Shown here: positions 1-50,619 of the stretch, piece by piece
Layout of the letters: each line of letters begins with the position of its first letter
Position numbering within the stretch: position 1 is the first letter of the stretch
From: Acidobacteriota bacterium
GTDB lineage: Bacteria > Acidobacteriota > Blastocatellia > Pyrinomonadales > Pyrinomonadaceae
Direction of reading: 5' to 3'
Assembly: GCA_021323895.1 (NCBI GenBank)
Contig: JAJPKD010000059.1
Span: 1-50,619, forward strand
DNA: 50,619 nucleotides
Position numbers and translations under genes: made by a program
The notes under the pieces: model-generated
Seen by the model: only the letters and a program-made list of their open reading frames with translations
Told to the model about the DNA's origin: nothing
The model's database searches: none

Positions 1-27
1 ACGGAACATTCATAGAAAGGAGCAATC

Positions 28-1329
28 ATGAAACTCATGAACCTCTTTATCCCGACTTGCTCCCTCATACTCGTCTTATCAGCGCTCGCGTTCGCTCAAT
101 CAAATCGTCCTCTGGTGATCTGCGTCCACGGCATCGGCGAAGGAAATCGTGAACCGGGCTGGTCGAACGAGATGGCCGAAGCTTGGGGCGTGGAAACTCA
201 GGAAGTAACTTTTCGTTATGAAGGCCGCACCAAGGTAACTTCATTTTACGACTTCGGCCAAAAGACAGGCGATTGGGTGCTCAGCGCGCAGCGGCAGATC
301 TCGCAAATCGTCAAACAAAACCCGGGCCGGCCAATCATTATTGTGTCGCACTCGTGGGGCAGTGTCGTTACCAAGCTGGCCCTCGAAGGAGGCAGCGCGA
401 ACGGCGTTCTGTTCGACGATATCGATCTCGGCGGCGCACAAATCGAAGACTGGATCACGATCGGCTCACCTCTGGGCGATCCGAAGGTGAGGTCGCTGGC
501 GGGCGTTACCACCGAACCCGGCAAGCCGAAGAACGTCAACCAGTGGACCAACTTCTACGATGTTAACGATTGGATCGCAAAGTTCTCGCACAATCTGATC
601 GGCGCCGACAATCAGCCCGTAGATTCCGGTGCGGTCGATCCACACACAGCTATCTGGACTGATGCAAAGGTCACTAACCACATCAAGAACGAGTTGGTGC
701 GCGTATCGAAGTTGCGTCGCGCCGACAGATCGGGCCCGGTGAGGTTCGTGGTTTGGGATCAGGCAAATGGCAAGACCCTGCCTAACGCGCAAGTCGTCGT
801 GCTGGGGGCGAACAATTCTCCTTCAGAAGATTTTCGTGGAGAAGGAACTACGAATGGCGACGGGGTCGTGGATATTCAGGACATCGTGCTTGGTGTTTAT
901 GTCGTCAGGTCGCGACATGCGTCTTGTCAGTTGTTTGACAGCGGAGCCACGAACCTGCGTCCGAATGAAATGCATCGCATCATCATGGATTGCCCGCCGG
1001 TGAACTCAACCGGAGATCGACGGAACCCAACCCAACCCACAACGACTACGCCATCGGGCAGCAGCGAAGAGCAACTGGTGGCGGAATATCGGCGGTTGCT
1101 GCCGCTGGCTTTGGAGAAAAACAAGAAGCCCTGGCACACACGAATAAACTTGCTTGCGAATGCGGTCAAGCAAGGCCCGGGTTATCACGTCCAGTACCAG
1201 GCTTTCTGCCTGATCGAACAGGGCCCTGACCAGGGAAAGGACTACATGTGCTCGGATTTCGAGACCACGCTAAGTCTCGATGGCATTAGAAGCGCCGTTA
1301 CCGACATGAAACGGCAACTTGGGATGTAA
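28..1329 (+). CDS. Secreted alpha/beta-hydrolase (lipase/esterase-like)
   Basis: The 433-residue product starts with a signal peptide (hydrophobic residues 10-22, Ala-Phe-Ala-Gln end). A hydrolase core follows, with an oxyanion-type stretch VCVHGIGEG-like near residue 33 and a nucleophile elbow SHSWGS near residue 107, whose central Ser is the expected nucleophile. Residues about 230-320 look like a carboxypeptidase-regulatory or Cna-B-like beta-sandwich. A Thr/Pro-rich linker near 325-345 leads to a C-terminal domain of unknown kind. An AAAGGAG ribosome site lies 6 bases before the ATG. The next gene starts 5 bases after the stop, so the two may be co-transcribed. The hydrolase fold is well supported by the motif; the substrate is unknown. 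Confidence 0.75.
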
Positions 1330-1334
1330 CAATC

Positions 1335-2333
1335 ATGACTCTGACAACCAACTATCTCGGCTTACCTCTGAAGAATCCGCTCGTCGCGTCGTCATCGCCG
1401 CTGTCACACACCGTGGACAGTATTCAGCGTTTGGAAGACGCGGGCGCTTCGGCGGTCGTCATGTATTCGCTCTTCGAAGAGCAGATCACTTTCGACAGTC
1501 TCTACGTCGATCATTATCTGCGCAGCAACAAGGACAGCTTTGCCGAATCGCTCAGCTATTTCCCCGAGATGGACAAGTACAACGTCTGGCCGGATGAATA
1601 TTTGAATTTGATTCGTCGCGCGAAAGAGAGCGTTGATATTCCCATCATCGGTAGCTTGAACGGCGTGTCGATCGGAGGCTGGACAAACTACGCGACCCTG
1701 ATCGAGGACGCGGGTGTAGATGCACTCGAACTGAATGTTTATTACGTGCCGACCAGTCTCGAAATTACGGGCCGCGAAGTCGAGGACATTTACGTTGACA
1801 TGCTACGCCAGGTGAAACGCTCGGTGACGATTCCGGTTGCCGTCAAACTCAGTCCATTTTTCAGTTCCGTCGCGAATATGTCCAAGCGCCTGGTCGATCA
1901 CGGCGCCAACGGCCTCGTGCTCTTCAATCGCTTCTATCAACCCGATCTTGATCTGGAAAATCTGGAAGTGGCGCCGCGTCTCGTGCTCAGCAATTCAGAT
2001 GAATTGCGTCTGCCTCTGCGTTGGGTCGCAATTCTTTACGGCCGGATTATGGCGGATCTTGCGCTGACGACCGGGATCCACTCGCGCGATGATGTGTTGA
2101 AAGGATTAATGGCGGGCGCGAAGGTCACCATGATGGCTTCGGAACTGCTACAGAACGGCATGCGTCGCATCAAGGAGATTTTGCGCGAGCTTGAGGAGTG
2201 GATGGAAGAACACGAATACGTTTCGGTCGCGCAAATGATCGGCAGCATGAGCCAGCAACATTGCGCCGAACCAGCGGCGTTCGAACGCGCCAATTACATG
2301 AAGACGCTCGATTCGTTCCAGCCGGTAAACTAG
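1335..2333 (+). CDS. Dihydroorotate dehydrogenase-like FMN protein
   Basis: A 332-residue TIM-barrel flavoprotein of the dihydroorotate/dihydropyrimidine dehydrogenase superfamily. Visible features are the N-terminal '[17 protein letters not shown]' strand typical of the family, the PIIGSLNG strand near residue 103, the 'VAVKLSPFF' strand near 170 and a C-terminal glycine-rich phosphate-binding region. Related proteins are annotated in Acidobacteriota and Bacteroidota as 'dihydroorotate dehydrogenase-like' and probably do not serve the main pyrimidine pathway. No other pyrimidine gene lies nearby. The exact substrate and electron partner cannot be read from the sequence. Confidence 0.8.
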
Positions 2334-2668
2334 CTCATAAGGGTCAGTACCGCGAGCGTTAGTGCGTGGTGTCAGAACCCGGAGCGATCGCGACAAAATC
2401 ATGTGGTTTCCAGGAAGCGGGTGATGATCCGCTCGCTATCGCTCGTAGTACCGACACTCGGCTCGATCGGTTTTGCGAAAAATTCCTCACGCCTAATATC
2501 AGTTGCGCGATTTTCCCCGAGGCAACCGAGCAACTTCCAAAATTCCCCCGAAATTTCAGCAAATCTTTGCCGGCACCCCCGTGGCCTTCCGCTTGCACTA
2601 AGCCCTCGCTCGTGTTCGTACTGATTAATTTGCGCACTCCATTGAACTCAAAGCCAGAGGAAGAATTC
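2334..2668. other. Intergenic region upstream of ric
   Basis: This 335-base gap holds the inverted-repeat element at 2343-2455 and then an AC-rich, gene-free stretch that should carry the promoter of the ric operon. I saw no clear FNR-type palindrome or near-consensus -35/-10 pair. An open frame runs in from 2366, but its first hundred codons translate repeat DNA and have no family resemblance. Confidence 0.5.
2343..2455. repeat. Dispersed inverted-repeat element, copy 1
   Basis: The outer arms (2343-2361 and 2426-2455) are imperfect reverse complements, beginning GTCAGTACCGCGAGCG and ending CGCTCGTAGTACCGAC. An inner piece at 2371-2404 resembles 20440-20473 inside the RND pump gene. Arms of the same kind recur at 41098-41182. 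The element has no coding capacity of its own and behaves like a REP/MITE-type dispersed repeat. Confidence 0.7.
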
Positions 2669-3388
2669 ATGTTACTTGATCCAAACAAAACTGTAGGCGA
2701 ACTCGCGGTCGCCATTCCCAGCGTCACCCGCGTTTTCGAAAAAACGAAGATCGATTACTGCTGCGGCGGCGATCAATTGCTGGGAGATGCCTGGTCAAAA
2801 GCCGGCGTTGATTTGAATCTGTTGGAGGAGTTGTTGGCGACGACGGTCGAACCTGCTTCGGACACGAACATCAATTTTCAGCAGATGACGCTAATTGAGT
2901 TAATCAGTTACATCCTGGACAAACACCACGTTTATACGAAGCAGGAAATGGATCGGCTGGAATCGCTGGTCACCAAAGTGGTCGGCGCGCATGGCGCGAA
3001 TCATTCTGAATTACTGACGATCCGCGATCTGCTTCAGCAACTGTTCACCGAATTGAAAGGCCACATGTTCAAAGAAGAGCAGATCCTATTTCCGTTCGTT
3101 GTCGAATTGGAACAGTCAGTTCTGCAGAATCGTCCGGCGCCGTTCGCTCCCTTCGGTACGGTCAATAATCCCATTCGCATGATGATGTTCGAGCACGATA
3201 ACGCGGGCGAAATTCTGCGCGAGCTGCGCAAGTTGAGCGGCGATTACAAACTGCCTGCGGACGCGTGCATGAGCTACCAGACGTTCTATCAGGCGCTGGA
3301 AGCGTTCGAACAGGATCTGCATCAGCACATTCATCTGGAGAACAATATTTTGTTTCCTACGACCATTGCTCTGGAGGCCAGAAACTAA
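2669..3388 (+). CDS. ric: Iron-sulfur cluster repair di-iron protein (RIC/ScdA/YtfE)
   Basis: A 239-residue member of the ScdA/YtfE family, which repairs Fe-S clusters damaged by nitric oxide or oxidants. Residues 1-55 form the ScdA N-terminal domain with the diagnostic YCCGG motif. The rest is a hemerythrin-like four-helix bundle with the expected His and Glu ligands (DKHH, GAHGANH, GHMFKEE, FEHDNAG, HQHIHLENN). The ATG at 2669 was chosen because the domain begins there and a GAGGAAG ribosome site precedes it; the longer frame from 2366 translates repeat DNA. The next gene begins 2 bases after the stop, and norZ follows, so the setting points to nitrosative-stress defence. Confidence 0.92.
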   Translation: MLLDPNKTVGELAVAIPSVTRVFEKTKIDYCCGGDQLLGDAWSKAGVDLNLLEELLATTVEPASDTNINFQQMTLIELISYILDKHHVYTKQEMDRLESLVTKVVGAHGANHSELLTIRDLLQQLFTELKGHMFKEEQILFPFVVELEQSVLQNRPAPFAPFGTVNNPIRMMMFEHDNAGEILRELRKLSGDYKLPADACMSYQTFYQALEAFEQDLHQHIHLENNILFPTTIALEARN

Positions 3389-3390
3389 CG

Positions 3391-3924
3391 ATGAGCAGTT
3401 TCAACGACTTTCTCGGACTTCATGGACAGCTCGACGCGCTCTTCCTTGAGCATCAGCGCGGACTAATCCGGCTCGATCTGGACACGGCTGAAGCCGCGCT
3501 GGACGAATACGCGGGCGCGCTGCTCGCGCACATGCGCGACGAAGAAGAATTCATGCTGCCGCTTTATGGCGAACGCGTGACGCCGCCAGTCGGCGGAACG
3601 GTTGAGATATTTTTGAGCGATCACGTGAAACTCAAAAGGTTCCTCGAGTTATTCAAAGAAGAAATCGCCAAGATCCGCGGGATGGAAGATATCGAGCGCG
3701 GCGTTCTGTTTCTGATCGATTCGCAGCACTTATTTAAACGGTTACTGGTCCATCACGACAATCGGGAATCGAAAATGCTGTATCCGTTGCTCGATCAAGT
3801 CACGAGCGAATCTGAACGTGAGGAATTGTTCGCGAAACTTGAACGGCCGTACGAATGGGACTCAACCAAAATCGATAATCACTCCCAAAGGGAAAGTTCT
3901 TTTGCAAGCGCAGGGTCGTCGTAA
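3391..3924 (+). CDS. Hemerythrin-like domain protein
   Basis: A 177-residue, mostly helical cytoplasmic protein with a spaced His/Glu pattern typical of hemerythrin-like bundles: a GLHGQ His in helix 1, HMRDEEEFMLP near residue 49, a SDHVKLKRF His and LLVHHDNRESKMLYPLL near residue 120. Such proteins bind a di-iron centre and sense or carry oxygen or NO. It begins 2 bases after the ric stop and precedes norZ by 59 bases, so it is probably part of the same transcript. A longer frame reaches back to 3265 but overlaps ric and is rejected. Confidence 0.8.
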   Translation: MSSFNDFLGLHGQLDALFLEHQRGLIRLDLDTAEAALDEYAGALLAHMRDEEEFMLPLYGERVTPPVGGTVEIFLSDHVKLKRFLELFKEEIAKIRGMEDIERGVLFLIDSQHLFKRLLVHHDNRESKMLYPLLDQVTSESEREELFAKLERPYEWDSTKIDNHSQRESSFASAGSS

Positions 3925-3983
3925 GAAGCCCACAGGTCTAGTTTCACAAAAAGCCAATTCAATTTCAGGGAGAAGGTTAGTTC

Positions 3984-4442
3984 ATGAAGAAACTTTGGTT
4001 AATTTTTATCGCGATCTTTATCGCATCATTCGCCGTCCTCGGTTGGGTCGGCACCGAAATCTTTCGCCAGGCGCCGCCGATCCCGCGCGAAGTCGTCACG
4101 ACCGATGGCAAAGTTCTGCTGTCCGGCGACGACATTCAAAACGGACAGAACGTTTGGCAGGCAATGGCCGGCATGGAGATGGGCTCAATTTGGGGCCACG
4201 GTTCTTACGTCGCGCCTGACTGGACAGCGGATTATCTGCACAACGAATCGTTACTGATTCTCGATCAGTGGTCGCAGAAGGATTTCGGCAAGCCCTACAA
4301 CAACGCGCCATCCGAACAGCAGGCGATGCTGCGGCAGCGTTTGCAGGACATGATGCGTAAGAACACCTACGACGCATCAACGGGACGGCTGACGATCGAT
4401 CCGGTGCGGGCGCAAGCATTCGAGACGAACTTGCAACGCTAA
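3984..4442 (+). pseudogene. norZ: Quinol-dependent nitric oxide reductase, N-terminal part (broken by TAA)
   Basis: Codons 1-152 encode the N-terminal region typical of single-subunit quinol NO reductase (qNOR): one transmembrane helix (residues 4-22), then the periplasmic cytochrome-c-like domain without a heme motif, with GQNVWQAMAGMEMGSIWGHG as a family landmark. Codon 153 is TAA (4440-4442). The same frame continues at once with SKLFTEGSSDYAI, which in relatives follows a Tyr-Ser pair, so TAC to TAA is the simplest explanation. An AGGGAGAAGG ribosome site precedes the ATG. Whether this is a true nonsense mutation, a strain polymorphism or a sequencing error cannot be decided here. The enzyme would reduce NO to N2O with quinol electrons. 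Confidence 0.85.
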
Positions 4443-6233
4443 TCGAAGCTCTTCACCGAAGGCAGCAGCGACTATGCGATTCAAAAGAACGCGCAATCTG
4501 ATCCCACTAAGCTTCGGCAATTAAGCGCTTTCTTCTTCTGGACTTCATGGGCGTCGGCGACAAATCGCCCGGGCAACACGATCTCTTACACGAGCAATTT
4601 TCCCTCTGAGCCGCTGGTCGGCAACACCGCGACGTGTAGCGCTGTAGTTTGGACAGGCGTCAGCGTCATCATGCTCATCGCCGGCATCGGCTGGATGGTT
4701 TGGTTTTATGCCAGCCGCCGCGAAGAAGTCGTTTCGAGCGAAATTCCAGATCGTGATCCACTGATCGGCGTGAAACTTTCTCCTTCACAGAAAGCGACGG
4801 TGAAGTACTTCATCGTGGTCACGCTGCTCTTCCTCTTGCAAATTGTGATGGGGATGATCACGGCGCACTACGGCGTTGAAGGCCAGGGCTTCTATGGAAT
4901 TCCGCTCGCAGAATATCTGCCGTATGTCGTCTCGCGCACGTGGCACACGCAGCTCGGCATCTTTTGGATCGCGACTGCGTGGTTGGCGTCGGGACTTTTC
5001 ATCGCACCGTTCATCTGCGGCTACGAACCGAAGTATCAGAAGCTCGGCGTCGATGTTCTCTTCGGCGCTCTGTTGGTTGTAGTCCTCGGATCGATGGGCG
5101 GCCAGTGGCTGTCGGTGATGCACAAACTGCCCGGCAGCCTCTGGTTCTACTTCGGACACCAGGGTTACGAATACGTTGACCTCGGCAGAGTTTGGCAAGC
5201 GGCACTCTTCGTTGGTTTGCTGCTCTGGCTTTTCCTGATTGCTCGTAGTGCGATTCCGGCAATGAAGCAGAAAGGTACCGCGAAGTCGCTCGTCATTCTT
5301 TACTTTCTATCGACGACCGGCATCGCGCTTTTCTACAGCCCCGGCCTGTTCTGGGGAATGAAGTCGCACATCTCAGTCGTTGAGTATTGGCGCTGGTGGG
5401 TCGTTCACCTTTGGGTGGAAGGCTACTTTGAAGTTTTCGCGACCGTGGTCATCGCTTATCTGTTTGCGCGGCTCGGCGTGATTCAAGCTGAAAGCGCGGC
5501 GCAGGCTTCTTTGATGTCCGGCGCGATCTATTTGACTGGCGGCATCATCGGTACGCTGCACCACTTGTACTTCGCGGGCACGCCGACGGTGGCGCTCGCG
5601 TTTGGATCAGTCTTCAGCGCGCTGGAAATCGTCCCGCTGTTGCTGGTCGGTTACGAAGCGGTCGCGAACATTCGGCGCTCGAAAGCAAAGCCGTGGCTCA
5701 AGCAATATCGCTGGGTCGTTTCGTTCTTCGTAGCGGTGGCGTTTTGGAACTTGGTCGGCGCGGGCATCTTCGGCTTCATGATCAATCCGCCGATCGCGCT
5801 CTACTACATGCAGGGCCTCAACACGACGGCAGTGCACGCGCACGGCGCGCTCTACGGCGTGTACGGAACATTGGGACTTGGTCTGATGTTGTTCTGCCTG
5901 CGCGCAATGAAGCCCGACGTCATCTGGAAACAGAAACCGATCTGGCTCGCGTTCTGGGCGATCAATATCGGCATGATGCTGGAGATAGTTCTCAGCCTTC
6001 TGCCGGTAGGCTTGCTCCAAACCTATCAGTCTGTGGCCAACGGCTACTGGTCAGCGCGCAGCGCTGAATTCATGCAAGGCGGTCTGATGCAGAAACTCCG
6101 CTGGATGCGAATGATCGGCGACACTGTGTTTGCTGTCGGCGCAATTTCGTTCGTGTACTTCGCGCTCGACTTGATGTTGCGCCGGCGCGCGAAGGTCACG
6201 GTTCCCGCGCCCGTGGTAATAGAACCAGCGTAA
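4443..6233 (+). pseudogene. norZ: Quinol-dependent nitric oxide reductase, catalytic part (downstream of in-frame stop)
   Basis: This is the same reading frame as the preceding fragment, 596 codons to the TAA at 6231. It carries about 12-14 membrane helices of the heme-copper oxidase superfamily and the expected heme ligands: TWHTQLGIFWIATAWLA, VEYWRWWVVHLWVEG, GTLHHLYFAGTP and TAVHAHGALYG. With the upstream part the protein would be 749 residues, a normal qNOR length, and apart from the single stop nothing is missing. The first internal ATG (4671) lacks a clear ribosome site, so translation of this part alone is doubtful. The stop overlaps the next start (TAATG), which suggests coupling to the YwiC-like gene. 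Confidence 0.88.
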
Positions 6234-7063
6234 TGGCCGTGAACGAACAAGCGGTAACTACTCATCAACCTCCGCAGGCCCGCAATGGCGTGCGGCTTAA
6301 GAGCATAGCCCTGCCCGCCGAACATGGCGGGTGGGGCTTTGTATTCGAGCCCGTAGTGCTCGGGCTATTGCTGGCTCCCTCGGCCGCAGGATTCTATCTA
6401 GCGTTGAGCGCCGTCGGATTTTTTCTCGCGCGTCATCCACTGACGTTGGTGGTGTTAAGTCGCAAACGTCAGTCGCCGCGAACTGCGTTGGCGAAGCGAT
6501 TCGCGCTTCTATATCTCGCAATCGGCGCGACCTCGTTTGTCGCGGCAGTTGTCTTTACTCAACGCTCTTTCATTCTGCCGCTGCTGATCGCGGCGCCGCT
6601 GGCAAGCATTCAAGTGGCGCACGATTGGAGCGGACGACGCCGCGTCCTGCTGTCCGAACTGGCGGGGGCGATCGCGATTTCGTCACTAGCAGCGGCGATT
6701 GCTCTTTCCGGCGGATTCCCAAAGGCGGCGAGCTTCGCGCTCTGGGCCATCATGATCGCGCGCGCCCTGCCGTCGATTCTCTACGTGCGAGCTATCCTGG
6801 ACAAGTTGCACAAACGATTAGCATCGCCTCTGCCGATGTTGTTCGCTCATGCGCTGGCGGTCATTGCCGTGGCGATCATCTCTCGCGCAGCAGTTCCCGC
6901 CGTGGCAATTGCCGCAATGGTGACTTTGCTGGTTCGAGCTTCAATCGTCTTCGCAGTCGCCCCGCGAATTCAGTTGACCGCCAAGCAGCTCGGCTTCAGC
7001 GAAATCGCTTTCGGGGCAATCACTGTTTTCACGGTGATATTTGGATACGGATTCGGCATCTAG
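6233..7063 (+). CDS. YwiC-like integral membrane protein
   Basis: The 276-residue protein has a short cytoplasmic N-terminus, the ALPAEHGGWGF signature of the YwiC-like family near residue 27 and about eight hydrophobic helices. YwiC-like genes often sit beside nitrate, nitrite or NO respiration genes; the biochemical role is not established. The start codon overlaps the norZ stop by one base (TAATG), so translation is probably coupled. Confidence 0.82.
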   Translation: MAVNEQAVTTHQPPQARNGVRLKSIALPAEHGGWGFVFEPVVLGLLLAPSAAGFYLALSAVGFFLARHPLTLVVLSRKRQSPRTALAKRFALLYLAIGATSFVAAVVFTQRSFILPLLIAAPLASIQVAHDWSGRRRVLLSELAGAIAISSLAAAIALSGGFPKAASFALWAIMIARALPSILYVRAILDKLHKRLASPLPMLFAHALAVIAVAIISRAAVPAVAIAAMVTLLVRASIVFAVAPRIQLTAKQLGFSEIAFGAITVFTVIFGYGFGI

Positions 7064-7125
7064 GAAGCAGACGCCCGAAAAGCCAAAAACAAACCAATGC
7101 ACCGCGACGTACTAGTAAGCGAGCC

Positions 7126-7317
7126 ATGCCCGTTATCTTCGTGCTCTTCTTCCGCTCGTGGATGCTGCTTGCTTACGCGGCGGTCTTCCTTCTGATCACG
7201 CTTCTGTTGGTCGTCGTGGTTGAAGAGCCCGTTCTGCGGCGCATGTTCGGCAAAGAATACCAAACCTATTGCGCGCGCATTCATCGCTGGCGGCCAACTC
7301 GCCCTCGTTCGTTTTAG
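7126..7317 (+). pseudogene. C-terminal remnant of an isoprenylcysteine/phospholipid methyltransferase-like protein
   Basis: A 63-codon frame whose product matches only the last third of ICMT/PEMT-type membrane methyltransferases: one hydrophobic helix, then EEPVLRRMFGKEYQTYC and a basic tail. Family members are usually 150-220 residues and have an Arg-His-Pro loop upstream that is absent here. No ribosome site is evident. The fragment lies between the YwiC-like and DUF3592 genes and is best read as a decayed gene. Confidence 0.5.
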
Positions 7318-7326
7318 GAAAATCTT

Positions 7327-7767
7327 ATGGGTGCCTTGCTGCTGGTTGGACTGCTGTTCCTGATTATTGGCGTTGGGCTCTTAATCGGCGGAATCGTTGC
7401 GTTCGTAAAGCAAACGCGGAAAGACGCGCGCAGCGTTTCGGCAACCGGACGGGTCATCAATCTCGAAAGAAGAGTATTCAATCCCGGCAGGGCGGGCGTC
7501 TATTGCCCGGTCGTCCAGTTCACCGCCTCTGATGGACAAGTAATTCAGTTTGAATCCGCGTTTGGAACGATGCCTGCCAGCCATAGCATCGGGCAAACAA
7601 TCGCCGTTAAGTACGACCCCGCGAACCCGCGCGCCGCGGAAGTTGACTCAGCGGTGGCTAACTGGTTCGCACCCGGATGCATGGCTTTGATGGGAGTGGC
7701 TTTTCTGCTGATGGGTTTTGTTTTCGTGGTGATGTCGATCTTGGTAATAGCCAATCAACCGAACTGA
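7327..7767 (+). CDS. DUF3592-type membrane protein
   Basis: The 146-residue protein has a helix at residues 4-27, an extracytoplasmic beta-rich segment (about 40-105) with the family landmarks 'ATGRVINLE', 'CPVVQFTASDGQ' and 'KYDPANPRAAEV', and a second helix near 115-140. DUF3592 proteins are widespread and of unknown function. An AGGAAAATCTT ribosome region precedes the ATG, and the gene lies 9 bases after the methyltransferase remnant. Confidence 0.75.
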   Translation: MGALLLVGLLFLIIGVGLLIGGIVAFVKQTRKDARSVSATGRVINLERRVFNPGRAGVYCPVVQFTASDGQVIQFESAFGTMPASHSIGQTIAVKYDPANPRAAEVDSAVANWFAPGCMALMGVAFLLMGFVFVVMSILVIANQPN

Positions 7768-7923
7768 GGCGGTCCGTGTCATTGCGCACGAAACCATTTC
7801 GAGTTTTGACTTCGGTGCCCCACACTTCTCCGCGACACAAATAAACCGACTGATTCCGCTCTATGCAAACGTGCGGCTGCTTGTTGTATCATCGCGCGCA
7901 AATTTTCAGTGTCGAGGATCCTG

Positions 7924-10900
7924 ATGAAAAGAACCTTTGTCTCCGCTCTTGTTCTCTCCTTTTTTCTTATCAGTGTTTCCGCCCAAACGAAGCAGCCGGC
8001 AACAGATGACTACAACTCAATCTTCAAAGCGCTGAAGTGGCGATCGATTGGGCCGTTTCGTGGTGGACGATCGAATTGTGCAACCGGAGTTGTCGGCGAT
8101 CCTAAGACTTATTACATGTGCACCGTCGGCGGCGGGCTTTGGAAGACGGATGACATGGGCCTTACCTGGCGGAATGTTTCGGATGGCTTCTTCAAGACCG
8201 GAACGATCGGCGCGGTGGCCGTCGCGGAAAGCGATCCGAACGTCGTTTATGTCGGGATGGGCGAGCATGCGGTCCGCGGCGTGATGACGTCTTCGGGCGA
8301 CGGCGTTTACAAATCAACCGATGCGGGAAAGACGTGGAAGAAGATTGGCCTCGACGAGACGCGGCACATCTCGCGCATCGTCATCGATCCAAAGAATCCG
8401 AACATAGTCATCGTCGCGGCTCAGGGCGCGCTTTACGCTCCGAACAAGGAGCGGGGCCTCTTCAAATCGACCGACGGCGGCGCGACCTGGAAGAACGTTC
8501 TGTTCGTCAACGATAAGACAGGCGCGGCGGAACTATCGATGGATATGACTAACCCGCGGATTCTGTATGCCGCGATGTGGGAGCATGGCCGTTTGCCGTG
8601 GCGAGTGATCAGCGGCGGTCCGGGCAGCGGTCTATACAAATCTACCGACGAAGGCGAAACCTGGGAGCGGATGAAAGATGGCTTGCCGGAGGAGATGGGC
8701 AAGATGGCGATTGCCGTCAGCCGCTCGAATCCGGAAAAAGTCTACGCGCTGATCGAAAGCGACTCGAACAAAGAGGCGGGCGGGCTGTTCGTGTCGAATG
8801 ACACGGGCAAAAAGTGGAGCCGCATCACGAACGATCATCGGCTGCTGCAACGCGCCTGGTATTACATCGAACTCTTCCTCGATCCGAAAAACGACGACAC
8901 GATTTATGTGATGAGCGCGCCGGCGCTCCGCTCGACTGACGGCGGCCGGACCTGGGAAAACCTCGGCGGCACACACGGGGATTTTCACGACCTCTGGATC
9001 AATCCTGACAGCCCGCAGAACATGATCATTTCCAATGACGGCGGCTCGGCGATTAGCTTCAATGGTGGCAAGACGTGGACTTCACAGTACAACGAACCAA
9101 CCGGTCAGTTTTATCGCATCAATGTCGATAATCAATTTCCGTATCGCATCTATGGCGGGCAGCAGGACAACACTTCGGTCTCGATCGCGAGTCGCGAACT
9201 AGGAAGCGGCGGAATCACAAACGCGAGTTGGACTCCATCAGCCGGCGGCGAGAGCGCGTTTCTCGCGTTCGATCCAAATGATCCGAAGCTGGTGTTAGGT
9301 GGAAGTTATCAGGGAACGATCGAAGTGCTGAACGTCAACGCCAAAGGCTCAACACAAATCATGGAGGCGCCCATCCAATATCTCGGCATGGATGCGAAGG
9401 ATATCAAGTATCGTTTCAACTGGAACGCGCCAATTGTCTGGGACCCGCACGAATCCGCGACCTTCTATCACGGAGCTCAGTTGGTTCTGAAGACAACTGA
9501 TTGGGGCAAGACCTGGAAAGAAATTTCGCCTGACCTGACGCGCAACGAGAAAGAAAAGCAGGGTCGCGCCGGTGTTCCCTACACGAACGAAGAAGTCGGC
9601 GCTGAGAATTACGGCACGCTGGCCTACATTGCTGTTTCGCCTCACGAGAAAGGTGTGATTTGGACGGGCAGCGACGATGGTTTCGTGCAACTGACTCGCG
9701 ATGGTGGCGCGACTTGGAAGAACGTCACGCCGGCTGGGCTGCAGGAATGTCTCGTCAACGCGATTGAAGTCTCACCGCATGACAAAGGCACTGCGTACAT
9801 TGCGACTACGCGCTACAAATTCAACGATCACCGGCCGGGACTTTACAAGACGACGGATTACGGCGCGCACTGGACGAAGATCGATAACGGCATTCCCGCG
9901 AATGCGTTCACGCGCGTCGTGCGCCAAGACGACGTGCGCAAAGATCTTCTGTTTGCAGGCACCGAACTCGGTCTGTTTATTTCATGGGACGGCGGCAATC
10001 ACTGGTCTCCGTTTCAATTGAACTTGCCGATCACTCCGATAACCGACCTGCGGGTGTACAAAGGAAATCTGATCGCAGCGACCTCAGGACGCGCGTTCTG
10101 GATCCTCGATGACTTGAACGTGCTGCGTCAGTACAAGTCGAACGCGCCGGCATTTGGGCTCTACCAGCCTTCTGGTGCTTATCTGGTGAACGCCTCGAGC
10201 GAACTCGATGGCACGAGCGAAGAATTCAAAGGCGCGAATCCCTATCGCGGCGTCAATCCTGCGAGCGGTGTGGTCATTTACTACAACCTGCCGGAGCTGA
10301 AGAAGGACGATCAGATTTCGATGGAGATCAAAGACGCGGACGGAAATGTTGTGCGCACCTTTACTTCAAAAGCTGATGAGAAGGCGAAGCAATGGGAAGG
10401 CGCGCCTAAACCCGACCCGCGCTTGCCGAAGAACAAAGGCTTGAATCGATTCGTGTGGGACATGCGCTACCAGACAATGCCCGGCGTCCCGGATGTTGAC
10501 ATGGAAGTTAGCTTCGCCGGACACAAAGCGTCGCCGGGAAAATATTCGATCACTCTGAAGTTTGGCGCGCAGACTGCTTCGACCGAAGCAGAGATTCTCG
10601 CGAACCCGCTCTATCCGACGGATGCGGCGACATACCGGGAATATCACCAGACAATGTTGAGCAGGGAGAATGAACTGACGACCATGCATCGCATGGTGAA
10701 CGATCTTTATGACAAGCAGAAGCAGTTGGAATCGCTGATCAATTCAATTCCGGCAGGCAACAAGTACGACGCGCTGAAGAAGGACGCTGAGGCGCTGCTC
10801 ACGAAAATGAAAGCCTGGGATGAAGATATGATTCAGCGCAAGTCGAAGGCCTACGACGACGTTGAGAATTTCCCGAACAAATTCACCGCGAATTACTTGT

Positions 10901-11085
10901 TCCTAATCAACGCAACAGAGAGCGACATTCCGAAGGTAAATCAGCCATCGCTCGATCGCATGAAAGAACTGAACGCGCAGTGGGCGATTTTGAAAGCTCG
11001 CGCTAATGAGTTTAATGACCGCGACATTCCGGCGTTGAACAAGAAGATGTGGGATGCGGGGCTGGGCGCTATCTGGAGGTTTTAA
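7924..11085 (+). CDS. Exported VPS10/sortilin-like Asp-box beta-propeller protein
   Basis: This 1053-residue protein has an N-terminal signal peptide (MKRTF then a hydrophobic stretch to Val-Ser-Ala-Gln). About eleven Asp-box (BNR) motifs of the type S-x-D-x-G-x-T-W follow over residues 60-690, as in [12 protein letters not shown]. Such repeats form sialidase/sortilin-like propellers. The last 250 residues hold a beta-sandwich and a helical region. Acidobacteriota annotations often call these 'glycosyl hydrolase', but no catalytic residues can be assigned here. The ATG at 7924 was preferred over a GTG at 7909 because a GAGG ribosome site precedes it and the signal peptide starts there. It appears to be monocistronic. 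Confidence 0.82.
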
Positions 11086-11216
11086 GCCACACTCTGCTCA
11101 ACATCAGACTTCTACTTTTTTGCCGCCGATGTGCCGCGCATCACGTCGCGCAATTTTCCGCAGTGATACGTTTGCCGTGTAATTCGATCATCTTTCCGTC
11201 GAATTAAGGAGTAATC

Positions 11217-11567
11217 ATGGCTTACAAAATCATTGAAGACTGTATTAACTGTGATGCTTGTCTCCCCGAATGTCCGAACGGCGCGATCTACAAAGGTGGC
11301 GACGAGTGGCGCTTTTCCGATGGCACCGATCTGAAAGGCATGATCGAAGTGCAGAGCGTTTCGGTCGATGCCGATGCACCACAAAGCGCGAAGGCCGACG
11401 ACTATTACTACATCGTCAGCGAGAAATGCACTGAGTGTGTCGGCTTTTTTGACGAGCCGCGTTGCGTCAGCGTTTGCCCGGTCGATTGTTGTATCTCTGA
11501 CCCTGACTTCGTTGAGACGCCGGAAGTCTTGCTCGCGAAACAGCAGACGATGCACTTAAACGCGTAG
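11217..11567 (+). CDS. 2[4Fe-4S] ferredoxin, YfhL/Alvin type
   Basis: A 116-residue ferredoxin with a first cluster motif [12 protein letters not shown] at residue 9 and a second motif [18 protein letters not shown] near residue 74. The extended spacing between the second and third cysteines of the second motif is typical of Alvin/YfhL ferredoxins. A 45-residue insertion between the clusters makes it longer than the usual 80-90 residues. A TAAGGAG ribosome site precedes the ATG. It probably carries low-potential electrons; no dedicated partner enzyme is adjacent. Confidence 0.88.
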
Positions 11568-11610
11568 CGTCATTCTCGCTTCGGCTCTTCAAATACAGGG
11601 GTTTCCCCAT

Positions 11611-11651
11611 GGCCGTCTCTACGGTTTGCTTATCAGACTGTTGAGACGGCC
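11611..11651. repeat. Inverted repeat between ferredoxin and uspA-like gene
   Basis: Perfect 9-base arms GGCCGTCTC (11611-11619) and GAGACGGCC (11643-11651) are separated by 23 bases. No T-tract follows, so it is not a standard terminator. It could be a processing or attenuation hairpin in this 290-base gap, which otherwise shows no gene. Confidence 0.45.
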
Positions 11652-11857
11652 AAATGATTCAGGCCTCTCACTCCGAAGCTCTTGCTGGGTAAAGCTGCTC
11701 ACCGTCAGCGGCAAAATTTCGCAAACACAAAAATAGCTCAGTAGAACACCCGTTCTGTGCATCCAGTTAGCACGGCAAGCTTGGGCACGACCATTGCTGA
11801 AATCAGAATCAGTGACAATCATTCGCGAAACGATTTGTCGCAAGCGAGGGCAAAGAG

Positions 11858-12325
11858 ATGAGGATTCTGATCGCCATTGACGGTTCCCCTTTCAGCGATG
11901 CGGCGCTGGATGAAGTCGCCGGCCGGCCCTGGCCGAAAGGCTCTGAGATTATGATCGTGAGTGCGTACGAATTGCCGGTGGCGGCCACGCCGGAAGTTTG
12001 GGCGGTGCCTGGCGCTTACTACGAACAACTTGAGAGCGCCATTACCGCGCACGCAAACTCGATCATCAATTGCGCCATTTCAAAACTGCGGAAGGCCTTG
12101 CCCTCTGACATAACGATTAAGGGAAAAGCAGTTGCCGGTTCTCCGAAGCGAGTCATCTTGGACGAGGCTAACAATTGCAATGCAGACTTAATCGTGGTCG
12201 GCTCGCATGGTTATCCTGCATGGGAGCGGTTATTACTCGGATCGGTTTCGCAGGCGGTGGTTTCGCATGCGAAGTGTTCGGTCGAGGTTGTGCGGCATAC
12301 TCATCCAGTGGCGTTGTTGAATTAA
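11858..12325 (+). CDS. Universal stress protein, UspA family
   Basis: The 155-residue single-domain UspA protein has the N-terminal strand MRILIAIDGS and a C-terminal nucleotide-binding motif GSHGYPAWERLLLGS, which fits G-x2-G-x9-G(S). This places it in the ATP-binding class. UspA proteins act in the cytoplasm in stress and growth arrest. Its stop codon overlaps that of the convergent ArsR-type gene by two bases. Confidence 0.88.
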   Translation: MRILIAIDGSPFSDAALDEVAGRPWPKGSEIMIVSAYELPVAATPEVWAVPGAYYEQLESAITAHANSIINCAISKLRKALPSDITIKGKAVAGSPKRVILDEANNCNADLIVVGSHGYPAWERLLLGSVSQAVVSHAKCSVEVVRHTHPVALLN

Positions 12326-12660
12326 GCGATCAATCGATGGCTGCCCTTGATTTGCTCATGCAGGACCTTACGAATTAGCTGGCAAGCCTGCTTCACTTCG
12401 GGCATGGCGAGCGAGCAATAGATTTGCTTGCCATTGCGACGGGTAGCGACGACGCCGGCGGATTTCAGAATCGCCAGGTGTTGAGAAATCCCCGTCTTGG
12501 AAATTCCCATAGTTTCCTGCAACTGTGACACGCCCTGCTCGCCCTGCCCCAGCAGATCGAGAATCTGTAAACGCGCCGGATGCGCGAACGCTTTGCAGAT
12601 ACGGGCCTGACGCTCGAAGATTTCCGATTCGATACTCCGTTTGACCTTGTTCTTTGCCAT
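12322..12660 (-). CDS. ArsR/SmtB-family transcriptional regulator
   Basis: A 112-residue winged-helix regulator. The landmarks are FAHPARLQILDLL near residue 25, the recognition helix GISKTGISQHLAILKSAG near 52-69 and the wing TRRNGKQIYCSL. The ELxCV metal site is absent. Cysteines lie at residues 22, 82 and 93, so thiol or persulfide sensing is possible but unproven. The ATG at 12660 begins 80 bases downstream of the octaheme cytochrome gene on the same strand, so it may regulate the cytochrome-porin operon. A longer frame overlapping the cytochrome gene is rejected. Confidence 0.85.
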   Translation of the reverse strand: MAKNKVKRSIESEIFERQARICKAFAHPARLQILDLLGQGEQGVSQLQETMGISKTGISQHLAILKSAGVVATRRNGKQIYCSLAMPEVKQACQLIRKVLHEQIKGSHRLIA

Positions 12661-12740
12661 TGGTGAAAAGAGAGCAGGGCGAGTGGTTTCAGAGACTGGT
12701 CGCTCCGGTCGTCGCCCTGCCTGCTTTTGCGTCTCCTTTC

Positions 12741-14159
12741 CTATTTTTCGGCAGTCGATTGCGACTTCATCGGATTGCCCGGATATCCGAGCGCTTTCCA
12801 ATCAAACCGGCCATGCTGCCCATGACAAGCGATGCAGCGGAGAGCATTCTCCGCCGGTTGCACGCCGTGAAAGATCCCCATGTAGCGCGTCGTGTCGGCC
12901 CAAGTGTACTGCGCATTGTCGATGCCGTACATCTCTTTAGCGGCGCTCTTCACGGCCGGATCGATCTTTCCATCAGGAAAGAATTGCTCGACCGTGATCG
13001 GAATGATCCAGTTCTTCCCGGTTAGCAATGGCAGCTTCGCTTTATGAACCTTGAAAGCGAAGATCTTCGACTTCGGATCATCACGCGAGCCTTGCGGCAC
13101 CATCATTCCCACTGAACCATCCGCTAAACGCATCGCGGCCTCGCCGGGCAATTGCGCTTTGGTCATGCCGTTGAACCATGCGTACACCGGCGTAACGTCT
13201 TTCTGCAAAGTGATCGTGGCCGTGTAACGGTTCGTCTGTTCATTGAAGAGCGGCGTTGACCAATCGCGCACCATGTCCGTCGGTTCTTCGCGCGCAAAGC
13301 TCGGAATGTGACAGACCGTGCAGTTGATCCGCTTGGCGTGACGATTCAGCGCCTCCATTTTGTGCGGCGCTGAGGTGTGGCAGCCGCCGCTGTCGCACGT
13401 CAACGGATTGTTTGGCATGTCTGAACCCGAAAGATCGGCGCCGCGACCTCGGACGTGGTGGTCCGATCCGGCATGGCAGGAAACGCACTGCATGTTCTTG
13501 CTGGTGCTAGCCATGTGCACGTCAAAGTCGCGATCAGGATCAGCAAGTTTGTATTCGATGTCGCCGCGCTTGTAATTCGGTCCGCCGCCTGACGCCGCGT
13601 GACAACGCAAACACATTGCGCGCGTCGGCAGCGAGATACGCTTCGCCACCGAATCCAGACCCTCAACGTTGTTCCAAAGAATTGGTCGCCATTGAAAGCC
13701 GCCTTTGTCATCGGAATAAAGGTCGCGCCGGTAGCCGCTTGCATGACACATCAGGCAATCGATGTTTTCGAGTTGCGCCTGACTCATCTTGTCTGAAGGC
13801 AACAACCCGCGACCTGCGTGACAAGCGGAACAACCACGGCTGATTACATCTCCGCGCGAATTCTTGACCAGCCCGATCCAATTTCCGGTCGGGCTGGTGC
13901 AAAAATCATTTATCGTGTTCAGCTTTCCCAGTTGCTTGCCGCCGGCATTGACGATGTTCGGCGCCGGTCCGCGCCACTGGTAATGCTGCGAATGAAAAAA
14001 TGACTCGGCCTGTTTCTGGTGACACTCCAGACAGGTCTTCGTGCCCTCGTAATGACTGAAGTATTCGGCGTGCGCGTATTGCTTTTCAGTTTGCGCCTGA
14101 GCCAAACCAACCACGAGGCCGAGTATCAAGAGAGTGAAGATGAATTTGCTTCTCATCAT
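12741..14159 (-). CDS. Octaheme cytochrome c, tetrathionate reductase (OTR) family
   Basis: The 472-residue protein has a signal peptide (residues 1-23). It carries seven CXXCH heme sites, at about 43, 110, 135, 183, 225, 280 and 442, plus one CX4CH site (CDSGGCH at 255), giving eight hemes. The wide gap between hemes 7 and 8 and the 'HYEGTKTCLECH' opening fit the octaheme tetrathionate reductase family, known for a Lys-ligated active-site heme. Related enzymes reduce tetrathionate, nitrite or hydroxylamine in vitro, so the in vivo substrate is open. An AGGAGGG ribosome site precedes the start. The gene is 6 bases downstream of the porin gene. Confidence 0.85.
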   Translation of the reverse strand: MMRSKFIFTLLILGLVVGLAQAQTEKQYAHAEYFSHYEGTKTCLECHQKQAESFFHSQHYQWRGPAPNIVNAGGKQLGKLNTINDFCTSPTGNWIGLVKNSRGDVISRGCSACHAGRGLLPSDKMSQAQLENIDCLMCHASGYRRDLYSDDKGGFQWRPILWNNVEGLDSVAKRISLPTRAMCLRCHAASGGGPNYKRGDIEYKLADPDRDFDVHMASTSKNMQCVSCHAGSDHHVRGRGADLSGSDMPNNPLTCDSGGCHTSAPHKMEALNRHAKRINCTVCHIPSFAREEPTDMVRDWSTPLFNEQTNRYTATITLQKDVTPVYAWFNGMTKAQLPGEAAMRLADGSVGMMVPQGSRDDPKSKIFAFKVHKAKLPLLTGKNWIIPITVEQFFPDGKIDPAVKSAAKEMYGIDNAQYTWADTTRYMGIFHGVQPAENALRCIACHGQHGRFDWKALGYPGNPMKSQSTAEK

Positions 14160-14165
14160 CCCTCC

Positions 14166-15956
14166 TCAGAAGCGCGTGATCATGCTGAGCGTGAACATCT
14201 GCGCTTTCTTGTAAGTCGGAAAGCCAAGTATCGGATTCGAATCGAGCAGCTTCGGCGAGCCCACGTGCCAACCCGATCCCGAATACTTGTAGTTGTAGTA
14301 CATATAATCCGCCTTCACGATGAAACGGCTGTTGATCCGGTGCGTCAGATAAGTCTCGAACACATCGCCGCGCGTGTTCGTCTTCGGCGAGATGATGTCG
14401 TCTTCGGCCTGCGCGAAGTTGAACCAGTACTTGCTGCCGTGATTGAACTCGAACCCGGCTTTGGTTTTGTCTTCGTTCTTGAAGCTGTAACGCGCGCCGA
14501 CGTACATCATGTAACCGTTGTGATTCACGGGCGTCTCAAACGGATCTGAACCAAGCCCGCCAAACAGCGTCGTCAATCCATTAGGTCTCAGCCCAACGTA
14601 GTTCAAGCTGCCGAACACGTCCCATTGGCCAAACTTCCTGGTCAGGTTAATGCCCGCCAGGTTCATGTTTCCGAGATTCGTCGAAGGCGTAAACCGCATG
14701 ATGACCGGAGCACCAACTGTGTCGCCCGTGAGCGGATTGTTCGGGAGCACGACGAGTCCATTAAATCCGTCGGTCACGTCGAAGGCTCGCGCGATCGTCA
14801 GTTGCACCAAGCTCTTATCGGTCGTCCATAGATCGAGGTTGCCTCCGGCGAAATGCACGTCCTTCAGACGGTCTTCCGGCCGCTTCAACAGATCGCCATT
14901 GCCGAATCCCGATTCGTATCCCAGTCCATAACAGAACCTGAACACGGAATTCTTGCCCAGGTGATAGCCAAAAGTAAGTCCGTCGAATTGATAGTTGATG
15001 AGAGCGCCGGAAGGTGTGCCGCCGCGCAATTCATCATCGCGATAATTCATTGGAGGGCCATCCGTCGAAGGCCGTCGTCCGATCGACAGGAAGAAATTCG
15101 ATCCGCCGATCTTGTTCCAGGTGAAGTACGCGCGTTCGACGCGAATCATGTCGCCACTGGGAACGCCGGCAGTTGTGCCATCGACGTTCAGCGAAGTTGG
15201 TTGTCCGTTGAAGGTCTGCACGCCGGTCGAATCGCCGAATACTTTGTACATGCTGAGGCGCGCCGTCACGCTGACATTCTCAGAAATCGGCGCTTCCAGT
15301 CTGAGCCGGAAACGATTCGTGTAAAGAATCTTGTTGTCAGCTTTGTAAGTAGGAACAAATGTTGACGGCATCAGCATGTTGAATAACTGCTGTTGCATTT
15401 GCGGCGAAAACTGACCCATCGCCGTCTTCAACTTGTCGAACGTCATGTTGTCAGTGAAGTATTTATAATCGCCGTAGTGTGTCGCCACCGCGTTGTTGAT
15501 TTCGTTGACGCTCATCGGCGGCCGGCCTAATACGTTCATGGCGAACATGCTTTTGACGACCAGGTTCTGCAGCATCATGCCGTCAAAGTGCGCCGGTACA
15601 GTGCCCTTGATCGAATGCGCTTCAAAGCGATAGTCACCGCCAAATCGTACCTTCGATAGTGCGCTGTCGCGTTCCTGCTTGGTTACGCGTTGGTCAAGTT
15701 CTTTCACCTTCGCTTGAGTGTCGGCTGCCGCTGGCTGTTCCTGTTGTTTCTTTTCCTGCGCGGCTAGACGTTCTTCCATCGCAGTGAGCATCTTGCGCAT
15801 TTGCTCGACCTCGGCGCGAAGTTGCTCTGTTTCAGTTTGGGGTTTTTGAACCGATTGATTGGATTGGCCTGTGGTGTCTGGCGGTGTGCTCTGGGCCCAG
15901 GCCACCGGCGCAGAGAACAAAAGAATTACGAAGAGGCTATAAATTAATTTATGCAT
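14166..15956 (-). CDS. Outer-membrane porin with N-terminal coiled coil (DUF3373-like)
   Basis: A 596-residue exported protein: signal peptide (ending near Trp-Ala-Gln), a coiled-coil segment at about 40-95 rich in Glu/Gln/Arg, then beta-barrel sequence with alternating aromatic strands to a C-terminal Phe, the usual outer-membrane signal. Landmarks such as 'SIGRRPSTDGPPMNYRD' and 'INYQFDGLTFGYHL' resemble the DUF3373 family, often found near multiheme cytochromes. An AGGAGG ribosome site precedes the ATG. Its position between two cytochrome genes suggests a barrel serving a redox module. Confidence 0.8.
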   Translation of the reverse strand: MHKLIYSLFVILLFSAPVAWAQSTPPDTTGQSNQSVQKPQTETEQLRAEVEQMRKMLTAMEERLAAQEKKQQEQPAAADTQAKVKELDQRVTKQERDSALSKVRFGGDYRFEAHSIKGTVPAHFDGMMLQNLVVKSMFAMNVLGRPPMSVNEINNAVATHYGDYKYFTDNMTFDKLKTAMGQFSPQMQQQLFNMLMPSTFVPTYKADNKILYTNRFRLRLEAPISENVSVTARLSMYKVFGDSTGVQTFNGQPTSLNVDGTTAGVPSGDMIRVERAYFTWNKIGGSNFFLSIGRRPSTDGPPMNYRDDELRGGTPSGALINYQFDGLTFGYHLGKNSVFRFCYGLGYESGFGNGDLLKRPEDRLKDVHFAGGNLDLWTTDKSLVQLTIARAFDVTDGFNGLVVLPNNPLTGDTVGAPVIMRFTPSTNLGNMNLAGINLTRKFGQWDVFGSLNYVGLRPNGLTTLFGGLGSDPFETPVNHNGYMMYVGARYSFKNEDKTKAGFEFNHGSKYWFNFAQAEDDIISPKTNTRGDVFETYLTHRINSRFIVKADYMYYNYKYSGSGWHVGSPKLLDSNPILGFPTYKKAQMFTLSMITRF

Positions 15957-15998
15957 GTGGTGCCCCTCCTTTCCGGGGAAGCGAAGCGGCTTCGGAAA

Positions 15999-16373
15999 TC
16001 ATTCGCCGCTACAAGTTTGCGGCTGTTCCGAATCTGCCGCGTGGTCAACTGCAAATTTCTCGATAGCTTTCAGTTGCTCGGGCGTTAGCATCTCGAGCAG
16101 TTTCTGGTTCATGCCCGGCATGCTTGCGTTTTTGTGTGCCGGCACGAGCTTGTTCTTGAAAAAAATTTTCCACTGATCCTGCGTCAAACTCATTGGGCTG
16201 TACTCTCCGCTCGCAGAACCTTTTTCGTGGCACACGCGGCAATTCTGTTTGTAGAGATCTTTGCCGCTCTTGCTCTGGGCCGTCGTCGATCCGCTTAACG
16301 CGAACGTCAACATCAGCAGACAGAGGGATGCTGTGGCCAATGAGACGAGCAAAGTTGGTTTAGTTACGCTCAT
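15999..16373 (-). CDS. Mono-heme cytochrome c
   Basis: The 124-residue exported class-I cytochrome has a signal peptide to about residue 33, one heme site CRVCH near residue 45 and probable Met ligands in the SMPGM stretch. 'SGEYSPMSLTQDQW' follows the heme site. It is the first gene of the cytochrome-porin-octaheme operon, with a strong GGAGGAAG ribosome site. It probably shuttles electrons in the periplasm to or from the octaheme enzyme. Confidence 0.85.
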   Translation of the reverse strand: MSVTKPTLLVSLATASLCLLMLTFALSGSTTAQSKSGKDLYKQNCRVCHEKGSASGEYSPMSLTQDQWKIFFKNKLVPAHKNASMPGMNQKLLEMLTPEQLKAIEKFAVDHAADSEQPQTCSGE

Positions 16374-16728
16374 GTCTTCCTCCTTTCCTATGTCGATTAT
16401 TGAACGCAGCGAGAAAAACTTGGGCGAATCGCTGTCCCTAATTTAGCAATAGCAGGGCCAGTCGGTCGCGCTCTTTTACGGCACGCGCATCGTCGCAGCA
16501 AGCGTCTCAGAATCGGCGGGTTTTTGGCGTATTTGAACCAAAACAGCTAGGGCCTGGAGCTTTCAGCCTCGGTTCATAGCGCGTGAAAAATGCGCAATTA
16601 CACTCACACAGTTGCGGAATCTTGCAACTGTGCAACCTGCGAATCATTGAGTTTGCTGTGAAGTTCGGCGCCCGGGTGGCGGGAATGGTGATTGCTATTC
16701 AACTGCAGCAGGGAGGTCTATTTCGCCA
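16374..16728. other. Divergent promoter region between cytochrome and efflux operons
   Basis: A 355-base gap between the minus-strand cytochrome operon and the plus-strand DUF2892/efflux operon. It should hold both promoters. The one clear element is the perfect inverted repeat at 16607-16632. I found no convincing -35/-10 pair and no small gene. Confidence 0.5.
16607..16632. promoter_or_regulatory. Perfect 9-base inverted repeat, candidate operator
   Basis: CACAGTTGC (16607-16615) and GCAACTGTG (16624-16632) are exact reverse complements with an 8-base centre. The site lies about 100 bases before the DUF2892/RND operon in the divergent region. The symmetry suits a dimeric repressor, or an RNA hairpin; no T-tract follows. 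Confidence 0.45.
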
Positions 16729-16932
16729 ATGACCATCGAACGTTATTTGAGACTGATCGCGGGCCTTTTCGTCCTGCTCACAGTGCTGCTCGGTTATTTC
16801 TTCAGCCCCTACTGGTTTCTGTTCACCGGATTCGTGGCGCTCAACCTGATTCAATCGGCCTTCACCAACTGGTGCCCGATGATGACCTTTCTGCGCAAGC
16901 TCGGCGCGAAGAACGAAGGGCAAAGGGCATAG
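16729..16932 (+). CDS. DUF2892 (YgaP-like) inner membrane protein
   Basis: A 67-residue protein with two transmembrane helices and the family landmark 'NWCPMMTFLRKLG' at the C-terminal side of the second. DUF2892 proteins are often found alone or fused to rhodanese and are linked to sulfur handling. A GGGAGGT ribosome site precedes the ATG. The outer-membrane efflux gene begins 11 bases after the stop, so it probably leads the efflux operon. Confidence 0.8.
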   Translation: MTIERYLRLIAGLFVLLTVLLGYFFSPYWFLFTGFVALNLIQSAFTNWCPMMTFLRKLGAKNEGQRA

Positions 16933-16943
16933 AACGAACCGCG

Positions 16944-18332
16944 ATGTCGAAAAAGTCCGGTCGAATGAAAATTGTTTCCTTCGTTTTAGGCATTGTTCTG
17001 CTCGCCGGATCGCTGTCGAAAGTTGGCTTGGCGCAAAACGATGCCACTCAAACGGGGCCGCTTTCGCTTTCGCGCGCAGTCGAAATTGCCTTGCAGAGAA
17101 ATCCCGCTACAAAAGTCACAGCCGCCGGGCGCGCCATGGCTGACGCTGAGTTACGCGAAGCGCGCACCGGACGGTTCCCTCTGTTGCAGGCTTCTGAGAA
17201 TTTCACCGCGAGCAACAATCCGGTCTTTGTGTTCGGGAGTTTGTTGGAACAGGGCAGATTCACCACAAAGAATTTCGATCTGAACTCGCTCAATCATCCA
17301 TCGTCGCTGAGCAACTTTCGTTCGGCGGTAACGCTGCAGGTGCCAATTTTCGATCAGCGTTTGACCGAGACGCGGGTAAAGCAGGCGCGAATCAAAACGG
17401 GGCAAGCGGATCTGCAAGCCGATCGGGTCGAGCAGCAGCTTCGCTTTGAAGTCGTTCGCAGCTACTACGGTTTGTTGCTGGCTCAGGCGCGGCTGAATGT
17501 CGCTGATGAAGCTGTTAAGACCGCAGAAGCCGACGTGAAGCGCGCGCGCGACATGTTCGAGAGCGGGCTGGTGGTTCATTCCGATCTGCTCGCGGCTGAA
17601 GTTCAGTTGTCGGAATTTCGGCAACAGAAAATTCAGGCGAACGGCGAGGTGGTAACTGCGATCGCGGCATTGAACACTGCGCTCGGCCTGCCAACGGAAT
17701 CATCACAGCAGCTGTCGGGTCAGCTCAGCGAAAAAAATTTCACCGTCGAATCGATTGAAGCGCTGCGCGCGCAGGCCTTGCAGAACCGCGCTGATTATCA
17801 GATCGCGATCTTGTCAACGCATGCCAGCGCAGCGCAGGTGCGCGGCGCTCGCGGCGAATGGTTGCCGCGGGTCGATGCCTTCGTCACCGCCGGGGCCAGC
17901 AGCCATTATTTTGCCGGCGGCAGTGGCGACTACGCAGCGGGCGCCAGCGTCACCTTCAATGTTTTCGATGCCGGCCGCAAGGCGCGCATCGACCAGGCGC
18001 ACGCTGCGGAATCGATGGCGAATGCGCAAGCCGAGCAACTCGCAAATCAGATTCGCTTCGAAGTCGTGCGCACTTTTCAGCAATACGTTTCAGCGCGCGA
18101 GCGTTTGGCCGTCGTTGCCCAAGTCGAAGCGCAAGCGACGGAAACTCTGCGCATCGTTCAAGACCGCTATCACGCGGGACTCACGACAATCACTGAGTTG
18201 CTACGCGCTGAGACCGCATTAGTCCGCGCGCGTTCGGATGTGCTTAACGCTCGCTACGATCAGTACGTTGGTTACGCGAACGTAATGCTCGCGATTGGTC
18301 AGTTGAAGGACGTTGCAGCGTTTGGTTCTTGA
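16944..18332 (+). CDS. TolC-family outer-membrane efflux protein
   Basis: The 462-residue protein has a signal peptide (after the MSKKSGRMK start, ending Gly-Leu-Ala-Gln). The TolC duplication follows: two similar halves, each with a long helical pair and the beta strands of the trimeric channel, including 'VTLQVPIFDQ' in half one and 'ASVTFNVFDAGRKARI' in half two. An alternative ATG lies at 16965. It is followed 15 bases later by the adaptor gene, so it is the exit duct of the tripartite RND system encoded here. Confidence 0.88.
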   Translation: MSKKSGRMKIVSFVLGIVLLAGSLSKVGLAQNDATQTGPLSLSRAVEIALQRNPATKVTAAGRAMADAELREARTGRFPLLQASENFTASNNPVFVFGSLLEQGRFTTKNFDLNSLNHPSSLSNFRSAVTLQVPIFDQRLTETRVKQARIKTGQADLQADRVEQQLRFEVVRSYYGLLLAQARLNVADEAVKTAEADVKRARDMFESGLVVHSDLLAAEVQLSEFRQQKIQANGEVVTAIAALNTALGLPTESSQQLSGQLSEKNFTVESIEALRAQALQNRADYQIAILSTHASAAQVRGARGEWLPRVDAFVTAGASSHYFAGGSGDYAAGASVTFNVFDAGRKARIDQAHAAESMANAQAEQLANQIRFEVVRTFQQYVSARERLAVVAQVEAQATETLRIVQDRYHAGLTTITELLRAETALVRARSDVLNARYDQYVGYANVMLAIGQLKDVAAFGS

Positions 18333-18347
18333 TGGTGGAGGTTGTTC

Positions 18348-19561
18348 ATGAAACGAATGTTATTGATTGCCACTCTTGTCGTATCGTTCCTCGTCATCGC
18401 CTGCTCGAAAAAGCCTGAGACTTCGCAACTATCGCCAATCGTTCAGGGCGCGAAGATCGAAACAGTCAAGACATCCTCCGTGGATGACTATTACGAAGCG
18501 GTCGGCACAGTGCGCGCGAAAACCAGCAGCGTTGTCGCAGCGCGCATTATGGGAAACATCGTCAGTCTGCGCGTGCGCGAAGGCGACCGCGTCCGGACCG
18601 GACAAACTTTAGTCGAGATCGAGAATCGTGATGCGCCAGTACAGATTCAAAAGGCACAGGCGGGCGTGCGCGAATCGAATGATGCGCTCGAGGAAGCCGA
18701 GCGAAATATTCGCGCGGCTGAATCAGCGCGGGCGGCTGCACGAGCGAATGAATCGCTGGCGTCATCAACGTTCAATCGTTACCAGGAGTTGTTCAATCGG
18801 CAATCAGTCAGCCCACAAGAGTTCGATGAAGTGCGAACGAAAATGGAAATCGCGATGGCTGAAACTCAGCGGGCTGAGCGAATGCTGCAAGCTGCGCGCG
18901 CACGTCAGAATCAGATGCTCGGTCGCATCGATCAGGCGAGAGCCGACGTGTCGAATGCGCGCATCTATGCGGGCTATTCACGGATCGCGTCGCCGATCAG
19001 CGGGGTCGTGGTAGCGAAGAATGTCGATGTCGGATCGATGGCCACGCCCGGCGCGCCGTTGCTGACGATCGAAAACGATGCGAACTACCAGCTAGAAGTC
19101 TCGGTCCAAGAATCGCAACTCAACAAAATTCATCTCGGCGATCAGGCGCGCGTTACGATCGAAGCGCTCGGCAATCAGGAACTGACTTGTTCAGTCGTCG
19201 AGATCGTTCCCACGGCCGATCCCAACAGCCGCAGCTATACCGTCAAATTGAGTTTGCCAAACGTCACCCCTCAGCAATTGCGTTCCGGTCTTTACGGTAA
19301 AGCCCGATTCATTAGCGGCGCGCGCAACGTTCTGTCCGTTCCTTGGAAGGCGATCACTCAAAACGGCCAGCTCGTCAGCGTGTTCGTCGTCGACACTTCC
19401 GGCACTGCGCGCATGCGTCTGATCACAACGGGAGAGAAGATTGGTGATCGAGTCGAAGTCCTCTCTGGCTTGAATGACGGCGAGCAAATCGTCAGCGAAA
19501 TCTTCTCTCAACTTAAAGACGGACCTCGCGTGCGCGAAGGACAGCAGGTCGCCGCCAAACA

Positions 19562-19565
<4 letters not shown>
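18348..19565 (+). CDS. RND efflux periplasmic adaptor lipoprotein
   Basis: A 405-residue membrane-fusion protein. The signal sequence ends in a lipobox (V-I-A-C, Cys 20). The lipoyl/barrel-sandwich halves surround a long coiled-coil hairpin (about residues 90-200), then '[20 protein letters not shown]', then the beta-barrel and membrane-proximal domains. The ATG at 18348 has a GGAGG ribosome site; a TTG at 18342 is less likely. Its TGA overlaps the pump ATG (ATGA), so pump translation is coupled. Confidence 0.9.
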
Positions 19566-22732
<3,167 letters not shown>

Positions 22733-22951
22733 ATGACCGTGCCCGTTCTTTACTACTTGAGCGAGCGAGGAAAGCACAAGCACGAAGAGATTGAATGTAT
22801 CGAAGTTGCGGACGAAATCCTGTCTGATGCTACTGAAGTCGAGGTTCAGAATGGACATGAAACCGCAACGTCGCCCGTGGAAGTTCACAGCGAACCGGCC
22901 AACGAAACTAAGAAACCTCAAGAAGAGCCGGTCTCAGCCAACGTCGAGTAA
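22733..22951 (+). pseudogene. Detached C-terminus of the RND pump
   Basis: These 72 codons are in the same frame as the pump and begin directly after its TGA (TGAATG). The first residues complete the last membrane helix, and the remainder is an acidic cytoplasmic tail rich in Glu, Pro and Thr. The ATG could allow reinitiation, giving a separate peptide, but a single nonsense change or sequencing error is the simpler reading. Confidence 0.7.
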
Positions 22952-23195
22952 TAAGCTCGCGCAACCTCGGCACCGGCGCGATCGCGTAGCGCGTTTCCTC
23001 GCAAAGACTGCGCAGCTTTCCACCGCGGAAATTTTCACACCACCTGATTTCCCGCGCACTTTGATTCCCTTTCTGATCGGCATATCCGTTGCGATAACTT
23101 AAAACAAAAAATGCGAACAAGTGTGCGCGGCCATCGATTCGTAAGGCGCGAGTCTAAACCGTTCTGAAGTTTGAATCTGAAAAGAAGGAGGAATC

Positions 23196-23669
23196 ATGAA
23201 AGTTAAGGAAGTGATGACGCTGGATGCGAAGGCAATTTGGTTAACTGAAAGCCTCGCCGAGGCAGCCAAAGAGATGTGGGAGCACGACTGCGGGATCCTG
23301 CCGATCATCAAGGACCGAAGAGTCGTCGGCATGATAACCGATCGGGACATCTGCATGGCAACTGCGATGAAAGATCGCAACCCGTCAAGCATTTCGGTCG
23401 AAGAAGTAATGACCGGAGCCGTGTTTTCGGCCAAGCCTGACGAAGATGTCGAGCACGCGCTGGAAACTATGCGGGAACACAAGATTCGCCGGCTGCCGGT
23501 GCTGAATAAGAAAGGAGAATTGGAAGGGATTCTCTCGATGAACGACATTGTGATGCACGCGAAAACTCGCAATGGAAAGAAGCCGCCAATCGACTACTCG
23601 GATGTAGTCAAAACGTATCAGGCCATTTGCACGCATCCACTGCCGATGAAGAAAGCAGCAACGACTTAA
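23196..23669 (+). CDS. Two-CBS-domain protein
   Basis: The 157-residue cytoplasmic protein is made of a CBS pair: the first at about 7-60 with 'GILPIIKDRRVVGMITDRDI' and the second at about 72-127 with 'IRRLPVLNKKGELEGILSMNDI'. CBS pairs bind adenosyl nucleotides and usually act as regulatory modules. A strong AAGGAGG ribosome site precedes the ATG. No catalytic domain is attached and no target is apparent among its neighbours. Confidence 0.9.
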   Translation: MKVKEVMTLDAKAIWLTESLAEAAKEMWEHDCGILPIIKDRRVVGMITDRDICMATAMKDRNPSSISVEEVMTGAVFSAKPDEDVEHALETMREHKIRRLPVLNKKGELEGILSMNDIVMHAKTRNGKKPPIDYSDVVKTYQAICTHPLPMKKAATT

Positions 23670-23741
23670 TCGGTGCAGCGATGTCGATCTGATAGCAGGT
23701 AAACAATGGCTTTGTTCCAAAAAAGAAAGGAGGTTCAAGCC

Positions 23742-24371
23742 ATGACGAAATTATTGAAGGTACGACCTGGACTAGTCGCGATAGCGATGCTGTCTGCGCT
23801 TCTCCTAATCGGCGGATCGCTTTTGATGACGAGATCGACGGCATCCGCGCGCAGCAATGTCCCGTACGCAAATTGGGATTGCCAATTCGAGGCGAACACC
23901 TACGGCTCGCTGCAATCGACGAACATCTATCTGAGAAACAATTCACAGATCACGCTAGCGTCCGACGATCAAAAAGGCGGCCGCACCTGGACCACGTTGC
24001 CGCAAGTCTTTCAGCACGGGAGTGGCACGTCACCCAAGACCGACCTGCCGCTGCCGAATGGCACCTTCAAGGTGATCATGAAAGTCAGGCTCGCCGGCAC
24101 CAAGACCGGCTTCGTTTGGTTCTCGAAACGCAACGTAGTGAGGCTTGAAGTTCACGACGGCAGCGCGAGTGGTCCAATCGTGGCATCGACCACTATCGAT
24201 CGGACCGTCAGCAGCCCAACCGACATGACTATGACAACGAATGTCTTCAGTCCGAATCAGCCGGTGGACTCATTCCGCAACTACTACATCATGATCTTCT
24301 TCGACAAATACGACGGGAACGCTTCGAACGATGGTCAGTGTGGTCTGCAGATTACGGTGAGGTCGATTTAG
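23742..24371 (+). CDS. Exported protein of unknown function
   Basis: The 209-residue protein has a signal peptide (hydrophobic residues 12-30, ending near Ala-Ser-Ala). The beta-rich mature part has two cysteines (near residues 47 and 202) that could form a disulfide. I do not recognise the family. The ATG at 23742 was chosen over one at 23706 because AAAGGAGG directly precedes it. A hairpin after the gene suggests that it forms its own unit. Confidence 0.65.
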   Translation: MTKLLKVRPGLVAIAMLSALLLIGGSLLMTRSTASARSNVPYANWDCQFEANTYGSLQSTNIYLRNNSQITLASDDQKGGRTWTTLPQVFQHGSGTSPKTDLPLPNGTFKVIMKVRLAGTKTGFVWFSKRNVVRLEVHDGSASGPIVASTTIDRTVSSPTDMTMTTNVFSPNQPVDSFRNYYIMIFFDKYDGNASNDGQCGLQITVRSI

Positions 24372-24407
24372 CCTTAACGCAAGCGCCGACTTTTTCCTGA
24401 CAGCGAG

Positions 24408-24427
24408 CGGGGCTCTTTCACGAGCCC
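24408..24427 (+). terminator. Hairpin after the exported-protein gene
   Basis: GGGGCTC (24408-24414), a 6-base loop and GAGCCCC (24421-24427) form a perfect 7-base-pair GC-rich stem 37 bases after the stop, extendable by outer AGCG/CGCT pairing with a bulge. It has no following T-run, so a weak, factor-assisted or processing role is as likely as classical termination. Confidence 0.4.
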
Positions 24428-24479
24428 CACCGCTGCCGCGAAATCAAACCATTAGCAACTCCGAGGAGGAAAACCCGAC

Positions 24480-25493
24480 ATGTTTTGCAGAAAATCTCTA
24501 TTGTTGGCGGTGATTGGGTTCACGCTAATCGTCCTGATCAACTCCGCGGCTTTGGCCCAGCAAACAATCACCTGGGGCACTCAGGCTGATTCGTCTCGGG
24601 GCCGTAACGGCCAGCAACTCACATTCATCTGTCCGGGCGGCGGAGCGATCAGCAGCCGGGTCTGGGGCACGAACGTTTACACGGACGATTCTTCGATTTG
24701 CTCGGCCGCGGTGCACGCGGGTTACATCCAAGCCGCGCGCGGTGGCACCGTGACGATCGAAATCAGAGCCGGTCAAGCATCCTATCAAGGCGTCACGCGC
24801 AATGGCGTTACCAGCAGAGACTATGGCTCATGGCCAGGAAGTTTCGTATTCGTCGGACGAGTCAGCGGCAGCTCAAACATCAACTGGGCAGCGCAGGCAG
24901 ATTCGTTGCGAGGCCGCACCGTCCAACGATATACATTCAGTTGTCCGCCAGGTGGACCGGCCAGCGGCCGACTATGGGGAACCGATCTTTACACTGATGA
25001 CTCGTCGATCTGCACGGCTGGTGTTCACGCGGGCGTGATTACGATCGCGCGTGGCGGCAACGTCACGATCGAGATTCGACCGGGCGCAGGTTCATATCGC
25101 GGCACGCGACGCAACGGAATCGATAGCCGAGAATATGGTTCGTATGCCGGCAGCTTTGTCGTGGTCGGCGCCCGCACAACGCCAGGCCATCCCGAGCAGC
25201 AGATCAACTGGGGCACTGATGCGACGTCATTGCGTGGCCGTAACGGACAGCGTTTTGCATTTTCGTGCCCATCAGGCGGAGCCATCAGCGGGCGCGTTTG
25301 GGGAACGGATCTTTACACCGATGATTCCTCGATTTGTTCGGCCGCGGTTCATGCCGGAGTGATCGGGCTTGGCGGCGGGAACGTCACGATCGAGATTCGT
25401 CCCGGCGCAGCCTCGTATCAAGGTACGCGTCGCAACGGCGTGGCAACCAACGGCTATGGCGGATGGAGCGGCAGTTATGTATTTGTGAGGTAA
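24480..25493 (+). CDS. Exported protein with three tandem LCCL domains
   Basis: The 337-residue protein has a signal peptide (ends Ala-Leu-Ala-Gln, residue 26) and three repeats of about 100 residues (about 28-125, 133-231 and 240-337). Each carries the LCCL-domain core 'WGTxxYTDDSSIC' followed by 'AxVHAG', with paired cysteines. LCCL domains are adhesive or lipid-binding modules first known in eukaryotic extracellular proteins. The repeats are nearly identical in their core, pointing to recent internal duplication. A GAGGAGG ribosome site precedes the ATG. Its location is probably periplasmic or extracellular. Confidence 0.85.
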   Translation: MFCRKSLLLAVIGFTLIVLINSAALAQQTITWGTQADSSRGRNGQQLTFICPGGGAISSRVWGTNVYTDDSSICSAAVHAGYIQAARGGTVTIEIRAGQASYQGVTRNGVTSRDYGSWPGSFVFVGRVSGSSNINWAAQADSLRGRTVQRYTFSCPPGGPASGRLWGTDLYTDDSSICTAGVHAGVITIARGGNVTIEIRPGAGSYRGTRRNGIDSREYGSYAGSFVVVGARTTPGHPEQQINWGTDATSLRGRNGQRFAFSCPSGGAISGRVWGTDLYTDDSSICSAAVHAGVIGLGGGNVTIEIRPGAASYQGTRRNGVATNGYGGWSGSYVFVR

Positions 25494-25542
25494 ACTAATA
25501 GTCTCAAGATGATGCTCAAAATTAACCGAGGTCGAGCCGCGC

Positions 25543-26787
25543 ATGAGTGACTCGACCTCTGCTCCAACCATCCTCTGCATCGCCAGTTTTTTCAAAGGCA
25601 ACGAATTTATTCGGGGAGCTCGCCGGCAAGGCGCGGGCGTCGTATTGCTGACGCGCGAGAAACTGCTGGACCGAGAATGGGCGCGCGAATCGCTTGACGA
25701 GTTGCTAGCGATTCCGGGCAAGACGAGCGTGTCTGCCTATTTGATGGCGGCTACGCACGTCGCACGCACAAGGCAAATCTCGCGCGTCGTCGCACTGGAA
25801 GAATATGACATCGTCACAGCGGCGCACATCCGCGAGCATCTCTGCGTGCCGGGAATGGGCGCGACGACCGCGCGTTGCTTTCAGGACAAGCTGGCGATGC
25901 GCGCGAAAGGCCGTTCGCTCCGATTGCCACAGCCAGACTTTGTTCAGCTCGTTAACTACGAGGCGATCGATCAATTCATGAAGCGCAACTCGCCGCCATG
26001 GATGTTGAAACCACGCATAGGAGCCTCATCGATGGGCATGAGGAAGCTTCACGATCCAGAACAAGTTTGGAGTGCCATTCGCGAGTTAGACGCGCGCGCC
26101 GAAATGCACGAGCGATCCGATTTTCATCTGCTCGAAAAGTACGAGCCGGGAAATGTCTATCACGTCGATTCGCTAATCGTCGAAGGCAAAATCGTTTTCA
26201 CGAACGTGGCGCAATACGGCGCGCCGCCATTCGACGTCGCACACGGCGGCGGCGTCACGACTTCCGGCACCGTTCCCTACACTTCGAAGACGCGAAAAGA
26301 CTTACTCGCGCTGAACGCAAAGCTCTTGATTGGATTCGGCATCGATCGCGGCGTAACCCACGCGGAATTCATCGAGCGAGCCGAGTCAAAGCCGAATAAA
26401 GATCGGTTTTACTTCCTCGAAGTCGCGGCCCGCGTAGGCGGCGCTTTCACGGCTGAGACAATCGAGGCTGCCACCGGAATCAACGTGTGGCGCGAATGGG
26501 CCAGCATCGAATCGGCAACCGACGAACGGCCTTATCGTCTTCCCAAGACTCGCAAAGAATTTGGCGGCATCGCGATGTCGCTCGCGCGACAGGAACAGCC
26601 CGACACCTCAACCTATGACGATGCCGAAATCGTCTTGCGAGTATCAAAGCCCAATCACGTAGGACTCATCGTTCGCTGCAAGCGCCACAAGCGAATGCTC
26701 GAATTGCTCGATCAATACATCGCGCGTTTCAACCACGACTTCACGGCGGCGCTGCCTGCCGAAGAACGCGCCGAGCAGCATTTGTAG
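25543..26787 (+). CDS. ATP-grasp family ligase-like protein
   Basis: A 414-residue cytoplasmic protein with ATP-grasp architecture: an N-terminal Rossmann-like domain ('ILCIASFFKGNEFIRGA'), a lid/substrate region near 120-150 with 'FQDKLAMR', the ATP-binding 'PPWMLKPRIGASSMGM' near residue 151 and the metal-binding 'FYFLEVAARVGGAF' near 290. ATP-grasp enzymes join carboxylates to amines via acyl-phosphates. Similar stand-alone proteins are annotated only at superfamily level, and no adjacent substrate or peptide gene indicates what is joined. It appears to be monocistronic. Confidence 0.82.
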   Translation: MSDSTSAPTILCIASFFKGNEFIRGARRQGAGVVLLTREKLLDREWARESLDELLAIPGKTSVSAYLMAATHVARTRQISRVVALEEYDIVTAAHIREHLCVPGMGATTARCFQDKLAMRAKGRSLRLPQPDFVQLVNYEAIDQFMKRNSPPWMLKPRIGASSMGMRKLHDPEQVWSAIRELDARAEMHERSDFHLLEKYEPGNVYHVDSLIVEGKIVFTNVAQYGAPPFDVAHGGGVTTSGTVPYTSKTRKDLLALNAKLLIGFGIDRGVTHAEFIERAESKPNKDRFYFLEVAARVGGAFTAETIEAATGINVWREWASIESATDERPYRLPKTRKEFGGIAMSLARQEQPDTSTYDDAEIVLRVSKPNHVGLIVRCKRHKRMLELLDQYIARFNHDFTAALPAEERAEQHL

Positions 26788-27062
26788 TTCACCGACGCTT
26801 CACGTTCAGTCGCAAAAATTCGCAGGCCCTTGGGTAAAGTCTCGCCAATTGTCAAGACTCATTCCGGACTCGAACATAGATCGCGAGCATTTTCGTCAAC
26901 TAATGCGAACTTCCACGGCGGCACGGTAGCTGCGTCTTTGTAACAAACGAAATTTTCCGCAGGCACATGAATCGTCGCGCTTCACGATCGGGGAGCGCGC
27001 GTCATCGTGCCTATTCGGCCTGCTCATTGAAGTCAACAGTCTCACTCAAAGGAGGTCCCGAC

Positions 27063-27170
27063 ATGAGACGATTATTCATTACAACGTGTTTCGTGGACTT
27101 TGCCTTCCTCTCGAACAGTGCAGCATCGAATCCCCCATCCGCGACGCAGGACAACATAAATACAACTTGA
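27063..27170 (+). CDS. Small exported-peptide candidate
   Basis: A 35-codon frame with an excellent AAAGGAGGT ribosome site. It encodes a short basic N-terminus, a hydrophobic stretch and an Ser-Ala-Ala-Ser cleavage-like site, then a 15-residue polar tail. It may be a true short secreted peptide or the leftover start of a decayed secreted-protein gene. No homologous family is recognised. Confidence 0.35.
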   Translation: MRRLFITTCFVDFAFLSNSAASNPPSATQDNINTT

Positions 27171-27205
27171 AATTCCGATATTCACGTGTACGGAAGGGAG
27201 CAACC

Positions 27206-27661
27206 ATGGACAAGCGACAAACTGTTAGAAGGTTAGACGTATTCTTAATTGTCATCTTCCTTGTCGCGGTCCTCCTCTTGGTTTGGGTCGTGACCGCAGA
27301 AGGACCCAAAGGCAATTACTACGCTTACGTGTTCGGCTACGGCAACACGATCACCATGATGGACCGCCAAGTCGCAGAGCTATACAGCAAGGAGTTCGGC
27401 GCCGAGATAACTCCGGGTATTTATCTGGTCAATAAGCAAGGCGAGTTGGTAAGCCCCGTGGCGGGTGGATTGAAGATGGCGCTCCAAGGGTTGTCCGGCG
27501 GCGGCCGTAGAGAGTTAGAAATCGGACTAAGCGGTGTTCGAGTTGGGCTTAAGTTCAACTCGCTGGGACTCGCGGCCCTGATCATTCTCCCGCTGCTCTT
27601 GATCAGTCTCGTCGGGTTTCGACTCGTTCGATCGAGAAGATTGGTGGGCAGCGGCGGCTGA
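27206..27661 (+). CDS. Two-helix membrane protein of unknown function
   Basis: A 151-residue protein with one transmembrane helix at residues 12-30, an extracytoplasmic segment of about 85 residues containing 'GIYLVNKQGELVSPVAGG', and a second helix near 120-142 with a basic cytoplasmic end. The ATG at 27206 has a GAAGGGAG ribosome site. The next gene encodes a shorter protein of the same plan, so the two may be diverged partners. Function unknown. Confidence 0.65.
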   Translation: MDKRQTVRRLDVFLIVIFLVAVLLLVWVVTAEGPKGNYYAYVFGYGNTITMMDRQVAELYSKEFGAEITPGIYLVNKQGELVSPVAGGLKMALQGLSGGGRRELEIGLSGVRVGLKFNSLGLAALIILPLLLISLVGFRLVRSRRLVGSGG

Positions 27662-27683
27662 ATATCTGAACAGAGGAAGGAAT

Positions 27684-28001
27684 ATGAAAAAAGCGGCTCT
27701 TCTGATTGTTATTGTTTTGGGTTTGGTACTCGAGGTCATCGTCCTGATCAGCGTTCAGGATACAAAGAGAAAAGTCTCAGAGGGTGGAGACATATTTCAT
27801 AACCAGGTCGAGGGCCTTCCCATGAATGTTGGTGGCGAAAAGAGGGTGCTATCCAAGGGTACTTATGTGGTGACTCGCCAAGGACCCGTCCTATTGTCTC
27901 GATATTGGATTTACGAGTACTGGTACCTCACTACGACTCTGCCAATCGTTCTGGCGCTGGTATCGCTAGGGCTCTTTTTCCGTCGCGCCAAACAAACGTA
28001 G
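27684..28001 (+). CDS. Small two-helix membrane protein, similar in plan to its upstream neighbour
   Basis: The 105-residue protein has a helix at 4-24, an external segment of about 50 residues with 'GTYVVTRQGPVLLSRYW' (compare 'GIYLVNKQGELVSP' next door) and a C-terminal helix at about 80-98. AGGAAGG precedes the ATG, which lies 22 bases after the previous stop. The shared layout and strand pattern suggest common ancestry or a membrane complex; no known domain is recognised. Confidence 0.6.
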   Translation: MKKAALLIVIVLGLVLEVIVLISVQDTKRKVSEGGDIFHNQVEGLPMNVGGEKRVLSKGTYVVTRQGPVLLSRYWIYEYWYLTTTLPIVLALVSLGLFFRRAKQT

Positions 28002-28042
28002 AAGGACGCTGACAAAAGTCCATGAGTTAGGAGGCTACCGAT

Positions 28043-29020
28043 ATGAGCACATGGCTCTGGATTCTAATCGCCGTAGCGGGATTCATCGCGCTCATCGTGA
28101 TTCTTGGCTTGCTGATGCAATCGGCTGAAGCCCGCGCCATGACGCGTATCAAACGTTTCGTCGAAGACAAGAACACCGATGCGCTCGTGAAATTACTCGG
28201 ACACTGGTGGAGTGACCAGATCAAGATCGGCGCGGCTGAGGGACTGGTTGAACTAAACAATCCTTCGACCGTTCCGGCGTTGTTCGAGAATTGGTTGAGG
28301 CCGGGGAATTCGCAGACGGCGCGAATCGGAATTGCTGAAGCAATGGCGAAGATGCCCGGCGACCAAATCGTGCCTGCGTTACTGAAAGAAGTGGATGGCA
28401 AAAGGAAAGATCAGGTAATCGATCTCCTGCGCAAATTCGATCATCCCGAGGCTCGCGCATTCGTCGGGGAAATAGATCAACAGCGCAACGAGGCCCGGGA
28501 AAAGAGCACTCAAGCGCGCGAATTCGTGAAAGGACTGCTTAATGGACCACCGGAAAAAGCCCGCACCACAGTAACGCTTCCGCTGCCACCTGAATTCGGA
28601 AAAGGAAAGGTCGCCGGAAAAATTATCGGCGGCATGCTGACCGGCGGAATGATGGCAGTCACGCAGGAGAAAGTGACGCTTGATGGATATGTAAAGCTGC
28701 CAGAGATGTGCGCGCTCTGCGGGTATTTGCCGGGCAAGGTCGAACGGTCCGCCCGATGCCATTATCAGATTGGATCAGCAGCCTGGGGCCTGACGGGAGT
28801 GAACACAGGGGCAGAAGCATATCTCACGTACAAAGTCTGTACGGCGTGCGGCGGCATCGACGATAAGGCCGCTGCCGTACAGATTTCTTTCGATCGCGAC
28901 GAACAAAAAGAGTGGCGCGCTCACGTGCGCGTACTAAATCCGGAAGTGGCAAAACAAGTTCAGGAGTTGAACGCCGACGTGATCGCGTCTGCGACTGCAA
29001 ACGCGGCCGCGACCAGTTAA
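28043..29020 (+). CDS. Membrane-anchored HEAT-like repeat protein with Cys zinc-binding region
   Basis: A 325-residue protein. One N-terminal membrane helix (4-26) is followed by helical repeats at about 35-145 of HEAT type ('AAEGLVELNNPSTVPALFENW', 'IAEAMAKMPGDQIVPALLKEV'), a basic linker and a C-terminal domain with CALCG (near 226) and CTACGG (near 267). The two Cys pairs would fit one zinc site. Its GAGG ribosome site and 41-base spacing suggest that it shares a transcript with the preceding small membrane proteins. Function not known; a scaffold role is only a guess. Confidence 0.6.
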   Translation: MSTWLWILIAVAGFIALIVILGLLMQSAEARAMTRIKRFVEDKNTDALVKLLGHWWSDQIKIGAAEGLVELNNPSTVPALFENWLRPGNSQTARIGIAEAMAKMPGDQIVPALLKEVDGKRKDQVIDLLRKFDHPEARAFVGEIDQQRNEAREKSTQAREFVKGLLNGPPEKARTTVTLPLPPEFGKGKVAGKIIGGMLTGGMMAVTQEKVTLDGYVKLPEMCALCGYLPGKVERSARCHYQIGSAAWGLTGVNTGAEAYLTYKVCTACGGIDDKAAAVQISFDRDEQKEWRAHVRVLNPEVAKQVQELNADVIASATANAAATS

Positions 29021-29039
29021 CTGCTATCAGGAGGTTTCA

Positions 29040-29630
29040 ATGAGAGTCTTCAGAGGCTTACTTTTGCTGTGCGTGCTCCTTACTCTTGTCGCTTGCAAGC
29101 GCGAAGCAACAGAACAATCGCGTCAAACACCTTCACCGTCGCCGCGGACGTCCGTGACGACTGAGACCAAAACTGCTCATCCAAATCAGGTGCCGGTGTC
29201 TCTGGGAAAAACATCGCCTGAGGCCGCGCCTTTGAACCCGCACATCGCCGAGGCCTACTTGCCAGAGAGCGTCATGCTCGTGCGAACGGCAACTACCGCG
29301 CCGGCGGGCTTTCCCGGAGCGCCCGAACCTCAGAAGGAATCGCCGCCGCCAGGAATGAAGTGGCTGATCGTTATCGTGGAAACGGGCGCGGCACAAGGCG
29401 ACGTATCCATTCCGCTAAATAAGATTCGCCTGATCGATCAGGCTAAGAAACCTTACCGGCTGGTTTCGTTCGGAGCCGGGGAGACCGGCACCTATACCGA
29501 CTTCCGTGAATACGACAAATTCAAAATGGTTGAGCCGCCGAAGCTGATTATGAAGTCGCCGATCGCCGGCAGGCAGGATTTTCTTTTCGCCGTGGCCGCG
29601 AAAGCTGAGGGGCTAACTCTCGAGTTTTGA
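29040..29630 (+). CDS. Lipoprotein of unknown function
   Basis: This 196-residue protein has a lipoprotein signal ending L-V-A-C (Cys 19), a Ser/Thr/Pro-rich tether to about residue 60, then a beta-rich domain of about 120 residues resembling extracytoplasmic immunoglobulin-like domains of the DUF4352 type. An AGGAGG ribosome site precedes the ATG, 19 bases after the HEAT-like gene, so it probably ends that operon. Confidence 0.65.
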   Translation: MRVFRGLLLLCVLLTLVACKREATEQSRQTPSPSPRTSVTTETKTAHPNQVPVSLGKTSPEAAPLNPHIAEAYLPESVMLVRTATTAPAGFPGAPEPQKESPPPGMKWLIVIVETGAAQGDVSIPLNKIRLIDQAKKPYRLVSFGAGETGTYTDFREYDKFKMVEPPKLIMKSPIAGRQDFLFAVAAKAEGLTLEF

Positions 29631-29679
29631 ACGGCGGAGGCGGAAAATCAAAGAAGCCGGAATGAGGACTGTGTGAGTT

Positions 29680-30180
29680 TCATCCTCTGAATGATCGGCT
29701 AATCGTCGCAGTGATTGAATCGAAGCTTGCTTTCTGGCTTTGATCGTATTCGATGCGGAATGTTTTGAATACGCCGCGACGCAGAAATGTCTTCTGATAG
29801 AAGACGCGATTGCCGTCAACGCCCGACACGACGAACCAATCGGCGCGCAGCACCTGATAAGTTATCGTGCGATTCGGATGCTCCGCGGCGCTAGTCTCGC
29901 CCTGATAGACTTGGCGCAGCGTTTGATCCAGCGCATTGTTCGATCCATAGACAAGCATCTCGACGCTGCCGTCTTTTGATAGAAACTTCTGCCCGTCGCC
30001 GTTCGCGGCCTCGACCTGTGGAATCAAGACATTCGCCGGATACGAGATTGAATAATCGAACCTGGCGTTGCGATAGGTGCGATAACCGGCTTGCGCTCGT
30101 GCCTCGGATGACAGCGGCAGGGCGACCGCCAAAACTATCAAGCAGAGCAAAAGCAAAATGCTGAGACTAAGTTTCTGCAT
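29680..30180 (-). CDS. Small exported protein
   Basis: The 166-residue protein has a long signal peptide (residues 1-30, Ala-Arg-Ala-Gln end) and a mature part with the 'RFDYSISYPANVL' opening seen in many small secreted proteins related to PsbP-like folds. The ATG at 30180 was chosen because the signal peptide starts there; further upstream the frame runs into repeat DNA. It lies downstream of asnA on the same strand, separated by an inverted repeat. Confidence 0.6.
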   Translation of the reverse strand: MQKLSLSILLLLCLIVLAVALPLSSEARAQAGYRTYRNARFDYSISYPANVLIPQVEAANGDGQKFLSKDGSVEMLVYGSNNALDQTLRQVYQGETSAAEHPNRTITYQVLRADWFVVSGVDGNRVFYQKTFLRRGVFKTFRIEYDQSQKASFDSITATISRSFRG

Positions 30181-30208
30181 ATCTTGATCTCTTTGTGCCT
30201 CCGTGAAT

Positions 30209-30267
30209 CCTCTGTTTGTCTGTGGTGATTCTTCCGCAAGCAAATACTTACCACAGAGGCACAGAGG
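30209..30267. repeat. Low-complexity inverted repeat after asnA
   Basis: CCTCTGTTTGTCTGTGGT (30209-30226) and ACCACAGAGGCACAGAGG (30250-30267) pair with three mismatches. Related CACAGAG units continue on both sides. It sits between asnA and the next gene and could act as a transcript-end hairpin for the BMC operon. Confidence 0.55.
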
Positions 30268-30294
30268 ACGCACAGAGACGCGGATGGGATGAGA

Positions 30295-31440
30295 TTACTC
30301 CAGCACGTGAATATTTTTCTCCGCGCAGATCTCTTTCAAAATCTTCGGCCAGACCGTGACGCTGACTTCGCCCAGATGCGCCTTGCGTAACAGCAGCATC
30401 ACTGTGCGCGATTGGCCAATGCCGCCACCGATGCTGAGCGGCAATTCGTTATTAATGATCGCCTGATGGTAAGGCAGCTTCAGGAAATCAAGTTGTTTTG
30501 TGATTTCAAGCTGCTGCCTCAGAGTTTCGGCATTCACGCGAATTCCCATCGAACTCAGTTCATGCCGGCGACGCGTCACTGGATTCCAAACGAGGATGTC
30601 GCCGTTCAAGCCGTGCATGGTGTCGCCGTTATTGCCGCCGGTTGGCGTAACCCAATCGTCATAATCCGCGGCGCGCATCTCGTGCGGGTAGCCGTCTTTC
30701 AGCACCCAACCAATGCCATAGATGAACACCGCTGGAAATTCCTGAAGGATCGCGGTCTCCCGCTGCTTGCGTGGCAGGTTCGGATAACGATCGAGAATCT
30801 CTTCCGCATGCAGGAACGTCAGATCGTCCGGCAGCGGCGGATATTTGTCTGATTTCAACTGCGGGAACAGGCCATGGATGTATTCCTCCGCGCCCTTGAT
30901 GACTTTCCAAATTGATTCCACCGTCTTGCGCAGATAATCGAGATTACGATCAGCAGCGGTGATCGCTTTCTCCCAATCCCACTGATCGACATAAGCGCTG
31001 TGATCGTGATCAAGAAAATAATCTTTCCGCACGGCGCGCATGTCGGTGATGATGCCTTCGCCGGGATGCATGCCGAATTGTTTAAGCGCGACGCGTTTCC
31101 ATTTGGTCGCCGCCTGCACGACCTGCGCGTCAATCGGATGCGTGTCGCGATCGTTCGAGATATGAAACTGAATTGGCGTGCGCGAGCCGTCGCGATCGAG
31201 CATATCGTTGACGCCGCTCTCGACATCGACAATCAGCGGGACTTCGACGCGCATGAGTTTCAGCTCGCGACACAAGTTGTCCTCGATGAAACGCTTGACT
31301 ACCGTGATTGCTTCCTGTGTCTGTTTCGGATCGAGCAGAGAGTTGTAATCGTCCGGTAGAACGCCGGCCAACTCTTCATAGTTCCCGATTCCGGGACCCG
31401 CCAGATCCGCTTTCTTGTCCATGGCCAAATTGGTGCTCAT
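30295..31440 (-). CDS. asnA: Asparagine synthetase A (aspartate-ammonia ligase)
   Basis: A 381-residue class-II aminoacyl-tRNA-synthetase-like enzyme that makes asparagine from aspartate, ammonia and ATP. Landmarks shared with AsnA include 'ATKWKRVALKQFG', 'AYVDQWDWE', 'VFIYGIGWVLKDG', 'RAADYDDW', 'LNGDILVWNPV', 'ELSSMGIRVNA' and 'SIGGGIGQSR'. It is about 50 residues longer than the 330-residue E. coli enzyme, mainly through an N-terminal extension. It lies 162 bases downstream of the cupin gene on the BMC strand, so it may be co-transcribed or independent. A role in the microcompartment is not implied by the enzyme itself. Confidence 0.92.
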   Translation of the reverse strand: MSTNLAMDKKADLAGPGIGNYEELAGVLPDDYNSLLDPKQTQEAITVVKRFIEDNLCRELKLMRVEVPLIVDVESGVNDMLDRDGSRTPIQFHISNDRDTHPIDAQVVQAATKWKRVALKQFGMHPGEGIITDMRAVRKDYFLDHDHSAYVDQWDWEKAITAADRNLDYLRKTVESIWKVIKGAEEYIHGLFPQLKSDKYPPLPDDLTFLHAEEILDRYPNLPRKQRETAILQEFPAVFIYGIGWVLKDGYPHEMRAADYDDWVTPTGGNNGDTMHGLNGDILVWNPVTRRRHELSSMGIRVNAETLRQQLEITKQLDFLKLPYHQAIINNELPLSIGGGIGQSRTVMLLLRKAHLGEVSVTVWPKILKEICAEKNIHVLE

Positions 31441-31602
31441 TCTTTTTACCTCGCAGTTGGAATTTCGGGCGCAGTTATAGAGAAATACGGCGGTAATTGT
31501 GGCAACAAATATGCCGACGAATTAGGCTTGGAAAAAGCGCTTTATTGAAGTGGTCTGAGTGGAAAGTTTCGCTGGGGTTGTGCGAAAACTCACAGGCGCT
31601 AG

Positions 31603-31974
31603 CTAGGGTGCCCGTCCAAAATCATCCTGCAAGCGCACGATGTCGTCCTCGCCGAGGTAATTGCCGCGTTGCACTTCGATAAAGACAAGCAGATCTTCGC
31701 CGGGATTCTCAACGCGATGGGCTGAGCCGATCGTGATGTCGATTGCCTCTCCTGCTTCGACGAAGTGATCGTGATCGTCGAGCGTGACTTTCGCCGTACC
31801 GTGTACGACAACCCAATGTTCGGCGCGCTGCGCGTGCTTCTGATAGCTCAGACGCTTGCCTGGTAAGACTTCGATACGTTTGACTTTGAAGTCCTCTCCT
31901 TCATCCAACACGGTGAAAGTTCCCCACGGCCGGCGATCAAACTTCGGTGAGTTGTCGATGGTTTCAGTTGACAT
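31603..31974 (-). CDS. Cupin, mannose-6-phosphate isomerase type II-like
   Basis: The 123-residue single cupin domain opens with 'RPWGTFTVLDEGEDFKVKRIEV'. Metal-site motif 1 (SYQKHAQRAEHWVVVHG) has the His residues and Glu, and motif 2 (GSAHRVENPG) has the last His. This matches the C-terminal cupin of bifunctional mannose-1-phosphate guanylyltransferase/isomerase, here alone. It begins 14 bases after the BMC-H gene stop, so it is in the BMC operon. It may act as a sugar-phosphate isomerase or epimerase; the substrate is not known. Confidence 0.82.
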   Translation of the reverse strand: MSTETIDNSPKFDRRPWGTFTVLDEGEDFKVKRIEVLPGKRLSYQKHAQRAEHWVVVHGTAKVTLDDHDHFVEAGEAIDITIGSAHRVENPGEDLLVFIEVQRGNYLGEDDIVRLQDDFGRAP

Positions 31975-31988
31975 GAGAGTCTCTGGAA

Positions 31989-32315
31989 CTATTTTCTGGG
32001 CGGAACTGAGCCGCTGATTTTCTTGCGCGTGGTTTCGCCGGTGTGCAGCACAGGAATGCCCGCATCGACTTCGGAATGAGGGCGAGGAATAACGTGCGTG
32101 CTGATGACTTCGCCAACTCTGCGGCCGGCGGCCGCGCCCGCGTCAACCGCGGCTTTCACCGCGCCAACTTCGCCGCGCACAATCGCCGTCACCAGTCCCG
32201 CATCGATCTTCTCCCAACCGACAAGCGTCACGTTCGCGGCTTTCACCGCCGCGTCCGCTGCTTCAATCATCGCGACCAGGCCGCGACATTCGATCAATCC
32301 CAGTGCTTCTTGCAT
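31989..32315 (-). CDS. BMC-H microcompartment shell protein 2
   Basis: A 108-residue single BMC domain that would form hexameric shell tiles. Clear landmarks are EALGLIEC at the start, [14 protein letters not shown] and [14 protein letters not shown], ending in HVIPRPH. The pore loop reads KIDAG (36-40), with Asp where KIGSG or KIGAG is common. About 20 extra residues follow the domain. A GGAG ribosome site precedes the ATG. It lies 14 bases after the secreted-protein gene and before the cupin gene. Confidence 0.93.
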
Positions 32316-32329
32316 GTTATGTGGCTCCG

Positions 32330-32914
32330 TTACCTTGATACCAGAGTATATACGCGTTTGTCATCTGCGTTCTGTGCCGTAATCATGACGGGCTCGGTCG
32401 CGCTGCGTTGTAGATAGAATCGAGTTGTTCGGGTTAACGTCTTACCGTCCGGCGACAGCACCCACTCGTCAACGACGTCTTCCTCGATGGCGTGGATTCC
32501 GATCATGACTCGCAGCGTCGCACGCGTAACAATTCGTCCGGTTTCCCACTTGGTCTTCGATTGTGTTTCCTTCGCAGGCGATGAGGTCGAATCACGATTC
32601 GTTGAGATCCAGATGGTGGCCGGGTTCGTTTCGCCGCGACCATCCGTAAAATAGGTTAGTTCCTTTTCAGTCATCTTTCCGTTTACGGTCAGGTATCGGC
32701 GGATTTTCAACTCAGGAGCCGCATGGGTGATCTCGATCGTTTCTTCGGCTCCGCTGGGTAACCGACTCATTTTACTTCGATTACGATCAAGGGCCCACAT
32801 GCCGCTAAGGTTTGGTTTCGTTTCCGACTTCGCGCGCTGACCGTAAACAACGAAGGCGGAGCAAACGCTGATTAATAGGACTTGAAAAGCTGTGCTTAAA
32901 CCAGCGCGTCTCAT
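32330..32914 (-). CDS. Exported lipocalin-like protein inside the BMC operon
   Basis: This 194-residue protein has a signal peptide (to about Val-Tyr-Gly-Gln, residue 26) and a beta-rich mature part that opens with '[17 protein letters not shown]', a pattern common in secreted Acidobacteriota proteins. It starts 4 bases after the UPF0210 stop and ends 14 bases before the second BMC-H gene, so it is firmly inside the operon although its product should leave the cytoplasm. Function unknown. Confidence 0.7.
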
Positions 32915-32918
32915 ACTT

Positions 32919-34280
32919 CTAATTTCTCAGCGACTGCACGGGTGCCGGAATCCGGCCACCGCGGCGAATGAATTGGTCAGATGAAAAGCGATTCACCGCC
33001 ATGATTGGCGCGCTGCCGAGCAAGCCGCCATACTCAACCATCTCGCCAACTTCACGACCGGGAACGGGAATGATGCGCACCGCCGTCGTCTTGTTATTCA
33101 TGACACCGATGGCCATCTCATCGGCAATGATTGCCGCGATCGTTTCTGCGGAAGTTGATCCCGGCACGGCGACCATATCGATACCGACGGAACAAACGCT
33201 GGTCCATGCTTCCAGTTTATCGAGCGACAAAGCGCCGACCTGTGCGGCTTCGATCATGCCGGCGTCTTCCGAAACCGGAATGAATGCGCCGCTCATCCCT
33301 CCGACTGAATTGCTAGCCATCGCGCCGCCTTTCTTCACTGCATCAGTCAGCAGTGCCAGCGCCGCCGTGGTTCCATGCGTGCCCGCGCGCTCGAATCCCA
33401 TCGCTTCGATGATGTTCGCGACCGAATCACCGACGACCGGTGTCGGCGCCAGCGACAAGTCAATAATGCCGAACGGAATTCCCAGGCGGCGCGCGGCTTC
33501 GCGTCCAACCAATTCACCGGCGCGCGCCAACTTGAACGAGAGTTTCTTGATCAGCTCCGCGAGTTCATGCAGCGGCATATTTTTATCGGCATGTTGCACT
33601 GCATGATTCACCACGCCTGGCCCGGACACGCCGACGTTGAGCACCGCTTCGGGTTCGCCAATCCCGTGGAACGCGCCCGCCATGAACGGATTGTCTTCGA
33701 CAGCATTGGCAAAGCAGACGAATTTCGCGCAAGCCAAGCCGCCGCGATCGCGCGTGCGCTCAGCGGCGTCCTTAATTAATCGACCAACGCGCGCGACAGC
33801 ATCCATGTTGATTCCGGCGCGCGTGGTCGCGGCGTTGACCGATCCGCACAAGCGTTCGGTTGAAGAGAGAGCTTCCGGAATGGAATCGAGAAAACTACTT
33901 TCGTTGCGCGTAAATCCTTTGTGCACCAGCGCGGAATAGCCACCGACGAAATCGACGCCCACCACTCCCGCAGATTGATCGATGGCACGGCCGAGATCGA
34001 TGGGATTGCCGCGCGCGCCTTCGGTCAGAATCGATACGGGCGTCACCGCGATGCGTTTGTTGGCGACGCGAATTCCAATCTCATCGCCAATCGCGTTAAC
34101 GGTGCTGACCAGCTTGCCGGCAGTGCGTTCAATCTTTTCGCGCACGCGTTGCGCGGTCGTTTCGATCGAGTCAGTGGCGCAATCGCGCAAGCTCAAGCCG
34201 AGCGTGACGGTGCGAATGTCGAGATGTTCCATCTCGGTCATGCGCACGGTTTGCAGGATTTCGGCTTGAGAATATTCCAT
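32919..34280 (-). CDS. UPF0210/DUF711 (PFL-like barrel) protein
   Basis: A 453-residue member of UPF0210. Landmarks are the start '[25 protein letters not shown]', then 'TLGLSLRDC', '[13 protein letters not shown]', '[12 protein letters not shown]', '[12 protein letters not shown]', '[16 protein letters not shown]' and '[17 protein letters not shown]'. The family is structurally grouped with the pyruvate formate-lyase/ribonucleotide reductase barrel but has no glycyl-radical segment, and its activity is unknown. In other bacteria it is paired with a small ACT protein of the UPF0237 type; an ACT gene lies two genes upstream here. The ATG at 34280 gives the usual family N-terminus. Confidence 0.88.
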
Positions 34281-34298
34281 AAGAGCAGAGGCTAGAGC

Positions 34299-34362
34299 CT
34301 GGAGGTTAGAGACTAGTAACACGTCGTCGAGGGCTGGCCTGCCTCTAGTCTCTAATCCCCAG
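34299..34362. repeat. Inverted repeat between zinc-ribbon and UPF0210 genes
   Basis: Arms at 34299-34316 and 34345-34362 pair over 18 bases with two mismatches (CTGGAGGTTAGAGACTAG against CTAGTCTCTAATCCCCAG). The sequence is built from short GAG/CTAG units. On RNA it would form a strong hairpin between two operon genes. Confidence 0.65.
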
Positions 34363-34370
34363 CCTCCGTT

Positions 34371-34847
34371 TCATCCCATCACTTTGCTGAGAAGCAAGAG
34401 AATAACGAAGAGCACGAACAGCCCCAGCGCGACTAGCACAAAGCGCAGACTCGGATCGGACGAAGCCTCTTCCAGCATCACCGCGGAAACGTGTTCGACT
34501 TTCTTTACGCGTTGCACGTTGTGTTCGATGGCTCCGCGGGCAACGTTGGACGCGCGGTGCAGAGTCTCGCGCGTCTTACCGACTGCACCATGGCGCTCGT
34601 GACGTTCAGATTTCACTTCTTCGGGACTGGCGGGAACGGCAGGACTGAGAATGTTTTCACCGTCGGTGGATTCGACCGCTGCTGGCTCGGACGATCCTTC
34701 CGCCACTCGATCTTCATCGCCGTTTGCCGGCGCCTGGTCAGATGCGGCCAGCGGCTTTCCGCACTCCGGACAAAACATGGCGCGCTCGCCCACGTCGCGC
34801 AGGGCCACGCCGCATGAAGGACAACGGTGGAGAATTTCAGGCTGCAT
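34371..34847 (-). CDS. Zinc-ribbon protein with C-terminal membrane anchor
   Basis: The 158-residue protein starts with a zinc ribbon, CPSC at 9-12 and CPEC at 26-29. A disordered, acidic, Pro/Ser-rich middle (about 35-85) and a charged helical region ('VARGAIEHNVQRVKKVEHV') follow, and it ends in one hydrophobic helix of about 20 residues. That layout predicts a tail-anchored cytoplasmic protein. It lies between the ACT and UPF0210 genes. Zinc ribbons of this style often mediate protein contacts; the role here is unknown. Confidence 0.7.
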   Translation of the reverse strand: MQPEILHRCPSCGVALRDVGERAMFCPECGKPLAASDQAPANGDEDRVAEGSSEPAAVESTDGENILSPAVPASPEEVKSERHERHGAVGKTRETLHRASNVARGAIEHNVQRVKKVEHVSAVMLEEASSDPSLRFVLVALGLFVLFVILLLLSKVMG

Positions 34848-34860
34848 AAGAACAGGAGCC

Positions 34861-34922
34861 AGGAGCCGGGAGCCAGGAGTCGGTCATGTTCACTGGTCCC
34901 CGACTCCTGACTCCTGTCTCCC
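34861..34922. repeat. Inverted repeat between ACT and zinc-ribbon genes
   Basis: Arms at 34861-34883 and 34900-34922 pair over 23 bases with about four mismatches. Both are composed of CAGGAG/CTCCTG units. It is the same kind of element as those in the flanking gaps but with a different unit sequence. Confidence 0.65.
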
Positions 34923-34927
34923 GCATT

Positions 34928-35404
34928 TCAGATTCGGTGCATCGCATTAAACAAATCTTCGCGTTGCGCATAAATGTGTACGCCGAGTTTCTCACCTTCA
35001 CTGCGCAGTCGATCTTTCAAATCGGTGACGGACGCTTGCGCGCGCGTCGCATCGGCGATGATCACCATCGCAAATTTTCCCTGCACCACGGTTTGATTAA
35101 TATCGATGATACTGCATTGGGCTTCAGAGAGAATCTCGGCGACGCCCGCGACAATGCCCGGATGATCGACGCCGAAAACCGAAATGATGATTCGATCTGA
35201 AGAGCCATTTTCGATCGTCTCGCCGAACGAAGAGCCCGCCGTGGTTGTCGATTGGGATTGTTTCCTTCCGTTGCCGATGATTGACGGTTCAATCGCTCGA
35301 TAGAGCTCAGTCACGAGCTGCTCGACTGCGTTTTCATCAGCAGTTGCGCCAAGCCGATCGTAAATCACCCGCGTGATTCGATAGATTAGTTCCTGATCAG
35401 CCAT
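34928..35404 (-). CDS. ACT-domain protein with N-terminal amphipathic helix
   Basis: A 158-residue protein in two parts. The N-terminal 40 residues form amphipathic helices ('DQELIYRITRVIYDRLG' then 'VEQLVTELYRAIEP') and are joined by a Ser/Thr/Gly linker (46-69) to an ACT domain at about 71-158 ('RIIISVFGVDHPGIVAGVAEIL', 'QGKFAMVIIAD'). The ACT part resembles the UPF0237 type, the usual partner of UPF0210. The N-terminal helix has the pattern of BMC encapsulation peptides, which suggests loading into the shell. The ligand is unknown; ACT domains commonly bind amino acids. Confidence 0.82.
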   Translation of the reverse strand: MADQELIYRITRVIYDRLGATADENAVEQLVTELYRAIEPSIIGNGRKQSQSTTTAGSSFGETIENGSSDRIIISVFGVDHPGIVAGVAEILSEAQCSIIDINQTVVQGKFAMVIIADATRAQASVTDLKDRLRSEGEKLGVHIYAQREDLFNAMHRI

Positions 35405-35412
35405 GAATAAAA

Positions 35413-35492
35413 GAGGTTAGAGATTAAAGGCTAGAGGTCAGCGATTGCTCGACTCTGATCTTACCTCTAGCCTCTAACCTCTAGCCTCTAAC
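35413..35492. repeat. Inverted repeat between BMC-P and ACT genes
   Basis: The left arm 35413-35438 and right arm 35463-35492 are made of repeated GAGGTTAGAG/GGCTAGAGGT units and their complements. Together they could form a long imperfect hairpin filling most of the 94-base gap. Confidence 0.65.
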
Positions 35493-35498
35493 GTCTCC

Positions 35499-35828
35499 TC
35501 ACCGTCGTCCGTTATCGCGTCCGAGCGAGCGCGCCGCTTCACGCAATTCTTCAGATTGAGTATCGCTGAGATCGACTCGATCGACGATGCCGACGACAGC
35601 GGCCTCGATCGACATGTCCTGATTGCCAATCGCCGTGCGGGCAGCTTTGCCATAGGCGCACATTACGGTTTCGCCGGTGCCCGCGCCCAGGCGATCGGCA
35701 ACTACCACCACATGCGTCGTCGGCGCTTTGTCGAGATCGTAAGGATGAACGATCAAGAAGCGCACGCCTTCGAGGTCGGGGGTCTTCTTCGTTGACCAGA
35801 CTGTGCCGATGACTTTGGCTAAGAACAT
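35499..35828 (-). CDS. BMC-P (EutN/CcmL) pentameric vertex protein
   Basis: This 109-residue protein has the complete EutN/CcmL fold sequence: 'MFLAKVIGTVWSTKKTPDLEG', 'FLIVHPYD', 'VVADRLGAGTGETVMCAYG' and 'DMSIEAAVVGIVDRVDL'. Pentamers of this family close the vertices of microcompartment shells. It starts 17 bases after the aldehyde dehydrogenase stop. Only one vertex protein gene is visible in the window. Confidence 0.93.
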   Translation of the reverse strand: MFLAKVIGTVWSTKKTPDLEGVRFLIVHPYDLDKAPTTHVVVVADRLGAGTGETVMCAYGKAARTAIGNQDMSIEAAVVGIVDRVDLSDTQSEELREAARSLGRDNGRR

Positions 35829-35845
35829 TGTTTAGTAAATCGTCA

Positions 35846-37624
35846 CTAGACTTTCGCGAATACCTCGGCGGGATCGCCGATGTCGCGCGCTGAGGGCGTA
35901 ATGATCGTCTTTGGACCAACGTAGATCTTCTCGCCTTTTTGAATCGCGCGCTTCACGTCATCTTCGCTGACGAAATCAGCGGCCTGGCGACCATTCGACG
36001 AAGGCGCCGAGGCTTGTACGCGCGCTGCGCCGTTGCCAGCGTCAGCACGCGTTGTTTCGGCGCGCGGTGGCGGCGCAGGCAAAGGCGAAGGTTCGGGCTG
36101 ACGGTTGGCGAGAAATCGATCGACGATGGCGGCGATCTCTTCGCGACTCACTTTCGGCGCAGTCGTAGCCGAGGTCGCTGCCGGTCGGGATGCGCTAATC
36201 GCCGGCTGTGTTTGCGGCGGAGGCGTCGGCATCGGTGTGGCCGTCGCTTGAGCGGTGACTGCGGGACGCTTGCTCGCGACCGGCCGTGTCTCGAAAGCCA
36301 CGCGCTTGATGTCCATCAGGTGCAGCGGCGAAACATTGTCCGACGTTACGTTGCCACCCCACGATCCACAGCCGAGCGTCATCGATGGCGGCAGCGCCGT
36401 AGAGAATCCAATAGCGCCATGCGTCGTCGGCGTGTTCACGGTAATGCGCGACGCGGGCATCTCAGCGCCGTAACGAATCGCGGCTTCGCGTGAGCGCGTG
36501 TGAATTCCCGCGGTGTGGCCCATGCCGCCGTAATGCAGGATCTCGTTGCAGCGTGCGGCGCCGCGTTCGATTCCATCTTCGACGTAGAACGCGAGAATCG
36601 GCGAGAGCTTCTCCATCGACAAAGGAAAATCTCGCCCGACACCGCTAACGTCAGCCATCAAGCATCGCGTTCCCGGCGGCACGCTGAGGCCGGCCATGCC
36701 GGCGATCTTTTCCACCGATTTGCCGACAATCGCCGGATTCAAACTCCGTTGCGGCGTCGTGACGACCTTCGCTAGTTGATCGGCTTCTGATTGGCTGAGA
36801 AAGTGCGCGCCTTGCAGTTTGAACTGTTCGCGCACCGCCATCTCGATGGGTGCATAAACAACGATCGCCTGTTCAGAAGCGCAAATCGTTCCGTTGTCGA
36901 AAGACTTTCCGGTCAGAATATCCTGAACCGCCTTCGGCACATCGGCCGATCGTTCGACGAACACGGGCACATTTCCCGGACCAACGCCGAACGCCGGCTT
37001 GCCTGACGAATACGCCGCGCGCACGAGACCAATTCCACCAGTCGCGAGAATCACCGCAGTCATCTTGTGCTTCATGAGGGCTTCAGTTCCCTCAATGGTC
37101 GCAGTGGTCATGCAACCGATCGCGTCAGCGGGCAAACCTTCCTTGATGCCTGCTTCGCGCATCGTCTTTGTAGTTTCGTTGATGCAGCGGGCTGCTGAAG
37201 GATGCGGTGACAGAACGATCGCGTTGCGTGACTTGATCGCGATCAGGATTTTGAAAATTGCGGTTGAGGTGGGATTGGTCGATGGAATGATGCCGCAGAC
37301 GACGCCGCGCGGGCTGGCGATTTCAACTACATCTTTTGTTTCGGAAACGACGCCGACCGTGCGCAGGTTCTTGAAATAATTCCAAACTATCTCGGCCGAG
37401 AATTGGTTCTTTACCTGCTTGTCTTCGGCAATGCCATAGCCGGTCTCTTCGCCAGCCAGCGCCGCGACCCGCGGCGAGTCGCGCAGCGCGGCTTGGGCCA
37501 TCGCGTCGCAGATGCGATCGATTTTGGCTTGATCAAAACGCGCGACTTCGGCTTGAGCGCGATGGGCGGCTTCGACTAAATCGCGGGCCTGCTGAACCGA
37601 AATTAGATCTTTATCGGCCGACAT
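35846..37624 (-). CDS. CoA-acylating aldehyde dehydrogenase with BMC-targeting tail
   Basis: The 592-residue protein has a catalytic region at about 1-447 of the EutE/PduP/AdhE type ('[18 protein letters not shown]', '[11 protein letters not shown]' and catalytic Cys 248 in [12 protein letters not shown]). It would oxidise an aldehyde to acyl-CoA with NAD+. A Pro/Ala/Thr linker (448-491) leads to an amphipathic helix [17 protein letters not shown] (492-508), a second linker, and a last segment at 551-592 with '[15 protein letters not shown]' and 'TIITPSARD'. The tail is far longer than in EutE (about 467 residues) and fits a cargo-targeting module. The ATG at 37624 has an AGGAG ribosome site. 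It is the only clear metabolosome core enzyme in the locus. Confidence 0.92.
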
Positions 37625-37637
37625 AATGAACTCCTGT

Positions 37638-37706
37638 GCTTTGTGCTTTGCGCTTGGTACTTTGTGAAACCGAAAGTAACTAAGCACCAAGCCCAAAGTT
37701 CAAAGC
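37638..37706. repeat. Inverted repeat between BMC-H 1 and aldehyde dehydrogenase genes
   Basis: The left arm at about 37638-37664 (GCTTTGTGCTTTGCGCTTGG) and the right arm at 37681-37706 (CCAAGCCCAAAGTTCAAAGC within it) are imperfect reverse complements. The loop is about 16 bases. This is the fourth such element in the BMC operon, again with its own unit sequence. Confidence 0.65.
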
Positions 37707-37712
37707 TCAATA

Positions 37713-38111
37713 CTACTTTGCTCTTTCCCGCGAGCTCTCGCGCGCGCTCAAGGAACGTCCGGCGTCGCCCTGGCCCAACTGTCCGCGTGCGCCACCGCTG
37801 AGTTGCGTCTGCTCGTCCGGGCTGTATCCAGTGTGTCCGCCAACCGGCAGCACCCTTTCGACTTCCGCATGCGGTCGCGGAATTACGTGCACGCTGATCA
37901 ATTCTCCGACGCGACGAGCCGCGGCCGCGCCGGCATCAGTCGCAGCTTTCACCGCGCCCACATCGCCGCGCACGAACACGGTGACATAACCCGCGCCGAT
38001 ATATTCTTTGCCAAGCAGTTGCACGTTCGCGGCTTTGACCATCGCGTCAGCCGCTTCGACGGCGCCAACGAAACCTTTGGTTTCGACCATTCCGAGTGCT
38101 TCAAGGGGCAT
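37713..38111 (-). CDS. BMC-H microcompartment shell protein 1
   Basis: A 132-residue protein with one BMC domain at 1-90: [28 protein letters not shown], pore loop IGAGY (38-42), [14 protein letters not shown] and [10 protein letters not shown]. About 40 disordered Gly/Ser/Arg/Gln-rich residues follow, longer than the usual tail. The ATG at 38111 is preferred over an upstream TTG at 38120 because a GAGGT ribosome site lies 9 bases before it. It is the first gene of the BMC operon, divergent from the RodZ-like gene. Confidence 0.93.
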
Positions 38112-38227
38112 CTCCGTCAAACCTCACTTTTTTAAGATTGTAGAAGTTAAAAACAATTCAGATTGCAACCCAAGCTACCACCGCGCGACGGAAGAATCAA
38201 GACGGTAAAACATTAAATGATAAAAGT

Positions 38228-38257
38228 TTGACAACGTTTCCGAACGGGCGATATAGT
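38228..38257 (+). promoter_or_regulatory. Sigma-70-type promoter for the RodZ-like gene
   Basis: TTGACA (38228-38233) and TATAGT (38252-38257) are separated by 18 bases, an almost perfect housekeeping promoter on the plus strand. It would give a 5' leader of about 100 bases before the ATG at 38367. The divergent BMC operon start is about 120 bases away; its own promoter shows only a weak TTGCAA/TACAAT pair with long spacing. Confidence 0.7.
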
Positions 38258-38366
38258 GCGCGCCTCAGGAAATTTTGGGAACGTTTTGTCGCGGCGCACG
38301 CACGCGCTCGCGGTCACAACAAAGTTCCTGGGTCCCCTCATGCTGGTAAGGTAGCTTCAAATCGAA

Positions 38367-38858
38367 ATGACGCAGAGCATAGGAGAAAAACTGCGACTCG
38401 CACGCGAGGCGCGTGGGATTGCCCTGCGTGAAATCTCGGAACAGACGCGCATCTCGATGCGTTATCTCGAAGCAATCGAGGGGGACGACTATCGTCACTT
38501 ACCCGGTGGCATTTTCAATCGAAGTTTTATCCGCGCGTATGCGAAATTCATCGGCTATGACGAGCACGAAGCGATCGAGGATTACTCACGTGCGCTCCGC
38601 GAGCGTGGCGAGCAGGTGGAAGAAGCCCCGAAGCACCGCGCGATGGTTTACACGGACGACGCCAATGCGCATACGCGTTCGCCGCTATTCACCTTGCTCC
38701 TCGCCATCATAATCTTGGCGGCGCTTTCGTTGGCAGTGTGGGCTGGGCTATATTTCTATCAGCGCAGCACCGGACAAAAAGTGCATCTGCCGGGAATGAA
38801 CAGCATTTATCATTTCACTCAACCAGCCAAGGAGGTCGAACACGACTTCACTGTCTAG
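38367..38858 (+). CDS. RodZ-like helix-turn-helix membrane protein
   Basis: A 163-residue protein: an N-terminal Xre-type HTH at about 5-70 ('GEKLRLAREARGIALREISEQT', 'YLEAIEGDDYRHLPGG'), as in the cytoskeletal adaptor RodZ, then a charged linker, one transmembrane helix (about 112-133) and a short external tail. The long beta domain of RodZ is absent, so this is a short form. Divergent transcription from the BMC operon makes a link possible, but a housekeeping cell-shape role is equally likely. Confidence 0.75.
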   Translation: MTQSIGEKLRLAREARGIALREISEQTRISMRYLEAIEGDDYRHLPGGIFNRSFIRAYAKFIGYDEHEAIEDYSRALRERGEQVEEAPKHRAMVYTDDANAHTRSPLFTLLLAIIILAALSLAVWAGLYFYQRSTGQKVHLPGMNSIYHFTQPAKEVEHDFTV

Positions 38859-38928
38859 TCGTCTAAAACCGATCGCCCTGCGCCGAGCGCGCAGAGTGCG
38901 CCAGCTTGCGCGACAAGAAAGTTCGATT

Positions 38929-38965
38929 GACGCCCGCAGTAAGTTCTGTGGGCGTCTTTGTTTTT
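38929..38965 (+). terminator. Rho-independent terminator after the RodZ-like gene
   Basis: GACGCCCGCAG (38929-38939), loop TAAGTT and CTGTGGGCGTC (38946-38956) form an 11-base-pair stem with one G-U pair, followed by TTTGTTTTT. It ends the RodZ-like transcript 35 bases before the guaB ATG. Confidence 0.9.
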
Positions 38966-38999
38966 GATCAAAATTAGCAAGGAGTCATTGGAAGAGATC

Positions 39000-40466
39000 A
39001 TGATTACTCAGACTATCCAGGAAGGCCTCACTTTCGACGACGTGTTATTGGTGCCGGCGCGATCAGACGTTTTGCCGACTGAAACCGACACGTCAACCCA
39101 ATTCACGCGCTGCATTCGATTGAACATTCCGGTTTGCTCGGCCGCGATGGACACGGTGACTGAGGCATCGCTCGCCATTGCGATCGCGCAGCAAGGCGGC
39201 ATCGGCGTCGTGCACAAGAATTTGACCATCGAACGCCAGGCAGAAGAAGTCGATAAGGTAAAGCGATCCGAATCGGGAATGATCGTCGATCCGGTTACGA
39301 TCCGTCACGACCGGCCTGTCCGCGAGGCGCTCAACGTGATGGAGCGCTATCACATCAGCGGTGTGCCCGTCGTCGATGACGATGGCCATCTCGTCGGCAT
39401 CATTACCAATCGCGATTTGCGATTTGAGACGCGATTTGACTTACCCGTGTCGGAAGTGATGACGCCTCAACCGCTCGTGACGGTTCCCGTCGGCACAACG
39501 CTGGACCAAGCCAAAGCCGTTTTGCAGGAGCATCGCATCGAGAAGCTTCTGGTCATCGATGACGACAAGCATCTGAAAGGACTGATCACGGTCAAGGACA
39601 TCCAAAAAGCGATCAAGTATCCGACCGCAGCGAAGGACGATCTCGGTCGGCTGCGGGTGGCCGGAGCGATTGGCGCGACGGGTGATTTTCGCGAGCGCGC
39701 CGACGAATTAGTCAAAGCGCGCGTCGATTGTCTAGTGATCGATACAGCGCATGGGCATTCCGTTCGCGTGATTGAGGCGGTCCGCGAAATCAAGCGGCGT
39801 CACACCGACACGCAATTGATTGCCGGCAATGTTGGCACGGGCGATGGTGCGCGTGAACTGATTGATGCGGGCGTTGATGCTGTGAAGGTTGGTATCGGGC
39901 CAGGATCGATCTGCACCACGCGCGTGGTGACCGGCGCCGGCGTGCCGCAGATCTCCGCAATCCAATCTTGCATCGAAGCAGCGCGTGGGACCGGCGTGCC
40001 GATCATTTCGGATGGCGGCGTGAAGTTTTCCGGCGACATGGCGAAAGCAATCGCCGCCGGCGCCGATGTTGTCATGATCGGATCGCTGTTCGCCGGAACT
40101 GAAGAAGCGCCGGGTGAAGTGATTCTTTATCAGGGTCGCAGCTTCAAGATGTATCGCGGCATGGGATCGATTGGTGCGATGCGCGAAGGCTCGCGTGATC
40201 GTTATGCGCAGGAACGAATCGAAGTCGAATCGAAGTTAGTGCCGGAGGGGATCGAAGGCCGCGTGCCTTATCGCGGCACGCTCGCAGAGATGGTGACGCA
40301 ACTTGTCGGTGGATTGCGTTCAGGCATGGGATACACCGGCTGTCACACGATCAAAGAGTTTCAGGAGAAGACTCGCTTCCTACGCGTGACCGCCGCGGGC
40401 TTGCGCGAGTCGCACGTGCACGATGTCGTCATCACGAAAGAAGCGCCGAATTATCGATTGGAGTAA
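39000..40466 (+). CDS. guaB: Inosine-5'-monophosphate dehydrogenase
   Basis: The 488-residue enzyme catalyses NAD+-dependent oxidation of IMP to XMP, the first committed step of GMP synthesis. It has '[17 protein letters not shown]' at the start, a CBS pair inserted at about 90-210, the catalytic loop GPGSICTTR (Cys near residue 306) and the flap '[10 protein letters not shown]'. The length is normal. The ATG at 39000 is chosen; a TTG at 38958 lies in the preceding terminator. Confidence 0.95.
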
Positions 40467-40473
40467 TCAGACT

Positions 40474-40986
40474 TTACCGCATCACCACGAGAACATCGGC
40501 CAATCGGCCCACCACTCCAATCAAGGAACGTCCAGCGTCTCTGAAGTGACCTTGCGCCGCCTGGTCTTCAGCGGCGGCGGCGCCTGACGCTGAACCGACG
40601 AGCTTCACGTAATACGGTTGCAGTTCAGGGGTACTGCGAAAATATATCTCCAACTGATCCAAGCCGACGCGGAAATCTTCGAAGCTCTGTTTCAACTGCG
40701 CCTTCTGGCGATCGACCGTCGGCGACGCCTGGCCCGACTTTGCGGCGGCGTCAAGCGCTTCGAGATCCTTCGCGACGCCGCCTAACAAATAAAGAAACGT
40801 CGTCAGGTTCTTAATCTGTATCGCGATTCGCGTCGCGCCTTCGGTTTTTACGGCATTGCCAGTTTCAGCGGGCGCGGTCTTCGCGGTTTTGGAAGTGCTG
40901 CGTCGTGTGGTACGGGACCGGCTCTGGGCGAACCCGGTCAGTGACAATGAAACGAGAATGCAGGCGGCGATAATCAGCTTCGTCAT
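40474..40986 (-). CDS. Exported helical protein of unknown function
   Basis: The 170-residue protein has a signal peptide (residues 1-21, Gly-Phe-Ala-Gln end), a basic Ser/Thr/Arg/Lys-rich stretch (22-50), then predicted helices to the C-terminus. No family is recognised. An AGGAG ribosome site precedes the ATG. It is convergent with guaB, whose stop lies 7 bases away. Confidence 0.6.
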   Translation of the reverse strand: MTKLIIAACILVSLSLTGFAQSRSRTTRRSTSKTAKTAPAETGNAVKTEGATRIAIQIKNLTTFLYLLGGVAKDLEALDAAAKSGQASPTVDRQKAQLKQSFEDFRVGLDQLEIYFRSTPELQPYYVKLVGSASGAAAAEDQAAQGHFRDAGRSLIGVVGRLADVLVVMR

Positions 40987-41097
40987 AGGCTACTCCTGGA
41001 GTCTTTTTCTGAAAGCGTGCGTCATTGATTAAGCTCAGTCAAGTGCAATCGTAATTCTCGAGCGACCGGTGTTAGAGTACCGACTTCAGTCGGGCCT

Positions 41098-41182
41098 GTC
41101 AGTACAGCGAGCGAATCACGAAGGCCATGAGAACGGCGCCAGCTTGACTCTTGATCCGCTCGCTATCGCTCGCGGTACTGAC
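41098..41182. repeat. Dispersed inverted-repeat element, copy 2
   Basis: The left arm from 41098 (GTCAGTACAGCGAGCG) and right arm 41153-41182 (GATCCGCTCGCTATCGCTCG then CGGTACTGAC) are the same arms as in the element at 2343-2455. A neighbouring motif GAGTACCGACTTCAGTCGGG just upstream is a separate small palindrome. The element fills most of the 232-base gap before lipB, where no gene is seen. Confidence 0.7.
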
Positions 41183-41218
41183 ACGGGCGTTGTTATTCAC
41201 TGAGGGATCTAACACTCA

Positions 41219-41938
41219 ATGCGATCGCGAAGTCTGAAAGTCGAACGCCTGGGAAGAGTCGAGTACGGCGCTGCGCTCGAGATTCAAAAGCAAACCGAGC
41301 GCGCGGTTTTGACGAATGAGCAGCCCGACACGTTGCTTCTGCTCGAGCATCCGCACACGCTGACTTTGGGACGGCGCTCGGCGGCGAATGGAATTTTGGC
41401 GTCGGACGAACTCTTGAGAGCGCGCGGGGTTACTGTCTTTGAAACGAATCGCGGCGGTAAGACGACTTACCACGGACTGGGCCAACTCGTGGGTTATCCA
41501 ATAATCAATCTGAGTCCCAATCGCGAAGACGTCTATCGCTATGTTCGCGACCTGGAGGAAGTCCTGATGCGCACGATGAATGATTTTGGCATCGCCTCGT
41601 TTCGCATCCCGGGATTGACCGGCGTGCATACGGAGCGCGGCAAGGTCGCGGCCATCGGCGTGCACATTGCGCGCTGGATTACGACGCACGGTTTTGCGTT
41701 CAACGTGAACACGGACCTCAGCTACTTCGATCTGATCATCGCGTGCGAAGGCGAGCCCGTGACTTCGATGAAAGAGTTGCTAGGTCGGGAAGTCGAGATG
41801 CGCGAAGTCGAAGATCGAATCGTTGAGAGATTTGCAGAAGTCTTGGAGATGGAGATCATTGGCGAGGCTATGTCGCCTGACGCGGCTTTGCCGTCTGATG
41901 TGCGGGAAGGCTTTGCCTTTCCGGCAACAGACTATTAG
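41219..41938 (+). CDS. lipB: Octanoyltransferase LipB
   Basis: A 239-residue enzyme that transfers octanoate from acyl carrier protein to lipoate-dependent enzymes. It has the substrate motif RGGKTTYHGLGQLVGYP near residue 78, the catalytic Lys in 'GKVAAIGVHI' near 142 and the catalytic Cys in IIACEG near 179. The Cys context differs from the usual PCG. The last 25 residues (EAMSPDAALPSDV and on) are encoded by palindromic repeat DNA and are probably not conserved. Confidence 0.92.
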   Translation: MRSRSLKVERLGRVEYGAALEIQKQTERAVLTNEQPDTLLLLEHPHTLTLGRRSAANGILASDELLRARGVTVFETNRGGKTTYHGLGQLVGYPIINLSPNREDVYRYVRDLEEVLMRTMNDFGIASFRIPGLTGVHTERGKVAAIGVHIARWITTHGFAFNVNTDLSYFDLIIACEGEPVTSMKELLGREVEMREVEDRIVERFAEVLEMEIIGEAMSPDAALPSDVREGFAFPATDY

Positions 41939-42045
41939 TTCTGATTGCGGCTATGCCGCAAGACAATCGAGGCATAGCCTCGGAATCTTTTGAAATGCCA
42001 AACGGTAAGGCCGAGCCTTACCCCACATCAGGTGGCAAAGCCACC
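41861..42045. repeat. Array of small palindromes with a GGC-NNN-GCC core
   Basis: Successive hairpin-forming units share a GGC-loop-GCC core but have different complementary flanks: near 41861-41877, 41883-41895 and 41895-41912 (inside lipB), then TTGCGGCTATGCCGCAA (41945-41961), CGAGGCATAGCCTCG (41968-41982), GGTAAGGCCGAGCCTTACC (42004-42022) and GGTGGCAAAGCCACC (42031-42045). The array bridges lipB and the next gene. Confidence 0.75.
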
Positions 42046-42055
42046 AACCGACACA

Positions 42056-43015
42056 ATGCTTACCCTCGACCTAATCAAACAAGCCGCCGAGCGAATCGCC
42101 GGTCGCGTGCATCGCACGCCGGCGATGACTTCGCGGGCATTCAACGAAGTTGCCGGCTGCGAAGTCTTCTTCAAATGCGAAAACCTCCAGCGCGCGGGCG
42201 CCTTCAAAGCGCGCGGCGCCACGAACAAGATTCTTTCGCTCACCGATGACGAAAAGAAGCGGGGTGTCCTAGCGGTCTCTTCCGGCAATCATGCGCAGGC
42301 TGTGGCGCTCGCCGCGCGTGAAGCGGGCGTGCGCGCGGTGGTCTGCATTCCGAACGATGCGCCAAAGATGAAAGTCGCCGGCATGCGAACGTACGGCGCC
42401 GACATTCGCGTCTTTGATCGACACAAAGACGATCGCGACGCCTTCGGCCGCGACATCGCTGAGCGCGAAAATCTGGTTCACGTTCCTGCTTATGACGACT
42501 ATTTGATCATGGCCGGCCAGGGGACGTGTGGGTTGGAATTGCTGGAAGAGGTTTCCGATCTCGATTCCGTGATGACGCCTTGTAGCGGCGGCGGCTTGTT
42601 CGCCGGAGTCAGCACGGCCGCGAAAGCGATCAAGCATTCGATCAAATGCTTTGCGGTCGAACCGGAGACCGCGAACGATACTCAGCAATCAATTGCCAAA
42701 GGCGAGCGCGTGAAGGTCTCGCCGCCGCCGACTATCGCCGATGGCTTGCGCGTGCAGACACCCGGCGCGCGCACTTTTCCCATCACGCAAGCGAACGCGG
42801 ACGCAGTCTTGACCGTCACCGACGACGAGATCCTCGGCGCGATGCGGTTCATGCTGTTTCGCATGAAGATTGTCGTCGAACCATCTGGAGCGGCGGCTGC
42901 CGCGGCGGTGCTCGCGCGAAAAACTCCAAACTCAGTAAGGCGTGTCGGCGTAGTGCTCTCCGGTGGCAATGTCGATCCGGAAATTTTGGCTCGGGCGCTG
43001 GAGGAAAATCGATGA
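42056..43015 (+). CDS. Threonine dehydratase/serine racemase-family PLP enzyme
   Basis: The 319-residue fold-type-II PLP enzyme has the Schiff-base Lys in AFKARGATNK near residue 49, 'SSGNHAQAVALAA' near 78, the phosphate-binding CSGGGLFAGV near 180 and 'VEPSGAAAAAA' near 279. It lacks the C-terminal ACT-like domain of biosynthetic IlvA, so it resembles catabolic threonine ammonia-lyase or serine racemase. The ATG at 42056 follows the palindrome array. The following gene overlaps its stop. Confidence 0.88.
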   Translation: MLTLDLIKQAAERIAGRVHRTPAMTSRAFNEVAGCEVFFKCENLQRAGAFKARGATNKILSLTDDEKKRGVLAVSSGNHAQAVALAAREAGVRAVVCIPNDAPKMKVAGMRTYGADIRVFDRHKDDRDAFGRDIAERENLVHVPAYDDYLIMAGQGTCGLELLEEVSDLDSVMTPCSGGGLFAGVSTAAKAIKHSIKCFAVEPETANDTQQSIAKGERVKVSPPPTIADGLRVQTPGARTFPITQANADAVLTVTDDEILGAMRFMLFRMKIVVEPSGAAAAAAVLARKTPNSVRRVGVVLSGGNVDPEILARALEENR

Positions 43016-43221
43016 CTCCATTTTTGCTTCTGGATGTCGCTCCCATACCAAGTGGTGGTACGGCGCTGTCTATTCTACTGGTGATCGTGGCACTCATCGT
43101 GCTCTTCTTCTCAATCGTAGCTTTGATTATTGGGTTCGTACTGATGTCTCGCAGGAAGCAAGCCATCGCGACGCAAACGAATCCCGCCCTCACAACTCAA
43201 GCTGAACCGCGCAAAGCGTAA
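43012..43221 (+). CDS. Small single-helix membrane protein
   Basis: A 69-residue protein with one long hydrophobic helix (about 20-45) and a short basic/polar C-terminal tail. Its ATG overlaps the TGA of the PLP-enzyme gene (ATGA), so translation is coupled. No family is recognised. Confidence 0.55.
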   Translation: MTPFLLLDVAPIPSGGTALSILLVIVALIVLFFSIVALIIGFVLMSRRKQAIATQTNPALTTQAEPRKA

Positions 43222-43260
43222 AACTCGCTCAGTACGGCCAAGCCAAGTTCTTGTTTTCTA

Positions 43261-43289
43261 TTGACTTGAGCGTGAAACCAGCGTAAGAA
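43261..43289 (+). promoter_or_regulatory. Possible promoter for the PqqD-knottin gene
   Basis: TTGACT (43261-43266) is a good -35 match, and 17 bases on lies TAAGAA (43284-43289), a weak -10. The spacing to the ATG at 43325 is suitable. It is the only candidate seen in this 103-base gap. Confidence 0.35.
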
Positions 43290-43324
43290 AAGAGCGATTT
43301 TCCAATCCAACCAATGGGGGTTTT

Positions 43325-43798
43325 ATGAAAAGCGCTGCCCGCTTGCCACGTGCCCTCAAAGACAACCTGGTGATCCGCGAATTGGATGACGAGACACTCG
43401 TCTATGACACCGAACGCGACGAAGCCCATTGCCTGAATTATGCTGCGGCGCAGGTCTGGAAACTGTGCGATGGCAACACCACGGTCGCGCAAGCTTCACG
43501 AGTCTTGCAGAGCCGGCTTGATTCGAAGATCGATGCCGACTTTGTCTGGTTAGCGGTAAAGCAACTTCAGAAGTTTCATCTCGTCGAGCGCGATGCAAAG
43601 TCCCCGTCAGTCTCGCGACGTGATCTGGTTTTGAAGTACGCGCCATTGGCGCTCGCGTTGCCCGTGATCATGTCGATCAGCGCGCCAACACCAGCACAGG
43701 CGGCGAGTTGCGCCATGAGTGGCCAGGCATGCGGCGCCATTCCATGTTGTCCGGGACAAGGTTTGGTCTGCTTCTCCGGCACCTGTCGTCTCGGTTAG
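43325..43798 (+). CDS. PqqD-domain protein fused to Tat signal and six-Cys knottin-like tail
   Basis: The 157-residue protein has three parts. Residues 5-92 are a PqqD-like domain ('DDETLVYDTERDEAHCLNYA', 'VWKLCDG', 'LQKFHLVER'), the fold used as RiPP recognition element. Residues 97-127 contain a twin-arginine motif SRRDLVLK, a hydrophobic stretch and an A-Q-A cleavage-like site. Residues 128-157 carry six cysteines at 129, 136, 141, 142, 149 and 154 in the order C-x6-C-x4-CC-x6-C-x4-C, an inhibitor-cystine-knot pattern. It looks like a self-contained precursor: carrier domain, export signal and disulfide mini-protein. A glycosyltransferase gene follows 57 bases later. The function is unknown. 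Confidence 0.8.
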   Translation: MKSAARLPRALKDNLVIRELDDETLVYDTERDEAHCLNYAAAQVWKLCDGNTTVAQASRVLQSRLDSKIDADFVWLAVKQLQKFHLVERDAKSPSVSRRDLVLKYAPLALALPVIMSISAPTPAQAASCAMSGQACGAIPCCPGQGLVCFSGTCRLG

Positions 43799-43855
43799 AC
43801 CGGTAGTAGTGACTATTCTCACCTTCAGCCTCATCCCACTTTTGCTAGAGCAGTT

Positions 43856-44704
43856 ATGAGCGAGTTGCGCGCGCCAATATCTGTAATCATTCCAGCGCAC
43901 AATGAGGAGCGATTCATTGAAGAAGCGATTCACAGTGTTTTGGCGCAGACCCTTTCGGTCTCGGAAATAATCGTCGTCGCCGACGATTGCGTTGATCAAA
44001 CAAAAGATATCGCGCTGAAACTAGGGGCAACTGTATTATCACAGAACCGATGTAACATGGCCGCGGGACTGAACCTCGTCATTACTGCCAGCACGCAACC
44101 ATGGATCGCGTTGCTGGACGCAGACGATTTCTGGGACAAGGACAAGATCGCCCTCCAATGGGAAGCGATTGAGTCGTTTCCCGGCGTTGGCATTGTATCT
44201 TGCGATGTTTCGATCATCTCTGACAACGGACTCGCTACGACTCCTCCTCGACATCTAAGAGAGCGATGGGCCAGCGCTAGCGAAATTGTTATTAAATATG
44301 ATGATTATTATTCGGTGGAGAAGGTCGACGGTGATCTGCTCGTTAACGTCTTCTTAGCCACTCCTGCGGTCGTCTTGTCTCGGGATGTCTTTTCAACTGT
44401 TGGGCAATTTGATGAGGCTTTGCTTTTCGGGCAGACACTTGAGTTTTTCGCTCGCGTTCTCGCGCGTTATCCGCTCGCCTATGTGCAAAGGCCGCTCGTT
44501 TTCCAACGAGTCCATGATAAGAATCACACGCTGAATGTAGAGAGCACCTGGAGCTCATATGTATTGATTGTCGATCGAATGCTTAAAAATCCTGACCTAT
44601 ATCCGCGTGGCGCAGGACAAGCGTATCGCGAACGTTTGAAGCGCGATTTTCTTGAGACTGAGCGCGTACTGGCGACGCGCGCAGCGAACGTTAGGCGAGT
44701 TTGA
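43856..44704 (+). CDS. Family-2 glycosyltransferase
   Basis: The 282-residue GT-A protein has 'ISVIIPAHNEERFIEEAIHSVL' at the start, 'VADDC' near residue 44 and the metal-binding LLDADDFW near 86. A middle region with 'FLATPAVVLSRDVF' and 'GQTLEFFARV' contains the acceptor side. No membrane helix is present. It follows the PqqD-knottin gene and may modify that product or a surface glycan; the link is by position only. Confidence 0.85.
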   Translation: MSELRAPISVIIPAHNEERFIEEAIHSVLAQTLSVSEIIVVADDCVDQTKDIALKLGATVLSQNRCNMAAGLNLVITASTQPWIALLDADDFWDKDKIALQWEAIESFPGVGIVSCDVSIISDNGLATTPPRHLRERWASASEIVIKYDDYYSVEKVDGDLLVNVFLATPAVVLSRDVFSTVGQFDEALLFGQTLEFFARVLARYPLAYVQRPLVFQRVHDKNHTLNVESTWSSYVLIVDRMLKNPDLYPRGAGQAYRERLKRDFLETERVLATRAANVRRV

Positions 44705-44783
44705 CGTTCCCTAAGTTTCCGCGCTTGGTCGGAGGTAATCAAAACGAGCCACTAATTTTTTACCTGAACAATCCAAACCAACC

Positions 44784-45155
44784 CTAAACATTCAAAACTT
44801 CGCCACCCAGGAACGACGCGAGATTCGCAATCACGATTGTCGCAAAATCCTGCCACATCGATCGCTTGCCTAACTCTTCTGCTTTGCCGTAAGCCAACCA
44901 GAACAAAGCACATTCACCGAGCGGCGCGAAAGTCTCAGCGACGATCAAATAAGCCGCGCGGAAACTGTTTGCAAAGACCAGCGGCATCACTAAAACGACG
45001 ATTGGATAAGTGCACGCGGTGAGCCAGATGCCGGCAGCTAATCTTCGTTTGATTGAATGGCGGTGCGAAAGACCGATCAGGAGAATCGGCGTCTCGATCG
45101 CAATCGTAAAGAGGTAACCAATCGGAAGGAAGCGCCAGAGTTCGTAGGAAGACAT
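44784..45155 (-). CDS. Integral membrane protein of unknown function
   Basis: A 123-residue protein with about four hydrophobic helices. The ATG at 45155 (MSSYELWRFL) was chosen; the frame extends to a TTG at 45185, inside repeat sequence. It lies downstream of a larger membrane-protein gene on the same strand, separated by the inverted repeat at 45171-45247. No family is recognised. Confidence 0.55.
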   Translation of the reverse strand: MSSYELWRFLPIGYLFTIAIETPILLIGLSHRHSIKRRLAAGIWLTACTYPIVVLVMPLVFANSFRAAYLIVAETFAPLGECALFWLAYGKAEELGKRSMWQDFATIVIANLASFLGGEVLNV

Positions 45156-45170
45156 CGAAAGCAGTAGGGA

Positions 45171-45247
45171 GAAAGCAGTAGGCAATGAGCAGGCGCGGTA
45201 GGCGATAATTCTTTTATGCTGCGTTCTGCGTAGTGCCTACTGCCTTC
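45171..45247. repeat. Inverted repeat with GCAGTAGG units
   Basis: GAAAGCAGTAGGCA (45171-45184) and TGCCTACTGCCTTC (45234-45247) pair with one mismatch, and further GCAGTAGG units flank the left arm. This is the same design as the BMC-operon gap repeats. Confidence 0.65.
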
Positions 45248-45254
45248 TGCAGTC

Positions 45255-46292
45255 CTAGATCATTCTCAACAGAAACGGTGCTTCAGCCAGCACGTGCGCG
45301 ATCGCCACGGTGAAATAAATGTCGCGCGTCATCGTGTAGTTCACTGAGAAACCGCCCCACAACACGGCGACGACGAACAAGCCGAAAATCAAAATCGCCG
45401 CGATCAATTTTGGAAAGCCCCGCGAGTGGTTGGCAATCGGAATCGTTTTCACGCTCCAAATCGCGCCGGTCGCGCCGATGAGAGGCAGCGCCACGATCCA
45501 AACGCCGTAATGCAGCATCTCGAGAAAGACGTGCGTCGAGACCAGCATGTGGCTGGAAACATTCGGTAACAATTCCGCGCCAGCGTGTTGTGTAATCCGC
45601 CAGAACAATCCGTTGTCGTCCGCGAGCGAAGACGTGCGCGAAAGTTGCCAGAGCATTCCAGCCAGCAACAGCGGCAGAAACATCAAGCAGCGGCGATACG
45701 TCCGAAGCCACTCGGGTTTGGTGCGGCGTAGATGTCGATCCAAAAACCACAGCGCCACGAGCGGATGGACATAAACGATCGCCAGGCTGAACATCTCCGG
45801 CGATAACCAATTCACGGCGCACAAGCCAAACGCGATCGGCAGAACCCAAAACCAATCGCGATTTGATTTTTGCCGCGCGCGCATCAGCACGAGCGCGCCG
45901 ATCCAAAGAACCATGGCCGTGTTCCAGGCGGCAATAGCATTCGGGTAGTTCGCCCCTGACCAAACGTTCGCGTAATAGAGGGCCGGCAGCGAAACATACG
46001 CAACGGTCAACAAACCGATGCCCGCGAACGCGACGACAAAGAAGTTGCGCGAGCGGCCGAAGCGCGCCGGCAAGCGCATCAGGAAATAACGAGCTTCGAA
46101 CCAATTGTGCGGCCCCGCGAACAGAAAGACCGTCGCGATCGACATTTGCAGCGGTAGCCAACTGGCCATCGCCGCCGAAACGATCGCGCTGCCGATCAAA
46201 ATCGTCGCGAAGATTTTGGGTGACACACGCGCCGCTTCACGCGCTCGCGCGCGCGGCCACGCAGCCATCGAAACGTCTTCAGCTCGTTGCAT
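45255..46292 (-). CDS. Polytopic membrane protein of unknown function
   Basis: The product has about 345 residues and nine to ten hydrophobic helices after a basic N-terminus. Histidines are frequent ('GPHNWFEARYFLM', 'VYVHPLVALWFLDRH', 'STHVFLEMLHYGVW'), which could mean metal or heme ligation, but no known family pattern is certain. The ATG at 46292 is preferred over 46310, which lies in a palindromic repeat; 46268 is another option. It is followed by a smaller membrane-protein gene. Confidence 0.6.
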   Translation of the reverse strand: MQRAEDVSMAAWPRARAREAARVSPKIFATILIGSAIVSAAMASWLPLQMSIATVFLFAGPHNWFEARYFLMRLPARFGRSRNFFVVAFAGIGLLTVAYVSLPALYYANVWSGANYPNAIAAWNTAMVLWIGALVLMRARQKSNRDWFWVLPIAFGLCAVNWLSPEMFSLAIVYVHPLVALWFLDRHLRRTKPEWLRTYRRCLMFLPLLLAGMLWQLSRTSSLADDNGLFWRITQHAGAELLPNVSSHMLVSTHVFLEMLHYGVWIVALPLIGATGAIWSVKTIPIANHSRGFPKLIAAILIFGLFVVAVLWGGFSVNYTMTRDIYFTVAIAHVLAEAPFLLRMI

Positions 46293-46297
46293 CCTTT

Positions 46298-46378
46298 GGA
46301 GCGCAGGCATCCTTGCCTGCGGGTCGCGAGCATCCCTGCTCGCACTCGTGACCCACCCGCTACCGCAGGTGGTACTGA
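46298..46378. repeat. Palindromic GCATCC-type repeats between membrane-protein genes
   Basis: GCAGGCATCCTTGCCTGC and GCGAGCATCCCTGCTCGC lie in tandem from 46298, followed by CCGCTACCGCAGGTGGTACTGAC, whose end resembles the arms of the dispersed elements at 2343 and 41098. The whole 70-base gap is repeat DNA. Confidence 0.65.
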
Positions 46379-46379
46379 C

Positions 46380-46958
46380 TTACTCTTCGCCGGGCTTTTT
46401 CTGATTGCGCAGCGGGATGATCAGCTTCATGTTGTCATCGCCGGGCATCAACTCGATCTGCACACCGCCGGCAGTTTCTTTTCCGTCCTTCAAAGACTGC
46501 GGCAGATTCTGCCAACGAATGTATCCCGGCGGTCCGGCATTTGCGCGCACAATGACAGTCCCGATTCCGAGCACGAAAGCCGCTAGCAGCACCGCTATGA
46601 TCGCTTTGTTGCTGCGACGTTGATTCGATCGCGCCAGCCAAACTCCGGCAAAGGACACCGCGAGAAACATGAACAGTCCCGCCATGATCGTGCGCGTCGA
46701 GCTGTGCATGATGTTCTGTGTTAGCGAAGTGCTTCCGCCTTCGCGCGACGCGGCTTCCTGCAAACGCTTCAGTGTGTCTTGCGAAATCTGCAGCTTCGCT
46801 TCGTATGCTTTTGGATCGGAAACCACCGTCAAGCCGGAATAAAAAATTATCTTGCCTTCCGCCGGTGACGGTTTAGGCCGCGCGATATCGCCAAAAGTAA
46901 GCATCGCGCTGGCGAGCAAAGCGCAAATCGCCGCGCTCAACATCAGGGTTCGTTTCAT
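46380..46958 (-). CDS. Exported/membrane protein of unknown function
   Basis: A 192-residue protein with a signal sequence or first helix (residues 5-23), an external part with 'GKIIFYSGLTVVSDPKAYEAKLQISQDTLKRLQ', two helices near 92-110 and 120-138, and a C-terminal soluble part. A strong GGAGGAG ribosome site fixes the ATG at 46958. No family is recognised. Confidence 0.65.
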   Translation of the reverse strand: MKRTLMLSAAICALLASAMLTFGDIARPKPSPAEGKIIFYSGLTVVSDPKAYEAKLQISQDTLKRLQEAASREGGSTSLTQNIMHSSTRTIMAGLFMFLAVSFAGVWLARSNQRRSNKAIIAVLLAAFVLGIGTVIVRANAGPPGYIRWQNLPQSLKDGKETAGGVQIELMPGDDNMKLIIPLRNQKKPGEE

Positions 46959-47248
46959 AAGCTCCTCCAGTTTTGATCTGCGTAGATCTGTATCTATCTG
47001 TGGCCACTGGATCGAAATTCCGCGCAGTATAGCGCACAAAGTAATGCTTGGATGCGCGAACTTCGATTTTCTGTTCGGCTTCTATGCTTGGTTGTATCGA
47101 TTTCAATGCTCGGCTCCGAACGCCACGTTCACTTGAACGCCGCAAACATCGAGTTTTTGCATTGGCACAAACTTTGATGTTCTTCGGAGCGCATGCACTT
47201 TGTCCCGACATCGACTTTCAATCATCGAAAAGGTCCAAAGGGGGAAAT

Positions 47249-47479
47249 ATGGCAGACGATAGAGAGAGAAATCAGGGAATGAAACAAGGCACTGGTGAAG
47301 GCGCAGGTCAACATGCGCCGGGACGCAATCCGCAAGACGACCGCTCAGCCGGAGGCCAACAGGGTCAACAAGGTGGCCAGCAGGGCGGCAAGCAACAAGG
47401 TGGCAATTTCGATCCGAGTCGCGGTGGCGATGGCGGCAGCTACAAAGAGGGCGGCCAGAACGAACAGACGAGACGTTAA
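47249..47479 (+). CDS. Small Gly/Gln-rich disordered protein
   Basis: A 76-residue, highly hydrophilic protein built from Gly, Gln, Asp, Arg and Asn, with repeated GGQQGQQGGQQGG-like units in the middle. It has no hydrophobic core and no signal peptide. The composition is that of a hydrophilin or stress-related disordered protein. An AAAGGGGG ribosome site precedes the ATG. Confidence 0.6.
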   Translation: MADDRERNQGMKQGTGEGAGQHAPGRNPQDDRSAGGQQGQQGGQQGGKQQGGNFDPSRGGDGGSYKEGGQNEQTRR

Positions 47480-47554
47480 CGAGTGGTGCTGTCCACACCC
47501 GAGGCTCACGCGTGAAGTTCCGCAAGGAATTTTCATTCGTGAGCCTTGTTGTAT

Positions 47555-47636
47555 TTGGAGTGCGCCGGCTCGTCAGCGCTTTTTTTGCCTAACTCAAGCG
47601 GCTGTTCAAAAGCGGCGTCAAGCCGCCGCACTCCAA
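47555..47636. repeat. Palindromic repeat after the Gly/Gln-rich gene
   Basis: Outer arms TTGGAGTGCG (47555-47564) and CGCACTCCAA (47627-47636) are perfect reverse complements. An inner hairpin GCGGCGTCAAGCCGCCGC lies near the right arm. It fills the convergent gap before the dipeptidase stop and may end transcripts from both sides. Confidence 0.6.
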
Positions 47637-47639
47637 GAT

Positions 47640-48977
47640 CTACTTTCCGATTCGTCGCGTACTCCCGCCGCCGCTGATCGTCCGGCTCATCTTGCGCGCG
47701 ACCATTTCCGCCTGCCCAAACACACGCAGCAGATTTCCGCCGAGGATTTTGTCGATGTCCTGTTCGCTGTACCCTCGCTTCAGCAATTCATAAGTAATAT
47801 TCGGCAGCATCGATTCGTCGCGCGCGCCTTCAGGAAAGTCGTTCGCGCCGTCAAAGTCGGGCCCGAGCCCAACATGATCAATGCCCGCGATTTTGACGAT
47901 GTGATCGATATGATCGATCAGTTTTGAGATCGGCAGCGGCGGCAGTGGATTCTGTGCTTCGAGTTTGTCGCTTTCTTCAGCGAGCCGTTCCGGATCGTTT
48001 GCGTACTTCACGCTCAAAGCTTCCTGCTGCGCCTGCAGGCGCTTGCCGCGTTCGTCGCTCTGCGGCGCAACAGTTTTTTGATCGACGAACAAGCTGTAGA
48101 AATTCACTTGCACCACACCGCCATTCTTGGCGATCCGCTTGAGCAGATCGTCGGGAATGTTTCGCGCGACGTTGCTGATCGCACGCGCTGAAGAATGCGA
48201 AGCGATGACCGGCGCTTTGGAAACATCCAGCGCGTCGCTCATCGTTTTATCTGAAACGTGCGAGATATCGACGAGCATTCCCAGCCGGTTCATCTCGCGC
48301 ACGACCTCCTTTCCAAAATCCGTCAGTCCGTTGTGCGTGTTGTCGCCGCGCGCGTCCGCCCAGTCGTTGGTGTTGTTCCAGGTCAGCGTCATGTAGCGCA
48401 CGCCCAGGCGATAGAACTCTCGCAGCGTCGGCAGCGAGTTTTCAATCGCGTGGCCACCTTCGATACCCATCAAGCAAGCAATCTTGTTTTGAGCTTTCGC
48501 GTGCCGAATGTCGGCGGCGCTGGTCGCGAGCATCAAGTCGTTCGGGTGACGCTCAGCCGCGCGATAAACCGAATCGATCATGTCGAGCGTCCGCCGCGCC
48601 GCGCCACCGTTTTTGACGTACCACGGCTTGATATAGAGCGAAAAGAAAAGCCCGGTGACCCCGCCCTTCTTTAGGCGATCGATGTTCGTGCGATACGGAT
48701 ACGGAGGATTACCGCTGAGGTCGTAATCATCGTTCGTCATCGGCGTTGTGACGTCGTTGTGAGTGTCAACGACGATCGCGCGGCGATGAATCGCCAGCGC
48801 GCGCTGCCACAGCGCTTCATCACGCGCCGAACGAGTTGACGTTGACGGCCGCTGTGTCGGCTGCGTCGTGCGTTGGCGTTGATTTGTGCGCTGCGCGCCG
48901 GCTGGAATTGCTGAGGCGATGAATGAGATCGAGAGAAGCACAGTCAGGATCGAGAAAAGCAATCGTCGTCGTTTCAT
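47640..48977 (-). CDS. Membrane dipeptidase (peptidase family M19)
   Basis: A 445-residue exported zinc dipeptidase of the renal dipeptidase family. The signal peptide (1-28) and a Thr/Gln/Arg-rich stretch precede the TIM-barrel. Metal-binding motifs are present in order: VDTHND near residue 70, GIEGGHAIE near 170, the His of 'LVDISHVSDKTM' near 236, 'IASHSSARAI' near 257 and 'GLGPDFDG' near 370. It would cleave dipeptides, including those with D-residues, in the periplasm. It is monocistronic, with palindromic repeats at both ends. Confidence 0.92.
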   Translation of the reverse strand: MKRRRLLFSILTVLLSISFIASAIPAGAQRTNQRQRTTQPTQRPSTSTRSARDEALWQRALAIHRRAIVVDTHNDVTTPMTNDDYDLSGNPPYPYRTNIDRLKKGGVTGLFFSLYIKPWYVKNGGAARRTLDMIDSVYRAAERHPNDLMLATSAADIRHAKAQNKIACLMGIEGGHAIENSLPTLREFYRLGVRYMTLTWNNTNDWADARGDNTHNGLTDFGKEVVREMNRLGMLVDISHVSDKTMSDALDVSKAPVIASHSSARAISNVARNIPDDLLKRIAKNGGVVQVNFYSLFVDQKTVAPQSDERGKRLQAQQEALSVKYANDPERLAEESDKLEAQNPLPPLPISKLIDHIDHIVKIAGIDHVGLGPDFDGANDFPEGARDESMLPNITYELLKRGYSEQDIDKILGGNLLRVFGQAEMVARKMSRTISGGGSTRRIGK

Positions 48978-49005
48978 GCGCGCGATTGTATCAGAAGCCC
49001 GACCC

Positions 49006-49097
49006 GGAGCGCGGGCATCCTTGCCCGCAAAACGAGCCGAAGGCGAGTCAAAAACCTTCGCGCTTCGCGCTCATGCGGACAGGGATGTCCGCGCTCC
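49006..49097. repeat. Large inverted repeat upstream of the dipeptidase
   Basis: GGAGCGCGGGCATCCTTGCC with CGCA after it (49006-49029) pairs with 49074-49097 over 24 bases with three mismatches. Inner GCGCTTCGCGC and CGAGCC...GGCGAG pieces are also palindromic. It belongs to the same GCATCC-type family as 46298-46378. Confidence 0.7.
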
Positions 49098-49178
49098 GTT
49101 GACACGGCAGTCGCAGCCGCGTCGTTAAGTGTGGCGAGCCACATTGAGATATTCCACGCCAGAAACTAATAACGATAT

Positions 49179-50249
49179 GTGCGAAAGCATCTGATCAGAT
49201 TAGCAGTTTTTGCATTCACGACATTCTTGGGATTGGTCGGCGGTTTCCTATCAACTCGCCCGGGCGGTAGCGTTTCGAAGAATGCCGTTGCAGAGATTCA
49301 TGCAATGACGAGCATAGGTCCGGACTGCTCGTTTTGTGTATCTGACTCGGATCCTGACCTTCCGAAGAGTCTATCGCCCTATGACATCACGTTGTTTGCT
49401 GGTAGTCGCCCCAACGTCAACATGACGAAACTGTGGCGCGCATTGAAAATTGATACAGGACTATTCAATGGTTTACCGACTTCTCCAGGTTTCTTCCCCA
49501 TCAAATGCGATCGCTGCGAAGCCGAAACTTTTGAATACGATCTCGATGGTCTTCCGGGAACGGAAGTCTTATTACGACTTGGCGGTCCCGTCGAATATTC
49601 GTACAGATATTTGATCTTCAAATACGTCGAAAATAGTTGGCGGGTCATGGGCTACATTGATGCGTGGGGCAAGTACCGTAAGCCACAACATACAATCATC
49701 GTAAACAACGGCGTCACTTGGCTGAACATTGAAGAACAGGGCGCCACGGGAAGTGGAGTGGCCACCTACGTGAGTTCGGTGTATCGAGTTACACCACGAC
49801 GGGTTATCAAGGCCTTCTCATATCTATCCGCTGGACACCAAGCTGGGTATTTCGGCGAGCCGAGCCGCGATTTCAATGCTCAAGTTGTGGACTGTTCGAT
49901 AACCGGAGATAGAGTGACGGCAGTGATTGCATATTCGGTAAGTTACTACGCCGACGATCTTGAGCTTTTCGCCAAAAGCCGACGCGCCGCCATCTCCAAA
50001 TCACTCGATAGTGATTCCAGCGGGTTTGATCGTGCGCACTCTGAACTCTCAAAAGAAGAACTTGAAGATGTTTACAATATTGACACGCTAACTAACGAAG
50101 GGTTCTTGAAGTACAATTACGCAGAACTCATGGGGATTGCTCGTGGAAAAGACCTTGAACGAAAACAGTGGCTTAATTCCTTTCTTGAGCGCTGCAAATC
50201 GACTGTTGAACGTCGGCGATTGAAGCAGCTACTAGTCGCTAAATCATAA
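49179..50249 (+). CDS. Exported protein of unknown function
   Basis: A 356-residue protein starting with GTG and an uncleaved or Sec signal segment (residues 5-28). A CSFC pair lies near residue 50 and a CDRC pair near 110 in the beta-rich N-terminal half ('FEYDLDGLPGTEVLLRLGG'), which recalls FG-GAP-like stretches. The C-terminal third is charged and helical. No ribosome site is obvious. Its stop overlaps the ATG of the response regulator (TAATG), suggesting co-transcription. Confidence 0.6.
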   Translation: MRKHLIRLAVFAFTTFLGLVGGFLSTRPGGSVSKNAVAEIHAMTSIGPDCSFCVSDSDPDLPKSLSPYDITLFAGSRPNVNMTKLWRALKIDTGLFNGLPTSPGFFPIKCDRCEAETFEYDLDGLPGTEVLLRLGGPVEYSYRYLIFKYVENSWRVMGYIDAWGKYRKPQHTIIVNNGVTWLNIEEQGATGSGVATYVSSVYRVTPRRVIKAFSYLSAGHQAGYFGEPSRDFNAQVVDCSITGDRVTAVIAYSVSYYADDLELFAKSRRAAISKSLDSDSSGFDRAHSELSKEELEDVYNIDTLTNEGFLKYNYAELMGIARGKDLERKQWLNSFLERCKSTVERRRLKQLLVAKS

Positions 50250-50619
50250 TGTCCATCCTAATCGCCGAAGACAACGTGGCCCAGCGCGCTTACCTACGCG
50301 AGATACTTGAGCGGGATTTTGCGTCGCACGCGCCGGTAATCGAAGCCGGTGATGGTGAAGAGACGGTGGCGCTGGCGCTCAAGAACAAGCCCGAAGTTTG
50401 CATCCTCGACATTCAGATGCCGAAGCTCTCCGGGGTGAAGGCCGCGCGGGCGATCTGGCGCGAGTATCCTGAAGCGCGCATCATTTTCTGGACGCAGTTC
50501 CCGCACGAGATTTACATCAACGAGATTCGCAAGATCGTGAAGTCGGTCGATCCGCCGCCGGCTTACGGCTTCATTCACAAGAACAATCCTGAGTCGCGCT
50601 TTCTGCGTTTCGTCGCCGC
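50249..50619 (+). CDS. Response regulator receiver domain (partial, cut by window end)
   Basis: 123 codons are visible with no stop. The product has the CheY-like receiver pattern: AEDN at residues 6-9, phospho-acceptor Asp 54 in CILDIQMPKLSG, and the conserved Lys near residue 112 in 'GFIHKNN'. The output domain lies beyond the window, perhaps a NarL/LuxR-type HTH. The start overlaps the stop of the preceding gene. Confidence 0.85.
   Translation, partial: MSILIAEDNVAQRAYLREILERDFASHAPVIEAGDGEETVALALKNKPEVCILDIQMPKLSGVKAARAIWREYPEARIIFWTQFPHEIYINEIRKIVKSVDPPPAYGFIHKNNPESRFLRFVA

Follow-up and report, generated by a model that had tools for sequence, protein, structure and literature searches.

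RREs usually occur as separate proteins or as parts of modifying enzymes. Lasso-peptide tailoring offers a case in which a serine receives a phosphate from an HPr-kinase homologue, and hexoses are attached to that phosphate by a nucleotidyltransferase (PMC8498205). We describe here a gene from an Acidobacteriota bacterium (Pyrinomonadaceae; assembly GCA_021323895.1, contig JAJPKD010000059.1, of which the whole stretch of 50,619 nucleotides analysed is referred to as the window) whose product carries a PqqD domain, a twin-arginine (RR) motif, a hydrophobic stretch and a six-cysteine tail in one chain, an arrangement that had been read from the DNA letters and was confirmed by translation and by Pfam. 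In a search made mostly outside the subscription literature we found no description of the PqqD–RR–cysteine-tail architecture, and the gene belongs to a large and real family which is apparently undescribed as far as the accessible literature goes.

The precursor gene and its parts

The features of the locus, with the evidence for each, are:

43325..43798, + strand: precursor gene; the open reading frame translates to 157 aa plus stop, with no internal stop
43316..43320, + strand: GGGGG, a likely ribosome-binding site 4 bases 5' of the ATG (sequence)
43346..43603, + strand: PqqD / predicted RRE domain, residues 8–93 (PF05402, AlphaFold, structure comparison)
43613..43636, + strand: twin-arginine motif SRRDLVLK, residues 97–104 (RR conservation; TatC in genome)
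43637..43693, + strand: hydrophobic export stretch with the near-invariant prolines P113 and P121 (155-member alignment)
43694..43702, + strand: putative signal peptidase I cleavage site, AQA at residues 124–126, with the predicted cut before A127 (conservation)
43703..43795, + strand: six-cysteine tail of 31 aa, residues 127–157, predicted knottin (AlphaFold, Foldseek)
43856..44704, + strand: GT2 glycosyltransferase gene 57 bases 3' of the precursor, a possible partner (PF00535, E 7.5e-24)

The Pfam PqqD profile (PF05402) matches residues 23–66 at 25.7 bits against a cut-off of 23.4, and the best NCBIfam match for the protein is the PqqD-like ScmD, which is sub-threshold. The tail cysteines follow exactly the pattern C-x6-C-x4-CC-x6-C-x4-C in the translated reading frame, as the sequence-only reading had claimed, but the predicted mature form is 31 residues long and not the 30 given there. 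Promoters and terminators around the gene were no more frequent than expected by chance.

Size and distribution of the family

We collected 155 non-redundant homologues, mostly from the Blastocatellia and Pyrinomonadaceae (Acidobacteriota) with the remainder from MAGs named as other phyla (collections were scanned with a closer set of homologues, alignment A1 being too divergent for scanning). The full architecture was found in at least one copy in 35/60 relatives and in 88 of the 147 genomes drawn from the class, with 43 matches in genome G032 and at least 25 in G101, while the window genome itself carries a second copy which is 50% identical and ends in the tail SCLPGGQQCGTSAQCCSGLCSDGICAST. 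A scan of named genomes gave 78 loci, chiefly from Pyrinomonadaceae, Blastocatellia and other Acidobacteriota, with a few in MAGs labelled Gemmatimonadetes, Methylomirabilota, Chloroflexi/Anaerolineae, Myxococcales and Betaproteobacteria where binning errors are possible. No relative was found in viral_contigs, and a phage origin was rejected for this reason.

The PqqD profile matched all 54 of the aligned members, and every PqqD match in G000, G002, G026 and G034 (the window genome is among these four) proved to be a family member. A query made from the PqqD part alone retrieved almost exclusively homologues with the extension, the exceptions being copies broken by stop codons, cases at contig edges, and one or two short reading frames. 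A search for PqqD proteins with a cysteine tail had been put forward as a check on the architecture, and as homologues retain both the tail and the RR pair, the contrary outcome named in advance, loss of either, was absent.

The predicted export signal

Strict RR, with S, N or T on its N-terminal side and hydrophobic residues on its C-terminal side, is what Tat demands, whereas positive charge is enough for Sec. In the family the RR pair is invariant (155/155 members) and is preceded by S, N or T in 144/155, the two prolines in the hydrophobic stretch are near-invariant across the same 155 members, and around the predicted cleavage site position −1 is A in 123/155 and position −3 is A, V or I in 132/155. 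The Tat-type sequence features (S/T-R-R-x-hydrophobic-hydrophobic-K/R, a hydrophobic stretch and an AxA site) are thus present, and the genome encodes TatC. From these sequence features we infer the use of Tat rather than Sec, with a probable signal peptidase cut after AQA. It should be noted that the motif lies about 97 residues from the N-terminus, an internal position which is unusual for a Tat signal, and that the Pfam TAT_signal profile (PF10518) matches 2/54 members, weakly (best 0.009). It is also a point against the scheme proposed below that Tat normally exports folded proteins, while the disulfides here would form outside.

Predicted structures of the PqqD domain and tail

The PqqD domain is predicted to have an RRE fold which is closest to that of the lasso-peptide B1 proteins. 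In the full-length AlphaFold model (mean pLDDT 88.8, and about 95 for the PqqD part) the RRE part has the order beta-beta-beta-alpha-alpha-alpha, with strands at residues 15–19, 23–28 and 33–38 and helices at 39–47, 54–65 and 71–83, and residues 115–119 are also modelled as a strand, for which no partner was seen. The best structural match is the lasso-peptide RRE TbiB1 (5v1v), with an rmsd of 2.3 over 84 residues and a VIA Z of 9.2, tied by 6jx3 as an RRE match (VIA Z 9.2), and the PhoP DNA-binding domain falls below the RREs with Z 4.9.

The tail is predicted to form an inhibitor-cystine-knot fold with its six cysteines in C-C-CC-C-C order; the disulfide pairing of knottins is I–IV, II–V and III–VI. 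Modelled alone it reaches a pLDDT of 91, and knottins and cyclotides make up nearly all of what Foldseek retrieves for it, with poor E-values for a chain this short. It superposes on asteropsin G with an rmsd of 1.0 A over 28 residues and on huwentoxin-IV with 1.4 A over 30 residues, and the tail profile reaches animal knottins with E down to 1.5e-6, mainly via the cysteine spacing. The tail stays separate from the PqqD domain in the model; a merged tail was the structural outcome that had been said to count against the proposal.

Cysteine content and divergence of the tail

Tail lengths run from 7 to 143 aa, and charged residues are scarce in the tails. The number of tail cysteines is even in 153/155 members (6 in 70, 8 in 35, and up to 22), with a binomial p of about 5e-43 from a calculation that ignores relatedness; when each spacing pattern is counted once, even numbers are found in 134 of 136 distinct patterns. 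For Gly, Ser, Thr, Pro, Ala, Asn and Gln, about half of the tails have an even count, and the two odd-cysteine members look frameshifted or truncated (L195 includes an ambiguous base and L112 an unrelated end sequence). The near-universal even count therefore strongly suggests the pairing of all tail cysteines in what are predicted to be disulfides. Four tails have zero cysteines, with cysteine-free homologues at L160, L190 and L192, which is a point against the reading favoured below. At L192, two members with cysteine-free Ser/Thr/Gly repeat tails (39-758 and 2580-3194, + strand) adjoin an HPr-kinase-like gene, and sugar or phosphate might be attached to these two members.

The leader is conserved and the tail is hypervariable, and we make no claim of positive selection. 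In the syntenic copy in G004, identity to the window protein is 76% in the PqqD part, 94% in the signal and 43% in the tail, with the neighbouring GT2 49% identical and the outer neighbours 81–85%. Across 23 independent pairs, dN was 0.13 for PqqD, 0.16 for the signal and 0.62 for the tail (shared cysteines excluded from the tail) at similar dS (1.4, 1.4 and 1.6, respectively), giving dN/dS values of 0.09, 0.12 and 0.39, in which the contrast between the parts is firm and the absolute ratios are not because dS is near saturation. We also note that L043 (6517-7014) and L044 (6331-6903) have PqqD parts which are 90% identical and tails with 6 and 8 cysteines, respectively, and offer a natural test of framework change.

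Genes associated with the family

In a recurrent gene order the precursor follows the gene of an HPr-kinase-like protein and is itself followed by that of a PF14907 nucleotidyltransferase. This operon was seen at many loci, including MAGs named Gemmatimonadota and Chloroflexi, and often within polysaccharide loci with sugar transferases and an O-antigen ligase. The kinase or the nucleotidyltransferase is two genes away or less in 58/78 named loci, and both are in 38/78. Among the relatives, the kinase is present in 33/35 family-positive and 0/25 negative genomes (Fisher 7e-15) and the PF14907 subtype in 34/35 and 2/25, respectively, and because these genomes are related the association p-values overstate independence. 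The kinase-less positives are G013, where the operon is cut by a contig end, and G035, a 71%-complete genome. Walker-A and DxD active-site motifs are conserved in the kinase and nucleotidyltransferase, and the kinase matches NCBIfam TIGR04352 (E 1.6e-16 and 3.1e-14) at 53–60 bits against a cut-off of 200.

In the window genome both enzymes are encoded on other contigs (C249 and C40), apart from the window precursor. G032 has one adjacent kinase/nucleotidyltransferase pair with no precursor in between (L102:6244-8024) and its 43 precursors elsewhere, which is the layout one would predict were every precursor to carry a docking domain of its own. The C-terminal serine targeted by the lasso kinase is mostly absent from the family tails and is not conserved; position 128, just after the predicted cut, is S or T in 125/155 members and is a candidate tailoring site. 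A conserved leader, a variable core and adjoining or co-occurring modifying enzymes are the marks of a RiPP precursor, and all are found here, with the kinase and nucleotidyltransferase as the putative modifying enzymes; we provisionally regard the family as a RiPP-like precursor variant.

Other neighbours were also seen. A C25 peptidase (gingipain/PorU-like) often follows the precursor, with a related cluster in 17 of about 60 loci (examples are L033:2540-5602 and L054:4018-8388, both on the − strand). A protein of about 430 aa and unknown function adjoins family members or lies one gene away (L040:293-1642, + strand; L041:4017-5294, − strand; L062:4803-6113, − strand; also L137, L148, L156 and L181), and the L041 copy has a weak C-terminal PqqD-like match (E 0.009). 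Several G032 copies (L072, L073, L075; L079, L081, L091) have neighbours that suggest sensed expression: an apparent pair made up of a sigma factor and a large kinase-like protein, or else a histidine kinase of two-component, beta-propeller type together with a LuxR regulator.

The sequence-only reading had proposed a self-leading secreted disulfide peptide, possibly glycosylated by the product of the next gene. The invariant RR, conserved AxA, even cysteine counts, and predicted RRE fold and knottin tail lend good support to the peptide itself. The case for its glycosylation by the next gene's product is weak: outside the window, a related GT2 gene adjoins a family member in just two species (G004, and L199 at 36% identity), which is suggestive and too little to assign it as a partner. 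The kinase and nucleotidyltransferase could still mean phospho-glycosylation of the tail by analogy with the lasso peptides, and the window copy, as an orphan paralogue beside the GT2 gene, would need tailoring enzymes in trans.

Proposed mechanism and alternative explanations

On balance we favour a secreted disulfide mini-protein with an RRE in cis, tailoring by shared enzymes, Tat export, a signal peptidase cut and cystine-knot oxidation. The N-terminal PqqD domain would offer the C-terminal tail of its own chain to cytoplasmic enzymes that the precursors share, the likeliest being the HPr-kinase-like protein and PF14907 nucleotidyltransferase that co-occur with the family; we propose such RRE-guided tailoring in the cytoplasm because enzymes of the same types modify serine in lasso peptides, and on that precedent a serine would be phosphorylated and then glycosylated. 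The twin-arginine signal would insert the chain with the PqqD domain staying inside, signal peptidase would cut after AQA to free the tail, and the freed tail would be oxidised to an inhibitor cystine knot. The architecture, RR and cleavage-motif conservation, even cysteine counts, tail hypervariability, predicted folds and gene association are computed results, and from these we infer the disulfide pairing, the tailoring and its target residue.

The tail might instead be secreted as a disulfide mini-protein that receives no tailoring, with the PqqD domain serving in the cytoplasm as no more than a chaperone, a plug or a targeting unit, while the two enzymes act elsewhere, e.g. on polysaccharide. 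Oxidation alone would suffice for tail folding and the canonical operons do sit in the polysaccharide loci described above, but we consider this unlikely as the kinase and nucleotidyltransferase are almost confined to family-bearing genomes, a single pair accompanies the 43 precursors of G032, and the same enzyme types act on RRE-associated lasso peptides. Near-perfect even cysteine counts and the confident knottin model make it highly improbable that the product is a bufferin-like metal-binding export product rather than a disulfide knot, even though the tails are cysteine-rich and an RRE with a signal-peptide precursor also occurs in the DUF2282/DUF2063 systems (PMC12710340).

The remaining explanations give the PqqD domain a different role. 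RRE folds resemble winged helices (the PhoP match has Z 4.9) and the genes next to some G032 copies include sigma-factor/kinase pairs or a two-component propeller kinase, so the protein could be a membrane-tethered sensor with a cytoplasmic winged-helix-like PqqD domain binding DNA or a partner, the RR stretch as a transmembrane anchor, and an uncleaved periplasmic cysteine-rich sensor. This is very unlikely given the clearly better RRE matches (Z 9.2), the conserved AxA cleavage residues and strict RR, and the diverse even-cysteine tails which fit a secreted product. PqqD/RRE domains do usually act in trans, and with ScmD as the best NCBIfam match the domain could serve another peptide (lasso or radical-SAM RiPP) with the tail incidental; we disfavour this and give it hardly any weight, as the tail is near-universal in homologues, up to 43 diversified copies are found in one genome, and the lasso B2 protease family is missing from the window genome and six tested relatives.

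Taking the tailored and exported mini-protein further, we tentatively suggest, while holding the larger claim to be somewhat doubtful, a new class of Tat-exported bacterial knottin RiPPs, widespread in Acidobacteriota, in which the fused recognition domain lets one enzyme pair phospho-glycosylate dozens of tails. If true, a cis RRE would travel with its substrate and one enzyme set could serve an open-ended repertoire. Two tailoring enzymes of lasso type would be tied to a non-lasso product, and nature would have supplied in this family a large collection of knottin-like scaffolds of bacterial origin, which differ in cysteine framework and come from lineages with many uncultured members.

Comparison with known systems

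The penultimate position of a lasso leader is Thr, or rarely Ile, and in the family position 125, the penultimate residue ahead of the predicted cut, holds chiefly Q, L, A, M, H or E. The lasso B2 leader protease (PF13471) is absent from G000, G002, G004, G014, G026, G032 and G034, i.e. the window genome and most tested relatives, and we therefore rejected a lasso peptide identity. The family shares the RRE (B1), HPr-kinase homologue and nucleotidyltransferase with the lasso tailoring set (e.g. of paeninodin and pseudomycoidin), but differs in having the RRE fused to its own substrate, a Tat-type signal and a cysteine-rich tail in place of a lasso core. The HPr-rel-A system (TIGR04352 kinase and TIGR04353 PqqD) likewise has a related kinase beside a PqqD protein in polysaccharide loci, whereas the family kinase scores well below the TIGR04352 cut-off and the family PqqD protein is extended by the Tat-type signal and the tail.

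Animal and plant knottins (asteropsin G, huwentoxin-IV, hainantoxin-IV and the cyclotides) have the same six-cysteine C-C-CC-C-C pattern and a fold like that predicted for the tail, but the family is bacterial with a PqqD and RR leader, and the likeness lies mainly in cysteine spacing and is most likely convergent. An origin of the asteropsins in sponge symbionts, an idea raised by the PDB match, was set aside in favour of convergence, which is likelier because the Stryphnus study (PMC13418204) reports that another sponge-knottin family is ribosomal and of sponge origin. Finally, the DUF2063/DUF2282 systems (PMC12710340) also combine an RRE with a signal-peptide precursor, with the RRE in trans and a Sec signal in those systems, and the RRE in cis and an RR-type signal in the family described here.
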